This document shows positions 1-64,000 of a stretch of DNA of 64,000 nt, one piece after another (within the stretch, counting starts at the first letter, position 1; every line of letters begins with the position of its first letter). This DNA is from a bacterium (GTDB lineage: Bacteria; Vulcanimicrobiota; Vulcanimicrobiia; Vulcanimicrobiales; Vulcanimicrobiaceae). The notes under the pieces are model-generated. The model made no database searches and was not told where the DNA came from. It saw nothing but the letters and a program-made list of their open reading frames with translations. A program made the position numbers and the translations under genes. The stretch is taken from NCBI GenBank assembly GCA_021805775.1, contig JAJZED010000012.1:1-64000 (forward strand), in the 5' to 3' direction.

Positions 1-96
1 TACATCGCCATCTGGTACAATCGTTTACGGACCCACTCGGCGCTCGGTTATTTGAGCCCCGAACGATACGAGTCGCAGCTGCCGATTGCAGTATAG
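1..96 (+). CDS. IS3-family transposase (orfB), C-terminal end
   Basis: The window opens inside this gene; only the last 31 codons are visible, ending in TAG. They read through a YIAIWYNRLRTHSALGYLSP-like stretch, which is the C-terminal signature of IS3-family DDE transposases (integrase core). The N-terminal part and the DDE residues lie outside the window. A TGA...-type terminal repeat follows directly downstream, so this is the right end of the element. Whether the upstream part is intact cannot be seen. Confidence 0.85.
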   Translation, partial: YIAIWYNRLRTHSALGYLSPERYESQLPIAV

Positions 97-100
97 TCAC

Positions 101-126
101 ATGTCCGGAAAATCGGTACAGGCTCA
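101..126 (+). mobile_element. Right terminal repeat of the IS3-family element
   Basis: Read on the minus strand, this stretch begins TGAGCCTGTACCGATTTTCC, the TGA-plus-CC style of IS3-family ends, and it lies 4 bases after the transposase stop codon. The element would therefore end near position 126. The left end is outside the window, so the repeat cannot be matched to its partner. Confidence 0.6.
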
Positions 127-964
127 TTCTGGAGCGCGCGACGCTCGTGGAAACGATGGGCTGCCGCGACCTCGCGTTCTTCACCGACGCACCGTGAGGA
201 TCGGGAGCCTCGTTGCCGACCTCGCCTCCGAGCTATCGCCGGAGTATTGTCGGCGGCTGATTCAACTGCTTAACAACGCCCCAGCGCTGAATGAAATTAC
301 GCGCGCCGGCCTTATGCGCGCGATGGCCGACGAGAGCGCCGCCCTTCAGGTGCTTACGGCACTCAAACGTATCCGTGAGGTCGATGCGTCAATTTCGTGC
401 CCGGGCGTTGCAATCGCGTTAGAAGCGGCGCTCGCCGTCGCGGCCCGTAATGCCCGCGATTTACAGATCGATGTGGTCTGGACCGGCCCGTCGGTCCCGG
501 GCATGTCGGCGCGCCGAAGCGCCGCCGCTCTTTTGGAACTGATTCGCTCTGCGAATCACGAACTGCTCGTCATTTCGTTTGCATCGTTTCATATACCGGA
601 CGCCACGATCGCGTTTAACGAGGCCGCCACGAGAGGCGTCCGGCTCCATTTCGTGCTGGAATCGGCCGAAGAAAGCTCCGGCCGCTTCCGCAGCAACGAC
701 GACGTCTTGTCGGAATTCCAAAGTATGCCGAACGCGCGCGTTTATGTCTGGCCGAAGGAGCGACGGCCTTCAGGAGGGCTCTTGCACGCAAAGGCCGTCG
801 TCGCGGATCGGAGCCGGGCGCTGGTGACGAGCGCGAACTTAACTGCGAACGCGATCGATGTGAACATCGAACTGGGATTGCTCATCCAAAGCGTTCGCGT
901 CGCTGAACGCATTGCGGAGCACATATTTTTACTAATTAATTCTTCCGTGCTTGTTGCGCTCTAA
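101..964 (+). CDS. drmC: DISARM-type phospholipase D-like protein DrmC
   Basis: The product is about 287 residues with one phospholipase D half-site near residue 229: His-x-Lys, then Asp, followed by a TSANLT stretch. The preceding VVWTGPSVPGM region, a LLVISFA strand and a YVWPKERRP segment match my recollection of DrmC of DISARM anti-phage systems; DrmC is a PLD-family accessory subunit. The ATG at 101 lies inside the IS terminal repeat, so the first eight or so codons are IS-derived; a TTG at 86 is also possible. No other DISARM gene (drmA, drmB, methylase) is in the window. The IS probably separated drmC from an upstream operon, or drmC is a relic. No Shine-Dalgarno is visible. Confidence 0.72.
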   Translation: MSGKSVQAHSGARDARGNDGLPRPRVLHRRTVRIGSLVADLASELSPEYCRRLIQLLNNAPALNEITRAGLMRAMADESAALQVLTALKRIREVDASISCPGVAIALEAALAVAARNARDLQIDVVWTGPSVPGMSARRSAAALLELIRSANHELLVISFASFHIPDATIAFNEAATRGVRLHFVLESAEESSGRFRSNDDVLSEFQSMPNARVYVWPKERRPSGGLLHAKAVVADRSRALVTSANLTANAIDVNIELGLLIQSVRVAERIAEHIFLLINSSVLVAL

Positions 965-1005
965 AGATTTAATCCTTGTTTGTTCAAATCGTTTCCTAAC
1001 TTTTA

Positions 1006-1659
1006 TTATCTAAACAGAATTTTCGGAAAGGCGTTTCGGCTAACGATTAGCGGCTTGCCTAAAATACACCCGCGCCGCTTGGGCTCGTTCACATAAAGCC
1101 GCAGACTTTTCCCTGGCTCGACCGTAACCAAGAGCGTGTACTGCGACTCGCTCGACCCTTTTGCTTCGCGACGGCGGGCTATCAGGTCAAGAAGTCTGCT
1201 ATAAGGAATTCCGCAAATTTCACGTTCTTCAACGCAAACAAGTGCTAGAAACAAGTTTTCGTTGACTTTCGCAATTCCTTTGAGTTCCCGAATTTGTTGA
1301 GTCGTAAATGAAAACGGATACTCGTTGGTGTTTTTTAGGGGCCTCGATGCGTATTTAAGGTAGACGGCGATCTTATCGTTAATTTTATAGGCAACCTTGC
1401 ACGAAGTTCCTTTAAAATGCAACGTGTTAATTGCGGTGAAGTGCGTATCTTCAGCAATCTGGATAAGCGCGGCTCCGTGGTACATATGGTCATCATCAAT
1501 TCGCAAGTCAAGTTCTCCCAACGCCAAGTGACGGGCGCCTGTCTCTCGTTTATTTTTTAAATAGTGCACGAGAAGCCCAACCTGCATATTTCGAGGGCTG
1601 TGCTGAGCCGCATTCCCGATTTTGCAGCGATCGCTTCCGGCGAAACCTTTTTCCCGCAC
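1006..1659 (-). CDS. Hypothetical protein, AT-richer than its surroundings
   Basis: The 217-residue product starts at a GTG with AAAGGA about 9 bases upstream; an internal ATG at 1587 is an alternative. I see no signal peptide or membrane segment. A central stretch (TSCKVAYKINDKIAVYLKYA, then EYPFSF and LFLALVCVEEREICGI) resembles an uncharacterised family I recall near restriction or defence genes, but I cannot assign a function. Base composition is clearly lower in GC than neighbours and codon use differs, suggesting transfer together with the adjacent drmC/IS patch. It is convergent with drmC, 41 bases away. Confidence 0.7.
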   Translation of the reverse strand: MREKGFAGSDRCKIGNAAQHSPRNMQVGLLVHYLKNKRETGARHLALGELDLRIDDDHMYHGAALIQIAEDTHFTAINTLHFKGTSCKVAYKINDKIAVYLKYASRPLKNTNEYPFSFTTQQIRELKGIAKVNENLFLALVCVEEREICGIPYSRLLDLIARRREAKGSSESQYTLLVTVEPGKSLRLYVNEPKRRGCILGKPLIVSRNAFPKILFR

Positions 1660-1704
1660 AACAGAGGTCCTTTATTCCGGAATTACCTTAATGAATGAAC
1701 CTGA

Positions 1705-1851
1705 ACGCTAAACAGGCGCTGCATCGTCTGCCCGCGCCACGGCGCGACGTATGACGTCACCACCGGCGAGGCGCTCACGCTCCCGGCGGTGATGCCGGTG
1801 CCGAGTATCCCGGTCTGCCGCGATGGCGACGAACTCATCGTCGAGGTATAG
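1705..1851 (+). pseudogene. Remnant of a Rieske [2Fe-2S] ferredoxin
   Basis: This frame has no usable start: the in-frame triplet at 1702-1704 is a stop. It encodes the last 48 residues of a Rieske-type ferredoxin. The second cluster-binding box, CPRHGATYDVTTGEA, is intact (Cys codon 1729-1731, His codon 1738-1740), followed by LPAVMPVPSIPVCRDGDELIVEV and TAG. The first Cys-x-His box is absent, so no cluster could form. It is best read as a gene truncated when the accessory DNA to its left was inserted. Confidence 0.75.
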
Positions 1852-1887
1852 GCGCGGCTTGCGTCGGTCGGTTACCACGCCTTGGGC

Positions 1888-1916
1888 TTGCTGAAATTAA
1901 ACTAGTTTGCTAAACT
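1888..1916 (+). promoter_or_regulatory. vapBC promoter with operator-like palindrome in the spacer
   Basis: TTGCTG (1888-1893) and TAAACT (1911-1916) are separated by 17 bases. The perfect palindrome AAACTAGTTT (1899-1908) sits in the spacer, and an overlapping inverted repeat AGTTT-GCT-AAACT spans 1904-1916. Transcription would start near 1922, essentially at the ATG at 1923, giving a leaderless message. The palindrome is well placed for autorepression by the antitoxin. Confidence 0.55.
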
Positions 1917-1922
1917 CGTCTT

Positions 1923-2162
1923 ATGACTAAGACGGTTGGCGCCTTCGAGGGCAAGACGCACTTTTCGGCGCTCATCAACGAGGCCGAACGCGGCGAGACG
2001 ATCGTTATCACGAAAAATGGCCGGCCCGTCGCACAAATCGGTCCCGTGCAGGGGAACCCCGAGCCCGACGATCTCGACATGGTCGTCGAACGCATTCTTG
2101 CACGCAAGCTTCGCGTCGGGATTCCCGCCAAAGAACTGATCGACGAAGGCCGCCGCTACTAG
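1923..2162 (+). CDS. Phd/YefM-family (VapB-type) antitoxin
   Basis: A 79-residue protein with the Phd/YefM N-terminal fold: TVGAFEGKTHFSALINEAE, then RGETIVITKNGRPVAQIGPV, which binds DNA as a dimer and represses the operon. The acidic and Arg-rich C-terminal third would wrap the toxin. The stop codon is followed after one base by the toxin start, as usual for co-translated toxin-antitoxin pairs. The ATG has no Shine-Dalgarno and probably begins the transcript. Paired with the PIN toxin downstream, it is functionally a VapB. Confidence 0.88.
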   Translation: MTKTVGAFEGKTHFSALINEAERGETIVITKNGRPVAQIGPVQGNPEPDDLDMVVERILARKLRVGIPAKELIDEGRRY

Positions 2163-2163
2163 C

Positions 2164-2574
2164 GTGTCCCTCGTTCTGGATGCCTCGGCTACGTTGGCGT
2201 GGCTGCTCGACGACGAGCGCGACGACCTCGCAGTAGCGGCACTGCGCGCGATCCAACGGTTCACAGCGATCGTTCCGAGCCTGTGGCGCTGGGAGATTCA
2301 GAACTCTCTGCTCGTTGCCGAACGGCGCGGACGGGCCAAAATCGAACACGTAAATGCCCTGCTCGCCGATCTGGATCGCCTCCCGATCCGCGTCGCCGAC
2401 CCGCCGCCCAACGCCTTAGCAGCGGGCGAGTTGACATTTGCGCGCCGGTACGGCATTAGCGCCTACGACGCTTCGTATTTGGAACTCAGTTTCCGAACGG
2501 GCCTGCCACTGATGACGCGTGACCGTAAGCTCTCCGCCGCCGCTAGCGATCTTGGTCTTCTTTGGAATCCGTAG
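2164..2574 (+). CDS. vapC: VapC-type PIN-domain ribonuclease toxin
   Basis: The 136-residue product is a full-length PIN domain. The acidic residues expected to hold the metal are present: Asp6 in LVLDAS, Glu44 in WRWEIQN, Asp102 in SAYDASYLEL and Asp120 in MTRDRKL. VapC proteins cleave tRNA or rRNA when freed from antitoxin. The start is GTG, one base after the antitoxin stop. The module looks intact and functional. Confidence 0.9.
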   Translation: MSLVLDASATLAWLLDDERDDLAVAALRAIQRFTAIVPSLWRWEIQNSLLVAERRGRAKIEHVNALLADLDRLPIRVADPPPNALAAGELTFARRYGISAYDASYLELSFRTGLPLMTRDRKLSAAASDLGLLWNP

Positions 2575-2624
2575 CCTTTAGGAAGCTGGACGTCGTAATG
2601 CCCGAAACGTAAAATACGGACGTT

Positions 2625-2984
2625 ATGGACCTAGAATACACCACCATTCCTACGACGGAGCTGCGCGAGCACGGAAGCGAGATCATCAACCGCGTCGCCT
2701 ATGGCTCGGAAGAAGTGGTCCTCACGCGAAGAGGGAAGCCGATCGCCGCCCTCATCTCGCTAGAGGCGCTCGATGCGTTGCATCGGCTCGAAGATGCCGA
2801 AGATGTCGCTGCTGCGGCGGCGCCTCTTGAGGACGTGCGTCTCCACGGCGCGATTCCTTTCGAGGAAGTGAAGGCTCGTTTCGGCTTACAGAGTCGCCTT
2901 TTCGCGGCCGACACTGAAGGTGTTGGATCATCTCGAGCCGTCGCTGCGGCGCACCATTATTTCGAGAGTCGAACGGCTCGCTGA
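2625..2984 (+). CDS. Phd/YefM-family antitoxin with read-through tail
   Basis: Residues 1 to about 88 are a normal Phd/YefM antitoxin (TTELREHGSEIINRVAYGSE, then RRGKPIAALISLEALDAL and EEVKARFGL). Such proteins normally stop at this point. Here the frame continues for about 30 residues that have no family character and are the out-of-frame reading of the toxin gene. The stop codon therefore seems lost through a small indel near 2886-2889. A TAAAAT box at 2610-2615, 10 bases before the ATG, suggests a nearly leaderless transcript. Confidence 0.8.
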   Translation: MDLEYTTIPTTELREHGSEIINRVAYGSEEVVLTRRGKPIAALISLEALDALHRLEDAEDVAAAAAPLEDVRLHGAIPFEEVKARFGLQSRLFAADTEGVGSSRAVAAAHHYFESRTAR

Positions 2985-3156
2985 GAATCCTCGCCCTCAC
3001 GGCGTAAAAAAGCTCATCGGCGGAGGGGGCGAGTTACGAATTCGCGTCGGTGGCTACCGCGTCATTTATACCGTGCACGACGCGGTATTTTGGGTTCTCG
3101 TGCTCGAAATCGGCCCGCGCAAAGAGAGCTACCGCGCTCGATCCGCGCGACTCTAA
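2920..3156 (+). CDS. RelE/ParE-family toxin, possibly start-less
   Basis: From the GTG at 2920 the frame gives 78 residues with the RelE/ParE core: RRTIISRVERLAENPRPHGV, ELRIRVGGYRVIYTV and VLVLEIGPRKESYR. Family-like sequence begins further upstream in the same frame, from about 2884 (AYRVAFSRPTLKVLDHL, matching the usual YRVEFS... start). There is no ATG, GTG or TTG between the in-frame stop at 2869 and 2920. Either translation starts at 2920 and lacks the first beta-strand, or a small deletion removed the original start and the antitoxin stop together. Confidence 0.72.
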   Translation: MLDHLEPSLRRTIISRVERLAENPRPHGVKKLIGGGGELRIRVGGYRVIYTVHDAVFWVLVLEIGPRKESYRARSARL

Positions 3157-3194
3157 AAAGTGTAACCGGCGCCCGGGCGTCGAAGGCGCGCGCC

Positions 3195-5354
3195 ATGCTG
3201 CTGCTCCGACGAACCGCTCGAACGCTCGCCGCGCTGTTGGGCCTCCTCATCCTCGCCCTCGCCCTCTACGCCGGAAACGTTCTTCTCGGCATGCATGCCC
3301 GCGCGCGCTACTCCGGTGAGATGAGCGGGCTCTCGCTGAAGGCCCCGGTGCAGATCCTGCGCGATGCGCGCGGCGTGCCGCACATCGTCGCGGCGCACCA
3401 GAGCGATCTTTTCTTCGCACAAGGGTACGCTGAAGGCGAGGATCGGCGCTTCCAACTCGATCTCATCCGTCGTTTCGTGCTCGGAAAACTCGCTGCGTTG
3501 CTCGGGCCGAGTTTGGTGCCCGTCGACGAAAACTCGCGCGCGATTCCCGTCGCCGCAATGGTTACCAAACAGTGGGCAGCGCTCTCGCCGCGCGAGAAAT
3601 TATTGCTACAGCGTTTCGCCGACGGCGTCAACGCCGCTACCGCGCGCAACCCGCTCCCGGTCGAGTTTCGGTTGCTGCTCGCGCATCCGCCGCTCTGGAC
3701 GCCGCAGGATTCACTCGCGGTCGGCATGGCGACGGTGATCGAGCTCACCGATACCTGGAACGATATCGCCGCACGCAGCCCGCACGCACCGCTGAGCGAC
3801 CCGTGTTACGACGCTCCGGTTACCGCGGGGCTCGCCGGTATCGCCGACCCGCACCGCTGCAACGCAATCGCGTTGCGAAGAACGCTCGTCGCCGAGTTCC
3901 GCGATCCGAAAGCCGCACTCGGCAGCAACGAGTGGGCGGCGGGCGCCGCGCACGCGCGCTCCGGGCGCGCACTGCTCGAAAACGATCCGCACTTACGGCT
4001 CGGTATTCCCGGCGTCTGGTATCTCGTCGATCTGCGCGCACCGGGCTATCATGCCGCCGGTGCGACGCTCGCCGGAACGCCGGGAGTTATTCTCGGCCAT
4101 AACGCGTCGATCGCGTGGGGCGCGACCAACGGCACCACCGCCGGCCTCGAAGTCTTTGCAGCGCCCGCGAAGTTGCCGCCGGGGCGATGGGTGCGCGAAC
4201 GCATTCACGTCCGCTTCGGGAAGACGGTCGTCGCCCGCTATTGGCGCGGCGCGCGCGAATTCGGCGTGCAGATGGCAGGACGCGGCCTCGTCTTGGTCCG
4301 CTGGCCCGCGTACGAAAACCCCATCTCGCCGCTTCCGACCTTCGATGCACTCGACCGCGCCGGCTCGATCGCCGCAGCGTTGCAAGCGTTGCGCAATTAC
4401 CCCGGCCCGACGCAAAATTTCGTTCTCGCCGATACGCACGGCAACGCCGCCTATCAACTCGCCGGAATTATCCCCGCCGATCCGCTCTGGGGGCGACGAT
4501 TCCATTCCGCCGCCGCACTCGCAAAACACTACGGGCTCGTGCCGTTCGCAAAACTTCCGCACGTCGCGCCCTCGCGCGACGCCGTCCTCTGGACGGCGAA
4601 CAACAAAATGTACGGCCCGGGTTATCCTCTGCGCCTGAGCGCGCAGTTCGCGCCGCCCTATCGCGCCTATCGCATCGCGACGTTATTGCGCGCGCGCAAT
4701 AAATACAGCATCGCCTATTTCGCGCGCATGGAGATGGATGTCTATTCGCCGGCGGAACGCGCGTTCGCACGCATCGCCGCCCATCATGCCTGGCTGCACG
4801 ATACCGGTTCCGAAGCGCGTTTGCTCGCCGCGCTTCGCACCTGGAACGGCGAGGTCGCGCCCGCATCGCTCGGCGCCACCGCCGCGGTCACGCTGCGGCG
4901 CGCGCTCGTGCAGTTGAAGCAACAACCTTTCATGCAGGACGCGATGAGCGAACGGTTGGGCGCGACGCCCGAACTCGGCGTCGCGCTGCAACGCGCCGCG
5001 CGCGAACGCCCGCATCTCGTCCCGTGGAGCGTTGCGGGGGCGGTGACGGTTCGCCATCCACTCGCCGCGCTCGGAGCGCGTTTCCTCGACGGTTCGCGCT
5101 TTGCCGGCGACGGCGACGGCTTCGTCATCCACGTGCAGCGGCAAGGTTTTTCGCAAAGCTTCCGAGCGGTCTGGGAGCCCGGCGCCTGGGATCGCGGGGG
5201 CATCACGATTCCGCAAGGAGAGTCGGGTGAGCCCGGCAGCCGTTGGTACACCGATGAATCCGTCGCCTGGGTTGCGGGAAAGCTCATCCCTATGCCCTGG
5301 AGCCGCGCGGCGGTGCGCGCTGCAACACGGTACTCGCTCACGCTCTCGCCGTAA
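3195..5354 (+). CDS. Penicillin acylase family protein (N-terminal nucleophile hydrolase)
   Basis: The protein of about 719 residues has an N-terminal membrane segment (LLGLLILALALYAGNVLL) acting as signal or anchor. Next comes an alpha-chain region (PVQILRDARGVPHIVAA, AQGYAEGEDRRFQLDLIRR), then LGSNEWAAG. The Ser at residue 244 in that motif would become the beta-chain N-terminal nucleophile after autocleavage. GHNASIAWGATNGT follows and carries the oxyanion Asn region. Members cleave amide bonds of penicillins, acyl-homoserine lactones or related amides in the periplasm; the substrate here is unknown. The ATG at 3195 is chosen because the hydrophobic segment follows it; an upstream GTG at 3090 would overlap the toxin. 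Confidence 0.88.
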   Translation: MLLLRRTARTLAALLGLLILALALYAGNVLLGMHARARYSGEMSGLSLKAPVQILRDARGVPHIVAAHQSDLFFAQGYAEGEDRRFQLDLIRRFVLGKLAALLGPSLVPVDENSRAIPVAAMVTKQWAALSPREKLLLQRFADGVNAATARNPLPVEFRLLLAHPPLWTPQDSLAVGMATVIELTDTWNDIAARSPHAPLSDPCYDAPVTAGLAGIADPHRCNAIALRRTLVAEFRDPKAALGSNEWAAGAAHARSGRALLENDPHLRLGIPGVWYLVDLRAPGYHAAGATLAGTPGVILGHNASIAWGATNGTTAGLEVFAAPAKLPPGRWVRERIHVRFGKTVVARYWRGAREFGVQMAGRGLVLVRWPAYENPISPLPTFDALDRAGSIAAALQALRNYPGPTQNFVLADTHGNAAYQLAGIIPADPLWGRRFHSAAALAKHYGLVPFAKLPHVAPSRDAVLWTANNKMYGPGYPLRLSAQFAPPYRAYRIATLLRARNKYSIAYFARMEMDVYSPAERAFARIAAHHAWLHDTGSEARLLAALRTWNGEVAPASLGATAAVTLRRALVQLKQQPFMQDAMSERLGATPELGVALQRAARERPHLVPWSVAGAVTVRHPLAALGARFLDGSRFAGDGDGFVIHVQRQGFSQSFRAVWEPGAWDRGGITIPQGESGEPGSRWYTDESVAWVAGKLIPMPWSRAAVRAATRYSLTLSP

Positions 5355-5492
5355 CGCGCCGACGCTGCCGAAAATGCGAGCGTGCGCTTCATCGCTCGTT
5401 CTTCGCTCGCGATCGGTTCGCTAAAGGCGGCGGTTTTTAGCGATAGCAACGTCGAATGCGCGAATTTCGTTCTTCTACTATGAGGTAATACC

Positions 5493-5999
5493 ATGAAGAA
5501 CGCACGAGCAAACCTCGCAATCGCCCTTCTTCTCGCAACCACAACGACGACCGCGATGGCCACCACCATCAAACACCCAATCCGCATTGCGGAGTGCCGA
5601 CCCGAAGCGACCGGTAGCGCGATGTGGGCGTACTCCGATGGATTTTTTCCGAGCTATCCGTACTATTGGAGCGACAACTTCGGAGGCATGTTCTTTCAGC
5701 AACCGACGCGGAGCTCTCCCTTGCTTTCCATCGCCTACGTAAACCAAACGCATCGCGTTATGAAGAACATTGAGTTTGGTCTCCTAGCACGAGGCCGGCT
5801 CGTTGCCGAGGTGCACGATTTCGGAACTTTTACACCGGGAGCGATGATTCGGCATCAATTCGGCCTGAGTCGCAACGTCTTACCGCTCGGCACGAGTTTT
5901 TCCAAGTGCGTGCCGTTGCGAATCGCATTCCAAAACGGAACGACCTGGAAGAATCCGCGCCTGCGGCAACTGCATAGAAGCATCTTCGCGAGAGGCTAA
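5493..5999 (+). CDS. Secreted protein of unknown function
   Basis: The 168-residue product begins with a clear signal peptide (ANLAIALLLATTTTTAMA). The mature part has two cysteines (in AECRPEA and FSKCVPL), an aromatic stretch SYPYYWSDNFGGMFF, and a beta-rich second half. GAGG lies about 8 bases before the ATG. I do not recognise the family. It is probably monocistronic: about 140 bases separate it from the acylase, and the next gene converges on it. Confidence 0.75.
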   Translation: MKNARANLAIALLLATTTTTAMATTIKHPIRIAECRPEATGSAMWAYSDGFFPSYPYYWSDNFGGMFFQQPTRSSPLLSIAYVNQTHRVMKNIEFGLLARGRLVAEVHDFGTFTPGAMIRHQFGLSRNVLPLGTSFSKCVPLRIAFQNGTTWKNPRLRQLHRSIFARG

Positions 6000-6020
6000 A
6001 CCGAAGTGCAAGGGGTTCTC

Positions 6021-6794
6021 TCACGCGAACTCCTTGCGCTCTTCGCGATAATATGCCCGCACGGCGATCCACGTGAAGAGCGCAGCGTAACCGAGTAACC
6101 AGAGTGCGGCGCGCGGCCACGGCTCGCTCGTCGCACCGACGGCGCCCCACGCGAGTTGCCCGAGATGATAGGTCGGCAAATACGGCGCGATCGACTGCAC
6201 GAACGGGGGCAGTTGGTCGAGTGGAACGAAGAGCCCGGAGGCAAACGCGAGCGGTAACGTGATAAGGTTGAGTATCGCTACCGAAGAATTGAGCCCGGCC
6301 ATATAGCCGACCGCGAAACCGAGCGCAACAAAGGGTAGGCTGCCGAGCAGCAGCCGCGTCAATAGTGCGGCGAACATCGGCATCGAGAGCTCGGCGCCCC
6401 CGGTAAAGCGCGCAAAAAGAACGAGCAAGAGAATCGAAACGCCCCCAAATGCTACCGAAGCAATGCATTTTCCGGCGAAATAGGCAAGCGGCCGCAACGG
6501 CGCCGCGCGCATCAATCGTGTCGCCCCGCTCCCGCGCTCGGCGGCGACGCTCGCCCCGAAAGAAAAGAGCGCCAAGCTCATAATCGCGTAAGCGCTAAAC
6601 GACGCCAGCAAATAGAGCCCGACCGTCGCGTTCATATACGGCATATGCGCCTGGTCTAAGCCGAAGAAAGCATAGAACATCACCGGAAATACTATTGTGG
6701 CGATCGTAAACCACGGTACGCGCAACAAACGGAGAAGTTCGATTTTCGTTTGCGCGCGCAGCATCGGCCCAAACGGAGCTATTTCAGGCGACAT
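6021..6794 (-). CDS. ABC-2 type transporter permease
   Basis: A 257-residue integral membrane protein with about six hydrophobic segments, starting with ELLRLLRVPWFTIATIVFPVMF, the typical opening of ABC-2 (NatB/DrrB-like) permeases. It overlaps the upstream ATPase gene by 11 bases and would form the membrane half of that exporter. The substrate is unknown; such pairs often export drugs, lipids or sodium. Confidence 0.87.
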   Translation of the reverse strand: MSPEIAPFGPMLRAQTKIELLRLLRVPWFTIATIVFPVMFYAFFGLDQAHMPYMNATVGLYLLASFSAYAIMSLALFSFGASVAAERGSGATRLMRAAPLRPLAYFAGKCIASVAFGGVSILLLVLFARFTGGAELSMPMFAALLTRLLLGSLPFVALGFAVGYMAGLNSSVAILNLITLPLAFASGLFVPLDQLPPFVQSIAPYLPTYHLGQLAWGAVGATSEPWPRAALWLLGYAALFTWIAVRAYYREERKEFA

Positions 6795-7674
6795 GTTCTC
6801 TCCCTCCGGAAGTCAGGGCGACAAACGCCTCTTCGAGCGTCGCGCCGGTGACGGTAAGGTTTTCGATAGGAATATCGCGCGCGAAGAGATCGCGCAGTAA
6901 ACGCTCGGGCGATTCCGTGAGCGCTTCGTATCGGTTGCCGCTGTGCACGAATCGCTCGTCATCGATCGCGGCAGGCGACGTAAACGAGATGCGCTTGCGC
7001 CCGACGGCCCCCTTTACCTCACTCGGCGTTCCGTCGGCGATGATTCGCCCTCGGTCGATCACGATGACGCGGTCGGCGACCGCATCGGCCTCTTCAAGAT
7101 AGTGCGTGCTCATAACGACGGTGCGCCCGCGCTTTGAGATCTCCGCGATCGTTGCCAAAAGGGCACGACGCGCTTCGACGTCGAGGCCGACGGTCGGCTC
7201 GTCGAGCACGAGCAGGTCGGGGTTGCCGCAGAGCGCGAGTGCGAAATATAAGCGTTGTAGTTGGCCGCCGGAGAGCCGCGCGATCCGCTTTCCTGCGGTT
7301 TCGCGAATTCCGGCGAGTTCGAGCAGTTCGCCGATCGGCAGCGGCGTGGGGTAGTAGCTGCAAAAGAGCGCGAGCGCCTCGTCGACGCGGAGATACTCGG
7401 GAAGCCCCGAGCATTGCAACATCGATCCGACCCGGGAGCGCACCGCCGGATCTTGCGGATCCCGACCAAATACCGAGAGCGAACCCGCACTCGCTTTGCG
7501 CAGCCCGAGCATCAACGAGATGGCGGTCGTCTTCCCGGCACCGTTCGGCCCGAGAATGGCGACGTTTTGCCCGCGCGGAACGTGCAGATCGATCGCATCG
7601 AGCGCGACGAGCGCGCCGTATTTTTTGGAGATGCCGCGAAAAACGACGGCTTCATCGCTGCCCGCGGCGATCAT
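6784..7674 (-). CDS. ABC transporter ATP-binding protein
   Basis: The 296-residue ATPase carries Walker A GPNGAGKTTAI, signature LSGGQLQRL, Walker B LLVLDEPTVGLD and the switch His in MSTHYLEEAD. The C-terminal 80 residues resemble the regulatory tail of DrrA/NatA-type exporter ATPases. The ATG at 7674 overlaps the esterase stop codon (ATGA), so the genes are translationally coupled. It pairs with the ABC-2 permease downstream. Confidence 0.92.
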   Translation of the reverse strand: MIAAGSDEAVVFRGISKKYGALVALDAIDLHVPRGQNVAILGPNGAGKTTAISLMLGLRKASAGSLSVFGRDPQDPAVRSRVGSMLQCSGLPEYLRVDEALALFCSYYPTPLPIGELLELAGIRETAGKRIARLSGGQLQRLYFALALCGNPDLLVLDEPTVGLDVEARRALLATIAEISKRGRTVVMSTHYLEEADAVADRVIVIDRGRIIADGTPSEVKGAVGRKRISFTSPAAIDDERFVHSGNRYEALTESPERLLRDLFARDIPIENLTVTGATLEEAFVALTSGGREHVA

Positions 7675-8684
7675 CGCGTAGCCTGCGGGAGCGCGCGAGC
7701 GAGAAAGGCCCAGATCGTCGACCAGGCTTCTCTCGATGCGATCGCATCGCCGAGAGCCGTGCCGCCGAAATCCATCCTCGCTCCGCCGCCCATTGGATAC
7801 GACGTTATTGCCGATTTCGCCCCGTGCATCGCCCAGAGGAACGTATGCCCGGCTCGAACGTAGACGATGCGGCGATCGGCGTAGGGATGATGGTGCGCCT
7901 TGAGATAGCTCATCGCCATCGCGCACTGCCGCGGCGAATTCCACATCTCATCGTCGCTGCCGGCGAGGCATAGCACCGGGCCACGAATGCGCTGCAACGG
8001 AAAGAACGCGGCCCGTACCTGCGCCGGGTCGGCATCGAGCGAGAGATCGTAGAGAGCCCGCAGCTTGATTGGCCCCCCGTGCTCGAACTGCGCGACGATC
8101 GCCGCGCTTGCGTTCTTTGAGACGGGCACGCATGGAAGCGCTTTCCCGCGGTAGCTCCACGAACAGCCCGAGGGAGTATCGTTTGCACCGAGCCCCATAA
8201 ATGCAACCGGGGAGGGCACGTCGGCGACGACCGCTTTAATCTGCGGATAAGTCGACGCCGCAAGGAGCGCAAATTCGCCTCCCTTCGAGCCGCCGAAAAT
8301 GCCGATCTCCGCAGGATTCACGTCGCGGCGCGCGGCGACGGCGCGCAATGCTCGCCCCACGATTTCGACCGGAACGTTGACGAGATACTTCGGTAGACCG
8401 GGTAGCCCGAAATACGCGACGGTGACGGCAACGTAGCCGCGCGCGGCAAAGAGCGGCGCAATTTTCGGCATCGTCGAGTTCCCGCCCTCAGAGCCGCCGA
8501 GTAACAGAATCGCGGGGTGCCGTCCCGGCGTCGGTGGCGCACAAATCGTGCCGATAAACGCTGCGCTGACGTTGGTACAGCCGGCAGGGAGCGCTGCGGC
8601 CGTGGGAGGTTCCGCTGCCGAGGCAACGCATGCGGCGAGCACGCTGATGCTTATCACGAGTACGAGCGCGATGAAGTGTTTCAT
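7671..8684 (-). CDS. BAAT/dienelactone-hydrolase-like alpha/beta-hydrolase lipoprotein
   Basis: 337 residues. The N-terminus carries a lipobox-like LAAC (Cys19), so the protein is probably lipid-anchored or secreted. The alpha/beta-hydrolase core includes GRHPAILLLGGSEGG, the nucleophile elbow GIFGGSKGGEFALL, an acidic site in CLAGSDDEMW and a terminal His in VRAGHTFL. This arrangement matches the BAAT C-terminal/acyl-CoA thioesterase family; the true substrate is unknown. The stop overlaps the ABC ATPase start, and the gene itself overlaps the regulator upstream. Confidence 0.82.
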   Translation of the reverse strand: MKHFIALVLVISISVLAACVASAAEPPTAAALPAGCTNVSAAFIGTICAPPTPGRHPAILLLGGSEGGNSTMPKIAPLFAARGYVAVTVAYFGLPGLPKYLVNVPVEIVGRALRAVAARRDVNPAEIGIFGGSKGGEFALLAASTYPQIKAVVADVPSPVAFMGLGANDTPSGCSWSYRGKALPCVPVSKNASAAIVAQFEHGGPIKLRALYDLSLDADPAQVRAAFFPLQRIRGPVLCLAGSDDEMWNSPRQCAMAMSYLKAHHHPYADRRIVYVRAGHTFLWAMHGAKSAITSYPMGGGARMDFGGTALGDAIASREAWSTIWAFLARALPQATR

Positions 8685-8965
8685 GATTGTAGATCCTTAT
8701 CGAGTAGCGATTGCAACGAATGGACGTGGGCGATCATGCGCTCGCGGCCGAGCGAAGTAAGGCGATAACGCGAGTGCGGACGACGGTCGACGAAGCTCTT
8801 CTCTTCCTCGACGTATTGGTTTTCGACGAGTTTTGCGAGGTGCGCGCTGAGATTGCCGTTCGTCGTTGCGACGGATTTTTGGAGGTCGCTAAAACTCGCC
8901 CACTCCGAGGCGAGGAGCTCCGCGACGACGGCAAGCCGAATCTTCGAGAGCAAGAGGTCGTCCAT
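8681..8965 (-). CDS. Winged-helix transcriptional regulator
   Basis: A compact 94-residue protein. SDLQKSVATTNGNLSAHLAKL is the helix-turn-helix and RRPHSRYRLTSLGRERM the wing, as in the MarR-like one-domain regulators that are often co-transcribed with a small membrane protein and an exporter. Its ATG shares a base with the TGA of the upstream membrane gene (TGATG). It probably controls this operon; a palindrome near 9581-9590 is a candidate site. Confidence 0.85.
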   Translation of the reverse strand: MDDLLLSKIRLAVVAELLASEWASFSDLQKSVATTNGNLSAHLAKLVENQYVEEEKSFVDRRPHSRYRLTSLGRERMIAHVHSLQSLLDKDLQS

Positions 8966-9549
8966 CAATCGACGGCACACGAAGCCGCAAGCATTTCGAC
9001 AACGCCGAAGCCCGCGTATCCAACGAGCATTCCCGCCGAGAGCGCGTACCCGGCGAAATCCGGCCAAATATTCGCCGCGGCGAGCGAGAGTAAGAGAGCG
9101 ATCCCACCGACGAGTGCGCGGCGATTTCCGTGCATCGCAACGTACAGCACGACGATGCTCGCTCCGAAGCTCCAAACCGCCGCCAGGCCGAGCGGGCCAA
9201 AGATGTTCGCGCCAAAGAGCTCGATGAAAAAGATGGCGAAGGTGACGGTCATCGCCACTTTCAGTACGGTGAGAAATTCACGCTCCAAAAAACTGGGTCG
9301 TGCTTTGCGGGAGCTCCGGCCCCGCCAGATCGAAAAGGCGACGGCCGCGAACGCCGCCCCCCAGGCGATCCAGATGAAATTCGCCGGGAGGTTGCGATCG
9401 GCGATGAGCTGGTACATCAGCGACATCGTCGCCGACGCGATCCCCCAGACAACGAAATACTCCGCCCCGACATTCAGGCGCGTGGAGGTGCGCTCGACGA
9501 TGCGATCGACCATCGCCAGGTGCTCGCGAGCCTCGGAATCTTCAATCAT
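8965..9549 (-). CDS. Integral membrane protein of unknown function
   Basis: About 194 residues from the ATG at 9549, with an acidic cytoplasmic N-terminus (IEDSEAREHLAMVDRIVERT) and about five hydrophobic segments. It is the first gene of the leftward operon that continues with the winged-helix regulator, esterase and ABC exporter. Membrane proteins in this position often modulate the partner regulator, but nothing in the sequence proves that. GGGGAAGATGG lies just upstream of the start. Confidence 0.75.
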   Translation of the reverse strand: MIEDSEAREHLAMVDRIVERTSTRLNVGAEYFVVWGIASATMSLMYQLIADRNLPANFIWIAWGAAFAAVAFSIWRGRSSRKARPSFLEREFLTVLKVAMTVTFAIFFIELFGANIFGPLGLAAVWSFGASIVVLYVAMHGNRRALVGGIALLLSLAAANIWPDFAGYALSAGMLVGYAGFGVVEMLAASCAVD

Positions 9550-9580
9550 TCCATCTTCCCCATAAAGTAGTTTGCGTTTT

Positions 9581-9590
9581 AGACTAGTCT
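9581..9590. promoter_or_regulatory. Perfect 10-base palindrome upstream of the regulator operon
   Basis: AGACTAGTCT lies 31 bases upstream of the leftward operon's first start codon and about 45 bases upstream of the rplU -35 box. It is a candidate operator for the operon's winged-helix regulator. No clear -10/-35 pair for the leftward operon could be settled. Confidence 0.35.
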
Positions 9591-9635
9591 GTTGTACAGG
9601 AAGCCCTCCTCGCGCGTCAAGCCCCTCCTGGGTCG

Positions 9636-9664
9636 TTGACAGGCTTCGGGCTTCGGAGTAAAGT
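9636..9664 (+). promoter_or_regulatory. Strong sigma70-type promoter of rplU
   Basis: TTGACA (9636-9641) and TAAAGT (9659-9664) are separated by exactly 17 bases. The expected start of transcription is about 9671, only four bases before the rplU ATG at 9675. The message would thus lack a leader with a Shine-Dalgarno. Confidence 0.75.
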
Positions 9665-9674
9665 CCCATGAGTT

Positions 9675-9989
9675 ATGTACGCAGTTATCGAGAGCGGCGG
9701 TAAACAGTACCGCGTTGCTGAAGGCGATATTATTCGCACGGATTTGATCGAGAGCGAAGTGGGTGCCGATGTCACCTTCGATCGCGTCGTGCTCGCCGGT
9801 TCCGGCGCCGACGTAAAGATCGGAACCCCGGTGCTCAGCGGCGCGAGCGTCGTCGGCACGGTGCTTCGCCAGGCGAAAGACAAGAAGATTCTCGTCTTCC
9901 GCTACAAGCCCAAGAAGCGCGTTCGCAAGCTCATCGGCCATCGTCAGCACTTCGCCGAGGTAAAGATCACCAAGATCAACCTCGCGTAG
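9675..9989 (+). CDS. rplU: 50S ribosomal protein L21
   Basis: The 104-residue product is full length and typical: MYAVIESGGKQYRVAEGDII at the start and the basic FRYKPKKRVRKLIGHRQ stretch that contacts 23S rRNA. It is followed after 7 bases by prp, as in the rplU-prp-rpmA operon of many bacteria, but rpmA is not the next gene here. The promoter places the transcript start almost at the ATG. Confidence 0.97.
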   Translation: MYAVIESGGKQYRVAEGDIIRTDLIESEVGADVTFDRVVLAGSGADVKIGTPVLSGASVVGTVLRQAKDKKILVFRYKPKKRVRKLIGHRQHFAEVKITKINLA

Positions 9990-9996
9990 GAGCGAC

Positions 9997-10338
9997 GTGT
10001 TCCGCGTTACGTTTTGCGAGGACAGCCGGCAACGGCTGTCCTCGTTCGTTGCCGAGGGGCATACCGAACTCGCCCCCCACGGCGAAGATATCGTCTGCGC
10101 CGCCGTCTCGGCGATCCTTCAGGCCGCTCGGCTCGGCCTCGAAGCGCATGCCGGGTTGCAGATCTCGGTTCGCCAGCGCAGCGGCGATATGGAGCTGCGC
10201 GTCGCCGAGCCGGAGCGTGGGCGCGAAGATGTCCGGGCGATCCTGAGCACCGCGCTCCTCGCCTGCGAAGCGATCGCCGCCCAATATCCCCTCGCCGTGT
10301 GCGTCCGGCGCGAAACCGAAGCGCCCGTCCGGCAGTAG
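9997..10338 (+). CDS. prp: Ribosomal-processing cysteine protease Prp
   Basis: A 113-residue homologue of Prp (YsxB). Both catalytic residues known from the Staphylococcus aureus enzyme are present at the same numbers: His22 in EGHTEL and Cys34 in DIVCAAVSAI. Prp removes an N-terminal extension from ribosomal protein L27 before assembly. AGGAG lies 4-9 bases before the GTG start. Its presence predicts an L27 with a cleavable N-terminus elsewhere in this genome. Confidence 0.9.
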   Translation: MFRVTFCEDSRQRLSSFVAEGHTELAPHGEDIVCAAVSAILQAARLGLEAHAGLQISVRQRSGDMELRVAEPERGREDVRAILSTALLACEAIAAQYPLAVCVRRETEAPVRQ

Positions 10339-10368
10339 TGAAGCGATGACCGTTAGAAAGGGAACTCC

Positions 10369-10593
10369 ATGACCGACTCACTGCACCAACATGCCGAACC
10401 CTCATCGAACCAGCCCGACGATAACGAACTTGGGAAAGCGCTGCTCGTCGGCGTACTCGGCGGGGTGCTCTCAGCTGTCGGGTACGTCATCTACCGCCGC
10501 CTGCCCGACGAACAGCGCGACCGCCTGCACGACCAGGTGCGAACGGTTGTCAGCGCGCGCATCAACGATCTCCGCCAAAACTTCAATCTTTAG
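10369..10593 (+). CDS. Small single-pass membrane protein
   Basis: A 74-residue protein: a polar acidic N-terminus, one membrane helix (ALLVGVLGGVLSAVGYVIY) and a charged tail. GAAAGG lies shortly before the ATG. It occupies the position where rpmA would be expected after prp. The family is not recognised. The 3' end overlaps the convergent tatA/B-like gene by 11 bases. Confidence 0.65.
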   Translation: MTDSLHQHAEPSSNQPDDNELGKALLVGVLGGVLSAVGYVIYRRLPDEQRDRLHDQVRTVVSARINDLRQNFNL

Positions 10594-10825
10594 GCGGTAA
10601 CGGCTCCTCGTGCGGGGGCGCGAGCGGAGCCGGGCTCGGCGCCGGCGGGGTACTCTGCTGCGCGGCATCGGCGGCTCGCTCCATCTCGGCAACGAAGTTC
10701 GCCGAGGCATTCTGGAGATCGCGGGTCACTTTCCCGAACTGACGCATCATTCCGGGGAGTTTATCGGGGCCGAAGAGCAGTAGGGCTAGCATGCTGACGA
10801 CGGCTATATCGGGAACGGAAAACAT
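10583..10825 (-). CDS. TatA/TatB-family Sec-independent translocase subunit
   Basis: Starting at the ATG at 10825, the 80-residue product has a short N-terminal membrane helix (IAVVSMLALLLF), the hinge FGPDKLPGMMRQFGKVTRD and an amphipathic helix, then a Pro-rich tail. This is the TatA/TatB architecture. Whether it acts as TatA or TatB cannot be decided; tatC is not nearby. An upstream GTG/ATG (10873) would add 16 residues. Confidence 0.85.
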   Translation of the reverse strand: MFSVPDIAVVSMLALLLFGPDKLPGMMRQFGKVTRDLQNASANFVAEMERAADAAQQSTPPAPSPAPLAPPHEEPLPPKD

Positions 10826-10863
10826 CTCCCGGGGATGATTCGGCAGGCCTCCCTCCACGACCC

Positions 10864-11355
10864 GTGCAAGCAAGCGACTCCAACACCGTGAAAATAATTT
10901 ACACGCGCGGCAACCGCGAAGAGACGCTCGCTTCGCTGGGGACCTTACGCAAGGTTCTCAACCGGTTCGTGCGTCGACGCGTCTTCTACGAGATCAGCAG
11001 CCGCAGCCGCCGGGGGCACGAATTTTTCTCGGCTAAAGATACCTTCACGGTCGGCGCGATCGAAGTGAGCAACCGCGAGCATCTGCAAATTCTTATCTTC
11101 GACGCGCGCAAACACGAACGATCGATCGAGATCATCAATCCGCAAGCGATGCGGATCTACGACGAATCGCCCGACCGAAACTTTGCCGTTTCGTTCCTCT
11201 GCGAGAATGGTGACTTCGAGACGCGCGTTTACCTTCGCGAAGAAGGCGCCGACGAGATGTTGCCGCCCGAAGGCCAAGGGCTTGAGTGCCTCTCTCTGCC
11301 GCAGTTGTTCGACTACATCCGCGATATTACGACGGTGGAAAGAACTACAACTTAA
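10864..11355 (+). CDS. Conserved-looking cytoplasmic protein of unknown function
   Basis: A 163-residue soluble protein beginning at GTG, with no signal or membrane segment. It has a basic region near residues 28-52 (LRKVLNRFVRRRVFYEISSR) and a mixed alpha/beta remainder. I do not recognise a family. It overlaps the convergent gene on the other strand by 11 bases and is divergent from the tatA/B-like gene. Confidence 0.6.
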   Translation: MQASDSNTVKIIYTRGNREETLASLGTLRKVLNRFVRRRVFYEISSRSRRGHEFFSAKDTFTVGAIEVSNREHLQILIFDARKHERSIEIINPQAMRIYDESPDRNFAVSFLCENGDFETRVYLREEGADEMLPPEGQGLECLSLPQLFDYIRDITTVERTTT

Positions 11356-11941
11356 AGAGCGCGTCGGTCACTTTTCCGGGCTCGACGCGCAACTGCGCGA
11401 GGACGCCCGGAGAACGAACCGCCTCTGCGGCAAATCCGATGCCGATGTGATGGGGCATCAAGCGCCCGTCCGCGCGACGCGCGCCTTCGGTGAAAATCGC
11501 GAACGATTCGTGGCTGAGCCAAATGCGTTCGTCGCCGTTGCCGCAGGTAAAAGCGAGCGTGTCGTAGCGCTGCATCGGCGGCGGTTCGCCGCGACTGCTC
11601 GCCGGCTCTACTACCGGGTCGGCGACCGCGCGCGGATCTTCGAGTGCATCCTCCCGCTTCGTCGCGCGCATCCCTTCGCCAAAATGCGTTTGGTTCGCTT
11701 CGGCTGCGGCGACGAGCGCGCGCTCGCGCTCGGCTTTCCGCACTTCGAAGAGCCCGTCGAGCTTCTCCCGATCGACGACGTCGGCGAGCGCCGCACCGAC
11801 CACCGGGTCATCCATCAGCGCAAGCAATAGCGCGTACGAACTCACGAAACGCTCGCCCATACGGTTCGCGTGAGCGGCAGCGCCGCGCATGAGGGTAAAG
11901 AGCTCGTCGGAGATCGGAAGTTGGTCCTGCGCTTCGGCCAT
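11345..11941 (-). CDS. Hypothetical protein with a Clp-N-like helical start
   Basis: 198 residues. The first 75 (ELFTLMRGAAAHANRMGERF, then SSYALLLALMDDPVVGAALAD) resemble the repeat domain found at the N-terminus of ClpA/ClpC, which binds adaptors. The second half has no recognised motif. It lies head-to-head with trmD, 56 bases apart, so the two probably have back-to-back promoters. The function is unknown. Confidence 0.6.
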   Translation of the reverse strand: MAEAQDQLPISDELFTLMRGAAAHANRMGERFVSSYALLLALMDDPVVGAALADVVDREKLDGLFEVRKAERERALVAAAEANQTHFGEGMRATKREDALEDPRAVADPVVEPASSRGEPPPMQRYDTLAFTCGNGDERIWLSHESFAIFTEGARRADGRLMPHHIGIGFAAEAVRSPGVLAQLRVEPGKVTDALFKL

Positions 11942-11997
11942 AGGCGGCGCACTTTGCGCGTAGATGCCGCCGCACCTCTCACGCCGAAGGAAGCAGC

Positions 11998-12684
11998 GTG
12001 CTCGCCATCGACGTTATTACGCTCTTCCCCGAGATCTTCGCCCCCTACGTCGGCCTCTCGATTATCGGCCGCGCGGTCGAGGCCGGTTTGGTAACGATTC
12101 GCTACCACCACCTGCTCGATGCCCTCGAGGGGCGCGAGCGTGCCGACGACGCCCCATTCGGCGGCGGAGCCGGAATGGTGATGCGGCTCGCCCCCATCGC
12201 CCGCTGCCTCGACTCCATCCTCGAGAGCGCGGAGGAACCCGCCGAAGCGCGCCTCCTGCTGCTGCCCTCTCCTAGCGGCCCCCGCTTCACCCAGGAGAGC
12301 GCGCGGCGCTTCGTGGGATACCGACGGCTCGTCTTCGTCTGCGGACACTACGAGGGGATCGACGAGCGGCTCGGCACGCTCTTCCCGCTTGAGGAGTTCT
12401 CGCTCGGCGACTTCGTGCTTACGGGCGGCGAGTTACCGGCCCTAGCGGCGATCGATGCGACGGTCCGGCTGATCGAGGGAGCCCTCCGCGAGGAGTCGCG
12501 CGAGCAAGAGTCCTTCTCGGGCAGCCTGCTCGACTATCCGAGCTATACGCGTCCGGCACGCTTTCGCGGGGTCGACGTCCCCGAAGTCCTCCTCTCCGGC
12601 GACCACGCCCGTATCGCCGAATGGCGTCGGGAGGAATCCCGCCGGCGCACCCAAGAGCGCCGTCCGGAGTTGCAGGGGGAGTGA
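11998..12684 (+). CDS. trmD: tRNA (guanine37-N1)-methyltransferase
   Basis: The 228-residue enzyme methylates G37 of tRNAs, preventing frameshifts. The knot region that binds S-adenosylmethionine is clear: LVFVCGHYEGIDERL and EFSLGDFVLTGGELPALAAI. PFGGGAGMVM is also typical. The start is GTG with AAGGAAG upstream. As in most bacteria it precedes rplS; rpsP and rimM, usually upstream, are absent. Confidence 0.96.
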   Translation: MLAIDVITLFPEIFAPYVGLSIIGRAVEAGLVTIRYHHLLDALEGRERADDAPFGGGAGMVMRLAPIARCLDSILESAEEPAEARLLLLPSPSGPRFTQESARRFVGYRRLVFVCGHYEGIDERLGTLFPLEEFSLGDFVLTGGELPALAAIDATVRLIEGALREESREQESFSGSLLDYPSYTRPARFRGVDVPEVLLSGDHARIAEWRREESRRRTQERRPELQGE

Positions 12685-12728
12685 GCCCGTGATATAGTCC
12701 GGGGGTTGTCTCGGCGCACGAGTGCGCC
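12670..12728 (+). promoter_or_regulatory. Promoter and leader hairpin of rplS
   Basis: TTGCAG (12670-12675) and TATAGT (12693-12698), 17 bases apart, overlap the end of trmD and would start rplS transcription near 12705. The leader then forms a GGCGCAC-GA-GTGCGCC hairpin (12713-12728) about 25 bases before the rplS ATG. This would allow L19 to be expressed separately from trmD. Confidence 0.5.
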
Positions 12729-12753
12729 GCTCTATTGTTACGGACAGGATGCC

Positions 12754-13104
12754 ATGAACGTCATCGATACTCTCGAGCGCGAACAGCTCAAGCCCACGGT
12801 CCCCGATATGCGCTCGGGCGACACGGTTAAAGTTTTCTCCAAGGTCGTCGAAGGCGGCAAAGAGCGCACGCAGATGTTTGAAGGCGTCGTCACCGCTCGC
12901 AAGAGCGGCGGGCTCGGCGAGTGCATCGTCGTTCGTCGCGTCGCCCACGGCGTCGGCGTCGAGAAAACGTTCTTGCTCCATAGCCCGCGCGTCGAGAAAA
13001 TCGAGATCAGCAAGCGCGGCATCGTCCGCCGCAGCCGTCTCTATTACCTCAGCGATCTCGTCGGGAAAGCCGCGCGCATCAAAGAGAGAAAGACCGCGCG
13101 ATAG
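12754..13104 (+). CDS. rplS: 50S ribosomal protein L19
   Basis: 116 residues from the ATG at 12754, with the standard L19 features: SGDTVKVFSKVVEGGKERTQ, FEGVVTARKSGGL, ECIVVRRVAHGVGVEKTFLL and SPRVEKIEISKRGIVRRSRL. It sits at the 30S-50S interface. It follows trmD by 69 bases and has its own apparent promoter. The signal peptidase gene begins near or overlapping its end. Confidence 0.97.
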   Translation: MNVIDTLEREQLKPTVPDMRSGDTVKVFSKVVEGGKERTQMFEGVVTARKSGGLGECIVVRRVAHGVGVEKTFLLHSPRVEKIEISKRGIVRRSRLYYLSDLVGKAARIKERKTAR

Positions 13105-13141
13105 GGCCACGGCGCTGCTCGCGTTCTTCGCCCTCATCGCG

Positions 13142-13783
13142 TTGCTCGTCGCCGTATTTCTGCGAGCGTTGCCGTTTCGGCAACGCTCGCTTCTTTTATC
13201 TCGCGATATCGCACTCGTCGTGGGATTAATCGCGCTCTTCCTCGCGCCGTTTACTATTCGCCTCTTCGTCGTGCCATCGATCTCCATGGAACCGACCCTG
13301 CGGGTCGGCGACGTCATACTTGTCGATCGCCTGCAAACTTTGCTCGGGCTGGCGCCGGCAAACGGCAGCATCGTCGTCTTCCGCCCGCCGCATAAAGTTG
13401 CAACGACCGATTTCGTCAAGCGAGTCGTCGCTCGCTCGGGCGATACATTCTCGCTCGTGGACGGCGTCGTCGAGCGAAACGGGCGCGCGATCCAGGAACC
13501 GTATCTCGCGAATCCTCCGGCCTACGATCTCGCGGTATCGAATTTCGAACTCGATCTCAACGGCGAGCCCTTGGCAGGGAACGCCGCCAGCATTCCCCCT
13601 CGTTCGCGGTGGGCGAGCGGCGACCGCGTGCCGAATGGGTATGCGCTCGTCCTTGGTGACAACCGAAATTATTCCGACGATTCGCACCTCTGGGGCTTTC
13701 TGCCGCTGCAAGGGCATATCGTCGGGCAAGCGATCGCCGTCGTGTGGCCGCTATCGCATATCGCACTCTTTAGCCTCGAATGA
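13142..13783 (+). CDS. lepB: Signal peptidase I (first of three)
   Basis: Type I signal peptidase with the Ser/Lys dyad: Ser in VPSISMEPTLRVGD and Lys in DFVKRVVARSGD. The C-terminal GDNRNYSDDSHLWG box is present. Two hydrophobic segments precede the catalytic domain, as in the next paralogue. The start is uncertain because there is no ATG; TTG 13142 is used here. CTG 13115 would include the whole first helix and GTG 13220 would drop it. A terminator-like hairpin lies inside the 5' coding region. Confidence 0.85.
   Translation: MLVAVFLRALPFRQRSLLLSRDIALVVGLIALFLAPFTIRLFVVPSISMEPTLRVGDVILVDRLQTLLGLAPANGSIVVFRPPHKVATTDFVKRVVARSGDTFSLVDGVVERNGRAIQEPYLANPPAYDLAVSNFELDLNGEPLAGNAASIPPRSRWASGDRVPNGYALVLGDNRNYSDDSHLWGFLPLQGHIVGQAIAVVWPLSHIALFSLE
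13162..13200 (+). terminator. Terminator-like hairpin within the start of lepB1
   Basis: GCGAGCGTTGCC (13162-13173) and its exact complement (13179-13190) form a 12-base-pair stem with a 5-base loop, followed by TTCTTTTAT. It lies 57 bases after the rplS stop. It would end or attenuate rplS transcription but falls within the apparent coding frame of the first signal peptidase. Confidence 0.6.
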
Positions 13784-13790
13784 AAGACGC

Positions 13791-14534
13791 ATGATAACTC
13801 CGCAGTTAATCGTTATTGTTGTCCTTATCCTCATCGTCGTACGCGTTATTTTTTCCTTACGTCCGGTAATCGCGGGAACGAACGGAAGAAGCCGAACGAT
13901 CGCGCGCGAGTATCTCGACGTCTTTATCTTTGCGGGAGCCGCCGCGTGGTTCGTCACCTCGTTCATCGGGCGCACCTATTTTATTCCATCGGGTTCGATG
14001 CTGCCGACGTTGCAGATCGGAGACTTGCTCGTCGTCGATAAGTTCGAATATCGTTTTCATCCGCCGCACGACGGCGATATTGCGGTCTTCCCTCCCCCGC
14101 TCCCAAGCCCCGACGATTTTATCAAACGCGTCATCGGCAGCCCGGGAGATACTATCGAAATCAAGGGCGGCACGGTCTTTCGCAACGGCGTTGCATTGAA
14201 AGAACCGTATATCGCGCAGCCCCCGGATTATTCATTGCAGATTCGCAACTACGATATTTACGTCAACGATGGCTACGGCTGGCAAGCGCTCGACCCGGCA
14301 CAAGCAAATATCCCGCCGCGCAAAGATTGGCTCGCCCCCAACCGCATACCACCGCACTGCTTTCTCATGCTCGGCGATAACCGTAACGATTCCGAAGATT
14401 CGCATATCTGGGGTTTCGCCCAGGATAGCGGACGCTTCTTTTCCGGCCCGCGCGCCGGCAAGCCGGCATCCTTTACCGGACGCGCGGTGCTCATCTTCTG
14501 GCCGTTCTCGCAGGCAAGAATTCTCCCGGGGTAA
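13791..14534 (+). CDS. lepB: Signal peptidase I (second of three)
   Basis: 247 residues: two N-terminal membrane segments (LIVIVVLILIVVRVIF and VFIFAGAAAWFVTSFI), catalytic Ser in IPSGSMLPTLQIGD, Lys in DFIKRVIGSPGD, and box E GDNRNDSEDSHIWGF. It removes signal peptides from exported preproteins at the outer face of the inner membrane. It starts 7 bases after the first paralogue's stop. It is the longest of the three and closest to the standard LepB form. Confidence 0.93.
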   Translation: MITPQLIVIVVLILIVVRVIFSLRPVIAGTNGRSRTIAREYLDVFIFAGAAAWFVTSFIGRTYFIPSGSMLPTLQIGDLLVVDKFEYRFHPPHDGDIAVFPPPLPSPDDFIKRVIGSPGDTIEIKGGTVFRNGVALKEPYIAQPPDYSLQIRNYDIYVNDGYGWQALDPAQANIPPRKDWLAPNRIPPHCFLMLGDNRNDSEDSHIWGFAQDSGRFFSGPRAGKPASFTGRAVLIFWPFSQARILPG

Positions 14535-14548
14535 AAATCTCTGTTCCC

Positions 14549-15055
14549 GTGTGGGAACGCGTGGGCCGAGCGGCGATCTTCCTCGGCGAGTCGATCGCTC
14601 TCCTCGCAATCGTTCTCGCGACGATCTTCGTTCGCATTCCCCAGGTCGACGGGGCCTCGATGGCTCCGACGATTCCCAGCGGGGCGATCGTCGTCACCGA
14701 GAGCCTCAGCGGAAATTTCTCGCCGCCGCAACGCGGCGAGATCGTGGCGTTCACGCTCGATCTCTCGCGCCGCGAGACCTATATCAAGCGCGTCGTCGCA
14801 CTCCCCGGGCAGCGGGTCCGTATTGACAACGGCGTCGTTTTCGTGAACGGTGTTCGCGTAGATGAACCGTTCGTCCGATTTCACGACACTCGCTCCATGC
14901 CCACGCTCGTCGTCCCGACCGGCAAACTTTTCGTGCTCGGGGACGACCGGCCACACAGCGAGGATTCGCGTTTCTTCGGTCCCATCGCCGAGTCGCACGT
15001 GATCGGGCGCGCGTGGTGGATTCTCTGGCCCTTCTCCCACTTCGGGCCGCTATGA
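14549..15055 (+). CDS. lepB: Signal peptidase I (third, short form)
   Basis: A shorter 168-residue paralogue with one membrane segment (ESIALLAIVLATIFV), Ser in DGASMAPTIPSG, Lys in TYIKRVVALPGQ and box E GDDRPHSEDSRFFG. It resembles the compact single-helix signal peptidases of Gram-positives. The start is GTG, 14 bases after the second paralogue. The TGA overlaps the rbgA ATG. Different substrate preference from its two neighbours is likely but not shown. Confidence 0.92.
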   Translation: MWERVGRAAIFLGESIALLAIVLATIFVRIPQVDGASMAPTIPSGAIVVTESLSGNFSPPQRGEIVAFTLDLSRRETYIKRVVALPGQRVRIDNGVVFVNGVRVDEPFVRFHDTRSMPTLVVPTGKLFVLGDDRPHSEDSRFFGPIAESHVIGRAWWILWPFSHFGPL

Positions 15056-15855
15056 GCGATCCGCTCGACCGCGTCGTCCAGTGGTATCCGGGGCACATGG
15101 TCAAGGCCATGCGTGGAATCGGGGAGCGCCTCGCGCTCGTCGATCTCGCGATCGAGGTCGTCGACGCGCGCGTCGCCTTCAGCGGCGCGAATCCCGATCT
15201 CGCCCGCATCCTCGCCGGGAAGCCGCGGATGCTCTTGCTCTCGCGCGCCGACCTCGCGAACCCGGCGATCACCCAGGAATGGCTCGAGCGCTATCGCGAG
15301 CGCGGCCTGCAGACAGTCGCCTTCAACGCGCGCAGCCGTCGCGATTGCAGCTTCGTCCGCGATGAAATCGTGCGCTTCGCCGCGGGCGTGCGCGGCACGG
15401 CCCGCGCGATGATCGTCGGCATTCCGAATTCCGGGAAATCCACCGCGCTCAACGCGCTGCTCGGACGCGCGGCCGCCCGCGTGCAGAATCGCGCCGGCGT
15501 GACGCGTTCGTTGCAGTGGTTCCGTCTCGCGCCCGACGTCGAACTGATGGATACGCCGGGTATCCTCGTCCCGAAGATCCCCAATGCCGACGCGCAATGG
15601 CACCTCGCGCTCTGCGGCGGCGTTCCGGTCGAGCGGTACGACCCCGAGGAGATCGTCGAGCGTTTTACCGCCTGGGCGGCGCAGCTCGGGCTCGACGACG
15701 TACCGACGCTCGCGGAGTTCGCGCGCAAAGGCGGCTTCGCGCGCAAAGGCGGCGAGTTCGATCTCCACAATGCCGCACGCGCCTATATCAGCCGCTTCAA
15801 CGAGGGCACCTTCGGCCGCGTCTCGCTCGAACGCCCGCCCGAGGAACCGAAATGA
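15052..15855 (+). CDS. rbgA: Ribosome biogenesis GTPase RbgA (YlqF)
   Basis: 267 residues with circularly permuted GTPase motifs: the G4-like SRADLAN comes first, then G1 GIPNSGKST, then G3 DTPG. The start VQWYPGHMVKAMR is the RbgA/YlqF hallmark. It helps late assembly of the 50S subunit. Its ATG overlaps the lepB stop (ATGA) and its stop overlaps rnhB (ATGA), so it is part of a coupled series. The G4 Asn-Lys is replaced by Ser-Arg. Confidence 0.94.
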   Translation: MSDPLDRVVQWYPGHMVKAMRGIGERLALVDLAIEVVDARVAFSGANPDLARILAGKPRMLLLSRADLANPAITQEWLERYRERGLQTVAFNARSRRDCSFVRDEIVRFAAGVRGTARAMIVGIPNSGKSTALNALLGRAAARVQNRAGVTRSLQWFRLAPDVELMDTPGILVPKIPNADAQWHLALCGGVPVERYDPEEIVERFTAWAAQLGLDDVPTLAEFARKGGFARKGGEFDLHNAARAYISRFNEGTFGRVSLERPPEEPK

Positions 15856-16475
15856 CGCGCGACCGCGAACTCGCCGCGCACGAGCTCGAGCTGCGCCGTA
15901 GCGGCTTTACCGCGATCGCCGGAATCGATGAGGCGGGGCGCGGCCCACTCGCCGGCCCGGTCGTCGCCGCCTGCACGGTGCTCACGGCGCTCCTACCGAT
16001 CTCCGGCATCGACGATTCGAAGCGCCTCAGCCCCAAGCGACGCGCCGAGCTCGCAATCGAGATTCGCAGCCACGCGGCCGCCTGCGGCCTCGGGCTCGCG
16101 AGCCCCGCCGAGATCGACGAGCTCAATATCTACCGCGCTACGCAGCTCGCGATGCGCCGTGCGTTAGCAGCGGCGCAGCTGCGCCCCGATATCGTGCTCG
16201 TCGATGCGATGCCGCTTCCGGGGCTCGGGCTGCCGATCGAGTCGATCGTCGGCGGCGACGCGCGCTGCACCGCGATCGCTGCCGCCTCGATCCTCGCCAA
16301 GGAACACCGCGACGCGCTGCTCTGCGAGCTCGACGCCGCCGATCCCCGCTACGGCTTCGCCCGGCATAAGGGTTATGGCACGCCGGAGCACCTCGATGCT
16401 CTCCGGCGCTATGGCCCCTCACCCTACCACCGCCGGAGCTTCGCACCGGTCGCCGCGGCCCTGGAGCGCGCGTGA
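15852..16475 (+). CDS. rnhB: Ribonuclease HII
   Basis: 207 residues. The type 2 RNase H active site is visible: GIDEAGRGPLAGPVVAA (Asp26, Glu27), VLVDAM and the AAASILAKEHRD helix, ending in the HKGYGTPEHLDALRRYGPSP stretch. It removes RNA from RNA-DNA hybrids and single ribonucleotides from DNA. It overlaps rbgA and yraN by 4 bases each. Confidence 0.96.
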   Translation: MTRDRELAAHELELRRSGFTAIAGIDEAGRGPLAGPVVAACTVLTALLPISGIDDSKRLSPKRRAELAIEIRSHAAACGLGLASPAEIDELNIYRATQLAMRRALAAAQLRPDIVLVDAMPLPGLGLPIESIVGGDARCTAIAAASILAKEHRDALLCELDAADPRYGFARHKGYGTPEHLDALRRYGPSPYHRRSFAPVAAALERA

Positions 16476-16813
16476 GCCGACAGAGACGCACGCTCGGGCG
16501 CCTCGGCGAAGAACGGGCCGAAAGGTTCCTTAGCAAGGTCGGCTACCGCCTGCTTGCCAGGAACCTTCAACTGCCCGGCGGCGAGATCGACCTGCTCTTT
16601 CTGGATGGGAGCACTTTGGTTGTCGTAGAAGTGAAGCGACGTGAAAGCTCCGATTTTGGCTCGGCGCTCGCGGCCGTCGGTCGCTCGAAGCGCGCGACCC
16701 TTCGTCGTATCGCCGCCGACTACGCGCAGATCGTCGCGCCGCACGCATGCGTGCGTTTCGATGTCGTTGCAATCGACGGGGAACGTATGATGCATTATCG
16801 GAATGCCTTTTAG
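16472..16813 (+). CDS. yraN: UPF0102 (YraN) family nuclease-like protein
   Basis: 113 residues with the UPF0102 restriction-endonuclease-like fold: GRLGEERAERFLSKVGYRLL, then GEIDLLFLDGSTLVVVEVKRR, carrying the Asp and Glu-x-Lys of a PD-(D/E)XK-type site. It starts at a GTG overlapping the rnhB stop (GTGA). The rnhB-yraN order is common in bacteria. Its cellular role is not established. Confidence 0.93.
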   Translation: MSRQRRTLGRLGEERAERFLSKVGYRLLARNLQLPGGEIDLLFLDGSTLVVVEVKRRESSDFGSALAAVGRSKRATLRRIAADYAQIVAPHACVRFDVVAIDGERMMHYRNAF

Positions 16814-16830
16814 GGTATAGGAACGATTGC

Positions 16831-18117
16831 GTGGAACTCCAAGGACGGACTCTCGCGGGGCGATATGAGATCGGCGAACTGCTCGGACGGGGCGGTACGG
16901 CCGATACGTATCGCGCGCTCGACAAAAAATTAGGGCGCGAAGTCGCCGTCAAAGTATTGATCGAGCGTTCGAGCGATACGATCGAACGGTTGCTCGGCGA
17001 AGCGCGCGCGATGGCGCGGCTCAACCATCCACGCATCGTTGCGGTCTTCGATGCCGGAGAAGATGAGGGCTACCCGTATATCATCATGGAGCTCATGCGC
17101 GGGCGTAATCTCGCCGATCTGCGCAGCGGCGAGCTCAAATACAAACAAGCCCTCGGGTTCATTTGCGACATTCTCGAAGGGCTCGATTACGCCCAATCGC
17201 AAGGCATCGTGCATCGCGATATCAAGCCTTCGAACGTTATGCTCGACGAAAATTCCGAGCGGGTGAAGCTGACCGATTTCGGGCTTGCACGGCGCGCGAG
17301 CGATGTGACGCAGACGACGCGAACGGGACAGATCATCGGCACCATTTCTTACTTGGCGCCGGAACGCTTTTTAAGCAAACCCGCCGACGTTCGTTCGGAC
17401 CTCTATTCCGTCGGCATTCTGATGTACGAAATATTCACGGGAACGCTGCCTTTCCGAAACGATCGTGAAGATATCGTGGCGACAATGTATTCGCACGTCC
17501 ACGACACGCCGACTCCCCCGCGCGAGATCAATCGCAATATTCCCGAGGCACTCGAGCGCGTCATCTTGCGATCGATCGAGAAAGACCCCGGCAAGCGTTA
17601 CCAGACGGCGCGCGAGTTCTATATCGACGTCGATATGCTGCGCACCGGCCAGGTCGCACCGCAGGCCGCCCCCGTCCCGAGCCAGGCGGACCGCCCGCCG
17701 CGCACCTTCGCCACCTCACCGACGATCGCGAGCGATCCGGACCTGCGGCACGCGATCGACCAGGCGCTCGCCCCGACCCGCAACCGGAGCGACGCTCTTG
17801 AGAACGTACTCAAAGGGATGATCGCGACGCGCCGCAGGGACTACGACCAGGCCACCGAGGCCTACGAACTGGCGATGCATGAATTGCAGGCTATCGGCAA
17901 CCACGTTGAGTATGCAAAGACGGCGATTAAATATGCGACGATGATCTTGCAGAAAAGTTCCGATGGAATGCGGGAACGGAACGAATTGCGCAATGCGGTC
18001 AATCGCCTCATGGATGCTCGCAAGATTTTTCGCGATTACGAATTAACCGATCAAATGGCCCAAGCGGAGTACACGATCAACGCGCTCGAACGTACTGCGA
18101 TAGGCATCATCTTTTAG
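16831..18117 (+). CDS. Soluble Ser/Thr protein kinase with helical C-terminal region
   Basis: 428 residues. A complete Hanks-type kinase occupies residues 1-275: Gly loop GELLGRGGTADTY, Lys41 in EVAVKVL, catalytic HRDIKPSN (Asp130) and DFGLA (Asp149). A Pro/Arg-rich linker follows, then about 130 residues of TPR-like helices (RRDYDQATEAYELAMHEL). Unlike PknB-type kinases there is no membrane helix or PASTA domain. The start is GTG, 17 bases after yraN. The helical part may bind substrates or partners. Confidence 0.92.
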   Translation: MELQGRTLAGRYEIGELLGRGGTADTYRALDKKLGREVAVKVLIERSSDTIERLLGEARAMARLNHPRIVAVFDAGEDEGYPYIIMELMRGRNLADLRSGELKYKQALGFICDILEGLDYAQSQGIVHRDIKPSNVMLDENSERVKLTDFGLARRASDVTQTTRTGQIIGTISYLAPERFLSKPADVRSDLYSVGILMYEIFTGTLPFRNDREDIVATMYSHVHDTPTPPREINRNIPEALERVILRSIEKDPGKRYQTAREFYIDVDMLRTGQVAPQAAPVPSQADRPPRTFATSPTIASDPDLRHAIDQALAPTRNRSDALENVLKGMIATRRRDYDQATEAYELAMHELQAIGNHVEYAKTAIKYATMILQKSSDGMRERNELRNAVNRLMDARKIFRDYELTDQMAQAEYTINALERTAIGIIF

Positions 18118-18126
18118 AAGCGACGA

Positions 18127-19746
18127 ATGCCCGACCAACACCAACCCGAACTCAAACGCTCGGTCACGCCTTGGGGCTCTTTCTCCTGGGGCTATTCAGA
18201 TGTCGGCGCCGATATCTTCGTCGGGCTCGGCCTGGTTTTGGGTGCCGCAGCCGGCGCCTCGAACGTTGCTTTTCTTTTTGCCGGTATCGTCTACGTCTGC
18301 ATCGGTCTAGCCTACACCGAACTCGCAGCGACCTATCCCGTCGCCGGCGGCGGCCAATATTTCGTCATGCGCGGGCTCGGAGATTTTCTCGGCTTCATCG
18401 CCGGCTGGGCGGTACTTCTCGATTTCACGATCGACGTCACGCTCTTCGCCTGGAGCTGCGTCGATTATCTTAGCGAAGTCGTCCCGGTTTTACTGAACCC
18501 CATCCATCCGTGGGTTCATTTTATCGCCGTCTTCGGACTGATCGCGGGGCTCTGCCTGCTCAACGTCCTGGGAGTGCGCGAGAGCACCACGTTCAACGGC
18601 GTCGTCTCGGCGCTCGACGTCATCAGCGAAACCTCAATTCTGTTCTTCGGCTTCCTCTTTGCGTTCCGGCCCGAGTTGCTCGTCCACACGATGACGACGC
18701 AATGGCCGAGCACCTTCAACCTCATGCTCGGCGCTTCGTACGCGATTATCTCGTTCGTCGGGCTGGAATCGATTTCGCAGGCCGCGCAAGAGACGCAACG
18801 CCCGGCATCGATCATCCCGCGTACCTCCATCGCACTGATTCTTACGATTTTGATCTACGCGCTCGCCTATTCGAACCTCGCACTCGGCATGGTTCCCTGG
18901 CACCAGGTACCGCTCGATGCGATGGGGCACGCGCAGACGCTCTGGCAGTGGCTTGGAAACAACGACAACAACGGCAAGGCGGTTGCGCTGCTTGCCAAAG
19001 ACGTGCCGTACTTCGGTGCGCTCGCCGCCCTCTACGTGCCGATTCTCGGAGCGATCTTACTTTTAATTTCTTCGAACTCCGGCGTCTTCGGCAGTTCGCG
19101 TATCGCCTATGCGATGGCGAATGCGAAGTTGCTGCCCTCGATCTTCCAGCGCGTTCATCGGCGTTTTCGCACGCCGGCAATATCGATTATTGCATTCTGC
19201 GCTATAGCCGTCGTCGAGTTGATTTTCGCCGCCTGGCCATCGCTCGACCCCGGGGCGGCAGCGTTCTACGCAAAATTTTTCCACGGCGAGGGCGGCATCG
19301 GTTTTCTCGGCGATCTCTATGCGTTCGGCGCGGCGACGAGCTATTCGTTCGTCTTCCTCGCGTTGATCGCGCTACGCATGAACGACCCGCTGAGCCCGCG
19401 CAAGTTCCGAATTCCGCTGAACATACCGCTGACCTATAAAGGCGAGCGCGTGCTCTTCCCGGTGATCGGAGTATTAGGCTTCATCGGCATTCTTTCGATT
19501 CTCGTCTTTACAATCATCACGCACGATCTCGGGCGCATCGCGGGCCCCGCGTGGCTGATCCTCGGCTTTATCATCTTCGTCATCTACCGACGCAATAAAG
19601 GCCTGCCCGTCTTCGGGTCGGCGCCGCACGATTGGCGCCACGAACAGATCGGCATCCTTCGCGATGCGGGCGAGCTCGAACTGATGGACGAGTATCTCGC
19701 TCGACTCAAAGAACGCGAACCGGCGCGCATCGCCGAGGTAGGATGA
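18127..19746 (+). CDS. APC-family amino acid permease
   Basis: 539 residues, about 12 membrane segments, opening with SVTPWGSFSWGYSDVGADIF and a PVAGGGQYFVMRGLGDFLGF loop typical of APC amino acid/polyamine transporters. The C-terminal 60 residues are cytoplasmic and charged. AGAAGCGACG lies before the ATG. Two small overlapping genes follow, the second a universal stress protein, suggesting that transport is linked to a nucleotide-binding sensor. Confidence 0.92.
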   Translation: MPDQHQPELKRSVTPWGSFSWGYSDVGADIFVGLGLVLGAAAGASNVAFLFAGIVYVCIGLAYTELAATYPVAGGGQYFVMRGLGDFLGFIAGWAVLLDFTIDVTLFAWSCVDYLSEVVPVLLNPIHPWVHFIAVFGLIAGLCLLNVLGVRESTTFNGVVSALDVISETSILFFGFLFAFRPELLVHTMTTQWPSTFNLMLGASYAIISFVGLESISQAAQETQRPASIIPRTSIALILTILIYALAYSNLALGMVPWHQVPLDAMGHAQTLWQWLGNNDNNGKAVALLAKDVPYFGALAALYVPILGAILLLISSNSGVFGSSRIAYAMANAKLLPSIFQRVHRRFRTPAISIIAFCAIAVVELIFAAWPSLDPGAAAFYAKFFHGEGGIGFLGDLYAFGAATSYSFVFLALIALRMNDPLSPRKFRIPLNIPLTYKGERVLFPVIGVLGFIGILSILVFTIITHDLGRIAGPAWLILGFIIFVIYRRNKGLPVFGSAPHDWRHEQIGILRDAGELELMDEYLARLKEREPARIAEVG

Positions 19747-19747
19747 C

Positions 19748-19936
19748 GTGCTGCTCCTCTATCGTGCGGTTATCTCCCTCGCGCTCGTGGTCGTCGGTGC
19801 GATCGTGCTGGTACGCATGCTCCATCTCGGATTCGGCCTCCCCGAACTTCCCGGAATAATCCTTGGAGCGGCCGTGATCGCGCTTGGCGCCTATCGTCTG
19901 CGGCAGATCGTCCGCGTCTGGGCGGAGCGTTCATGA
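19748..19936 (+). CDS. Small two-helix membrane protein
   Basis: 62 residues starting at GTG directly after the permease stop, with two hydrophobic helices (AVISLALVVVGAIVLV and IILGAAVIALGAY) and a basic end. It overlaps the next gene by ATGA. The position between an APC permease and a universal stress protein, with tight coupling, makes it a likely accessory subunit. The family is not recognised. Confidence 0.7.
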   Translation: MLLLYRAVISLALVVVGAIVLVRMLHLGFGLPELPGIILGAAVIALGAYRLRQIVRVWAERS

Positions 19937-20556
19937 TCGCCGTCAATCCGATCGGGGCACTCGTCGCGGCGGCAATCGTCTTCGCCGTCGTCGCGACGCT
20001 CTGGTGGATGCTGCATCCTCCGATCAGCAAGGTGCAGGAGATCGCCCGCGACGCCGAGACCGAACTCGAACGGATGGTCGGCTCGATCATCGTCGTCTTC
20101 TCCGAAAATATCGCCTCTCAGCATATGATGGCGCTCGCGGCGAAGCTCGCAAAAGGCGAGCGTTCGGAACTTTTGGCGATCTACGTCGTCTCGGTTCCCT
20201 ACTCGCTACCTCCCGATGCCGAGATGACCGACGAAGAACGCCGCGCCCTCGATGCGCTCGGCGCGGCGCAGGCCATCGCCGCCAAGGCCGACATCAGCCT
20301 CCGCACCGAGACGGTCAAAGCCCGCTCCACGAAGCAGGCCGTACTCGATATCGCCAAACGGGAGCGCGCGAACCTTATCGTGCTCGGCTCCTTCCGCGAA
20401 GGGAAATACACCGGAGCCCCTCTGAGCCGCACCATCGAAGAGATCGCCGCCGAGGCAAAGTGCGACGTGATCATCGGCGTCGAAGGCAAACACGGCAATC
20501 TTCTCGCCGATCAGGTCGGATTCGAACAAATCGAGCAGGGCGAGAAGGCTCCATAA
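19933..20556 (+). CDS. Membrane-anchored universal stress protein
   Basis: 207 residues. An N-terminal membrane helix (GALVAAAIVFAVVATLWWML) is followed by a UspA domain (GSIIVVFSENIASQHMMALA, then NLIVLGSFREGKYTGAPLS). The UspA domain keeps an approximate G-x2-G-x9-(S/T) nucleotide-binding pattern. Most UspA proteins are soluble, so the anchor is unusual. It is translationally coupled to the small membrane protein and so to the APC permease, which suggests it tunes that transporter. Confidence 0.85.
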   Translation: MIAVNPIGALVAAAIVFAVVATLWWMLHPPISKVQEIARDAETELERMVGSIIVVFSENIASQHMMALAAKLAKGERSELLAIYVVSVPYSLPPDAEMTDEERRALDALGAAQAIAAKADISLRTETVKARSTKQAVLDIAKRERANLIVLGSFREGKYTGAPLSRTIEEIAAEAKCDVIIGVEGKHGNLLADQVGFEQIEQGEKAP

Positions 20557-20605
20557 CGCGAACGCGCCTGGGAACGTTCTCATTGTTGAGGAGGATCCCA
20601 ATTCC

Positions 20606-21274
20606 ATGAAATCGTTTTTACGGCTCGGCGCCGCTGCAGCAGCGCTGCTCTCCCTCGCGGCGATGCCGCTCTCGGCTCTCGCCGCAGGAAAGGCACCCGC
20701 CCTTGCGGCCTTCGACGCGGCGTTCTCGCACGTGCATGATTACACCGTGCAACTCCGTTCGCACGAAGTCAAAGGCTCGGCGACGCAGAACCGCGTCTAT
20801 CAATATTCGTTTATGAAACCCCATTTTGCAAAGACGCTCATCATCTCCGGGGACGGACAGGGCTCCGGCGGCGTCTGGACCGGCGGCAACCAAGTCAGCG
20901 GGCACCAAGGCGGCTTCCTATCGGGAATCCATCTCAAGGTTGGTCTCCATGACGGCCGCGCGGTCTCGCTTCGCGGTTATACGATTCCCGACGGCCTCAT
21001 CCAAAATATCGTCGCCAAATATCAGAGTACTCCGGGAACGCTCGTACAAGGCCCCGGCGGAAATGTCGACGGCGTGCCGACGCAGCGCGTCTTCTTAAAA
21101 GTCGCGAACCCCGCGGCAAACGATGGGATCACCTCGATGGTCATCTACTTCTCGGAGAAAACGCACTTCCCGGTGCGCAATATCTGGTATCAAGGGAAGA
21201 CGGCGGTCCTCGACCAGTCCTTTCTCAACCTGCACCTCAACGTCGGCCTCACCCAGAACGACTTTCCGTTCTAG
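20606..21274 (+). CDS. Secreted LolA-like protein
   Basis: 222 residues: signal peptide (AAAAALLSLAAMPLSALA), then a fold suggestive of LolA/DUF1571 lipoprotein-carrier-like proteins (FDAAFSHVHDYTVQLRSHE, then YSFMKPHFAKTLII and FSEKTHFPVRNIWY). Such proteins bind lipid acyl chains in a half-barrel. Specific carrier function is unproven. AGGAGGATCCC, a strong Shine-Dalgarno, precedes the ATG. Confidence 0.75.
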   Translation: MKSFLRLGAAAAALLSLAAMPLSALAAGKAPALAAFDAAFSHVHDYTVQLRSHEVKGSATQNRVYQYSFMKPHFAKTLIISGDGQGSGGVWTGGNQVSGHQGGFLSGIHLKVGLHDGRAVSLRGYTIPDGLIQNIVAKYQSTPGTLVQGPGGNVDGVPTQRVFLKVANPAANDGITSMVIYFSEKTHFPVRNIWYQGKTAVLDQSFLNLHLNVGLTQNDFPF

Positions 21275-21294
21275 CCGGCACGTCAACGCTGAAG

Positions 21295-21334
21295 AAGCGG
21301 TATCTCGGCGCTATCGCGCGGCGAGATACCGCTT
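21295..21334. terminator. Terminator between convergent genes
   Basis: AAGCGGTATCTCG (21295-21307) pairs perfectly with 21322-21334, giving 13 base pairs around a 14-base loop. It lies 20 bases past the LolA-like stop and overlaps the last codons of the convergent rbsC-type gene. It could stop transcription from the left and affect the end of the permease message. Confidence 0.6.
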
Positions 21335-22297
21335 CCGAATTTCATCGAGCGCGACCGCGAGTAAGATGACCGCTCCCAACACGACTTTCTGGAGATAGGA
21401 ATCGATGTTGAGGAGATTCATCGCGTTATCGAGCAAGCCGATTAAGAGAGCGCCGAAGAACGTGCCGACGATCGTGCCGCGCCCGCCGGCGAGGCTCGTG
21501 CCGCCGACGACGACTGCGGCGATCGCGTTGAGCATCTCGTCGCCGGTTCCGGTCTGCGGCGACCCCGTCGCAAAAAGCGCCATGTAGAGAAACCCGGCGA
21601 TCGCCGCACAGATACCGCTGATCACGTACGCCATCGTTTTTACCCGACGCACCGCGATACCGGCGAGGCGCGCGGCCTCTTCGTTACCGCCCAATGCGAG
21701 AATCGAACGCCCGAAACGCGTTTTCTCCAGCAAGAGCGCGCAGATGATAACGACGGCGGCCATCCAGAGGACGGGAATCGGCAGTGCCGGCAGATGGAGC
21801 TTCGCCGAAAGCCCGCCGAGGAACGTGCCGATGCCGATGCTGTTAAAAGCATTCGATGTCAACGGCACCGGACGACCGTGCGAGATAATATACGACAGGC
21901 CGAGCGCGACCTGCATCATCGCCAAGGTCGTAATGAACGGCGGAAGATTGAGCCGCACCACCGGTAACGCATTCACGTATCCCGCACCGGCACCGAGCGC
22001 GATACCGGCGAACAACACCACGGCGACGAGGGCGAACCCGGTAAGGTGGAGCGAATTGGCCAGCAGCGCCATGACGACGCCGGTGAGCGAAACGAGCGAG
22101 CCGATCGAGAGGTCGATGCCCGCGGTGAGAATGGTAAAGGTCTCGCCGACGCCGAGGATACAGTTGTAAGTAATCTGTCGCAGGACGCGCACGATATTAC
22201 TCGGTTCGAGAAACGAACCGTGCGCCGCGATGTTGACGCCGATCACCAAGAGCAGCAAAATGACGATCGTTCCGATGAGCCGGATGCGTGGGTTCAT
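21311..22297 (-). CDS. rbsC: Ribose-type ABC transporter permease
   Basis: 328 residues, about nine hydrophobic segments, with the RbsC-family signature GVGETFTILTAGIDLSIGS and LGGNEEAARLAGIAVRRVK (EAA-like loop contacting the ATPase), and a VVVGGTSLAGGRGTIVG loop. It is the membrane channel of a CUT2 sugar importer. The ATG at 22297 overlaps the ATPase stop by 4 bases. Confidence 0.93.
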   Translation of the reverse strand: MNPRIRLIGTIVILLLLVIGVNIAAHGSFLEPSNIVRVLRQITYNCILGVGETFTILTAGIDLSIGSLVSLTGVVMALLANSLHLTGFALVAVVLFAGIALGAGAGYVNALPVVRLNLPPFITTLAMMQVALGLSYIISHGRPVPLTSNAFNSIGIGTFLGGLSAKLHLPALPIPVLWMAAVVIICALLLEKTRFGRSILALGGNEEAARLAGIAVRRVKTMAYVISGICAAIAGFLYMALFATGSPQTGTGDEMLNAIAAVVVGGTSLAGGRGTIVGTFFGALLIGLLDNAMNLLNIDSYLQKVVLGAVILLAVALDEIRKRYLAAR

Positions 22298-23775
22298 GCC
22301 GCCGCTCCGCTCGCCGCTGCGATTACATTGGTCGGCGTCGCGTCGGCGCGGTCGAACGTCGCGACGATGCTTCCATTCCGAACCACATGAATGCGGTGGC
22401 TCATCCCCAAGAGTTCGGGAAGTTCGCTGCTTACCATAACAATCGCCACTCCTTGTCGTGCGAGCCCTACCATGAGTTCGTAGATTTCCGCCTTTGCCGC
22501 AACGTCGATTCCACGCGTCGGTTCGTCGAGCAAAAGCACGCGCGGTTCGCCGAGCAACCACTTTGCGAGCACGACCTTCTGTTGCGTACCGCCCGAAAGA
22601 TTGGAGACGAGCTGCGCCGTATTCGGGGTGCGGATGCGAAGGCGCTCGATCATCGCCTCGGTCGCACGCTCCTCGGCATCGCTATCCAACCACCCCAAGG
22701 CGCGCGCGAATCGGTCGAGATGTGCGAGCGTCGTATTGGCCAGCACGTTCATCCCCAGCACGAGCCCCTGCGCTTTCCGATCTTCGGTAACGAACGCGAG
22801 CCCCGCCTCGATCGCATCGTTGGGCGTGCGGGCGCGAAGTGGAGCCCCGTCGATTGCGACCGCGCCCGTTGCGCGGTCGGCTCCCGCTATCGCGCGAAGA
22901 ATTTCGGTTCGTCCGGCACCGACGAGCCCGCCGAGGCCGACGATCTCACCCGAGCGCACGGAGAAAGCGACGTTGCGAACGGCGGCGGCGTTGAGGCCCT
23001 CGACCGAAAGGCGCACCGGCGCATCCGCCGCCAACGCCGGAAGTTCGGGAAAGCGAGCATCGACCGGTCGACCGACCATCGCCTGCAAAATTTCGTCGAT
23101 GGGAAATTCTGAAATCGCTCGGGTCGCAATCGTCGCTCCATCTCGCAGCACCGTCACGCGGTCGGCGACGCGCGCCAGCTCTTCCATGCGGTGCGAAATA
23201 TAGACGATGCCGACGCCCTTGCTCTTGAGCGTCGCAACGATTTCAAAGAGTCGGTCGATCTCGCGCTCCGAGAGAGCGGCGGTCGGCTCGTCCATAACTA
23301 ACACGCGCACGTTTTTTGCAAGTGCTTTCGCAATCTCGACGAGTTGTTGAATGCCGACCGAGAGCTCCCCGACCGGGCGCGTCAACGGGATATCGATGCC
23401 GAACTCGGCAACGAGCGCGGCGGCGCGCTTATGCGCCTCGCCGTCGTCGAGAAAAAAACCGCGTTGCGGTTCCTTGCCTAAGAGTATGTTCGCGACCGCA
23501 TCGAACTGCGGTACGAGCGTGAACTCCTGATAGATCATGCCGATTCCCAAACGCTCGGCATCGCGAGGCGAAGCGATATGTACGCGCTCGCCGTCGATGA
23601 AGATCTCTCCGGTATCGGCGGGTTGCGCGCCGGAGAGAATTTTCATCAACGTCGATTTGCCGGCACCGTTCTCACCGACGAGCGCTAACACTTCACCGCT
23701 GCGGACGGAGATCGAAACATCGGCGAGCGCGCGAACGCCCGGGAAGGATTTCCCGATCGAACGCATCTCCAGCAA
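22294..23775 (-). CDS. rbsA: Ribose-type ABC transporter ATPase (duplicated NBD)
   Basis: 493 residues containing two ABC modules. The first has GENGAGKSTLMK, LSVGIQQLVEIAK and LVMDEPTAAL; the second has the degenerate Walker A expected in this family (GLVGAGRTEILR), LSGGTQQKVVLAKWL and LLLDEPTRGID. This is the RbsA/MglA layout. A TTG at 23775 is used as start; an ATG at 23766 is possible. It lies between the permease and the binding-protein gene. Confidence 0.93.
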   Translation of the reverse strand: MLEMRSIGKSFPGVRALADVSISVRSGEVLALVGENGAGKSTLMKILSGAQPADTGEIFIDGERVHIASPRDAERLGIGMIYQEFTLVPQFDAVANILLGKEPQRGFFLDDGEAHKRAAALVAEFGIDIPLTRPVGELSVGIQQLVEIAKALAKNVRVLVMDEPTAALSEREIDRLFEIVATLKSKGVGIVYISHRMEELARVADRVTVLRDGATIATRAISEFPIDEILQAMVGRPVDARFPELPALAADAPVRLSVEGLNAAAVRNVAFSVRSGEIVGLGGLVGAGRTEILRAIAGADRATGAVAIDGAPLRARTPNDAIEAGLAFVTEDRKAQGLVLGMNVLANTTLAHLDRFARALGWLDSDAEERATEAMIERLRIRTPNTAQLVSNLSGGTQQKVVLAKWLLGEPRVLLLDEPTRGIDVAAKAEIYELMVGLARQGVAIVMVSSELPELLGMSHRIHVVRNGSIVATFDRADATPTNVIAAASGAAA

Positions 23776-23792
23776 CGGTGCTTCGGGGATGA

Positions 23793-24752
23793 TTACGGCG
23801 CTTTCTTTGCGTCGGCGGCGGTGTACGTTCCCACCGGCACCTTCACCACTTTCGGCGGGATCTTGCCGGCAAAATAATCGTGCAGCGTATCGATTACCAT
23901 CTTCCCGATCTGATCGGGATGCTGCACGACATCGCCGTACATTTCGCCTTTTGCGATCGCCGTACGCGCTTCTGGGGTCGCGTCGAAGCCGACGATTGCA
24001 ACCTTTCCGGCCATGCCGGCCGCACGCACCGCCGTCAGCGCGCCGAGCGCGGAGTCGTCATTGATGCCGAAGATGCCGCGTAAATGCGGGTGCGTCTGCA
24101 AGATATCTCCGACGTCGTTCGCCGCCTTGTCGCGCTGCCCGCCCGAATCGACATCGGCAACGATCTTCGCCTTCGGACACGAGGCTGCCAGATACTCTTT
24201 GAAGCCGCGGACGCGATCTTGGACGCTCGTCACCTCGGGTTCGTCGACGATCGCCACCTCGCCCGTTCCGCCGATCGCTTTGCAGATCAACTTGCCCGCT
24301 TCGACGCCGCCTTGAACGTTATCGCTTGCGATATGTGCGACCACGACGCCCTGTTTGCTCGTGCTGGCAATATCGGCGGTGAAGACCGGAATCTTCGCTC
24401 GATTCGCCTCGACGATCGCGCTTCCGATAGCCTTCGAATCGTACGGCGTGAGCACGATTGCATTGACGTGCTTGGAAATAAAATCTTCAACCTGCGATTG
24501 CTGCCGCGCGTTATCGCGATTTGCATCGACGACGTTGAGCGCATAACCGTATTTTTTCGCCTCGGCGGTCATGCCCGCTTCCATTTCTTGGTAGAACTGG
24601 GCCTCGCGGTTCTGAATCGAGACGCCGATCGTTTTGGTCGGCGCGCTCGTCGCGCTTCCTCCCGCGGCGGTGCCGGATTTCGAAGCGCTCTGAGAGGAGC
24701 ATGCGGCGAGCGCAAGCACCAGAACGGCAGCCGTACGACGAGCAATTTTCAC
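23793..24752 (-). CDS. rbsB: Ribose-type ABC transporter substrate-binding lipoprotein
   Basis: 319 residues with a lipoprotein signal (LALAACSSQS, Cys18) and a type I periplasmic-binding fold: TIGVSIQNREAQFYQEMEAG, VNAIVLTPYDSKAIGSAI and GIFGINDDSALGALTAVRAA. It delivers a sugar to the RbsAC complex. The ligand could be ribose, allose, galactose or another pentose/hexose. Its gene starts 37 bases after the symporter gene ends, so one operon is likely. Confidence 0.92.
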   Translation of the reverse strand: MKIARRTAAVLVLALAACSSQSASKSGTAAGGSATSAPTKTIGVSIQNREAQFYQEMEAGMTAEAKKYGYALNVVDANRDNARQQSQVEDFISKHVNAIVLTPYDSKAIGSAIVEANRAKIPVFTADIASTSKQGVVVAHIASDNVQGGVEAGKLICKAIGGTGEVAIVDEPEVTSVQDRVRGFKEYLAASCPKAKIVADVDSGGQRDKAANDVGDILQTHPHLRGIFGINDDSALGALTAVRAAGMAGKVAIVGFDATPEARTAIAKGEMYGDVVQHPDQIGKMVIDTLHDYFAGKIPPKVVKVPVGTYTAADAKKAP

Positions 24753-24789
24753 GGAGTTCCCTTTCGTATCACGCAGCAGCGAGCGAGCC

Positions 24790-26607
24790 TTAGGATTCGC
24801 GCGCAGAAGGTTGGCGTTCGGTCTCCGCCGCGCCTTCGTCCCCCGCCCAAAGCCGACGCATGACGACGACGAGCCCCGATGCCGCAGCGAGGCTCACGAC
24901 GCTCCACACGCACGCCGGCAACCAAGCGGCCTGCAACCACGCCCCGGTCGCAAAGAGTACCCCGTAGATGGCGGCGAGCCCGAGCACCCAGCCTGCGAGC
25001 GCCGCCGCAGGCGAATCCTGCGAATCGGGCAGGTGATAGCGCTCGCGCAGATATTTCCAACCCGGCCCCGGCGGATGAACGCGCCGATAAAATTCAACCA
25101 GCGCCGCTTCGTCCTTCGGCGGGAAAAGAATCGTGATGCCGAGCCAGGCGAGCGTCGTCACGCCGACGCCGATTAACAGCGAGGTCGTCGGGTCGACGGC
25201 GTACCCCATTTTTCCGGCGATAAAAAACGCGATGGCGATCAGGAACGAGACGACCATCGCCGCGATCTCGCTTGCCGCATCGATGCGCCACCAAAACCAT
25301 CGAAGAAGATAGAGCAGGCCCGTGCCCGCGCCGATCGAGAGCAACAGATCGAAGCCCTGCCGTGCGGTGCCGAGCAAAAAGGTGACACCGACTCCGCCAA
25401 GTGCGATAAGGACGGTGACCAATCGCCCGGCGACGACGTAATGCCGTTCGTCGCGCCCCGGCGCCATAAAGCGGCGATAGAGATCGTGAACGAGATACGA
25501 GGTGCCCCAATTGAGATGCGTTTCGATCGTGGAGCGGTAGGCGGCAAAGATGCCGGCGACCATGAAGCCCGCAAAACCCGCCGGCAGAAAAACGAGCATC
25601 GCCGGATAGGCGACATCGTTTCCGAGCAAGGCAGGCTGCAGGTGCGGGAAGCGCACCGCAATATCGTGGACGGTCGGGTAGACGATCGTCGAAGCGAGCG
25701 CGACGATGATCCAGGGCCACGGACGCAGCGCGTAATGCATCGCTTGAAACGCGAGCGTTCCGCCCATCGCATCGCGCTCGCTACGCGCTGCAAGCATTCG
25801 CTGCGCGACGTAACTGCCGCCGCCGGGCTCCGCGCCGGGATACCAGACCGACCACCATTGCACGGTAAGCGGAATGACGAAGATCGCCAGTGCCGTCGGC
25901 CAATCGTTGAAGTTCGGAAAAAACGAGAGCCAGTGCGGGTGCACCGCACGAATCTGCGCGAAGAGCCCGCTGAGGCCGCCGACGTGCGGTGCCCGCAGGG
26001 CAAAGTACGCCGCCGCGATCGCCGAACTCATAGTGATGAGAAACTGAATCGTGTCGGTAACCATGACGCCCCAGAGCCCCGCGGTCGCCGCAAAAACGAT
26101 CGGTACGCAGACCGCAATCGCCAGCGTTTCTACGTTCGTCCAGCCGAAGAGAATGCCGCAAATTTTTGTAAGCGCGAGGTTGACCGTGGCGATGATAAAC
26201 CAGTTGAAGAGCAGGCCGAGATAGACCGCGCGAAAGCCGCGCACCGCGCGCGCGCCCGCACCGGAGTAACGTAACTCGTAGAACTCGAGATCGGTGAGCA
26301 CGCCGCTCCGGCGCCAGAGCCGCGCGTAAAAGAAGACCGTTGCCAGCCCGGTGAGCAAGAACGACCACCACACCCAGTTTCCGGCAACACCGCCCTCGCG
26401 GACGATGTTGGTAACCAAGTTCGGCGTATCGGTCGAGAAGGTCGTCGCAACGAGCGAGATGCCGATCAACCACCACGGCGCCTGTCGCCCCGCTGCAAAG
26501 AACTCGCTGGTGTTACGCCCGGCCCGGCGAGCGAGAACGATCGCCGGCACGAACGTCACGCCCAACGAGAGCACGACGATCCACCAATCGAGTGCGGTGA
26601 GATGCAT
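24790..26607 (-). CDS. Sodium:solute symporter family protein
   Basis: 605 residues with about 13-15 membrane segments. ISLVATTFSTDTPNLV and GLWGVMVTDTIQFLITM match the SSF (SGLT-like) family, which couples sodium entry to sugar, acid or amino acid uptake. It precedes the ribose-type ABC operon on the same strand, so a carbohydrate is a reasonable but unproven substrate. Two uptake systems for related sugars, of high and low affinity, may be co-regulated here. Confidence 0.9.
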   Translation of the reverse strand: MHLTALDWWIVVLSLGVTFVPAIVLARRAGRNTSEFFAAGRQAPWWLIGISLVATTFSTDTPNLVTNIVREGGVAGNWVWWSFLLTGLATVFFYARLWRRSGVLTDLEFYELRYSGAGARAVRGFRAVYLGLLFNWFIIATVNLALTKICGILFGWTNVETLAIAVCVPIVFAATAGLWGVMVTDTIQFLITMSSAIAAAYFALRAPHVGGLSGLFAQIRAVHPHWLSFFPNFNDWPTALAIFVIPLTVQWWSVWYPGAEPGGGSYVAQRMLAARSERDAMGGTLAFQAMHYALRPWPWIIVALASTIVYPTVHDIAVRFPHLQPALLGNDVAYPAMLVFLPAGFAGFMVAGIFAAYRSTIETHLNWGTSYLVHDLYRRFMAPGRDERHYVVAGRLVTVLIALGGVGVTFLLGTARQGFDLLLSIGAGTGLLYLLRWFWWRIDAASEIAAMVVSFLIAIAFFIAGKMGYAVDPTTSLLIGVGVTTLAWLGITILFPPKDEAALVEFYRRVHPPGPGWKYLRERYHLPDSQDSPAAALAGWVLGLAAIYGVLFATGAWLQAAWLPACVWSVVSLAAASGLVVVMRRLWAGDEGAAETERQPSARES

Positions 26608-26625
26608 GGGCGGCAGGGTACGCGC

Positions 26626-27123
26626 TTAGGGCGTGCGTTCCCCCAAGAGTCCGCCGCTTTCAAAGGCGAGCAGCCGGGCGCGCAGCGAGCGCGGCCCCGC
26701 ACCACGCACGCGCCCGTCGGCACCGAGAACGCGGTGCGCGGGCACGAAGAGCGCGAGCGGCGCGCGCGACATCGCAGCGGCGACCGCGCGATGCGAGAGC
26801 GGAGCACCGAGGAGCCGGGCAAGCTCGCCGTAAGCGAGCCGGTCGCCGAACGCGGTGCCGGCGAGGAACTCCCAAGCGCGGCGCGCGAAGGGCGGGCCGA
26901 CGAGGGCGAGCGGAAGATCGAAGCGCTCCAACCGACGCGCGAAATACGCATGAACCTGCCGCTCGATTTCGCGACCGAACGCACTCGGCGAACGCTGCGG
27001 CGCACGCGTCGTGCGAGTGACGAAATCGCTGCTCACGACGGACTCACGATCGTATGCGACCAGCAATTTGCGGCCGAGCGGGGTGGGAAGGAGCACGTTC
27101 GAAAGCGCGTTCTCGCCGTTCAC
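26626..27123 (-). CDS. Alkyltransferase-like protein (MGMT homologue lacking the catalytic Cys)
   Basis: 165 residues homologous to O6-alkylguanine-DNA alkyltransferases: [24 protein letters not shown] recognition region, then [20 protein letters not shown]. The active-site PCHR is PAHR here (codon GCG), so alkyl transfer is impossible. ATL proteins with Ala or Trp at this place bind alkylated DNA and pass it to nucleotide excision repair; a Thermus ATL also has Ala. Unlike many short ATLs, it keeps an N-terminal domain of about 70 residues. It ends 18 bases before the symporter gene's start. Confidence 0.85.
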
Positions 27124-27181
27124 ACTCTCTTCTTAGCTCCTTCACCGTGCCATCCTATGCTGGGTCGAGCAGGAGAGCGTT

Positions 27182-27388
27182 ATGAGAGAGACCCAAACCG
27201 ATCCACTCGAACGTGCGCGCGCAATCGTCTATGCCGCATTTTTGCGCGAACGATCCGGCCGCGGGTTCGGAAGCACGATCGAGCGCGGTCGGCGCGATCC
27301 GCTCGACCAGCCGTGGATCGTCGCCGGGCAGGTCTTTGCGTTCCTCGTCTCGGTTCCGCTGCTTATCTGGCTCTTTGCAGGCCACTAG
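27182..27388 (+). CDS. Small single-pass membrane protein
   Basis: 68 residues: a charged N-terminal half (ETQTDPLERARAIVYAAFLR) and a C-terminal membrane helix (VAGQVFAFLVSVPLLIWLFA). CAGGAGAG precedes the ATG. It is the first gene of the exporter operon and ends two bases before the HlyD gene. The role is unknown. Confidence 0.65.
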   Translation: MRETQTDPLERARAIVYAAFLRERSGRGFGSTIERGRRDPLDQPWIVAGQVFAFLVSVPLLIWLFAGH

Positions 27389-27390
27389 CG

Positions 27391-28605
27391 ATGATGTGGT
27401 TCCGCACCCACCGCCGAGCATCGATCGTTGCGGTCGTTGCGGTCGCGATCCTCGTGCTTGTCGCGTTCGTCATTCGGCATCGCGCTGCGAACGGTATCGC
27501 CGCTTCGGGCACCATCGAGGCGACGCAGAGCGACGTCGCGTCGAAGGTCGAGGGGCGCCTGACGCAACTCCGCGTCCACGATGGCGAGGCGGTTCGCAAA
27601 GGGCAAGTGCTCGCGGTCCTGGAGAGCCTCGACCCAACCCTGAAGCTCGACCAAGCGCGCGCAGCGCTCGGCGCGGCGTCGGCGCAGGTCCTCGCGGCAC
27701 GCGCCGCCTATCGCCTGCAAGAAGCGACCTATGCGGCGACGCTCGCGCAGGCGGGTGAGGGCGTCGCCATCGCGCGTTCGAACCTCGGCACGGCGAGCGA
27801 GAGCTACGGCATCGAACGCCGCGTGACGGCGCTCGCACTCGACCAGGCGCAGGCGCAACTGCTCGCCGCACGGGCGACCTACGCTCGCACGAAACTCGAT
27901 TACGAGCGCGACAAAAACCTCGTTGCCACCGGCGACATTGCCGAGCAGGTGCTCGATGACGCCCGCAATGCTTACGCAAGCGCATCGGCGCAATTGCAAG
28001 CGCAGAGCGATGCCGTCGCGCTCGCGCGTGCCAATCTTCGAAACGTGCAGATTCGGCACTTCGGGGTGCTCGCATCGCGCTCGCAACAAGGGCAAGCGCA
28101 GGCGTCGTTTCAAAGCGCGCGAGCCGAACGCGAGCTCGTCCGTCAACGCGCGGCACAACTCGCCGACGCGCAGGCGCAGGTCGCGCAGGCTCGCGCCCAG
28201 GTCGGTCTCGCGAGGGATTTGGTGCGCGAGACCGATCTCATCGCACCCTTCAACGGCATCGTACTTTCGCATAACTTCGAGGTCGGCGATCTTATCGAAC
28301 CCGGTGCCGCCGTGCTGACGATCGGCGACCTTCTCCACCCGTATCTTTACGTCTACGTTAGCGAGAGCGATTTGCCGCATATCAAGACGGGGATCGCCGC
28401 CGATGCAACGCTCGACGGAATGCCGGGAAAAATTTTTCACGGCAGAGTTACCGAGATCGCGACGAACGCGGAGTTTACGCCGGAAAACGTGCAAACGAAG
28501 GCGGAGCGGATCGACTACCTCGTCTTCCGTGTCAAGATACAATTCACCGATGCGAGCGGAACGCTCAAGCCCGGATTGCCAGCCGATGCAATCATTCATG
28601 GGTGA
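27391..28605 (+). CDS. HlyD-family membrane fusion protein
   Basis: 404 residues: one N-terminal membrane helix (IVAVVAVAILVLVAFVI), a lipoyl-like domain (GTIEATQSDVASKVEGRLTQ), a long coiled-coil hairpin (residues 90-250, rich in Ala, Gln, Arg) and a second beta-barrel half (ETDLIAPFNGIVLSHNFEVG). It is the periplasmic adaptor of an ABC exporter like YbhGFSR. Two adjacent ATGs could serve as start. Confidence 0.92.
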   Translation: MMWFRTHRRASIVAVVAVAILVLVAFVIRHRAANGIAASGTIEATQSDVASKVEGRLTQLRVHDGEAVRKGQVLAVLESLDPTLKLDQARAALGAASAQVLAARAAYRLQEATYAATLAQAGEGVAIARSNLGTASESYGIERRVTALALDQAQAQLLAARATYARTKLDYERDKNLVATGDIAEQVLDDARNAYASASAQLQAQSDAVALARANLRNVQIRHFGVLASRSQQGQAQASFQSARAERELVRQRAAQLADAQAQVAQARAQVGLARDLVRETDLIAPFNGIVLSHNFEVGDLIEPGAAVLTIGDLLHPYLYVYVSESDLPHIKTGIAADATLDGMPGKIFHGRVTEIATNAEFTPENVQTKAERIDYLVFRVKIQFTDASGTLKPGLPADAIIHG

Positions 28606-28608
28606 AGC

Positions 28609-29526
28609 ATGAGCGTCGCGCTAAAGATCGCCGACATCACGCGCCGTTTCGGTGCTACCGTCGCCGTTGACGGAGTAACGCTCGAGGTCGAGAGCGGTGA
28701 AATTTTTGCGCTCGTCGGCCCGGACGGGGCGGGCAAGACGACGCTGATGCGTCTCCTGTGCGGCGCGCTCGCGCCCGATGGCGGCAGCGCGACGGTCGAC
28801 GGCATCGACGTCGTTAGCGATCCGGAGCGCGTACAGGGTGCGGTCGGCTACATGCCGCAGCGCTTCAGCCTCTACCCCGATCTCTCCGTTATGGAGAACC
28901 TTCGCTTTTATGGGAATATCTTCGGAATCCCGCAGGCCGATTTCGAAGCTCGCGCGAGTTCCTTGCTCGCTGAATTTGCGCTCGCGGATTTCGCGGAGCG
29001 TCTCGCCGAGGCGCTCTCCGGCGGAATGAAACAAAAATTGGCGCTCGCCTGCACGCTCATCCATCGACCGAGCACGATTCTTCTCGACGAACCGACCGCC
29101 GGTGTCGACCCGGTCTCACGGCGCGAATTTTGGCGTCTGCTCTACCGGATCAATCGTTCGGGAACCACGATCTTCGCGAGCACGCCCTACATGGACGAAG
29201 CCGAGCGCGCTCATCGCGTCGCGTTCATGAGCGGGGGAAAGATTGCGAGTGTCGGCACGCCGAGCGAGCTCAAGACCGGCCTGCACGGTGAGATCGTCGA
29301 GATCCGTTGCGCGCGTTATCGCGATGCTCGACGCGCCCTCCACGGAGTGCCGACGGTACGTAGCGTGGAGATGTTCGGCGACGCGCTCCACGCGCTCGTT
29401 TCATCTGCCGCCGAGACGATTCCGGATTTCCGTCAACGCCTGCACGAAGCCGGTATCGAGGACGCCGTTTTCCGCGCGGTTCCGCCGTCGCTGGAAGATG
29501 CATTCGTCGCGAGACTCACCGCATGA
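28609..29526 (+). CDS. ABC exporter ATP-binding protein (first)
   Basis: 305 residues with Walker A GPDGAGKTTLMR, signature LSGGMKQKLALA, Walker B ILLDEPTAGVDP, and Ser instead of His at the switch (FASTPYMDEAE). In E. coli YbhF the two ATPase domains are fused; here they are separate overlapping genes. The Asp in place of the usual Asn in Walker A (GPDG) and the missing switch His suggest a partly regulatory, non-equivalent site. Confidence 0.92.
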   Translation: MSVALKIADITRRFGATVAVDGVTLEVESGEIFALVGPDGAGKTTLMRLLCGALAPDGGSATVDGIDVVSDPERVQGAVGYMPQRFSLYPDLSVMENLRFYGNIFGIPQADFEARASSLLAEFALADFAERLAEALSGGMKQKLALACTLIHRPSTILLDEPTAGVDPVSRREFWRLLYRINRSGTTIFASTPYMDEAERAHRVAFMSGGKIASVGTPSELKTGLHGEIVEIRCARYRDARRALHGVPTVRSVEMFGDALHALVSSAAETIPDFRQRLHEAGIEDAVFRAVPPSLEDAFVARLTA

Positions 29527-30449
29527 ATGCGACGACGAGCGTCCACGTGGAGCGGCTCGGGAAACGCTTCGGCGACTTCGTTGCCGTCGATGCGATATCG
29601 TTCGATATTCGGGCCGGGGAGATTTGGGGTTTTCTCGGGCCGAACGGCTCCGGAAAATCGACGACGATTCGAATGGTATGCGGTGTGCTGGAGCCATCGT
29701 CGGGCACCGCCGACGTGCTCGGATTCGATGTAGCGCGCGACCCCGAAGCGGTGAAGCTGCGGATCGGGTACATGTCGCAGGGATCGACGTTGTGGGCCGA
29801 TCTAACGGTGCAGGAGCATCTGCGCTTTTATGCGGGGCTCTATGGGATGCAAGGCAGCGAACGCGAGGAGCGAATCGCCGCGTGGATGCAGCGCGTGGGG
29901 CTTGGCGAGCGACGCGCGCAGCTTGCGGGGAGCTTACCCGGCGGCTACCGGAAACGCCTCGCCCTCGCATGTACGCTGTTGCATTCGCCGCAGATGATTT
30001 TTCTCGACGAACCCACCGCCGGGGTCGACCCGGTCTCGCGTCGCGAATTTTGGGATATCATCGTCGGCCTCGCCGACGAGGGAACCACGGTGATGGTGAC
30101 CACGCATTATCTCGACGAAGCCGAACATTGCAACCAACTGGCGATGATCTATAACGGCAAGATCGTTGCGCGCGGAAGCCCCGAGGAACTCAAGCATCTT
30201 CCGCAGATCGGCACGACCGTCGAAGTGCTTTCAAATGACACGGTCGGCGTGCTCGATGCCATCGAGCACCTTCCCTTCGTTCGCGGCGCCGGTCTATACG
30301 GATCGTCTCTCCATATATCGCTCTCCGACGCCGGTGAGATCGAAAGCCTGAACGCGGCGATCGCAGCGCGCGGGCTCTCCGCAGGAGCGGCACACTCCGT
30401 GCTGCCGTCGCTTGAGGACGTTTTTTCGGCGGTGGTACAACCGCAATGA
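29523..30449 (+). CDS. ABC exporter ATP-binding protein (second)
   Basis: 308 residues with canonical motifs: GPNGSGKSTTIR, LPGGYRKRLALA (signature with Pro for Ser), LDEPTAGVDP and MVTTHYLDEAE with the switch His. It overlaps both neighbours by ATGA. It should form the nucleotide-binding pair with the preceding ATPase, its intact switch complementing the other subunit's missing His. Confidence 0.92.
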   Translation: MNATTSVHVERLGKRFGDFVAVDAISFDIRAGEIWGFLGPNGSGKSTTIRMVCGVLEPSSGTADVLGFDVARDPEAVKLRIGYMSQGSTLWADLTVQEHLRFYAGLYGMQGSEREERIAAWMQRVGLGERRAQLAGSLPGGYRKRLALACTLLHSPQMIFLDEPTAGVDPVSRREFWDIIVGLADEGTTVMVTTHYLDEAEHCNQLAMIYNGKIVARGSPEELKHLPQIGTTVEVLSNDTVGVLDAIEHLPFVRGAGLYGSSLHISLSDAGEIESLNAAIAARGLSAGAAHSVLPSLEDVFSAVVQPQ

Positions 30450-31573
30450 ACTGGCGGCGCGCTTGGACGATCGCACAAAAAGAATACACGCAATTTTTTC
30501 GCGACCGGCGGACGGTGGCGGCGACGATGCTCATGCCGCTCATTCAAGTCGTGTTGTATGGATATCTATCGAGCGACGTGCGGTATCAACCGACCGTCGT
30601 TTGGGATCTCTCGCAGAGCGCCGAGAGCCGTCAGCTTCTCGAAGCGTTTACGAATTCGCAGTATTTTTCGATGAAGTATCGTGCGACGAGCATGGGTGGT
30701 GTCGTGCGACGGATCGCCGATGGAGAAGCGCTCGCCGGGATCGTCATTCCGCCGAATTACGCCACGTTACTTCACCGCGGAAAGACGCCGCAGGTGATGG
30801 TCGCCGTCGACGCCTCCGACGCCACCGCCGCGCGCACCAGCCTTTCGGTCGCCCAGGCGGTCGGGAGCAGCGTGAGTGCGAAGATCGAACGGAAAGCCAT
30901 CGCAGCGCGCGGCATCCCGATCCCGAGCGTCGGCGTCGATATCCGCGCCCGAGCTTGGTGCAACACCGCCCTGCGTCAAGAGGTCTTTATCGTGCCGGGC
31001 GTGCTCGCGCTCGTCATGCAATTCACGATGACGTTCCTCAGCATGAGCACGATCGTGCGCGAGCGCGAATTGGGGACGCTCGAGCAACTCGTGGTCAGCC
31101 CGATTCGTTCGTCGGAGCTCATGCTTGGGAAGATGTTGCCCTTGATGACGATCGGCTATATCAACGTCACCGCGATTTTGTTGATGGCAATTTTTTGGTT
31201 CGGCGTACCGATCGCCGGCAGCGTGCTCTTACTGTATTTTACCGTACTGATCTTTTTCTTCACGACGCTGGGCATGGGCATCCTCGTCTCGACGCTCGCC
31301 AAGACCTACATCCAAGCGACGCAGCTGATTCAATTTTTCCTGATGCCGAGCATGTTGCTCTCGGGATTTATCTTCCCGGTCGATGCGATGCCGCTTCCCC
31401 TGCGAGCGCTCTCCTACTTCGTGCCGCTCACCTATTTTCTCACGATCGTGCGCGGCATCATTATCAAAGGCGTCGGCATCAACTACCTGTGGCCGCAGAT
31501 CGCGTTGCTCGCGGCACTCGGCCTCGGCGTCTTCGTCTTTGCCGTGACGCGCTTCCAGAAACGAATCGACTAA
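30446..31573 (+). CDS. ABC-2 type exporter permease (YbhS/YhhJ-like)
   Basis: 375 residues: an N-terminal membrane helix, a large periplasmic domain of about 140 residues, then five C-terminal helices (GVLALVMQFTMTFLSMSTIV, then LPLMTIGYINVTAILLMAIF). RERELGTLEQLVVSPIRSSE is the coupling loop typical of the family. Only one permease gene is present, so a homodimer is likely. With the adaptor and two ATPases it would make a complete efflux pump, probably with an outer-membrane channel encoded elsewhere. Confidence 0.92.
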   Translation: MNWRRAWTIAQKEYTQFFRDRRTVAATMLMPLIQVVLYGYLSSDVRYQPTVVWDLSQSAESRQLLEAFTNSQYFSMKYRATSMGGVVRRIADGEALAGIVIPPNYATLLHRGKTPQVMVAVDASDATAARTSLSVAQAVGSSVSAKIERKAIAARGIPIPSVGVDIRARAWCNTALRQEVFIVPGVLALVMQFTMTFLSMSTIVRERELGTLEQLVVSPIRSSELMLGKMLPLMTIGYINVTAILLMAIFWFGVPIAGSVLLLYFTVLIFFFTTLGMGILVSTLAKTYIQATQLIQFFLMPSMLLSGFIFPVDAMPLPLRALSYFVPLTYFLTIVRGIIIKGVGINYLWPQIALLAALGLGVFVFAVTRFQKRID

Positions 31574-31594
31574 AGAACGATCGCCACCGCTTCG

Positions 31595-32095
31595 CTAGCG
31601 CATGAGCGCGCGGCGAATGGCGCGGCGATCGGCTGCCGATTTTAGCGCGACGACGACCACGACTCCGCCTTTGCGCAGGCCGACGCGCCAGTCGTCGGCC
31701 TCGGCTCCGAGTTCGAGCAAGCCGCCGATGATGCCGCCGCCGACCGCTCCGAAACTCGCTCCCGCGAGCGTCGTCACCAACGGGCCGGCGACGAAGGGCG
31801 CGGCGATGCCTTCGGTTGCGGCAATCAACGCAGCCGCCGATGCGGCGGCGATCACGGCGCCGATCGCCGCTCCGGTCGCGGCGCCGAGCATGCCGCCGTT
31901 TTCGCCGAAACCTCCGGAGATCGCCATCGGCGAGGTATCGCTCTCGAAATTGCGATCGACGGGCAGATTTGTTTCATCGAAGATGAGACGAATGCTCTCG
32001 TCGTTATAGCCGATCGCATGAAGTTTATCGAGAGTTCGATCGGCATGCGCGCGATCGCTAAAGAGTTTTGATTCGTATTGAATGGTTTCCGTCAT
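31595..32095 (-). CDS. General-stress-type protein with glycine-zipper membrane segment
   Basis: 166 residues. The N-terminal 35 residues (SKLFSDRAHADRTLDKLHAI) resemble the heat-induced YflT/GsiB-type stress domain. The central Gly/Ala-rich region (GAATGAAIGAVIAAASAAAL and GASFGAVGGGIIGGLLELG) forms glycine-zipper helices. The end is basic. It converges on the exporter operon with a 21-base gap. A role in stress response is inferred only from the fold. Confidence 0.7.
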   Translation of the reverse strand: MTETIQYESKLFSDRAHADRTLDKLHAIGYNDESIRLIFDETNLPVDRNFESDTSPMAISGGFGENGGMLGAATGAAIGAVIAAASAAALIAATEGIAAPFVAGPLVTTLAGASFGAVGGGIIGGLLELGAEADDWRVGLRKGGVVVVVALKSAADRRAIRRALMR

Positions 32096-32543
32096 CGTAC
32101 ACCTCGTTTTCAGATGCTTACTCCGCGCCGATATCCACCAAGCATAGGGCCGTCGACGAGAATTTTCGAGGAATCGCTGCGCGCGAAAAGACGAGCGACG
32201 CGCGCCTGCCTCCGGTCACGGCGGTAGCGAACGGGGCCCGAGCATGCAGTCCCGCCTGAACCGCAAACTTTAGCTTTGCCTAAAAAGCGCGCCCGTGCCG
32301 GGCATCTTCGTTCAGCCGGACGCGATGCGCGAGGGAATCGAAAGCCGCAGCGCCGTTCTAGCGCACCTGCGGATATGAGGGCGACGGCATCACCATCTCT
32401 TCGTCGTCGCGGAGCAGGGTGCCGACGAGCAACATTCGTCGCTCGAACGAAGCACGAGAAGACGAGCTCCGGGCGACGCCACCGTTTTTAGCACGCCCTG
32501 CAGCCCTTGTCGGACGAACGGTTCGTCGCAGAGGGCTAGCGAT
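32096..32543. other. Intergenic region between two divergent genes
   Basis: About 450 bases between the leftward stress-protein gene and comM. Short frames exist on the minus strand at 32358-32581 but lack a start signal and family character. AGGTGTA near 32099-32105 reads in reverse as an untidy ribosome-binding stretch for the stress gene. I see no RNA gene, repeat or clear terminator; promoters for both flanking genes should lie here. Confidence 0.5.
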
Positions 32544-34079
32544 ATGCTCAGCCGTGCGTTTTCGGCCGCGATGCACGGCATCGACGGCTACATCGTCGGA
32601 ATCGAAGCCGACAGCTCCGCGGGAACGCCCGCGTTCGCTATCGTCGGGCTCCCCGACCGCGCGCTCGGCGAAGCGCGCGACCGCGTGCGCGCGGCGATCT
32701 TTAATTCCGGTTTCGCTTTTCCGGCCGGGCGTTTGTTGGTGAACCTCTCGCCGGCGGATCTTCGCAAAGAAGGGCCCGGCTTCGATCTCGCGATCGCGCT
32801 GGCATTACTCGCAATCGACGAACAGATTTCGCCGGTCGAATTGCGCGGCTATGTCGCCCTCGGCGAACTCGCCCTCGACGGCTCGCTTCGCCCAGTGACC
32901 GGCATATTGCCGATGCTGCTCGGTGCAAAGAGCGCCGGCTTCACCGCATTTCTCATTCCGCAAGGAAACCTCGACGAAGCCTCGCTCGTCGACGGCATCG
33001 AACTCTACACGCTCGATTCGCTCGCCGCCGCGGTCGCAACGGTTAGCGGCAACGGGCAGCGCTGGCGCAAGCGTACGGCAGCCCCGGCGTTAGCGCAGAA
33101 CGATAGCGCGGCGCACGGCGATCTTGCGGACGTGCGCGGGCAGCTCGCATCGAAGCGCGCGCTCGAGATCGCGGCGGCGGGCGGGCATAACTTGCTCTTC
33201 GTCGGCCCTCCCGGCTGCGGCAAGACGATGCTCGCGCGGCGACTGCCCGGCATTCTTCCGCCGATGACGCTCAACGAGGCGCTCGATGTTACGAAAATCT
33301 ATAGCGTCGCCGGAGCACTTGGAAACCAACGCGGTATCGTGCGCACGCGTCCCTTCCGCTTTCCGCACCATACGATCAGTCACGCTGCGCTCGTCGGCGG
33401 GGGAAGCAACGCGCGCCCCGGCGAGATCTCGCTCGCGCATAATGGAGTGCTTTTCCTCGACGAGCTTCCCGAGTTTTCGCGAACGACGATCGAAGTGCTG
33501 CGGCAGCCGCTCGAAGAAGGAACGGTGACGATCGCGCGCGCGGCAGGGAGTTTTTGCTATCCGGCGCGCTTTCAACTCGTCGCCTCGATGAACCCGTGCC
33601 CGTGCGGCTTTCGTGGCGTTCGAAACGCGGAGTGTCGCTGCGACGATGCCGCGGTAGCGCGCTACGCTAACAAACTCTCCGGTCCGCTGCTCGACCGCAT
33701 CGATCTTCAAATCGAGATCGCGCGCGTACCCCTCGACGATATGCTCCGTCGCGACGCTGCGGAATCCTCAACGGTTGTCCGCGCTCGCGTACTCGCCGCG
33801 CGCGCGCGGCAAGAAGAACGGCTCGCGCACCTCGGCATCAGCGCGAACGCCGATATTCCAGCCGCTGCAGTGCGCTCGCTCTGCGCTCTCGATGGAGCGG
33901 CACTGAAATTGCTCGAACGCGCGAGCGCCAAACGACAGTTCTCCGCGCGCGCGGTCGATCGGCTGGCGCGCGTGGCGCGCACGATCGCCGACCTCGCCGC
34001 GAGCGAGCGTATTACCGCCGAACACGTCGCCGAAGCGATCGGCTATCGCAGCCTCGAGCGGCTCGCGAGCGCGTCGTAA
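32544..34079 (+). CDS. comM: ComM/YifB-type Mg-chelatase-like AAA+ ATPase
   Basis: 511 residues: an N-terminal Lon-protease-like domain (GIDGYIVGIEADSSAGTPAF, IVGLPDRALGEARDRVRAAI), an AAA+ module with GPPGCGKTMLARRLPG and FLDELPEFSR, a four-Cys segment (PCPCGFRGVRNAECRCDD) and a C-terminal helical domain. ComM is a hexameric helicase that extends branch migration during natural transformation. With dprA elsewhere in the window it argues for competence. Confidence 0.95.
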   Translation: MLSRAFSAAMHGIDGYIVGIEADSSAGTPAFAIVGLPDRALGEARDRVRAAIFNSGFAFPAGRLLVNLSPADLRKEGPGFDLAIALALLAIDEQISPVELRGYVALGELALDGSLRPVTGILPMLLGAKSAGFTAFLIPQGNLDEASLVDGIELYTLDSLAAAVATVSGNGQRWRKRTAAPALAQNDSAAHGDLADVRGQLASKRALEIAAAGGHNLLFVGPPGCGKTMLARRLPGILPPMTLNEALDVTKIYSVAGALGNQRGIVRTRPFRFPHHTISHAALVGGGSNARPGEISLAHNGVLFLDELPEFSRTTIEVLRQPLEEGTVTIARAAGSFCYPARFQLVASMNPCPCGFRGVRNAECRCDDAAVARYANKLSGPLLDRIDLQIEIARVPLDDMLRRDAAESSTVVRARVLAARARQEERLAHLGISANADIPAAAVRSLCALDGAALKLLERASAKRQFSARAVDRLARVARTIADLAASERITAEHVAEAIGYRSLERLASAS

Positions 34080-34193
34080 GCACCTCGCGAAGGCTCGGCG
34101 TGGACGCCATTGCTTGCGCTTTCAAGCGGGCCGCGCTGAGTTTTCACTTCCATGACGTCGCTTGCATCGCAGATTTTGCCGGCGACGGCAGCG

Positions 34194-34829
34194 CTAATCG
34201 TGGAGAATGACGTTGAGCAACGAACTGTGGACGTGCATACTTCCGTTATAATCGATAAACCCAAGCTTGCGGAACTTGTTGAGAAAAAAGCTCACCCGCG
34301 AACGGGTTGTGCCGATCATCTCGGCGAGCGTCTCCTGACTGATATTGGAGATAATTTCCAACGGCTGCCCTTCTTTTCCAAAATTTGCGAGCAACAAAAG
34401 AATGCGTGCCAATCGTTTTTCGCTCGAATTGAAGAGTTGATCGACCAAATCTTCTTCGATGCGAATATTGCGCTTTAATGGATGTTCGATAAAACGCGCG
34501 GAAAACGTCGCCTCGGCCTGCAGGGTGCTCGTCATGACGCTCTTCTTAACCGTTGCCAACGAGGCATCTTCTTGCGCGGTTGACGTGGCCATGCGGAGTA
34601 CCTGCCCGTTGAGGCAACCTTCGCCGAAGAAATCACCCTGGCTTAAGATGGCGATTATCGCTTCCTTGCCCGTTGGGGAGACGACCGTTAATTTAATTTT
34701 CCCATCGAGAATATAATAGACAGAATCGGCGGCATCGCCCTGTGCATAGATAACGTGGCCCTTTTCAAACTGCTCGAGCGTCCTGCCGGCCCCCACTGCA
34801 CCGAGAAAGACGTCGGCGTCGAAGGGCAT
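34194..34829 (-). CDS. Crp/Fnr-family transcriptional regulator
   Basis: About 211 residues from the ATG at 34829; starts at 34916 or 34967 would add 29-46 residues. A cyclic-nucleotide-binding fold (FEKGHVIYAQGDAADSVYYI, GDFFGEGCLNGQ) is followed by NIRIEEDLVDQLFNSSEKRL and a helix-turn-helix (SQETLAEMIGTTRSRVSFFL). This subfamily lacks the iron-sulfur Cys of Fnr. The ligand and target genes are not deducible. Confidence 0.92.
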   Translation of the reverse strand: MPFDADVFLGAVGAGRTLEQFEKGHVIYAQGDAADSVYYILDGKIKLTVVSPTGKEAIIAILSQGDFFGEGCLNGQVLRMATSTAQEDASLATVKKSVMTSTLQAEATFSARFIEHPLKRNIRIEEDLVDQLFNSSEKRLARILLLLANFGKEGQPLEIISNISQETLAEMIGTTRSRVSFFLNKFRKLGFIDYNGSMHVHSSLLNVILHD

Positions 34830-34981
34830 CGTCGGGGTCGCTCCGTTATCGGGCGTCGCCCCTTTTTTGTTTCTCAAAAGTACTCCAGATCGTTGATTCC
34901 TCAGTATACCATTCATTGCCTCAAATTCGGCCTTTTCCACAGCATTCGATCGACCTATTTCGCCCATAGAGAGCCCACGGA

Positions 34982-35011
34982 ACGACCTGCGAGCTTTCTT
35001 TCGCAGGTCGT
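34982..35011 (-). terminator. Hairpin downstream of the ice-binding-like gene
   Basis: ACGACCTGCGA (34982-34992) pairs perfectly with 35001-35011, an 11-base-pair stem with an 8-base loop. It lies 47 bases past the stop of the leftward DUF3494 gene. The T tract is weak, so it may stabilise a 3' end rather than terminate alone. Confidence 0.45.
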
Positions 35012-35057
35012 GTCGAGAACGTCGATGCGGGGCCGACCCCCGCGCCCTTTTGCGGTG

Positions 35058-36014
35058 TTAGTTGCCACCCGGGTTGGTGATAAGCGAGCCGCCGGCGACG
35101 GGGATCGAGACGGCGCCGGTCTCCGCGAGCGCGCGCCCGGTGAAGGTGCTCGCATTGATCGTAACCGAGGCTTGCGAGAACACATTTCCATAGAACGTCT
35201 GCCCTCCGAGCGTTGCGCTACCGCTACCGCCGGTACCGACGACCCAGTAAATATTACAGGGGCTCGCGTTTCCGCTGAGGACGATGTTGCCGCCGATCGA
35301 TCCATTGAGATTGGTGGTTAGCGACGAAGCAACTTGGAAGATGAACACGCTGTTGGCGTTTCCTCCGCCGTTGAGAGTGAGATTCCCTGATGAAATCAGG
35401 AGCGTCGAGGTGGATTTATAGACGCCCGGGGCGAGCGTCTGCCCGCCGAGATCTCCGGCTACCGTCGCCGTCGCAGCGGTACCAGCCGCCGTATTGTAGG
35501 CGGTTATTAACGCATTTTCGGCGTTGAGCGGAACGGTCGTGTTCGGATTAAAGCCGGCCGCATAGATCGCATTGGTACCATCGGTATCCGTGCCCGGCGG
35601 GTAGAAACCTGTCACCGCGGTTCCCGGCGAGACACCGATGAGGTCGTCATTCACGCCCAACGTCACCGCACCGGGTGCGTAGGTAACGTTCGTTAGGCCG
35701 ACGTTACTAATCGTCGTTGCTGCGAGCAACGCAAAGGGGGCGAGTGCCGTCCCGAGCGTAATCGAATTGACCCCGCCCTGCGTGCACGAGAGCGCCGCGG
35801 GAGTCGGCACGGGGGTCGGCACGGGGGTCGGCGTCGCGCCCGGCACCGGCGTCGGTGTAGCGCCCGGCACGGGGGTCGGTGTCGCTACCGGCGGCGGATT
35901 GTACGCCGGCGCGTTACAACTCGGGCAGCCGCTGCCACCGCACGCGGCGAGCAGAGTGAGCGCAACGGTTGCGGCCAGCAACCGAACGTGCAAGAAGCGG
36001 GTGGAACTCAACAT
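35058..36014 (-). CDS. DUF3494 ice-binding-like lipoprotein
   Basis: 318 residues: lipoprotein signal with lipobox LAAC (Cys25), a repetitive Thr/Pro/Val linker (residues 43-72), then a DUF3494 domain: LGTALAPFALLAATTISNVG, SPGTAVTGFYPPG, ATVAGDLGGQTLAPGVYKST, NSVFIFQVASSLTTN, NIYWVVGTGGSGS and FTGRALAETGAVSI. DUF3494 forms a beta-solenoid that binds ice in polar microbes, though some members act as adhesins or have unknown roles. The linker would hold it away from the membrane. It suggests life in cold or freeze-prone soil. Confidence 0.88.
   Translation of the reverse strand: MLSSTRFLHVRLLAATVALTLLAACGGSGCPSCNAPAYNPPPVATPTPVPGATPTPVPGATPTPVPTPVPTPAALSCTQGGVNSITLGTALAPFALLAATTISNVGLTNVTYAPGAVTLGVNDDLIGVSPGTAVTGFYPPGTDTDGTNAIYAAGFNPNTTVPLNAENALITAYNTAAGTAATATVAGDLGGQTLAPGVYKSTSTLLISSGNLTLNGGGNANSVFIFQVASSLTTNLNGSIGGNIVLSGNASPCNIYWVVGTGGSGSATLGGQTFYGNVFSQASVTINASTFTGRALAETGAVSIPVAGGSLITNPGGN
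35802..35888. repeat. Short tandem repeat encoding a Pro/Thr/Val linker
   Basis: GGGGTCGGCAC-type and GCGCCCGGCAC-type units repeat about six times and encode the repeated TPTPVPGA segment of the DUF3494 lipoprotein on the minus strand. Near-identical units at DNA level suggest recent expansion; linker length could vary between strains. Confidence 0.75.
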
Positions 36015-36035
36015 ATCGATTCTACTCCTGAAACT

Positions 36036-37340
36036 TTAGAACTTGACGCCGAGGCCGATATACGGGCCGTTGTGCGTCTGTCCGATCGGCGCGTTTTGTT
36101 TGGCAGCGTACTGATCGGCACTGAATCCGCCATAGATAAAGACCGGGGAATGGCGTAGTGAAAGCGCAAGGCCAATGTCAAGTTTCGTCACCTGATATTG
36201 CTGGTGGTAGCTTCGCCCGTAGTTCGAGCTCGTCGCACTCGTGACGGTATAATTCCCGCTCGCATTGGGATAATAGAACGCCGAACCGTAGAGGCTAAGG
36301 CCCGGCCGAAGGCTGGGCAGCTTCTCGACGCCGACCCCAAGGCCGGTGAGACGCGGGTAGCCGTAATTATTCCCGGTACTTAAATACCCGAGGCCGAGGT
36401 ACACCTGCGGCTTTGCCACCTTATATTCCAGGCGGACATCGAGAGTGCGCTGTTGTGCGAGGAAGACCGGAGTCACCGCGGTGCCGCCGTCAATGGTCGC
36501 AAATTGCGTGTAATGGTTGCCGTATGCATCGGCAATTTGACTGCTCGTAAGGTAGAGTTCTTGGCCGTAGTTCACTTTCACGGCGATCGGTGAATGTTTG
36601 AACTTATAGACGCCGGCAGCTAAATACGATGACGGGCAATAGCCGCCCGCTGCGAATTCGTTATGATTTTGCGGCATCGACGCAGCTGCCTCGACAAAAC
36701 CGTTATAGGTTGTTGGTTCGGGCGTCGGCGTCGGCGACGCGGTCGGCGTCGGTGCGGCGGTCGGCTCTTCGGTCGGCATCACCGTCGGTTCGGCACTCGG
36801 CATCGGCGTCGGCGGAATATACCGAACGACGACGATCTGTCGCCCCGGCACCCATTTTACATATGCGCCCATAGCTTCGGAGAGCACGCGCACCGGGACG
36901 AGCAGCACGCCGCGATACATGATCGGCGGCACGTCGAGCGGGCGCGTTTCGTGGTTGATCACGACGTTGTGAACCCCCAGCGTCACGGAGATGCTCGTCC
37001 CCGGTTTCTCGGCCGTGAATGTTTTGCCGTCGGCCGAGATCGACACCGTCGCACCCATCTGTTCGAACATGCTGCGCAACGGCACGTACATGTGCCCGTT
37101 TTTTACGATTGCGGCAAGCACGCGGTTACGCTTGAGCGTATCGGGGCGTGCGTAAACCGTGTGATCGTTATAGAGAATCGGGTACGCACCCGACGGAGGG
37201 CGGCCAAAGCCCGCCGGTGCCGTCGCGGCGTGCGCCGCGGTTCCCAGGGCGCAGAGGAGCAACGCGGAGAGCGAGGCGAGAGCCAGGCGATTGCGCCGGG
37301 GAGCTCGCTTCGCAGAAAGTTCATTTTGCCATGTGTCCAT
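36036..37340 (-). CDS. Stalk-domain (copper amine oxidase N-type) protein with C-terminal outer-membrane barrel
   Basis: 434 residues. After a signal segment (LALASLSALLLCALGTAAHA) comes a copper-amine-oxidase N-terminal-like domain (HMYVPLRSMFEQMGATVSIS, then LLVPVRVLSEAMGAYVKW), usually an extracytoplasmic stalk or cell-wall-binding domain. A Pro/Thr/Glu-rich linker (residues 181-213) leads to a region of about 210 residues with alternating beta-strands that ends in Phe, as outer-membrane barrels do. The domain combination suggests an envelope-spanning anchor. Confidence 0.72.
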   Translation of the reverse strand: MDTWQNELSAKRAPRRNRLALASLSALLLCALGTAAHAATAPAGFGRPPSGAYPILYNDHTVYARPDTLKRNRVLAAIVKNGHMYVPLRSMFEQMGATVSISADGKTFTAEKPGTSISVTLGVHNVVINHETRPLDVPPIMYRGVLLVPVRVLSEAMGAYVKWVPGRQIVVVRYIPPTPMPSAEPTVMPTEEPTAAPTPTASPTPTPEPTTYNGFVEAAASMPQNHNEFAAGGYCPSSYLAAGVYKFKHSPIAVKVNYGQELYLTSSQIADAYGNHYTQFATIDGGTAVTPVFLAQQRTLDVRLEYKVAKPQVYLGLGYLSTGNNYGYPRLTGLGVGVEKLPSLRPGLSLYGSAFYYPNASGNYTVTSATSSNYGRSYHQQYQVTKLDIGLALSLRHSPVFIYGGFSADQYAAKQNAPIGQTHNGPYIGLGVKF

Positions 37341-37475
37341 AAGATTCGCACTATAGAGCGTATCGGAGCCCGCCGTCTGAGCAATTCAGACCAAGCGCGC
37401 GCTGCGTCCAGGCTCACTCCGTTTGCGACTGGAACCTTTGACGCCGACCCGCCGTTGTGCCAGAGTAAGAAAACC

Positions 37476-38060
37476 GTGAGAAGACGCGCCATCGCCGGCT
37501 CCGCCACGACGACGATTCCAGGCATTCGCATGCTTGCGTTGTTGGCATTTGGTCTTCTCGGAGCGGTCGGCGCTCATGCGCTCGTCTTCGGCAACGGGCA
37601 CCAAATCGGCGGCGGCCTGCACGGCCAACTCGTCGATCTGCTCTTTGGCGCTGCGGCCTTCACGGCGCTCGCCGTGCTCGCAAACGCCCTCTGCGGCGCG
37701 CGCCTCTGCGTCGACGGCGGCGCGATGGCAACCGCCCTGCGCTCGGCGATCCCCTCGCTGCGTGCGACCATCCTTGCCGCAGCGAGCTGGTTTGCTCTCA
37801 TCGAATCTTGCGAGCGCGCGCATGCGATGCCGATTCTTGCGATCGTGCCGGCAATCGTCGCCGTCTGTGCGCTCCTCATCGGCGGCGCTCGCGTTGCGGT
37901 GCGCGCCTTGCGCGCCGCCCGCCTCCTTCTCGTTAGCTCGCTCGCAGCGCACGCAGCCCCGACGCAACAGCCGCGTCGTCGCGCCCCACAACGGCTGCGC
38001 GCCCGCTCGCTCGCGCTCCGTCGACACCTCTTCTCCCGCCCGCCTCCCGTCGCGGCGTAA
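37476..38060 (+). CDS. Membrane protein of unknown function
   Basis: 194 residues from GTG 37476, or 176 from ATG 37530. About four hydrophobic segments (MLALLAFGLLGAVGAHALVF, LFGAAAFTALAVLANAL, TILAAASWFALIES, MPILAIVPAIVAVCALLI) precede a strongly basic C-terminus of about 40 residues rich in Arg, Ala and Pro. No family is recognised. It is divergent from the stalk/barrel gene and 66 bases ahead of the TonB receptor gene. Confidence 0.6.
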   Translation: MRRRAIAGSATTTIPGIRMLALLAFGLLGAVGAHALVFGNGHQIGGGLHGQLVDLLFGAAAFTALAVLANALCGARLCVDGGAMATALRSAIPSLRATILAAASWFALIESCERAHAMPILAIVPAIVAVCALLIGGARVAVRALRAARLLLVSSLAAHAAPTQQPRRRAPQRLRARSLALRRHLFSRPPPVAA

Positions 38061-38126
38061 CGTCGCGCGCCATCCCGCGCGACGATAACGCCCTATCGTA
38101 TCCTCATCTTCTGACGGGAGTTTTTC

Positions 38127-40427
38127 ATGTCGTCATTCCGACGTTTTTGCGCGTGCATCGCGCTTGCTTTCACCTGTATTCTTCTTCCGACTATCGCTTC
38201 GGCATCGACCACCGGCGAAGTTCGCGGCACGGTCACCGCGCACGGTAAGACGCTCGCCGGCGCGCATGTCATGCTCGTAGGCGAAGGACGCCACTTTATG
38301 AGCGTTACCGGAAGCAACGGTACGTTCGCAATTTTTCGCGTCCCCTTCGGCCACTATCGCCTGATGACGATGCGCGTCGGGTTGGGCATGCAAATGCGCG
38401 AGATCGATCTCCATAGCGGCGAAGTTCTCCGCCTGCGGATCGCCCTACATAAACTTGCGACGATTATCGTTACGAAGGTCATCGCGAACCAAAGTGCGGC
38501 CGGCACCCCGGTTGCCTCAACGACGATCGACCGCGCCCAGATAAGGACGTTGCCGACGAATAATAGCTTGAATAGTATCGTGCAGACCGTCCCCGGTATC
38601 GTCGCGTTTTCGTATAACGAACCGGTCGCGCACGGATTCCACGGCCTCACCTACGAGATCGACGGCGTTCCGCTCCCGCAGGGTACGTCGTCGAATTTCT
38701 CGGAGCTCATCGACCCCAAGAACGTCTCCTCCGTCGAGGTGCTGACCGGAGCGATGCCGGCCGAATACGGCGGCAGTCGCATCGGCGCGGTCGTCAATAT
38801 CGTTACGAAGCGCCTTCTCGATATCCCGCCCGGCCTGCATACGCGCCTGAGCGGCGGCATCGGTAACCAGGGCATGGACATGGCCTCGCTCGACGAAACC
38901 GCCCGCTTCGGCAAAACCGACGTCTTCTTCAGCACCAACAACCAGCGCACCGATCGCGGCATCGATACGCCGACGTACGTGCCGATTCACGACCAAAGCT
39001 CGCTAGCCGATCAATTTTTTCGTATGGTCGAACACCCCGACGAGCGCACCTCGTTAGCGTTTACCTTCTCGAATCAACTCGCACAGTTTCAGATTCCCAT
39101 CAATACCGACCCCAATAATCCCAACGACCCCATCGTGAGCGTACCGGGGACCGACGACGTGCAGCGCGAGTACGACCGTTTCGTCAATGCTGCGTTCTCG
39201 CGCTATACCAAAAAAGGCAACGGCTATCTCCAAATCGTCCCATGGTTCCGCTCCTCGCGCGTTGTTTATGCGGGCGATCTCGCTAACGACGTGCTCGGAA
39301 CGCAGCCAAATCCTAGCGGCCCCGGCAGCATCAGCAACATCGGGCTCAACCAGGATCGCTTCGTTTCCTACGTGGGGCTCCGGATTGCCAATTTGGTTAC
39401 CTCGCGGCACCACGCGATAAAATACGGCCTCGATATCGAACGCGCGAGTTTTCAAGGAAGCGAGACGTTCGCACAACTCGGCTTGCCGAATACGACCACC
39501 ACGCAAGGGCAAGCGGGCTCGCAGACCGGTCTCTATATCGAGGATTCATGGCAGCCGAGTAAACCGCTCTCGTTCGATTATGGCGTTCGCTGGGACACGT
39601 CGCACGGATACGTTTCCGGCATGCAAATCAGCCCACGGGTCGGCGTCAACTATGCAGTTGATTCCAAGAATATCTTGCACGCCTATTACGGACGCTTTTA
39701 CGCCGCGCCGCAACTGGAAGATACGCGAGCGGCGTGCGTGGTATTACAGGGCTGCACGACGACGCCAACCTATAACCTAAAACCAGAATTCGACAGCTAC
39801 TACGAAGCGGGATTCCGTCATATCTTCAATGCGCGGCTTACCGGTTCGATCGATTTTTGGTTCCGTAACGTCGCCAACGTGCTCGATACGACCCAACTGC
39901 TCAACACACCGCTCTTTGCCGTTTACAACAACACCGTCGGGCAGGCGCACGGTATCGACATTCATCTCGCCGGCCACGACTCGCGTAACGTGAACTCGTG
40001 GTTCCTTTCCAGCACCATCTCGCAATCGCTCGCCGGCGGCATCTCGGGCTCGACCTTTCTCTTTCCGCCGAATCAGCCCACCTATCCATTGCAGCTCGAG
40101 GACCACTCGCAGACCGTATCGGCGAACGGTGCGTTCACGCACCGCTTCGGGCGCAAGTTACAAAACTTTGCGACCCTACAGACGGCCTACGGCACCGGTT
40201 TCCCGGTGCAGTTTCAGAACGGGAACGGCCTTCTGCCAACGCATCTCACCTTCGATTTCGGAATCGGCCAAGAGTTACCGACCGGGAACGGCAAACACCT
40301 TACCGCCACCATCGAGGTCGATAACCTTCTCAATCACCAGTACATCATCAAAATGGCGAACGGCTTCAACACCACGCAGATCGCCAACGGCCGCACGGTG
40401 CTCTTCAAACTCTCGGAGACGCTCTAA
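38127..40427 (+). CDS. TonB-dependent outer-membrane receptor with carboxypeptidase-regulatory domain
   Basis: 766 residues: signal peptide (CIALAFTCILLPTIASA), an N-terminal carboxypeptidase-regulatory-like domain (GEVRGTVTAHGKTLAGAHVM), a plug domain (NSIVQTVPGIVAFS, YEIDGVPLPQGTS, SSVEVLTGAMPAEYGG) and a 22-strand-type barrel. The substrate is unknown; such receptors import metal chelates, vitamins or glycans. GACGGGAG precedes the ATG by six bases. A repeat cluster lies just downstream. Confidence 0.92.
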   Translation: MSSFRRFCACIALAFTCILLPTIASASTTGEVRGTVTAHGKTLAGAHVMLVGEGRHFMSVTGSNGTFAIFRVPFGHYRLMTMRVGLGMQMREIDLHSGEVLRLRIALHKLATIIVTKVIANQSAAGTPVASTTIDRAQIRTLPTNNSLNSIVQTVPGIVAFSYNEPVAHGFHGLTYEIDGVPLPQGTSSNFSELIDPKNVSSVEVLTGAMPAEYGGSRIGAVVNIVTKRLLDIPPGLHTRLSGGIGNQGMDMASLDETARFGKTDVFFSTNNQRTDRGIDTPTYVPIHDQSSLADQFFRMVEHPDERTSLAFTFSNQLAQFQIPINTDPNNPNDPIVSVPGTDDVQREYDRFVNAAFSRYTKKGNGYLQIVPWFRSSRVVYAGDLANDVLGTQPNPSGPGSISNIGLNQDRFVSYVGLRIANLVTSRHHAIKYGLDIERASFQGSETFAQLGLPNTTTTQGQAGSQTGLYIEDSWQPSKPLSFDYGVRWDTSHGYVSGMQISPRVGVNYAVDSKNILHAYYGRFYAAPQLEDTRAACVVLQGCTTTPTYNLKPEFDSYYEAGFRHIFNARLTGSIDFWFRNVANVLDTTQLLNTPLFAVYNNTVGQAHGIDIHLAGHDSRNVNSWFLSSTISQSLAGGISGSTFLFPPNQPTYPLQLEDHSQTVSANGAFTHRFGRKLQNFATLQTAYGTGFPVQFQNGNGLLPTHLTFDFGIGQELPTGNGKHLTATIEVDNLLNHQYIIKMANGFNTTQIANGRTVLFKLSETL

Positions 40428-40451
40428 CGTCGAAGCGCGACTCCACCTCAC

Positions 40452-40671
40452 GTCAGCCCGAGTAGGCTGCGTAGCAGCCGTATCGAGGGCCACGCGCCAA
40501 TCTCGCGCGCCTCGATACGAGCGCTTCGCGCTCTACTCGGCGTGACACCCGAGTAGCCTGCGCAGCAGCAGCGATGTCAGCCCGAGTAGGCTGCGCAGCA
40601 GCCGTACCGAGGGCCACGCGCCAATTTCGCGCGCCTCGATACGAGCGCTTCGCGCTCTACTCGGCGTGACA
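40452..40671. repeat. Tandem pair of 96-base palindromic repeat units
   Basis: Units 40452-40547 and 40576-40671 differ at only three positions. Each contains two hairpins: GGCTGC-(GTA/GCA)-GCAGCC and GAGCGC-TTC-GCGCTC. The hairpins are framed by the same flanks, TCGATAC on one side and TACTCGGCGTGAC on the other (the first hairpin carries the flanks inverted). They are REP-like and non-coding. Confidence 0.85.
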
Positions 40672-40928
40672 GCTGCGATCATGCTGCGGGAGCGAACGGA
40701 GCCTGCGTGCACCCGACGAGCGCTTAAGCGAGCGGCGAGGACCCTGACATTGCTTGTCCGAGCCGCGAGCGTCTAGCGAGGAGCGGTGCAGCGCAGGCGA
40801 ACGTAAGCGCACGCGGCGCCTCGATACGGTTGCTTCGCAACCTACTCGGCGTGACAATTGCGCGGCGCCTCGATACGGTTGCTTCGCAACCTACTCGGCG
40901 TGACAAGTGCTACTCGGCGTGACAAGCG
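40672..40928. repeat. Continuation of repeat cluster: long shared core plus two more hairpin units
   Basis: 40710-40803 is a core of about 95 bases also present, inverted and nearly identical, near 55980-56077. It is followed by two copies of the GGTTGC-TTC-GCAACC hairpin in the same TCGATAC/TACTCGGCGTGAC frame (40816-40856 and 40865-40905), and then by short TACTCGGCGTGACA fragments reaching the hemQ stop codon. No reading frame here is credible. Confidence 0.85.
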
Positions 40929-41771
40929 CTACTCGACGAGTGCCGGAACCGAGTCTCCATCGAGAAAAACCCCGAGCTGCGTCGGCGAAAATTGCACCCC
41001 ACTCCAGAACGACCCGAACTCACCGTACTTTGCGCTCGCTTCATCGAAGCGCATTTCGTAAACGATTTTCTTGAACACCAACGGATCGTCGGCATAGAGA
41101 TCGACCCCCCATTCGAAATCGTCGTAACCGATCGACCCGGAGATGACTTGCGTGAGCTTCCCGGCATAGGTGCGCCCGATGAGCCCATGTTCGTGCATCA
41201 TCTTGCGGCGCTCTTCGAACGGCGTCATATACCAATTGACGCTCTCGCCGCGACGTTTATCCATCGGATAGAAGCACGTGTAGCGGCGGCGAGGGATCTT
41301 TGCCCAAAGGCGCGGCGCGATATACGGGCTGACCGCTTGGCTTGCGAGCGCCTCGTCGAACGCGCGCACCCACTCTTCTCCGCCCTGCTCCAAACCGCGC
41401 GCGGCGAGGTCGGCGTGAATTTTTCCCGTCGCATCGTACATGCCGATCTCGAGAACCGATACGTAAGAATCCATCGGTTCCAAAAAGAAGCGAAGGTCGG
41501 TTTTGTCGACGAGCATTTGCGCGTAGGCAAGGCCGTCGTAACTACGCGCGTAATGCGTGAGCATGAGATCGCCCTTATGCCCGACGAGTTGGGTGAGGCC
41601 GATATCGCCGTCTTCGCCCGCGTGCATATGTTCGAAGAGATCGCACGTGCGGCTCGCGATCTTCGCGCGCCTCTTTTCACCGACGCTCTCCCAAAGCAGC
41701 CGATCGAAGCGGAACATCCGGTGGAGAATCCACCATCCCTCCAACGATTCGGGGACCCGCGGGTCACGCAT
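40929..41771 (-). CDS. hemQ: Coproheme decarboxylase (HemQ/ChdC)
   Basis: 280 residues of the chlorite-dismutase superfamily. RRYTCFYPMDKRR with NWYMTPFEERRKMMHEHG, and IGRTYAGKLTQVISGSIGYD with DFEWGVDLYADDP, match HemQ of Firmicutes and Actinobacteria. HemQ decarboxylates coproheme to heme b; the Tyr of the FYPM motif is the expected catalytic radical. The ATG at 41771 overlaps panE by 8 bases. The stop codon lies within a repeat motif, so the last residues may have been altered by repeat insertion. Confidence 0.93.
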   Translation of the reverse strand: MRDPRVPESLEGWWILHRMFRFDRLLWESVGEKRRAKIASRTCDLFEHMHAGEDGDIGLTQLVGHKGDLMLTHYARSYDGLAYAQMLVDKTDLRFFLEPMDSYVSVLEIGMYDATGKIHADLAARGLEQGGEEWVRAFDEALASQAVSPYIAPRLWAKIPRRRYTCFYPMDKRRGESVNWYMTPFEERRKMMHEHGLIGRTYAGKLTQVISGSIGYDDFEWGVDLYADDPLVFKKIVYEMRFDEASAKYGEFGSFWSGVQFSPTQLGVFLDGDSVPALVE

Positions 41772-42747
41772 GCTTTCCTTTCTCTCGCGCTTTCGCACGT
41801 TTCATCTCGGCATAAACTTCATCGAGCAACGCTTCGGGGCGTTCGCGATACTTCGCCCACAATTGCGGCATCTGTGCGATATCCGCCAATACGCGCGCGT
41901 AGACCGCATTCACCGGAGTTGGGATGCCCGCAGCGCGCCCGGCTACCGCAACGGCGCCGCAGAGCGACTCCACTTCGGTTCGTTCCCGCCCCGAACGCAG
42001 ATCGAGCAGCAGCGATGGCGGTTTCGTGCCGCGTGCCGAGGCGACGCGCCCGGCGAGCACGCGCCGTGCTATCGGGCTCGGCAGCGAAGCGATGGCGAAG
42101 AGCGCGCGCACGGGATAGCGCGGAAGATCGACCGGCGTCAGTCCGAGGGCCTTCATCACGTCGCGCACTTCGCGGATCGCTCGAATTTCGAGCGTGAATA
42201 TTTTCTCGAACTGCACCAAACGATTCGGCAACACGTTGAGAATCGCACACGACGCATTCGCGACGATGTTGAGCGCGAGTTTGCTCCACTTGAGCGCCCG
42301 CCAATCTTCGCACACCTTCACCGAAATGCCGGCGCTCTGAAACGTTGCGCTCAGCCAGTTATAGGCGGCCCCACCGAGCGGGGCGAGCGCGAGGCCGCCG
42401 TCTTTTGCGGCGGCGACGCGTCCGTCGCGGTCGCGGTCGACCGGCACGGTGAGAGCCGCGGCGACGATGTTGCGTTCGCCGAACGCCGCCGCGAGCAGCT
42501 CTTCGTTTCCAACGCCGTTCTGCGGCGAAACGAAGACGCAATTCCCGGGCGCGGCAATCGCGCGTTTGAGGCTCTCAATCGCCGCAGGCGTGTCGTAACT
42601 CTTCACCGCGACGATCGCGACGTCGGCATCGACGCGCGTCACCTCTTCGAGTTCGCGCGGCGCATAGATGACGTTGACGCCGACCGCACTCAGGCGTTCC
42701 CCGAGAAAGGAACCGACCGCACCGCGCCCGACGATGTAGACGTTCAC
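41764..42747 (-). CDS. panE: 2-dehydropantoate 2-reductase (ketopantoate reductase)
   Basis: 327 residues: NADPH-binding start [20 protein letters not shown], then [13 protein letters not shown]-like region, [12 protein letters not shown], and the C-terminal domain with [19 protein letters not shown] (catalytic Lys region) and [21 protein letters not shown]. It makes pantoate for coenzyme A. It is coupled to dut (ATGA overlap) and hemQ, forming a cofactor/nucleotide operon. Confidence 0.9.
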
Positions 42748-43220
42748 GAACGAACCGACGCGTTGCGCCCGGTGCTACCGAATCCGTTCTCTCCTCGCGC
42801 CGTCTCACCAAGCTCGTCGACGAGTTCGAAGTTCGCGCGCGCGACCGGCGCGACGACGAGTTGCGCGATGCGCTCGCCGCGCGCGATGGCAACGCTCTCG
42901 CTTCCATGATTGATTAACAGCACGCAGATCTCCCCGCGATAGTCGGCGTCGATCGTCCCCGGAGCGTTCAAACACGTTATTCCACTGCGCAACGCAAGCC
43001 CGCTGCGCGGGCGGATCTGCGCTTCGAATCCATGGGGGAGTTCGATCGCGAAGCCGGTCGGAACAAGCGATCGCTCGCCGGGTGCGAGTTGCAGCGCCCG
43101 TGCGGCGCAGAGATCGGCACCCGCCGCCGCATCGCTCATGTAGGTCGGCGGCGGAAGCTCGGCAGCGTGCGCGAGGCGACGCACGGCGACGCGCGGCACC
43201 AGGTGAGAATCGACGGTCAT
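42744..43220 (-). CDS. dut: dUTP diphosphatase
   Basis: 158 residues with the five trimeric dUTPase motifs: [46 protein letters not shown] and the flexible tail [10 protein letters not shown]. It hydrolyses dUTP to keep uracil out of DNA. AAGGGACC precedes the ATG. It follows nrdR by 6 bases, joining two genes of deoxynucleotide balance. Confidence 0.95.
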
Positions 43221-43226
43221 GGTCCC

Positions 43227-43679
43227 TTACTTAGGAAGAAGGGTCTTGAGTTCTTCTCGGAAGCTTTCAATATCTCCGAACGAGCGATAGACCGAGGCAA
43301 ACCGAATGTAGGCAACGGGGTCGAGGCCACGCAGCGCCTCCATCACCTTCTCGCCGACGAGCGTCGAGGGCACCTCGTTCTCGCCGCGAGCGAAGAGTTC
43401 GCGCTCTAATTCCGCAGCGATCGTCTCCATCTGGTTCTCCGAGATCGGGCGTTTCTCGCAGGCCTTATGCAGGCCGGAGAGCAGCTTCTCTCGCGAATAT
43501 TGTTCGCGCCGTCCATCTTTTTTTACGACGAAGAGGCGCGATTGCTCCATTCGCTCGTAGGTGGTGAAGCGGTGCTTGCAGCGCGGGTCGAGGCACTCGC
43601 GCCGACGACGTACGACATTATCGTCGTCGCGTGAATCGACGACGCGCGTCTCGCTCTTACGGCAGGTCGGACAGATCAG
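43227..43679 (-). CDS. nrdR: Transcriptional repressor NrdR, apparent CTG start
   Basis: 150 residues if translation begins at CTG 43679. The N-terminal zinc ribbon (ICPTCRKSETRVVDSRD and RECLDPRCKHRFTTYER, four Cys) lies upstream of the first ATG at 43550. The ATP-cone (FVVKKDGRREQYSREKLLSG) follows. The full protein has the family's normal length, and GAGGG lies seven bases before the CTG, so initiation there is very likely. No ATG, GTG or TTG occurs in frame before the upstream stop. NrdR represses ribonucleotide reductase genes. Confidence 0.9.
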   Translation of the reverse strand: MICPTCRKSETRVVDSRDDDNVVRRRRECLDPRCKHRFTTYERMEQSRLFVVKKDGRREQYSREKLLSGLHKACEKRPISENQMETIAAELERELFARGENEVPSTLVGEKVMEALRGLDPVAYIRFASVYRSFGDIESFREELKTLLPK

Positions 43680-43704
43680 CGGCGAACCCTCACGACGATG
43701 TAAC

Positions 43705-43755
43705 GCACATATTGTGCTTCGCGTTAGTATAACCCACTACCCGTAGGGAACGCAA
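43705..43755 (-). promoter_or_regulatory. nrdR promoter with NrdR-box-like palindrome
   Basis: On the minus strand TTGCGT (43755-43750) and TATACT (43731-43726) are 18 bases apart. Just downstream of the expected transcript start lies GCACAATATGTGC (43717-43705), with five-base inverted arms, similar in style to NrdR boxes (ACACWATATWTGTGT-like). Autoregulation is plausible; only one box is seen, whereas NrdR sites usually come in pairs. Confidence 0.5.
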
Positions 43756-43784
43756 AAGAACCACCAAACGGTGGCCCTTTTGCG
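43750..43784 (-). terminator. Terminator between the zinc-ribbon gene and nrdR
   Basis: CGCAAAAG..CCACC-AAAC-GGTGG..CTTTTGCG forms a long stem with one internal mismatch loop. It lies 30 bases past the stop of the leftward small zinc-ribbon gene and would isolate it from nrdR. The nrdR -35 box overlaps the hairpin's edge. Confidence 0.7.
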
Positions 43785-43813
43785 TATGTTCCTGGTCTAC
43801 GAGAGCGGTGCGG

Positions 43814-43963
43814 TTACTTGGCCGCCCCGATCTTGAACATCTTCGTGCCGCATTTCGAGCACTTCCCTTCGGTCGCCGGGCGACCGTTTTTCATCGTGAT
43901 TTGCTTGGCGTCAGCCATCGGCTGCTTCGCTTTGCACTTAACGCAATAGGCTTCAACTGCCAC
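43814..43963 (-). CDS. Small zinc-ribbon protein (DUF5679-like)
   Basis: 49 residues from GTG 43963, preceded by AAGGAGTAAC. Two CxxC pairs (YCVKCKAKQPM and GKCSKCGTKMF) would bind one zinc. The TMKNGRPATEGKC segment matches the DUF5679 family of tiny zinc ribbons, whose role is unknown. It is followed by its own terminator, so it is probably a monocistronic, well-expressed gene. Confidence 0.85.
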   Translation of the reverse strand: MAVEAYCVKCKAKQPMADAKQITMKNGRPATEGKCSKCGTKMFKIGAAK

Positions 43964-44047
43964 AGTTACTCCTTCCGTATCGGCGACCCGCCGTTTCTCT
44001 GGTCTAGCCGGGATTCCCCCCGCTTGACGACGAGGGATCCTTCGTGA

Positions 44048-44938
44048 ATGAGGGGTGTGGAGCCCCGTTTCGAACCCCGCGAGCGTTTCCTTGCTCTCCG
44101 TCCCGGCCGAGCGGAGCCTCGCTTTGCGGGGCTCTGGGCGACGGGCGAGCTCGAGCCGCTCGCGCGTCCCTGCATTGCCATCGTCGGCACCCGCGCCGCC
44201 AGCTCGTACGGGCGCAGCCAGGCTCGCTCGATCGCCGGCGAGCTCGCCGGCCTTGGCCTCTGCGTGCTCTCGGGGCTCGCCCTCGGCATCGATTCCGCCG
44301 CCCACGAAGGTGCGCTCGACGTCGGCGCCCCGACCATCGGGGTGCTCGGCTCCGGGCACCACTGCTTCTACCCCGCACGCAACGCCGCTCTCGCCGCGCG
44401 TATGCTCGCCACGGGGGGCGCGGTGCTCTCCCCCTTCCCACCGGAGGAGCCCGCGCGCCCGGGGCAGTTTCTCGCCCGCAACGGGGTGGTCGCCGCGCTC
44501 GCCGACGCGCTGCTGGTCGTCGAGGCTCCCCTTCGCTCGGGGGCACTGAACACCGCGGGCTGGGCCGCCGGCGAGATTCCCGTCCTCGCGCTTCCCAGCG
44601 ACGTCGACCGGCGTAGCGGCGCCGGGAGCCTCGCCCTCCTGCGCGACGGGGCGACGCTCGTCCGCGATGCCGCCGATATCGTCGAAGCGATGGGCCTGCT
44701 GCGCCCGAAGGCATCGACGGCAGGCGAACCGGCGACGCGCGAGCCTGCGATGCCGGTCGGGGATGCGCTGCTCGCGCTCCTTCAGGGCGGGGCGTCGACG
44801 CTGGAGGAGCTCGCCGCCGCGAGCGGTTCGCCGACGGCGGAGCTGCTCGGCCGCCTCAACCTGCTCGAACTCGGCGGCGCGATCGAGCGCCGAGGTGCGG
44901 GCTATGCGCTTGCGCGCCGCCCGCGCAAGGCGCGATGA
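44048..44938 (+). CDS. dprA: DNA-processing protein DprA
   Basis: 296 residues with the Rossmann-like DprA core: CIAIVGTRAASSYGRSQARS, LCVLSGLALGIDSAAHEGAL, FLARNGVVAALADALLVVEA and SGALNTAGWAAGEIPVLALP. The C-terminal winged-helix-like domain is present, but the usual N-terminal SAM domain is missing, so it is a short form. DprA loads RecA on incoming single-stranded DNA during transformation. Overlaps rlmH by 4 bases. Confidence 0.94.
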   Translation: MRGVEPRFEPRERFLALRPGRAEPRFAGLWATGELEPLARPCIAIVGTRAASSYGRSQARSIAGELAGLGLCVLSGLALGIDSAAHEGALDVGAPTIGVLGSGHHCFYPARNAALAARMLATGGAVLSPFPPEEPARPGQFLARNGVVAALADALLVVEAPLRSGALNTAGWAAGEIPVLALPSDVDRRSGAGSLALLRDGATLVRDAADIVEAMGLLRPKASTAGEPATREPAMPVGDALLALLQGGASTLEELAAASGSPTAELLGRLNLLELGGAIERRGAGYALARRPRKAR

Positions 44939-45408
44939 TGGCGGCTATGCGGCTACGCCTGATCGCGGTCGGCAAAATCCGTAGCGCGCCGATTGCGGCG
45001 CTCTGCGATGAATTCGCCACGCGCTTGCAACCGATGATCCCATGCGAGGTGCATGAAGTGCGCGCCTCCGACGGGCGTGCGCCCGAGAACGCGATCGCCG
45101 AAGAGGCCGAACGCATCCTCCGCTTGCTGCCCGCCGGCGAGCCGCTCTGGCTCCTCGAACGAAGCGGCGACGCGCTCTCCAGCATGCAGCTATCGGCGAA
45201 ACTCGCGGAGATCGGCACGACGGGCATCTCGCGGCTCACGCTCGTCGTTGCGGGAACCTACGGTGCCGCGCCGACGCTGTTCGATCGTGCGACTTTTCGC
45301 TGGTCGCTCTCCCCGTTGACGTTTCTTCACGAGTGGGCACGCGCGCTCGTGCTGGAACAACTCTATCGCGCGGCGAAGATTGCGCGGAATGAACCCTACC
45401 ACCACTGA
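44935..45408 (+). CDS. rlmH: 23S rRNA pseudouridine1915 N3-methyltransferase RlmH
   Basis: 157 residues of the SPOUT family: RLRLIAVGKIRSAPIAALCD at the start and the knot VVAGTYGAAPTLFDRATFRW with SLSPLTFLHEWARALVLEQL, which binds S-adenosylmethionine. The usual VGGAxG is VAGTYG here. Starts at 44935, 44938 or 44947 are possible. It is placed between dprA and argS, all co-directional. Confidence 0.93.
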   Translation: MMAAMRLRLIAVGKIRSAPIAALCDEFATRLQPMIPCEVHEVRASDGRAPENAIAEEAERILRLLPAGEPLWLLERSGDALSSMQLSAKLAEIGTTGISRLTLVVAGTYGAAPTLFDRATFRWSLSPLTFLHEWARALVLEQLYRAAKIARNEPYHH

Positions 45409-45412
45409 CCGC

Positions 45413-47092
45413 ATGCCGACGCCCGAAGAAGCACTCGTCAGCATCGATCGCGTGCTTCGCGATGCAGCGCGCGCGCGTTACGGCGTTACCGATCTCACCG
45501 TAACGTTCGAAGCGCCGCGCCGCCCGGAGTTCGGCGATTTTGCCACCAACCTCGCCTTCGGCCTCGCAAAGGCCGCGCGCAGCGCACCGCAACAGATCGC
45601 CGAGCGACTCATCGAAGATGCGATCGCATCGCGCCCGGAGATCGCCGCGCTCGTCATCGATGCGCAGGCGACCGCAGGGTTCATCAATCTGCGCCTCGCT
45701 CCGGGCTGTTGGCAACGCGTCGTCGCACGCGCACTGGCGGAGGGATCGCGTTACGGCGAGAGCCCGCGCAACGGGCAGCGCATCTCGCTGGAATTCGGCA
45801 GCGCCAACCCGACCGGGCCGCTCGTCGTCGTTCAAGGGCGCACGCTCTCCATCGGTGCAACGCTCGCGGCGGCGTTTCATGCCTGCGGCTACGATGTCTT
45901 CACCGAATGGATCATCAACGACGCCGGCGGCCAAGTCGAAACGCTCGCGCGCTCGCTCTACGCGCGTTATCGCCAAATCGCCGACCCGAGTTATCCCTTC
46001 CCCGAGGCGGGCTATCCCGGCGAGTATCTGCTGCCGATTGCGGCATCGTTACGCGAAGAATTCGCTGCTGCATACGACGCGGCCGATGAATCGATCTGGC
46101 TCCCGCTCTTCGGGACGCGCGGCCGCGACCGGCTCGTCGCCGAGCAGCAGCGCACCGTGGAACGCTTCGGCATTCACTACGATCTCTGGCAGAGCGAACG
46201 CGAACTGCACGAAAGCGGAAAAGTCCGCGCCGGAATAGAGCGTTTGCGCGAACTCGGGCTGACCTACGAAAACGAGGGCGCGCTCTATTTCCGCGCCACT
46301 CAATTCGGCGACGATAAAGACCGCGTGTTGGTGAAGAGCGACGGCAAACCGACCTATTACTGCGCCGACGTCGCCTACCATTACGAAAAGCTCAAACGCG
46401 CCGATCGCGTCATCGATCTTCTCGGCCCCGATCACCACGGCTACATCGAACGCCTGCGCGGCATCGCGACGGCGTTTGGTTACGAAGGGCGGCTCGACGT
46501 CGCAATCGCGCAACAGGTCACGCTGTTACGCGGCGGCGAGCAAGTCTCCATGAGCAAACGCGCCGGCGAAATCATCACGCTCGATACGATTCTCGACGAG
46601 GTCGGCGTCGATGCGGCGCGCTTTTTCTTCGCCATGCTCGCCACCGAAACGCCGCTCGCTTTCGACCTGAAACTCGCGACCGAGCAGAGCACCGAGAACC
46701 CGGTCTATTACGTGCAGTACGGGCACGCACGCATCGCGTCGGTGCTGCGGAACGCCGACGCCGCCGAGCTCGCACTCGCCCGCCGCGGCGAGCACCTCGC
46801 GCCGCTCGCGCACCCAAGCGAGATCGCGCTCATGCATCGCATCGAAGATTATCCGTATGTGCTGCAGTCGGTCGTGAGTTCGTTAAGCCCGCACCGTCTC
46901 GCGCGCTACGCCCGCGATATCGCCGCCGATTTCCACGCCTTCTACGGCGAGTGCCGCATCCTCGCCGAAAATCGCGACGAACGCCTGGCGCGGCTCGCGC
47001 TCGCCGCGGCGACCCAACACGTGCTCGCGAACGCGTTACGCGTCCTCGGCGTTAGCGCCCCCGAGAGCATGGATCGCCTCGCGGCGGATTAG
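45413..47092 (+). CDS. argS: Arginyl-tRNA synthetase with atypical HIGH motif
   Basis: 559 residues from ATG 45413; ATG 45389, inside rlmH, would add 8. The N-terminal Add-1 domain, Rossmann core, KMSKS loop (VSMSKRAGEII) and anticodon-binding DALR domain (YVQYGHARIASVLRN) are all there. The ATP-binding HIGH region, usually ANPTGPLHVGH, reads ANPTGPLVVVQGR: both His residues are absent. DDKDRVLVKSDGKPTYYCAD and LGPDHHGYIERL are intact, so the enzyme is surely functional. Confidence 0.94.
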   Translation: MPTPEEALVSIDRVLRDAARARYGVTDLTVTFEAPRRPEFGDFATNLAFGLAKAARSAPQQIAERLIEDAIASRPEIAALVIDAQATAGFINLRLAPGCWQRVVARALAEGSRYGESPRNGQRISLEFGSANPTGPLVVVQGRTLSIGATLAAAFHACGYDVFTEWIINDAGGQVETLARSLYARYRQIADPSYPFPEAGYPGEYLLPIAASLREEFAAAYDAADESIWLPLFGTRGRDRLVAEQQRTVERFGIHYDLWQSERELHESGKVRAGIERLRELGLTYENEGALYFRATQFGDDKDRVLVKSDGKPTYYCADVAYHYEKLKRADRVIDLLGPDHHGYIERLRGIATAFGYEGRLDVAIAQQVTLLRGGEQVSMSKRAGEIITLDTILDEVGVDAARFFFAMLATETPLAFDLKLATEQSTENPVYYVQYGHARIASVLRNADAAELALARRGEHLAPLAHPSEIALMHRIEDYPYVLQSVVSSLSPHRLARYARDIAADFHAFYGECRILAENRDERLARLALAAATQHVLANALRVLGVSAPESMDRLAAD

Positions 47093-47102
47093 TCGCGGCA
47101 GC

Positions 47103-49073
47103 TTAGTCGCGCCCGATTTTACGCAATGGCACGCGCTCGGGATAGAGCGGACGATCGATGAGCCGCTCGAGCGCGCTCGCCTCGGCACCGAGCACGAAGT
47201 CCGCAAACTCCGCGAACGCCTCACGCTCGGTCTCGCCTTCGGCGTAGCGTTCGTTTTGCGCCAGATCGATTTTCTCCGGCGCCGGGAGCAACCGAACGTA
47301 GGGCCCTTCATCATCGCGGCCGAGTTCGACCAAATGCTCGTCCTCGAAAATGCGCAGCGCGCTCTCGATGCTGCGGTCGCGACAGTCGTCGATTCCCAAA
47401 ATGTCGGCGATATCGCGGCTACTTCCGTGAAGCGTCCCCTCGCGCGCACTCCGCTTCAGGCCGCGATAGATTTCGCGGAGCATCGCTAGCGGCGGAGCGT
47501 CGAGTTTCAACAAAAATTCATTGAGGCGCCGGTCGGCGGGGCCGAAGAGCAGATGGATGCGCGCGTCGGCACCGTCGCGCCCGGCACGGCCGGCCTGCTG
47601 ATTGAATTCGGTAAAGTTGAAATTGAGGTGATAGAGCACGACTTCGCGCACGTCGGGCAGATCGATCCCCTCGCCGAAGGCCGTCGTCGCGACGACGACG
47701 TCGATACCGCCGCTACGAAAGGCGTTCTCGACGGCAAAGCGCAGCTCGGTTGGAACCCCGGCATGATAGAAAGCAACGCGATCGCCGCATCGCTCTTTCA
47801 AGCGTTTTGCGACCTCGGCCGCCTCCTTTCGCGAGTTGCAATAGATGATGCCGCGCGCGCCGTCGCCGAAGAGGTTCGCGACGTAGGCGTGTTTATCGGT
47901 GACGCCACGCGCATCGACGACGTGAAGATTGGTGCGGATCGTCGGATCGATCGCCCATTCTTCGATCCGCAACGCCTCGCGAATCTCGGTGAAGCCCTCG
48001 TCGTCAACCGTCGCGCTGAGCGCGAGGACCTGCGGGTCGCCGACGGCGGCAAGCGTCTGCGCGATATCGCGATAGCCCGAGCGGCGGCGCGCTTTGCCGA
48101 CGTGATGCGTCTCGTCAACGACGAGTAAATCGATCCGGCTTGCAGCGGAGAAACGTTTTGCATGATAGCGCACGAACTCCGGCGTTGCGAGAATCATATC
48201 CCACGCGCCGCTCTCGAGTGCGGCGAAGAGTTCCTCGCGCTCGTTCGCGGGAATAGCGCCGTTCGCCCGAAAAATCCGCATTCCTAAGGGTTCGAGTTTA
48301 CGCGAAAATCCTTCGAACTGATCGTTGCAGAGCGCGCGCAGCGGGTAGAGCACGACGCTCTTCCGCCCGCGCTCGAGCGCTTCTACGGTAGCCGGATAGG
48401 CAAAACAATAGCTTTTCCCGCGCCCGGTGCCCATGATACCGAGCACGCGTTTCCCGGCAAGGACGCGCTCGATCAGCAGCGTTTGCGTCTCGTGCGGCCG
48501 ATGCTCGCCGATAAGCGCCGCGCGGATGCGGTCGAGGTCGCCGTCCCAGCCGTGGCGCGCGTTCTCTCGTTCGCCGCTGCGCGCTCGGCGCAGGGCCGCA
48601 TCGTCGATCTCGACGACGATATTGATGCCGCGATGACGCTCGCTCCCGTCGGCGGCGCGGCCGCCGCCGGTGAGCGCCGAAATGTAGGCGCGGTAGCGCG
48701 TTCCGCTATCGATATTCGGCGCGATGCGCGCGGCGATCTCCCGGCGCAAGAAGCCCAACGGTAAGGCACCGAAGCGCACCGCGACGGCGTTGGAGTCGTA
48801 AGGGTTTTCAGGCTGCCGCTGTAGTTCGAGTTCGACGCCCTCGCGCAGGCCGATAATGCTGTCCTGACGCCCCTCGAAGGAAACGCCGACGACCTTCGTG
48901 TTAAACCGACGCGCATCTTCGATACCGACGAACGGGCCGCGCTCTAAGAAGCGCTCGCTGCGTTCGAAGAGATCGTCGAGAAAATCATTGCCCGTCGGCT
49001 CGCGAAGTTCGCCGGAGAGAAGGCGTTCGAACGCCTTCTCCGACTCGGTCGGGGGCTGCTGCGAACTACTCGT
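47103..49073 (-). CDS. HIRAN-domain RecQ-like DEAD/H-box helicase, start uncertain
   Basis: Coding continues upstream of the GTG at 48779 into a HIRAN domain (KVVGVSFEGRQDSIIGLREG, ENPYDSNAVAVRFGALPLGF), which binds DNA 3' ends. Then follow helicase motifs: GIMGTGRGKSYCFAYP, VVDETHHVG, LALSATVDD, ATTAFGEGIDLPDV and QQAGRAGRDG. From the in-frame stop within secF down to 48779 there is no ATG, GTG or TTG. ACG 49073, with GGGGAG about 10 bases upstream, is used here only as the outer limit. It probably unwinds DNA or RNA in repair. Confidence 0.82.
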   Translation of the reverse strand, partial: TSSSQQPPTESEKAFERLLSGELREPTGNDFLDDLFERSERFLERGPFVGIEDARRFNTKVVGVSFEGRQDSIIGLREGVELELQRQPENPYDSNAVAVRFGALPLGFLRREIAARIAPNIDSGTRYRAYISALTGGGRAADGSERHRGINIVVEIDDAALRRARSGERENARHGWDGDLDRIRAALIGEHRPHETQTLLIERVLAGKRVLGIMGTGRGKSYCFAYPATVEALERGRKSVVLYPLRALCNDQFEGFSRKLEPLGMRIFRANGAIPANEREELFAALESGAWDMILATPEFVRYHAKRFSAASRIDLLVVDETHHVGKARRRSGYRDIAQTLAAVGDPQVLALSATVDDEGFTEIREALRIEEWAIDPTIRTNLHVVDARGVTDKHAYVANLFGDGARGIIYCNSRKEAAEVAKRLKERCGDRVAFYHAGVPTELRFAVENAFRSGGIDVVVATTAFGEGIDLPDVREVVLYHLNFNFTEFNQQAGRAGRDGADARIHLLFGPADRRLNEFLLKLDAPPLAMLREIYRGLKRSAREGTLHGSSRDIADILGIDDCRDRSIESALRIFEDEHLVELGRDDEGPYVRLLPAPEKIDLAQNERYAEGETEREAFAEFADFVLGAEASALERLIDRPLYPERVPLRKIGRD

Positions 49074-50364
49074 GCGCGGGGCGCTCCCCTGCCTCGAGAT
49101 CGAGCGTGATCTCTTCGTGCCCCTGAATCAACGCGCTCTCGTCCAGCCCGGCGTTCTGTGCGTCGAGCGGATCGTATTCCTCGACGCGTTCGTCGTCGTA
49201 TTCGTGCAGATCCGGCTCGGCGAGCGCGACGCTGCTTTCGTCGCGTTTGCGTTTGTAGCGCACCGGCGTTGCGGCACCGGAATCGGGGCGCGTCCCTTTG
49301 CGTTTGGCTCGCCGTTCGCGACGCGCGGCGACGATATCTTCGCGCGGTTGTCCGCCCCGCGTTACCCCGGTTGCGGCGGCCTCCGCTGCCGCACGCGGGC
49401 CGGCGGCGCGGAGCGCCGATGCCTCGGCACGACGCTTCGCCGCGGCGGCGAGTTGGCGCTTGCGGAACGTCAGCACCAGCGGCGCCGAATAGAAAATCGA
49501 GTGATAGCCGCCCGAGCAGATGCCGACGAGCAGGGCGAAGGCGAAGTTTTTCAGGCTCGCGCCGCCGAGCGCCAATAGCGCGACGAGCGTGATGATGACC
49601 GTCGCGAGCGTGTTAAACGAGCGCGTCATCGTCTGTTTGATCGACTCGTTGACGATGTAGTCGTAAGCTTTTCCGGCCATTAACTTCGTATTCTCGCGAA
49701 TTCGGTCGAGAATAACGATCGTATCCATTACCGAGTAACCGATGACGGTCAGCACCGCTGCCAAAAACGCATCGTCGGCGCGCTTATCGGCGAGCGCGTA
49801 GATGCCGATCATCATCGCCGCATCGCGCACGAGCGCGATAACGGTGACCAATCCGAAGATGTAGTTCCATCCGAAGCGGAAAGCGATATAGAGAAATTGG
49901 ATCGAGAGCGCGATCACCAATGCCCAGATCGCACTTTGTAGATACTCTTTACCGAGCGAGGGCCCGACCGAGGCGATCTGCGAGGCCGCTCGATCGACCG
50001 GTGCGACCGTTCCGAGCGCCGCCCAGAGCGGCGTCGAATCGTTCGCGTACGCCTTCTGCGTTTCGATGATGAAGCGCTTGCCGCTTTTCCCGACGGTGTT
50101 GATGCGCGCGTCGCCGATCCCCAGCGGGGTAATCGCGTTGCGAATCTGCGCGCTGCTCTGCGGCGAATCGTAGGCGACCGTGATATCGGTGCCGCCGGTA
50201 AACGAGAGCCCCAAGCGCAGCATATGCGAGAACTTGAAGCCGCCCGGCGCCTGGCTTGCATGATAGAGCATCGCAGCGAGGCCGATCGCGATGACGAAAT
50301 ACGAAACGGTCGAGACGATGCGGAACCATCCGACGATGTTCCAATTGAGGCGACGAAACAGCAT
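49066..50364 (-). CDS. secF: Protein translocase subunit SecF with long acidic-basic tail
   Basis: 432 residues. Six membrane segments and the SecF motifs are present (LGLSFTGGTDITVAYDSPQS, AIWALVIALSIQFLYIAFRF, VLTVIGYSVMDTIVILDRIR). After residue 300 an extension of about 130 residues follows, first Ala/Arg-rich then Asp/Glu-rich, ending EEITLDLEAGERPAHE; standard SecF has no such tail. SecDF uses the proton gradient to pull exported proteins across. It starts 4 bases after secD. Confidence 0.94.
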   Translation of the reverse strand: MLFRRLNWNIVGWFRIVSTVSYFVIAIGLAAMLYHASQAPGGFKFSHMLRLGLSFTGGTDITVAYDSPQSSAQIRNAITPLGIGDARINTVGKSGKRFIIETQKAYANDSTPLWAALGTVAPVDRAASQIASVGPSLGKEYLQSAIWALVIALSIQFLYIAFRFGWNYIFGLVTVIALVRDAAMMIGIYALADKRADDAFLAAVLTVIGYSVMDTIVILDRIRENTKLMAGKAYDYIVNESIKQTMTRSFNTLATVIITLVALLALGGASLKNFAFALLVGICSGGYHSIFYSAPLVLTFRKRQLAAAAKRRAEASALRAAGPRAAAEAAATGVTRGGQPREDIVAARRERRAKRKGTRPDSGAATPVRYKRKRDESSVALAEPDLHEYDDERVEEYDPLDAQNAGLDESALIQGHEEITLDLEAGERPAHE

Positions 50365-50368
50365 GTGG

Positions 50369-51718
50369 CTAACCCTCCGTCCGCGAGAAGACGCCGAGGT
50401 CGGCTTTCCGCACGCCGAAGAACTCCGGCGCGGTAAGCACGTCGTACTCGACGAGAAGATCGACGAAGAATCTCGTCACAAAAACCGCGGTCGCCAACGA
50501 GACGACCGTTCCCCAGAAGAGCGTGAAGGCGAAGCCCTTCACCGTCCCGGTGCCGAGCATGAAGAGTACGCCCGCGCCGACGATCGTGGTGAAGTGCGAA
50601 TCGAAGACGGCCGAAAAAGCGCGTTGGAAACCGACGCGCACCGCAGCGCGCAACGATTTCCCAGCCCAGAGCTCTTCTTTCAGGCGCTCGAAGATCAGCA
50701 CGTTGGCATCGACGGCCATACCGATCGAAAGCACGAACCCGGCGATACCCGGCAGCGTTAGCGAGGCCTGCGAGATCGCGAGGATTGCGAGCATCACCAA
50801 CACGTAGATCGCGAGCGCGAGATCGGCGAGCAACCCCGGAATGCGATAGACGATCGCCATGAAGATCAGCACCAAACCGAGCCCGAGCAGCGATGCCCAG
50901 AGCGACTTCACGAGATCGATCTTGCCGAGCGTCGGCCCGATGCCTTCCTTCTCGACGATCTTCGTCGTCACCGGCAGTGCGCCGGCGTTGAGTTCGTTTG
51001 CGAGCGTGATCGTTTGTTTCTCGGTGAAATTACCGGTGATCTGTCCGCTACCGAAGATCGGGCTAATAATCGTCGGAGCGGAGAGATAATGATGATCGAG
51101 GAAGATGCCCAGCGGCTTACCCTGTGCTTTGGTCGTCAAGCGCCCGAACTTCGCAGGGTCCTTCGTTTGGAAATCGATATTCGGGCGACCGGCGGTGTCG
51201 TAACCGGCCTGAGCGCCCTTCAAATCTTTACCGGAATAGACGACCGGGCCGCTCGCGGCGTACGCGCCCTGCGCGACGTACTGGCAGGCCTTCGTGTCCT
51301 TCGGATTGGCGTTACATGCCGCGAGCGCGGCTTCAGCCTGTGCGACGACCTGTTCGGGAACGATCTTGTATGCGAGTACGGCGACCTGCTTGAGCAAGCG
51401 TTCCGCCTGCGCGGGATCCTTCACGTCGGGCAACTCGACGAGAATGCGGTCGGAGCCGACCTTCGTAATCGTCGGCTCGGTGACCCCGAGACCGTTGATG
51501 CGCCGGTCGATAACGTCGATCGTTTCCGCTTGCACCTGCGAGGTAATCTGCGGCACCTCGGCGGTGGGATAGAGCTGCAACAACAGGCGATAACCGCCTT
51601 GCAAATCGAGCCCGAGGTGGATGCTCTTCTGTATCGGGAGCACCAAGCGCAGCGAGAGAAGAATCGTTGCGAGTACGACCAGCGCTTTGAGCGGGGTCTT
51701 CCAAGTATTCCAGTTCAT
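50369..51718 (-). CDS. secD: Protein translocase subunit SecD
   Basis: 449 residues: one N-terminal helix, a periplasmic P1 domain (HLGLDLQGGYRLLLQL, RINGLGVTEPTITKVGSDRI, VELPDVKDPAQAERLL) and five C-terminal helices with GFVLSIGMAVDANVLIFERL, the proton-path Asp region. It is upstream of secF in the usual order and follows the flagellar cluster's end by 88 bases on the other side. Confidence 0.96.
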   Translation of the reverse strand: MNWNTWKTPLKALVVLATILLSLRLVLPIQKSIHLGLDLQGGYRLLLQLYPTAEVPQITSQVQAETIDVIDRRINGLGVTEPTITKVGSDRILVELPDVKDPAQAERLLKQVAVLAYKIVPEQVVAQAEAALAACNANPKDTKACQYVAQGAYAASGPVVYSGKDLKGAQAGYDTAGRPNIDFQTKDPAKFGRLTTKAQGKPLGIFLDHHYLSAPTIISPIFGSGQITGNFTEKQTITLANELNAGALPVTTKIVEKEGIGPTLGKIDLVKSLWASLLGLGLVLIFMAIVYRIPGLLADLALAIYVLVMLAILAISQASLTLPGIAGFVLSIGMAVDANVLIFERLKEELWAGKSLRAAVRVGFQRAFSAVFDSHFTTIVGAGVLFMLGTGTVKGFAFTLFWGTVVSLATAVFVTRFFVDLLVEYDVLTAPEFFGVRKADLGVFSRTEG

Positions 51719-51806
51719 GGCGTCTTTCAGGCGTGAGAAAGCGCGGCACCGTACGGGCCGGCACCTAACCCTCCGAGTCTAGCAGGGTCGTGGGCGGTCG
51801 TAAAGG

Positions 51807-53852
51807 TTAGTCGGCGGTCGCGGCTTTCCCGCTACCCGGCTCGGGAGCTTCAATCGTACCCAGCGGTGCGATGGGGAGCTCGGGCGGCAGCTCGCTGAAG
51901 GCGAGGACCTCCGCCTCGATCCCGCTCCGCGCTAGAAACTCGGCGAGGAAGGGACGCAGCACCCCCCCGCAGAGGATCGGCAGCCGCGCCCGCCCGACTC
52001 GGCGAGCCCAGCGGGCGACCTGGTCGCGCAGGGAGATCGCCGCCTGCGGATCGACCCCTTCGGGCTCGCCGGCCCACGCCGGAAGGAGCGCGCGCTCGAA
52101 GATCGGGTCGAGCAGCAACGGCGCGAGGGGCTCGCCGCCTCGCCGGAGTTGCGCGGGGACGAGCAGCGTTCGCGCCGCCGCGCAGAGCTCGCGCGCTTCG
52201 TGCCGCCCCGAGCCGACCATCGCATCGAGGGCGAGCACGGGGTCGCGCGGCCAGATCCGCTCGCGTAAGAGTTGCTGCCAGGCCCGGTGGACGCTCCCCG
52301 GAGCGAGCGCCTCCGGCGCGATCTCTTTCACCAGCGTCGGAACCGCGAGCCGCAGATGCTCGATCAGCGTCTGAAACTCCTGACGCCCGAAGAGTTCGGC
52401 GGCATTCGCGCGGACGATCTCGGCGAGATGCGATCCGAGAATCGAAACGGCGTCGAAAACGAGCGCGCCGCGCTCCTGTGCACGCGCGCGTCGATCGGGT
52501 GCGATCCAGGCAGCGGGCAGATCGTAGACCGGCTCCCGCGTCATCTCGCCGAGCCCCGCGAGCACCGTTTCATCGGCGACGGCAAGCAGCGCGTCGAGCC
52601 GCAGTTCGCCGCAGCCGACGATGCGATCGCGCACGCGAATCGCATAGCCGCGCTCGCGCGCGAGATCGTCGCGGAGACGGACGCCGGGCAAAACGATTCC
52701 GATCTCCGAGGCGAGCGCGCGGCGCACTTCTCCGATACGATCCAAGAGCGCATCGCTCAGCGGTGCCGCTAACAGTGCGGCGAGATCGGGGGCGAATTCG
52801 ATCGCGAGCGCATCGACGCCGACGAGCCCGAGAGCGATCTCCGGGCGACGCATCGAACGGCGCTTTGCCTCCTCTCGTTCGCCCTGCGCGGCGCGCTCGG
52901 CGCCGGTTTTGCGCCGCGTTGCAAAGGCAGCGGCGAGCCAGCAACTCGCGGAGAGAGCGAGAAAGATCGGGCGCGGGAGCGCAGGCACGAACGCAAGCGC
53001 GGCGAGCAGCACGGCAACCCCGCGCAGCACTTCCGGGCGCGCGAAGAGTTGCACCGCCAAGTCGCTTCCCAACGCGCCGTTCGCCGCGACGCGCGTCACC
53101 ATCATTCCCATCGCCACCGAGATTAAAAAGGCCGGCAGCGTCGTGACGAGCGCATTGCCGATCGAGAGCAATGCAAAGGTATGAAACGCCTCCGCGGGCG
53201 AGAGCCCATCGTAGAGCGTGCCGACGGCGATACCGCCGAGAAGATTGAGCGCGACGATCACGAGCGCCGCGACCGAATCGCCTTTCACGAATTTCCCGGC
53301 GCCGTCCATCGCTCCATAAAAATCCGCTTCCTGCCCCACTAATTCGCGCTTCCGGCGCGCTTGCTCGCCGTCGAGCGCGCCGGCGTGCAGGTCGGCGTCG
53401 ATCGCCATCTGCTTGCCGGGCATCGCGTCGAGCGTGAAGCGCGCCGCCACCTCGGCGACACGCTGCGAACCGCTCGCGATCACGACGAATTGAATCGTCA
53501 CGAGAATTGCAAAGACGATCAACCCGACGATCGGATTATTCTGCACGACGAAGGCCCCGAAAGCCGGCACGATCGTTCCGACGCCGCCCGGAACCGCACC
53601 GTGGGTGAGAATCAAGCGCGTCGCCGAGATATCGAGCGCGAGCCGAAAGAGCGTTGCGACCAAGAGCGCCGGAGCGAACGCGCTAAATTCCAACGGATCT
53701 TCGACGCTGACGGCGAGCAGCAGCACCAACGCTGCGGCAAGGATATCGATTCCGAGAAGAACGTCGAGCAGAAAGGGCGGCAGCGGCACGATGAGCACCG
53801 CGACGATTCCCAACAGCACCGCCGCGAAGGCCGACGCGGCAATGCGCTTCAC
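51807..53852 (-). CDS. flhA: Flagellar export gate protein FlhA
   Basis: 681 residues starting at a GTG that overlaps the flhB stop. About eight membrane segments in the first 300 residues include ATLFRLALDISATRLILTHG and PGKQMAIDADLHAGALDGEQ, the FHIPEP-family hallmark, then a cytoplasmic chaperone-docking domain (GVDALAIEFAPDLAALLAAP). FlhA drives proton-coupled export of flagellar subunits. It is the last gene of the leftward flagellar run. Confidence 0.95.
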   Translation of the reverse strand: MKRIAASAFAAVLLGIVAVLIVPLPPFLLDVLLGIDILAAALVLLLAVSVEDPLEFSAFAPALLVATLFRLALDISATRLILTHGAVPGGVGTIVPAFGAFVVQNNPIVGLIVFAILVTIQFVVIASGSQRVAEVAARFTLDAMPGKQMAIDADLHAGALDGEQARRKRELVGQEADFYGAMDGAGKFVKGDSVAALVIVALNLLGGIAVGTLYDGLSPAEAFHTFALLSIGNALVTTLPAFLISVAMGMMVTRVAANGALGSDLAVQLFARPEVLRGVAVLLAALAFVPALPRPIFLALSASCWLAAAFATRRKTGAERAAQGEREEAKRRSMRRPEIALGLVGVDALAIEFAPDLAALLAAPLSDALLDRIGEVRRALASEIGIVLPGVRLRDDLARERGYAIRVRDRIVGCGELRLDALLAVADETVLAGLGEMTREPVYDLPAAWIAPDRRARAQERGALVFDAVSILGSHLAEIVRANAAELFGRQEFQTLIEHLRLAVPTLVKEIAPEALAPGSVHRAWQQLLRERIWPRDPVLALDAMVGSGRHEARELCAAARTLLVPAQLRRGGEPLAPLLLDPIFERALLPAWAGEPEGVDPQAAISLRDQVARWARRVGRARLPILCGGVLRPFLAEFLARSGIEAEVLAFSELPPELPIAPLGTIEAPEPGSGKAATAD

Positions 53853-54865
53853 TGCGGCAACGCTCCGGCGCGTACCAGCGCCACGACGATCTCGGCGAGG
53901 GCGACGTAGAATTCGCCGGGAATCTCTTCGCCGATTTTTGCCCGCGCGTAGATCGCACGAGCGAGCGGTGGATTCTCGAGCACCGGGATACTCGCTTCGT
54001 CGGCGAGGCGCCGTAATTCCAAGGCGCTCTCGTCGCTGCCGCGCGCGAGCAGGCGCGGCACCGCGATCTCCGGCGGCCGATACTCCAGTGCGACGGCGAT
54101 GTGGGTGGGGTTGGCGATGACGAAACTCGCATCGCGGATGCGCGCGAACCCGCCGCGCAGCAACGCGTGGTGCAACGAACGACGGCGCCCGCGAATCTGC
54201 GGATCGCCGTCGCTCTCCTTCACTTCGCGCTTGAGTTCGAACGCGCTCATCCGCAGCTTTTTGAGCCACCCGCGATGCGCGGTTGCATAATCGAAAAGCG
54301 CGAAGAGCGATGCGACGGCGAGCGCCGCACCGACCGCAGCGACGACGGCATGCCACGCTTGCGCGGCGACCTGCGCCGGCTCGGCGGCTTGCAATGCAGC
54401 GCCGAGGAGCGCTGCGAACGAGGGCGCGACCACCATCGCGGCAACGACCCCCGAGAGCGGGACGCGCGCTAACGTTATCGCCGTCTCGCGCGACAAAATT
54501 CGTTTGAGGTTTTCGTGCGGTGCGAGGCGATTCCACGCGAGCTTTATCCCGACGAAGCGAAGCGCACCAACCTGCGCGATGCCGATCGCCGCGGCTCCAA
54601 CCGCCGCCGCCGCCATCGGCAGCAACGCCAAACTCGCGATGCGCGCGAACGGCGCCGCGTTTTGCCGCCCCGCGAGCGCCTCGCGGAGCGCCTCGGCAAG
54701 CGCACCGCTTAAGGGTGCGACGACGGCGAGCAGCGCGAGAAATGCGGCGCCGAATGCCGCCAGCGCGGAGAGGTCGTTCGAACGCGGCCCCTCGCCGCGC
54801 TCGCGCGATTTGCGTAAGCGCGCCGGTGTCGCCTCGAAAGAGCGCTCGCCCGCGCTCTCGCTCAT
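53849..54865 (-). CDS. flhB: Flagellar export switch protein FlhB
   Basis: 338 residues: ERSFEATPARLRKSRERGEG at the N-terminus, four membrane helices, and the autocleavage site NPTH in FVIANPTHIAVALEYRPPE. FlhB switches export from rod/hook to filament substrates. It overlaps fliR and flhA by four bases each. Confidence 0.95.
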   Translation of the reverse strand: MSESAGERSFEATPARLRKSRERGEGPRSNDLSALAAFGAAFLALLAVVAPLSGALAEALREALAGRQNAAPFARIASLALLPMAAAAVGAAAIGIAQVGALRFVGIKLAWNRLAPHENLKRILSRETAITLARVPLSGVVAAMVVAPSFAALLGAALQAAEPAQVAAQAWHAVVAAVGAALAVASLFALFDYATAHRGWLKKLRMSAFELKREVKESDGDPQIRGRRRSLHHALLRGGFARIRDASFVIANPTHIAVALEYRPPEIAVPRLLARGSDESALELRRLADEASIPVLENPPLARAIYARAKIGEEIPGEFYVALAEIVVALVRAGALPQ

Positions 54866-55578
54866 CGTCCGAGCCCCGGCGGCAGCAGCGGCATGCCCGC
54901 GCGCATCGCCGTAAGCTCCAGCGCGAGCGCCGTCGCAACGACCACCGCACCGAATGCAAGCGGAAACGCCAATGCGTAGTTCACGAAACGCGGGATCGTT
55001 CGCGCGACCGCCGCGAGCGCGATCTGCACCACGAACGCCAACGCGATCGCCGGCGCGGCGATCTGCAACGCAACGACGACGATACTGCGCACGTACCACA
55101 GCACGAACGGCAGCGCACGCACGGCCGGGAAGATCGTGCCCGGCGGCAGGCGATGGAGCGACTCGGCGAAGCCGGCGAGGACGGGGCGATAGGCGCCGAG
55201 CAGAAAGAATCCACCGGTAAACGCGAGCGACCAGAGGCGACCGAATCCGCTCGGGGCGACGAGCGCGACGGTGGGTGCAACTGCATGCACGCCGACGTAA
55301 TCGTCGAGGATCCGCCCGGCGACATACGCCGCATCGTAGAGCAACGAGCAGCCGATGCCGATCGCACTTCCGATCGCGAACTCGAGCGCGAGCGCAACAG
55401 CATAGCCGAGGATCGGGAGCGGTGCGTTCGTTAGCCCGGCGCGCGGTGCGCCAAGCGCGAGCGCGAGCGCGCCGGCGATTCCCACGCGCACGAGCGCGGG
55501 AACGCTCGGATGGACGAGCCCCGGAGCGCGCGCGCAAAAGCCGAGCGCGCGTGCGAAGATCAGCAGCGTGAGGGTCAT
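54862..55578 (-). CDS. fliR: Flagellar export protein FliR
   Basis: 238 residues with about six membrane segments (LLIFARALGFCARAPGLVHP, AVALALEFAIGSAIGIGCSL, IALAFVVQIALAAVARTIPR). FliR closes the FliP5Q4R1 export gate. It overlaps fliQ (ATGA) and flhB. Confidence 0.92.
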   Translation of the reverse strand: MTLTLLIFARALGFCARAPGLVHPSVPALVRVGIAGALALALGAPRAGLTNAPLPILGYAVALALEFAIGSAIGIGCSLLYDAAYVAGRILDDYVGVHAVAPTVALVAPSGFGRLWSLAFTGGFFLLGAYRPVLAGFAESLHRLPPGTIFPAVRALPFVLWYVRSIVVVALQIAAPAIALAFVVQIALAAVARTIPRFVNYALAFPLAFGAVVVATALALELTAMRAGMPLLPPGLGR

Positions 55579-55844
55579 CGCGTCAGTTCGGGAATCGCGG
55601 CGAGCGCCCGCAAAAATAACTGCGCGCAGAGATGGAGATCGAGGCCGCCGAGCACGAGCAATGCCGCGCCGACGGCGAGCGTCTTGGGCAGCAGCACCAG
55701 CGTCTGTTCCTGAATTTGCGTGGCCGCCTGAACGATCGCCACCGCCGTTCCGACGATTGCGGCGATGCCGAGAACCGGCAGCACCATCGTCGCTACCAGC
55801 ATAGCGCACGATCGCAGAAGTTCGCCGAAGGCATCCACCGCCAC
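55575..55844 (-). CDS. fliQ: Flagellar export protein FliQ
   Basis: 89 residues with the two-helix hairpin of FliQ (LVATMVLPVLGIAAIVGTAV and LAVGAALLVLGGLDLH), and AIVQAATQIQEQTLVLLPK between them, the conserved loop. It is separated from fliP by the inserted repeats, metF and toxin-antitoxin island, whereas these genes are usually adjacent. Confidence 0.93.
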   Translation of the reverse strand: MAVDAFGELLRSCAMLVATMVLPVLGIAAIVGTAVAIVQAATQIQEQTLVLLPKTLAVGAALLVLGGLDLHLCAQLFLRALAAIPELTR

Positions 55845-55907
55845 AGCGTACGAAAACGCTGTTGCGAAACGATGCTCGCGATGTTACGCGAAGATAACCG
55901 CGTGCGC

Positions 55908-56149
55908 TTGTCACGCCGAGTAGCGCTTGTCACGCCGAGTAGAGCGCGAAGCGCTCGTATCGAGGCGCCGCGCTCGCTCACGTTCGCCTGCGGTGCACCG
56001 CTCCTCGCTAGACGCTCGCGGCTCGGACAAGCAATGTCAGGGTCCTCGCCGCTCGCTTAAGCGCTCGTCGGGTGCACGCACGCTCCGCTCGCGCATACGG
56101 TTGCGCTTGTCACGCCGAGTAGAGCGCGAAGCGCTCGTATCGAGGCGCG
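55908..56149. repeat. Inverted copy of the 40-kb palindromic repeat cluster
   Basis: Contains a fragmentary GTCACGCCGAGTAG unit, two GAGCGC-TTC-GCGCTC hairpin units (about 55929-55967 and 56109-56147) and, between them, the same core of about 95 bases as at 40710-40803 but on the opposite strand. The remaining spacer (55845-56227) up to fliQ and metF shows no reading frame. It breaks the flagellar operon upstream of fliQ. Confidence 0.85.
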
Positions 56150-56227
56150 TCGGCGCCGATCCCGCGACGAATCTATCGGTTCCCGGTTTCCGCTTGAGGC
56201 GCTCTCCGCCTCAACTCATCGCGTTCG

Positions 56228-57109
56228 TTATTTGAAGTGCGGGCGCCACGCGCTGGCAGCGAGCAGTGCCGAGCCGATCGCTCTCGCTGCCGGCGATTTA
56301 TTCAGCGTGTAAAAATGGACGCCGGGCGCACCGCCGCGCAGAAGTTCCATCGCCTGCACGGCCGCGTAAGCGACGCCGAGATCTTCGATCGCCTTCGGGT
56401 GCTCGCGCTGCTTTTCGAGTTCGGCGATCAATTTCGGCGGGAACGTTGCGCCGCACATTTTCGTAAATCGTGCGATCTGATCGTAGTTGGTGATCGGCAT
56501 GATTCCCGGTAAAATCGGCACCCGAACTCCGGCCGAGCGCGCGCGTTCGACAAACGAAAAATATTTTTCGTTATCGAAAAAAAGCTGCGTGATTAAAAAT
56601 TGCGCCCCCGCCTCGACCTTCTCGACGAGGTGCACCAGATCGTCCTCCGGGCTCGTCGCCTCGATATGCACTTCGGGGTAACACGCGGCGCCGATGCAAA
56701 AATCGTAGGAACGCGCGAGATAGGTGACGAGATCGCTTGCATACGGAAACTCCCCGCGTTCCGCTCCCCCCGCTCGCGGAGGATCGCCCCGCAACGCGAG
56801 AACGTTACGAATACCCGCGCGGCTCAGCTCGTCGAAGAGTCCCCGCAACTCCGCACGGCTCTGCCCGAATGCGGTGACGTGCGCGAGCACCGTCATGCCG
56901 GTGCGTTCGGCGATCTGCTTTGCCAGCTCGACCGTGCGCGCGCGCGTCGAACCGCCGGCGCCATAGGTGATCGAAACGAAGGCCGGGCCGAGCGCTTCGA
57001 GCGAGGCGATCGTTGCGAAGAGTGCTTCGCGCCCCGCATCGTCTTTCGGCGGGAAGAACTCGAACGAAAAGAACGGACGGCGGCTCGCAAGCTGCCCGGC
57101 AATATCCAT
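56228..57109 (-). CDS. metF: Methylenetetrahydrofolate reductase
   Basis: 293 residues from ATG 57109 (a TTG at 57115 is in frame). The FAD-dependent barrel is clear: FFSFEFFPPKDDAG with the catalytic Glu, SITYGAGGSTRART, NVLALRGDPPRAG, ACYPEVHIEATSPEDD and FLITQLFFDNEKYFSFVERA. It makes 5-methyl-THF for methionine synthesis. It is embedded in flagellar genes, 10 bases after a fliP fragment, with no functional link apparent. Confidence 0.95.
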   Translation of the reverse strand: MDIAGQLASRRPFFSFEFFPPKDDAGREALFATIASLEALGPAFVSITYGAGGSTRARTVELAKQIAERTGMTVLAHVTAFGQSRAELRGLFDELSRAGIRNVLALRGDPPRAGGAERGEFPYASDLVTYLARSYDFCIGAACYPEVHIEATSPEDDLVHLVEKVEAGAQFLITQLFFDNEKYFSFVERARSAGVRVPILPGIMPITNYDQIARFTKMCGATFPPKLIAELEKQREHPKAIEDLGVAYAAVQAMELLRGGAPGVHFYTLNKSPAARAIGSALLAASAWRPHFK

Positions 57110-57118
57110 GCCCAATCG

Positions 57119-57238
57119 TTAGCGAAAGCTCGTGAGAACGCCTCCGCAGAGCAGCGCCCAACCGTCGACCATCACGAAGAGCGACATCTCGATCCGCAGC
57201 GAGACGACCGGCGGCGAAAGCATCATCATCCCGAGGGC
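57119..57238 (-). pseudogene. Duplicated 3' end of fliP
   Basis: This stretch encodes GMMMLSPPVVSLRIEMSLFV followed by MVDGWALLCGGVLTSFR and TAA: the last 38 or so residues of FliP, in frame but with some substitutions (RIEMS for PIKLL). It matches the intact fliP 3' end at 58396-58511 as a direct repeat of about 116 bases. The two copies flank the toxin-antitoxin island. It cannot be translated alone. Confidence 0.88.
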
Positions 57239-57403
57239 TATGGTGTGATTTTGCTATGTACCCAGAGCGCGATCGGGGCCGGTCCCACCCTAAAAACAAC
57301 CAGTCTGCGGACGAGCGATGCTCAGCAGCAATAGGAGGATCGAAACAACGACGTAGATCCCCATCGGCAAGAACCCTAGGCGCAATATGCTCGCCTTCGT
57401 CGA

Positions 57404-57631
57404 CTAGCAGCGGTCGTTAACCGAGGGCAACCCGGCAAGCGCGACAAGCATCGTCAGCGGCACGACAACTGCATACGTCAACGGGAGATAGTAAAGCGGT
57501 CCGATGACGAGCCCTTCGTAGTTAAATCTGCGTTCGCATATATATCCGAAGAACAACCCACTCACCACAATGGCCAACTGAAGGACCATTGCATATGCGT
57601 ATAGGAAACGGAATAAAAACGTCTTCAACAC
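57404..57631 (-). CDS. Small membrane protein, possibly foreign
   Basis: 75 residues with two membrane helices (MVLQLAIVVSGLFFGYI and YAVVVPLTMLVALAGL). The DNA is AT-richer than its surroundings and it lies inside the island between the fliP repeats. No family is recognised, and no convincing ribosome-binding site is visible; it may not be expressed. Confidence 0.45.
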   Translation of the reverse strand: MLKTFLFRFLYAYAMVLQLAIVVSGLFFGYICERRFNYEGLVIGPLYYLPLTYAVVVPLTMLVALAGLPSVNDRC

Positions 57632-57667
57632 GATTATCGAACGTAAACTCCCCCGTGGAGCATCGCC

Positions 57668-57997
57668 TTAGCGGCCTTTAGGCTGCAATGCGTGCGCAGC
57701 GGTTATGCAAAGGGCGCCGCGGCCAGTAGTGTACCGAAAGGCCACCTCTATCTTCACGTCGGCACCAAGGCGAGCCAGCAATCCCGAAAGACGCGAAAGT
57801 GAAAAGCCCCAAACTTTCAAGTTGACGATCTTCGATACATCCGCCTGAGCTAAGCCCATGCGCTTGGCTGCGTCACGCTGCGACAAGCCAAGCAACTCGA
57901 TCCGATTGCGGATCTCCGTACCTAAGGTTGCCTTGGCGTCGAGCTCTTCCCGATCGGGTTCGTTTTCCCAGGGCGTCTGCGTGACCGTATAGGACAT
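57668..57997 (-). CDS. XRE-family HigA-like antitoxin
   Basis: 109 residues with a helix-turn-helix (LGLSQRDAAKRMGLAQADVS, then KIVNLKVWGFSLSRLSGLLA) and an acidic N-terminal stretch. It belongs to the antitoxins paired with Gp49-like HigB toxins in reverse order (toxin first). The ATG lies one base after the toxin stop. It probably represses the operon at the inverted repeat just upstream of the toxin. Confidence 0.85.
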   Translation of the reverse strand: MSYTVTQTPWENEPDREELDAKATLGTEIRNRIELLGLSQRDAAKRMGLAQADVSKIVNLKVWGFSLSRLSGLLARLGADVKIEVAFRYTTGRGALCITAAHALQPKGR

Positions 57998-57998
57998 C

Positions 57999-58361
57999 TC
58001 AGCGTCGATGCGCTTCGTTTTCGAGGCGCCGCGCGGTCGCGACTCTTGCACGGATGACGGCGATTTGTTCTTTCGGCGTCGCGATGCCGCGCTTGCTTTT
58101 CTTTTTGAAGAAGTAGAGAGCATAGACTCGGCCTTTCCCAATGGAATACAGTCCGCGATAGGTCCCGGTACGATCTCGTACAGCAATCTCCATAACATCA
58201 CGCAAATCGCCATGCATCCGCTTTGACTGCATGCTCGTCCCACGGTGCTGTGCCAAGTAGAGCACCGACCACATCGTCTCTTTCACGGAGCGAGGCAGTT
58301 CGGCGAGTTCCTTTTCGGCACGGCCGATCCACCAGAGTTCCTTGAACGGCGCTCGGTTCAT
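57999..58361 (-). CDS. HigB/Gp49-like RelE-superfamily toxin
   Basis: 120 residues of the phage-derived Gp49-like family: KELWWIGRAEKELAELPRSV, VLYLAQHRGTSMQSKRM, DVMEIAVRDRTGTYRGLYS and VYALYFFKKKSKRGIATPKE, the C-terminal motif of ribosome-dependent mRNA interferases. The toxin gene precedes the antitoxin, as in HigBA. It begins 30 bases from the fliP stop codon. Confidence 0.85.
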   Translation of the reverse strand: MNRAPFKELWWIGRAEKELAELPRSVKETMWSVLYLAQHRGTSMQSKRMHGDLRDVMEIAVRDRTGTYRGLYSIGKGRVYALYFFKKKSKRGIATPKEQIAVIRARVATARRLENEAHRR

Positions 58362-58379
58362 GATAGTCGTTTCACTATC
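58362..58379. promoter_or_regulatory. Operator-like inverted repeat upstream of the toxin
   Basis: GATAGT-CGTTTC-ACTATC is a perfect interrupted palindrome ending directly before the toxin ATG, and a TTGACA box (minus strand, 58389-58384) lies just upstream. It is a good candidate for autorepression by the HigA-like protein. Confidence 0.6.
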
Positions 58380-58391
58380 TGTTTGTCAATC

Positions 58392-59048
58392 TCAACGAAA
58401 GCTCGTGAGAACGCCTCCGCAGAGCAGCGCCCAGCCGTCGACCATCACGAAGAGCAGCAGTTTGATCGGCAGCGAGACGACCGGCGGCGATAGCATCATC
58501 ATCCCCAGGCCCATCAGCGTCGCCGCAACCGCTAGATCGATCGCGACAAAGGGAAGATAGAGTGCGAAGCCGATCGCAAACGCGCTGCGCAGCTCGCCGA
58601 CAACGAACGCCGGAACGAGAATTTGCAGCGGCGTGAGCGTCGGCGCAACGCGCGGTAGCCGCGCCGCTCGCGTAAAAAGCGCGATGTCGTCGAGATGCGT
58701 CTGTCGCAACATAAACGCACGTAACGGAACGACCGCACGTTCGATCGCGACGCCCTGCGTGATGCTACCCGCGCGCAACGGGGCGAGCGCGACGCGCTGA
58801 ATGCTCTGCATCGTCGGCGCCATGACGAGCATCGTCAGCACGAGCGCCAAACCCGTCAACACGGTGTTCGGCGGCAACGCGGAGGCGCCGATCGCCGAGC
58901 GCACGAGCGAGAGCACGACAACGATGCGGACGAACGAGGTGCACATGACGAGCACGAGCGGAAACACGGCGAAAAATGCAAGCGAGAGCAGCACGTCGAG
59001 CGGCACCGTCGCGTGCGGCCCGGCGAGCAACGGCAATGCGCTATTCAT
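58392..59048 (-). CDS. fliP: Flagellar export protein FliP
   Basis: 218 residues with about four membrane segments and the FliP signature: MCTSFVRIVVVLSLVRSAIG, ALVLTMLVMAPTM, ILVPAFVVGELRSAFAIGFA and MGLGMMMLSPPVVSLPIKLL. There is no cleavable signal peptide, so this is a short form. The 3' end is the sequence duplicated at 57119-57238, and the intact gene ends at the island border. Confidence 0.94.
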   Translation of the reverse strand: MNSALPLLAGPHATVPLDVLLSLAFFAVFPLVLVMCTSFVRIVVVLSLVRSAIGASALPPNTVLTGLALVLTMLVMAPTMQSIQRVALAPLRAGSITQGVAIERAVVPLRAFMLRQTHLDDIALFTRAARLPRVAPTLTPLQILVPAFVVGELRSAFAIGFALYLPFVAIDLAVAATLMGLGMMMLSPPVVSLPIKLLLFVMVDGWALLCGGVLTSFR

Positions 59049-59053
59049 GCACG

Positions 59054-59081
59054 AAGGGTAACCCCGAGGGGTTACCCTTTT
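59054..59081. terminator. Hairpin between fliN and fliP
   Basis: AAGGGTAACCCC and its complement give a 12-base-pair stem with a tiny loop, six bases before the fliP ATG. The T run is on the rightward side, so it could end antisense transcription. On the fliP message it would lie next to the start codon and could limit translation. Confidence 0.55.
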
Positions 59082-59108
59082 ATTGCCGCGATACTTCCGA
59101 AAAGTCGG

Positions 59109-59378
59109 TTATGGTGCGGGCGGTCTCGCGATCAGTTCGCTGACGCGGATACCGAAATTTTCGTCGACGGCGACCACTTCGCCGCGAGCGATAAGTTTAT
59201 TATTAACGAGCAGATCGACCGGTCCGCCGGCGAGGCGATCGAGTTCGATAATCGTCCCCGTGCCGATTTTCAGCACGTCTTCCACCGACATTTTGGTCTT
59301 GCCCAATTCGGCGGTCACCTGCATCGGTACGTGCAGGAGAACATCGATATTCTTTTGCGTCCCGTGGTTACTCGCCAT
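59109..59378 (-). CDS. fliN: Flagellar motor switch protein FliN
   Basis: 89 residues forming one SpoA domain: IDVLLHVPMQVTAELGKTKM, IGTGTIIELDRLAGGPVDLL, VNNKLIARGEVVAVDENFGI. This is the core of FliN, which builds the C-ring. It starts seven bases after the FliM-like gene. Confidence 0.93.
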   Translation of the reverse strand: MASNHGTQKNIDVLLHVPMQVTAELGKTKMSVEDVLKIGTGTIIELDRLAGGPVDLLVNNKLIARGEVVAVDENFGIRVSELIARPPAP

Positions 59379-59385
59379 CGTTCCC

Positions 59386-60153
59386 TCAATCGCTCGAAGT
59401 GGTCGCGCCGCGACCGATCGCGACGGCATAGTGATTGTTGCGCACTCCCAGTTCGCCGCGCGCGAGCGCCTCCCCGTTCGCGAGCAGCGTAATCTCTCGG
59501 CGGCGCAGGGGGACGAACGCCCCGGGAGTCCAGGCGGCGATCTCGGCGGTCCGCAGCTCCGCGCACTCGGCGCGAGCCGCGAGGGCGAGCTCGATCTCGC
59601 CGATCCGCTCAATCGGTGCGGCATGTGCCGTCCCCGGCTGCGGCTCGCTCTCCAGTGCGACGCCGAGCCGACCGCACGCGCCTCCCTCGACCAACAACTC
59701 GAAGTAACTGCTAAAACGTCGCTCGCCCATCGCTTCGAGCGGAGCGCTCGTCGGTCCACAGAGCGGTGCGAGCGCCGGTGCGATGAGGCGCAAAAAGCGT
59801 TCGAAGACCTCCGCTTCAACCGCCGAGAGCGCGCGGCTTGCGGGAATCGTGACGCCGAATGCAAGCCCGACGAGCGAACGCAGTTCCTCCGGCCGGGTTA
59901 TAAACGCTGCGACTCCGAGCGGCCCGCAGAGCCCGTCGGTGCGCGCCCCCGCACGCAGGACGAGCCAGCCGTCGTCGTCGGGAATGCGCGGCGCGAAGAG
60001 CCGCACGTCGACGGCGCCGATCGCACTCTGCAACCGTTCGCGAACGCTCGCAGCCACCAGCGCCGCAGCGGAGAGCGGCAATAGCGATCGTCGCTCCCAG
60101 CGAAGCTCGCGCATCCCCGCTCCGTCGCGCGCGGAAAACGAAAGAAACCTCAC
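59386..60153 (-). CDS. FliM-like C-ring protein with SpoA domain
   Basis: 255 residues starting at GTG, shorter than FliM (about 320-340). The C-terminal 65 residues are a SpoA domain (IGEIELALAARAECAELRTA, then ALARGELGVRNNHYAVAIGR). The middle is weakly FliM-like. The N-terminal LSQEEIDALL-type motif that binds CheY-phosphate is missing. Position between a hook/rod gene and fliN favours FliM. Confidence 0.75.
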   Translation of the reverse strand: MRFLSFSARDGAGMRELRWERRSLLPLSAAALVAASVRERLQSAIGAVDVRLFAPRIPDDDGWLVLRAGARTDGLCGPLGVAAFITRPEELRSLVGLAFGVTIPASRALSAVEAEVFERFLRLIAPALAPLCGPTSAPLEAMGERRFSSYFELLVEGGACGRLGVALESEPQPGTAHAAPIERIGEIELALAARAECAELRTAEIAAWTPGAFVPLRRREITLLANGEALARGELGVRNNHYAVAIGRGATTSSD

Positions 60154-60872
60154 TTCAGCAGATCCATCGCCGTTTTCGCAACCGAGCCCTGTGCTTTATG
60201 CGCTGCGAGCAATGCCTCTAACTGAAGATATGCATCCTGTAACCGCGACAGGCTCGCGTCGAGGGCAACGCCGCTGCGGGCGCGCGCATGCGGCGTCAAG
60301 GCCGCGAAGCCGTGCTCGCCGGGCATGCCGAGATGCGCGGTTACATTTTCGGGCGCGCGTTCGTGTCGTGCATCGAGTGCGCGCATGCGACTCCCGGCGG
60401 GAAAGCGTGCCAACGCCACGCGACCGGCGACGACGCTCTCGCGCTGCGTGCGCCCATCGCGAGGATCGAAAATATCGCGATCGTATCGCAACGCTCCATC
60501 GGCATCGAGGCGAACGTCGCGAACCTCCTGCATCGCTCGATCGACGGAATCGACTCGAAGCGGTTGCAACGGCGCACCGGCACGAGCGTACCCGAGCACC
60601 GCGTCGCCCTTAGCGTCGACGAGGGCGCCGTCGTGGAGCGAGAAAGCGCCGTCGTGCGTATATGCCGTCGATCCGTCGCGCGTTTGCACGACGAAGAGCG
60701 CACCTTCGGGCGCCGCGACGCTCAGCGGATCGAGCGTGCGTCGGGCCGCCGCGTGCGATGCACGATCTCCGCTCTGCGCCGCGGCGCCGGGAGTAAACGC
60801 GCGCCCGACCCGTTCCTTCGCTTCTTCTATGCGCTCGAACGCGCGCGCGGTGTCGATGCCGACGCCGTTCAC
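60150..60872 (-). CDS. Flagellar rod/hook-family protein (FlgE/F/G-like)
   Basis: 240 residues. GALFVVQTRDGSTAYTHDGA, FSLHDGALVDAKGDAVLGYA is the beta-domain shared by FlgE, FlgF and FlgG. A C-terminal helix (DASLSRLQDAYLQLEALLAA) replaces the longer family tail. The classical N-terminal ANxxT-type motif is not seen. Its assignment within the family is open. It starts at GTG directly after the upstream stop. Confidence 0.72.
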   Translation of the reverse strand: MNGVGIDTARAFERIEEAKERVGRAFTPGAAAQSGDRASHAAARRTLDPLSVAAPEGALFVVQTRDGSTAYTHDGAFSLHDGALVDAKGDAVLGYARAGAPLQPLRVDSVDRAMQEVRDVRLDADGALRYDRDIFDPRDGRTQRESVVAGRVALARFPAGSRMRALDARHERAPENVTAHLGMPGEHGFAALTPHARARSGVALDASLSRLQDAYLQLEALLAAHKAQGSVAKTAMDLLK

Positions 60873-61415
60873 TTACGTGAATTCCCGCAGGTCGCTCGTC
60901 GCCAAAATGCCGCGCGCGGCAAGTGCGTAGCGCACCTCGCGTAACGCGCGATCGACGTCGCTCCGCACCCCTGCGGCGCAGAGCGCGACGAGGTGCAACC
61001 GCCGATCGCTTCCCCCCAACAGCAGGTGTACGCGCCCTTTCTCGCCGCCGAGCGCGAGCGTGCAGCGGCGGGCTCTGTTGCGCGGAGCGAGCAGCACCTC
61101 GACGATACGCCGTGCGAGCGAGCTCTGCGACGAGCGACGCTCGCCGCCGGCGATGACCGTTGCGAGATGCGCGGCGGGCGTTCCGAAGCGCTGCGCGCGC
61201 TCGCTCGCTGAAGCCGCGCTCGGCGCATGCGAGGCTGCGGCGAACGGAGTGCGCCCGGAGCGTGCGACGCGCAGAGGTGAGGTCGCGCGTCGAGCGCTCG
61301 GAGCCTGCGATAAGTGAAGCGCGCTGATCCACGCCTGCGAGAGTGCGCGGCGGTCGATCTGCGCGAGCGGTGCCGAGAGCACCGAGTAGCGGACATCGTC
61401 GATGTAGGCGTTCAT
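60873..61415 (-). CDS. Unknown flagellar-locus protein, perhaps FliK-like
   Basis: 180 residues, Ala/Arg/Ser-rich. The last 70 residues (RRCTLALGGEKGRVHLLLGG, then SDVDRALREVRYALAARGIL) have the spacing of a FliK-type hook-length domain, but the similarity is weak. It lies between the lytic transglycosylase and hook/rod-like genes, where hook-cap (flgD) or hook-length (fliK) genes occur. An overlapping frame (60869-61396) is less likely. Confidence 0.55.
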   Translation of the reverse strand: MNAYIDDVRYSVLSAPLAQIDRRALSQAWISALHLSQAPSARRATSPLRVARSGRTPFAAASHAPSAASASERAQRFGTPAAHLATVIAGGERRSSQSSLARRIVEVLLAPRNRARRCTLALGGEKGRVHLLLGGSDRRLHLVALCAAGVRSDVDRALREVRYALAARGILATSDLREFT

Positions 61416-61441
61416 ACGCCTTATCGTGCACGACGACGATT

Positions 61442-61462
61442 ACGTTCGCGTGTCGCGAACGT
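61442..61462. other. Perfect 9-base-pair hairpin between two flagellar genes
   Basis: ACGTTCGCG-TGT-CGCGAACGT lies between the transglycosylase stop and the next gene. No T tract follows on either strand. It may stabilise the 3' end of the upstream message or separate translation of the two genes. Confidence 0.4.
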
Positions 61463-61472
61463 GAACGCCGCG

Positions 61473-62144
61473 TTACGGTGTGCTGCCCGGTAAGCCTTGC
61501 GCTTGATAGCGCTCGTATGAAGAAAGGACGTTCTGCACGTAATTCTGCGTCTCGGGATAGGGCGGCACGCCGCCGTATTTTTCAACCGCACCGGGGCCGG
61601 CATTATAGGCCGCAACCGCGAGTTTGGTATCGCCGTGGAAACGGTCGAGCAGCCCGCGCAGGTAGCGCGTGCCGCCGGCGACGTTCTGCGCCGGATCGTA
61701 GGGATCGCTCACGCCGAGCGAGCGCGCGGTAGCGGGCATCAACTGCATGAGCCCTTGCGCTCCGACCTTCGACGTCGCATTGGCGTTAAATCCCGATTCG
61801 TTCGCGATGACGGCGGTAATCAGTTTCGGGTCGACCCCCCAAATGGAGCCTTGCCCCTGCGCGAGCGCCGCAATCTGTGTCGGCGGCACGGGGGCGGGCG
61901 CGACGGCGCTCGCGTCGGCGAGCGCACCGATGCCGGCGGCGGATGCGCCACCCTGCCCTTCGAGTGCGGCTTGAACGAGCGCGGCGAAGGGGCCGCCCTC
62001 CGGCGAGAGCATCGGCAGGCCGTCGACGCCGGTCCGAGCGGGGGCGATCTGCGGCGCGAGCGGCGCAGGCGGAGCTCCGCCGCCGACGATGCCGGCGATG
62101 CGCGCTTGGATCGCTGCAATATCCGAGAAAATACCCACGTTCAT
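61473..62144 (-). CDS. Flagellar-locus lytic transglycosylase
   Basis: 223 residues. The C-terminal SLT domain is complete: [20 protein letters not shown] with the catalytic Glu, [20 protein letters not shown], and [18 protein letters not shown]. The N-terminal 90 residues are a Pro/Ala-rich region without a signal peptide, suggesting export by the flagellar apparatus, as for FlgJ. It would cut peptidoglycan to let the rod pass. Overlaps fliI by 4 bases. Confidence 0.92.
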
Positions 62145-63358
62145 AGAAGTCTATCGGCAGTTTCGGCGAGAATCCGCAGGCTCCGCCCCGGATCGGCACC
62201 CTCGGGGCCCTGTTCGAGGAGCGCCCGCAACGCCGGCTCCGCGGCGACCGCGGCGAGCAAGGCGGGCTCCTCGCCGAGAATCCCCAGCGCGCGGGCGTCG
62301 GCACTTCGTTCGAGGAGGAAGAGCGCCTCGCGAACGCGCCCGGCCCAGAGCAGGTGCTCCGGCGTCGCGACCGCGGTCATGGTGCGCGAGCGGCTGGCGA
62401 GCACGTCGATCGCCGGGAATCGGCCGGCGGCGGCGAGCGCCGGGGAGAGCGTAATGTGGCCGTCGAGTAGCGCGCGCGTCGCATCGAGCAACGGATCCTC
62501 GACGTCGGCGGCGAGCACGGTGGCGACGACCGTGATCGAACCGTGGCGCGTCGCACCCGCGGCCTCCAACCATCGGGCGAGCGCCGGAACGACGCTCGGC
62601 GGCCACCCGCCGCGCCCGAGCGTCTCGCCGCGCGCCAGCGCCAACTCGCGCAGCGCACCGGCGTAACGCGCTAGACTATCGCAGAGCAACAACACGTGCA
62701 GACCGCGCGCGCGAAGATGCACCGCATGCGCCATCGCAAACTCCGCGGCTGCGACCCGTTCGGCGGCGCGCGCATCGCTCGTTGCAACGATGGTCGTCGT
62801 TCGGTCGTCGGTTCGTGCGACGGCGCGCTCGGCTTCTCGCCCGCGTTCGCCGATCGCCGCATAGACGACCGCCTCGGCGGCACAGCCGCGCGCGATGGTA
62901 TCGAGCAACGTCGTCTTCCCTACGCCCGCACCGCCGAGCACGCCGATACGCGCACCGCGACCGAAGGCGAGCAACGTATCGATCGCGCGAACGCCGCACC
63001 ACAATGGCCGCTCGATCGGCATGCGATCGTGCGGAAGCGGAGCCGCGTAGAGCGGGCGACGGCGCGCACCGCGGAGCGCCCCCCGGCCGTCGATCGGATC
63101 GCCGCTACCGTTACAACTACGGCCGAAGAGCGCGCTTCCGAGCGTTGCCCATTCGTCTTCGGGCGCAGCCTGCACCGCGCTCCCCGGGCGCACTCCCACC
63201 GGCGCGTCGATGGGAACGATCGTCGCGCGCATCTCTCGCAATGCAACGACCACGCCACGAATACCGCCGTGCATGCGAACCCGCGAGCCGAGATGCAGGG
63301 CCGGCACGCGCGCTTCGATCGTCGCATCGTTCACGGCGAGAAGCTCACCGCAACTCAC
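62141..63358 (-). CDS. fliI: Flagellum-specific ATPase FliI
   Basis: 405 residues from a GTG overlapping the fliH stop (GTGA), somewhat short for FliI. Walker [18 protein letters not shown] and Walker [21 protein letters not shown] are clear. IGERGREAE and the [23 protein letters not shown] region are typical. The C-terminal domain retains RLL-type ending but seems reduced. It energises unfolding of export substrates together with FliH. Confidence 0.9.
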
Positions 63359-63891
63359 GGCGAACACGCGTCGAGCACCGCCTGAAGACGAAGGCCAAAG
63401 CGCGCGTCGATGCTGCCTTCGTGCAACTCTAATACCGCATCTCCCGGCGCGAGCGCGACATCTGCGCGGCACGGGAGCGACGCATCGTTCCAACGCGCGC
63501 AATCGTCGGGGTGAAGGCGAATGCAGAGCGGATCGCCGAGCATCTGCGCGCGAAGGCCGTCGACGAGTGCGGTAAGATCGCAGGGCGCGAGGTGTAATTC
63601 GCGGGCGAGAACGCCCGCCGCGATATCGCCGAGCAGCCGCGCGCAAGCCGCATCGAGTGCGTCGTTCAAGCGCGCATACCAACGCGCGCTCTCCGCCACG
63701 ACGCGCCTGCACGCCGCGTCTTCAGCTTGCGCTCCGCTCTCCTCTCCGGCCGTCGCGAGTGATTCGCGAGGCGTTTCAACGGCTTGAAGCGATGTCGTTG
63801 CTTCGACGCGCGCGCAATTTGCGGTACGCCCAAACCATTCCTCGAGCGAGACGAACGCGTTGCCCTCCACGCTAGAAGAACTCCTCGGCAC
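63355..63891 (-). CDS. fliH: FliH-like export ATPase regulator
   Basis: 178 residues. The C-terminal half (LHLAPCDLTALVDGLRAQML, then LHPDDCARWN and ELHEGSIDARFGLRLQAVLD) matches FliH/YscL, which binds FliI. The N-terminal coiled-coil is short. The start is GTG at 63891, overlapping the upstream fliG-like gene by 20 bases; a later start is possible. Confidence 0.8.
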   Translation of the reverse strand: MPRSSSSVEGNAFVSLEEWFGRTANCARVEATTSLQAVETPRESLATAGEESGAQAEDAACRRVVAESARWYARLNDALDAACARLLGDIAAGVLARELHLAPCDLTALVDGLRAQMLGDPLCIRLHPDDCARWNDASLPCRADVALAPGDAVLELHEGSIDARFGLRLQAVLDACSP

Positions 63892-64000
63892 TCGGAACCA
63901 ACGGGCTGCGCGTGCGCGCCATGTTGCGCAAAATCGCCGCGCGCTCTTCGGGCGGGTAGAGTTCGAGGACCGCGGCGACGGTCGATGCCGGAAGGGCGGA
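63872..64000 (-). CDS. Probable FliG, C-terminal end (partial)
   Basis: Only 42 residues before the stop are in the window: LPASTVAAVLELYPPEERAA followed by ILRNMARTRSPLVPSAEEFF. The PPEERAAIL-type helix is FliG-like, and its position upstream of fliH fits the order fliF-fliG-fliH-fliI. The rest lies outside the window, so the identity rests mainly on position. Confidence 0.55.
   Translation of the reverse strand, partial: SALPASTVAAVLELYPPEERAAILRNMARTRSPLVPSAEEFF

Follow-up and report, generated by a model that had tools for sequence, protein, structure and literature searches.

GTAG-class REP-like repeats with a fixed frame and exchangeable palindromes in a genus of Eremiobacterota

The array of repeats described here lies in the window, the whole 64,000-nucleotide stretch of DNA that was analysed. 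By sequence definition it belongs to a known kind of element, the GTAG-class REP family, and it is organised as BIMEs. REPs are defined by a conserved GT(A/G)G 5' of a palindrome of variable base composition (PMC3686654), and both this definition and the behaviour of TnpAREP have been described (PMC3686654, PMC3733652, PMC8266576). New are a fixed cross-phylum frame enclosing a nearly free stem, a second covarying arm, the turnover of stems at fixed sites, the missing RAYT and a companion element. The explanation that we consider probable is a BIME-like cluster of GTAG-class REPs built for the processing of single-stranded DNA hairpins, now without a detectable RAYT. The working form would be a folded single DNA strand carrying GTAG, as in the REPs processed by the HUH enzymes TnpAREP/RAYT, and as with these enzymes GTAG and the hairpin shape would matter more than the letters of the stem. 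Dispersal would be due to an enzyme of the RAYT type, either since lost from the genus or acting on it from outside, and at present the repeats would turn over as copies recombine and slip against one another, as other copies take their place, and as palindromes are repaired by template switching. With this family one can test directly how REPs diversify and whether they need a RAYT: an identical frame encloses a nearly free stem in different phyla, stems are at chance similarity where the flanks are 77-90% identical, and the expected enzyme is absent.

The covarying repeat hairpins that the initial annotation had noticed at 40452-40928 are real, and the structure is larger than first described. 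The gap 40428-40928 between the TonB-dependent receptor gene and the convergent chlorite-dismutase-family gene is filled with REPs: it holds five REP-like hairpins in frame, one with a mutated frame, several truncated copies and a companion element of 71 nt (Table 1). The first two copies form an inverted doublet with the GTAG ends outside, and the third belongs to a second, 96-nt copy of this doublet (97% identity). All three stems had been placed in one frame, TCGATAC-...-TACTCGGCGTGAC. This frame is exact for both GAGCGC/GCGCTC and both GGTTGC/GCAACC copies but not for GGCTGC/GCAGCC; the latter stem does exist in two copies, but on the opposite strand and in a sister frame, TACTCGGGCTGAC, and the second of them has CGGTAC instead of CGATAC. 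At the right end of the array CGAGTAG, on the minus strand of the decayed half copy, contains the TAG with which the chlorite-dismutase-family gene stops.

Table 1. Coordinates of the array, its flanking genes and a second cluster in the window
Feature	Position	Strand	Details
TonB-dependent receptor gene	38127..40427	+	ends 24 bp before the array; PF00593 1.3e-19, PF07715 6.3e-13
REP copy, GGG-type head (GGGC)	40451..40490	-	stem GGCTGC, loop TAC, GTAG tail on left, frame TACTCGGGCTGAC
REP copy, GGC-type head (CGCC/GGCG)	40508..40547	+	stem GAGCGC, loop TTC
Truncated copy CCCGAGTAGCCTGCGCAGCAGC	40548..40569	-	GTAG-side half only (repeat family D4)
REP copy, GGGC head	40575..40614	-	stem GGCTGC, loop TGC, frame mutated to CGGTAC
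REP copy, GGCG head	40632..40671	+	stem GAGCGC
Companion structured element	40701..40798	+	71-nt conserved core (40713-40783), complementary arms GCCTGCGTGCAC / GTGCAGCGCAGGC
REP copy, GGCG head	40817..40856	+	stem GGTTGC
REP copy, GGCG head	40866..40905	+	stem GGTTGC; tandem with the preceding copy, period 49
Truncated 3' (GTAG-side) half copy	40906..40924	+	tandem, period 19 (repeat family D3)
Decayed half copy CTACTCGACG	40925..40943	+	runs into the end of the chlorite-dismutase-family gene
Chlorite-dismutase (HemQ-type) gene	40929..41798	-	convergent neighbour; PF06778 1e-50
Second cluster of the same family	about 55909..56150	-	two full REPs, one half copy, one companion element

On the REP strand the unit reads TGTCA-NSCC-GAGTAG ... 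CGTATCGA-GGSN, where the written parts are constant and the enclosed palindrome of 4-9 bp, usually with a GNA triloop, is variable. GTAG stands directly at the palindrome in every framed copy. REPs are short (20-40 bp), numerous and extragenic. The element described here is about 40 bp long, occurs in 278 framed copies in the 2.59 Mb of the host genome (G000), and is extragenic, 48 of 63 clusters being clear of any long ORF as judged with a rough gene caller. With its GTAG tail beside a variable palindrome, intergenic location, high copy number and inverted doublets the repeat thus fits the sequence definition of the REP element, the label suggested initially.

Among 423 copies collected from the genus the inner palindrome takes 100 distinct forms, of which 82 are perfect; 16 have one mismatch and two have more. 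Few genomic copies and stem variants that break pairing had been named by the initial annotation as the findings that would speak against it; copies are many (278 frames in the host genome), and any mismatch is present in just 18 of the 100 distinct palindromes. Over 82 distinct 40-mers 97.9% of the cells were paired; shuffling the partners brought this down to 68.9 ± 1.2% (0/500) and sliding them to 36-49%. Two-sided changes numbered 228. These values exclude chance palindromes. Covariation extends to the outer arm (CGCC/GGCG 168, GCCC/GGGC 72, CCCC/GGGG 67, TCCC/GGGA 53, TGCC/GGCA 12). The sequences behind these statistics are related to one another; with up to four pair types per position and with flips between G-C and C-G, the covariation is secure despite this relatedness.

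In the drawn structure the GTA of GTAG is unpaired, and the last G is paired in 82 of 82 aligned elements. Of 66 perfect triloop alleles, 55 have a GNA loop on the GTAG strand (p about 3e-55 against a null of 1/16, the alleles not being independent), as do 13 of 14 well-pairing alleles from other phyla (TCC, equal to GGA, in nine; TTC, equal to GAA, in four). GNA loops closed by C-G form very stable DNA mini-hairpins, such as GCGAAGC, and the loops thus point to folded DNA. Single mismatches are free of a wobble bias to one strand (T-G five, C-A four). A different palindromic repeat, CCTGAGCGAGCGAAGCGAGTCGAAGG, was noticed within the hairpin of REP-framed copies at two loci (L155, about 1649-1800, minus strand; L063:10512-10640).

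All ten same-genus Eremiobacterota genomes carry the frame, NSCCTCGATACG-[palindrome]-CTACTCGGSNTGACA, at high density. The host genome has 278 full frames against none of the control, and 187 exact occurrences of TACTCGGCGTGAC against none of the reversed pattern; each of the nine other genomes has between 28 and 202 frames. In 139 other genomes of the phylum the family is nearly absent, one to three frames, some of them not palindromic, being present in eight. In a genome-wide scan the frame, with head and TGACA tail, occurred among the matches listed in Candidatus Eremiobacterota MAGs, two Peribacteria, one Bacteroidetes and one Ignavibacteria MAG; the shorter frame was counted 39 and 18 times in the two Peribacteria, and four and seven times in the Bacteroidetes and Ignavibacteria genomes. 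Among 380 genomes of the Peribacteria phylum two were rich in the shorter frame, and 15 others had one or two matches each. The latter serve as a natural control for chance palindromes: the listed matches to TCGATACGN{6,24}CTACTC in these 15 genomes are not palindromic, and the many copies in the two Peribacteria are. Such a patchy distribution is as expected for a mobile or transferred element. The frame had no match in viral contigs, a search for actinobacterial plasmid relatives gave no match, and a literature search with the frame strings returned no relevant paper.

Sites could be compared between genomes through their flanking genes, the chlorite-dismutase gene serving as the anchor for the site of the window. 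At this site genomes whose neighbour protein is 93-98% identical keep the frame, and their stems differ. Most sites with both flanks mapped are also occupied by REPs in the host genome; about ten are not, and several of the empty sites are clean. Whole clusters vary in presence between species, and their positions are mostly conserved. Exact insertion boundaries were sought from the empty sites and none was derived, the flanks being too diverged. With a flank identity of at least 93% the stem was shared at three of three sites; with 77-90% identity the stem allele was shared at four of 27 sites, where random re-pairing gives 2.2 ± 1.3. Stems are thus effectively randomised at 77-90% flank identity, and covariation by itself is no proof of slow selection. 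Rapid turnover has shaped it along with the maintenance of pairing. The statement that compensatory change implies selection on the folded form was therefore too strong: the stem is replaced as a whole unit at fixed sites, and template switching in palindromes both creates and maintains pairing by mutation (PMC8794818). The family is also a warning that compensatory changes of the textbook kind, when they are met in repeats, are not necessarily a sign of slow selection on structure.

Template switching (PMC8794818), conversion, and replacement by new copies or insertion are possible routes of the turnover. Some stem changes are single compensated pairs, and others replace the stem and its length outright; one array contains the stepwise intermediates GGCCTTGCAGGCC, GGCCCTGCAGGCC (with a C-A mismatch) and GGCCCTGCGGGCC. 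As a tentative alternative, pairing might be kept by mutation alone, template switching copying arm onto arm, conversion or slippage spreading the arms, and the frame appearing constant as copies are homogenised or young. The established mechanism, the intermediates, the near-chance sharing of stems at fixed sites and the mismatches without strand-biased wobble all agree with this. It leaves unexplained the fixed frame and GNA loop across phyla, the doublets with two heads (see below) and the occupation of new sites, and template switching by itself does not easily turn GCTGCC-TTC-GGCAGC (L064) into GGCGCC-CAAA-GGGCGCC (L256).

The architecture of the clusters was determined in 1.62 Mb of the 2.59 Mb host genome. 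This sample contained 247 full copies in 63 clusters, with 1 to 12 copies per site. Of the orphan halves, 164 come from the GTAG side and 29 from the opposite side, a polarity that suggests slippage when copying stops at the hairpin. Close neighbours were in tandem in 94 cases (67 with the same stem), inverted with GTAG outside in 45 and inverted with GTAG inside in 20. Counted by locus, the doublets with GTAG outside combined a GGC with a GGG head in 24 of 27 cases (half expected, p 2.5e-5). Such close inverted doublets with the GTAG ends outside, in mosaics of REP types, are the organisation of BIMEs and REPINs. Arrays hold tandem duplicates of doublets, of single units and of GTAG-side halves. 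The two partners of a GTAG-outside doublet shared the same stem in 0 of 45 cases; by locus this is 0 of 27 with 0.65 expected (probability of zero 0.52), and avoidance of equal stems is not significant. GTAG-side halves of 19-23 bp were also seen stacked in tandem on the GTAG side of REPs, e.g. at L052:8845-9635 and L268:9155-9400.

Multi-copy clusters lay in 23 convergent, 14 tandem and one divergent gaps, compared with 85, 203 and 83 among all gaps longer than 30 bp in the same loci, a comparison that uses gene calls from a rough script and a background including the cluster gaps themselves (Fisher's test, convergent excess p 3e-6, divergent deficit p 0.002). Placed immediately downstream of genes, the clusters are likely to influence the 3' ends of transcripts as a secondary effect. 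That the hairpins are primarily transcribed structures, protecting 3' ends or terminating transcription between convergent genes, appears quite improbable. The location downstream of genes and the avoidance of divergent gaps would suit such a role, and REPs have been proposed to act on mRNA ends (PMC3733652). Against it, the framed copies do not resemble intrinsic terminators, in which a T-run comes after a GC-rich hairpin: here the sequence behind the hairpin is TACTCGG on the CGATAC strand and GTATCGAGG on the GTAG strand, without a T-run. In Rfam 15 the window had no match at gathering score, the best of five weak matches in the array (E 0.14) being far below the family cut-off. GNA triloops of the kind found in stable DNA mini-hairpins, the lack of strand bias in wobble pairs and the number of copies at a site do not favour this role either. 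The suggestion of a regulatory RNA motif has thus gained no positive support. In the host genome TAG stops are commoner in genes ending at REP clusters (35/63 versus 204/635, p 4e-4), and 8 of 63 such genes, versus 9 of 635, end in CGAGTAG; some of these stops come from the repeat itself, so that target preference and read-in are not separated.

The initial annotation had seen no REP-type transposase in the window, and Pfam and NCBIfam profiles detect none in the whole host genome either. PF01797 (Y1 transposase) had no match in any of the ten genus genomes, nor in 19 others from the same family and order; in another order of the class it matched in 9 of 12 genomes. NF047646 (RAYT) had no match in the seven genus genomes tested, with positive controls responding. 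At the completeness of the ten genomes (61-96%) a gene common to the genus should have turned up in at least one of them. The cognate Y1 (RAYT) gene of a RAYT-mobilised REP, or REPtron, was thus not detected in the genus, and movement of the repeats by a transposase stays a proposal. One Peribacteria genome with the same general frame (18 copies) has a curated RAYT (L171:1102-1938, NF047646 85 bits, cut-off 80) with a REP frame copy, TTCGATACG...CTACTCAGG, just upstream. This was the one proximity found when RAYTs flanked by repeats were sought in other phyla; a single case among ten Y1 genes examined is weak and could be chance.

TnpAREP requires both GTAG and a hairpin, works exclusively on the strand that carries GTAG, and in some systems accepts exchanged stems (PMC8266576); a fixed frame with free stems fits these properties. 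Two observations argue against our preferred explanation of REPs built for single-strand processing: with Y1 absent, the genomes richest in the repeats lack the enzyme proposed to spread them, and the last G of GTAG is paired here, whereas the GTAG of known families is described as unpaired (PMC3733652). Since Y1 is absent although the content turns over, a RAYT-independent agent, an unknown nuclease or a frame-targeting RNA-guided recombinase of the IS110 type, might copy and exchange the repeats. An IS110-family element was in fact observed (L130:2754-3717, RNA-guided transposase profile NF033542, 265 bits); right ends of IS110 abut REPs exactly at CTCGATACG in nine distinct junctions with several stems (among them L130, the start of L059, the end of L060, and L210), and several contigs of the host genome break at the element. 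Such an agent is nonetheless very doubtful: IS110 elements are known for inserting into REPs rather than for copying them (PMC1525189, PMC11208160), the IS110 transposase was not found in four other genomes searched (G001, G003, G006, G008), where contig ends may hide copies, and no candidate gene was identified.

Among known systems, the family resembles the GTAG super-family of REPs (Di Nocera et al. 2013, PMC3733652), with which it shares GTAG at one end of the palindrome, stems of 6-9 bp, short loops, complementary stem changes, inverted doublets and the location behind genes. It differs in the longer constant frame on both sides (NSCCTCGATAC / TACTCGGSNTGACA), the covarying outer stem, the paired last G, the GNA loop and about 100 stems in one genus; Eremiobacterota and Peribacteria are not among the phyla listed in that paper. 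The mosaics, in which REPs of two types that differ in their heads alternate in orientation, recall the E. coli BIMEs (y with z1/z2 REPs), but E. coli REPs have conserved stem positions and a required bulge (PMC8266576), whereas the stem is nearly free here. REPINs with their RAYT (PMC3686654, PMC3116915) likewise form close inverted doublets with the GTAG ends outside, but in this genus no RAYT was found, and partners were never seen with the same stem, though not significantly so. As in the REP-targeting IS110/IS1111 elements (PMC1525189, PMC11208160), IS110 inserts at a fixed point of the REP foot; here it is a user of the repeat, not its source.

The 71-nt core of the companion element had 19 copies in the host genome sample, all 19 within 106 bp of a full REP, and the REP lies downstream in one orientation. 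The element has no Rfam match. A natural guess is that it is a non-autonomous element or an RNA gene travelling with the REPs. One could further imagine that REPs are maintained and rewritten without any RAYT, by an agent that reads the frame and swaps palindrome cassettes into conserved sites, the companion being its RNA or cis site; we regard this as unlikely. The arms vary between copies and pair better with their own partner than with permuted ones (0/5000), although the arms are GC-rich and single cases noisy. Each of the ten genus genomes contained the core, and weak relatives occurred in five other genomes (G065, G066, G103, G112, G077); further loci in the host include L047, L049, L055, L056, L062, L291 and L292.
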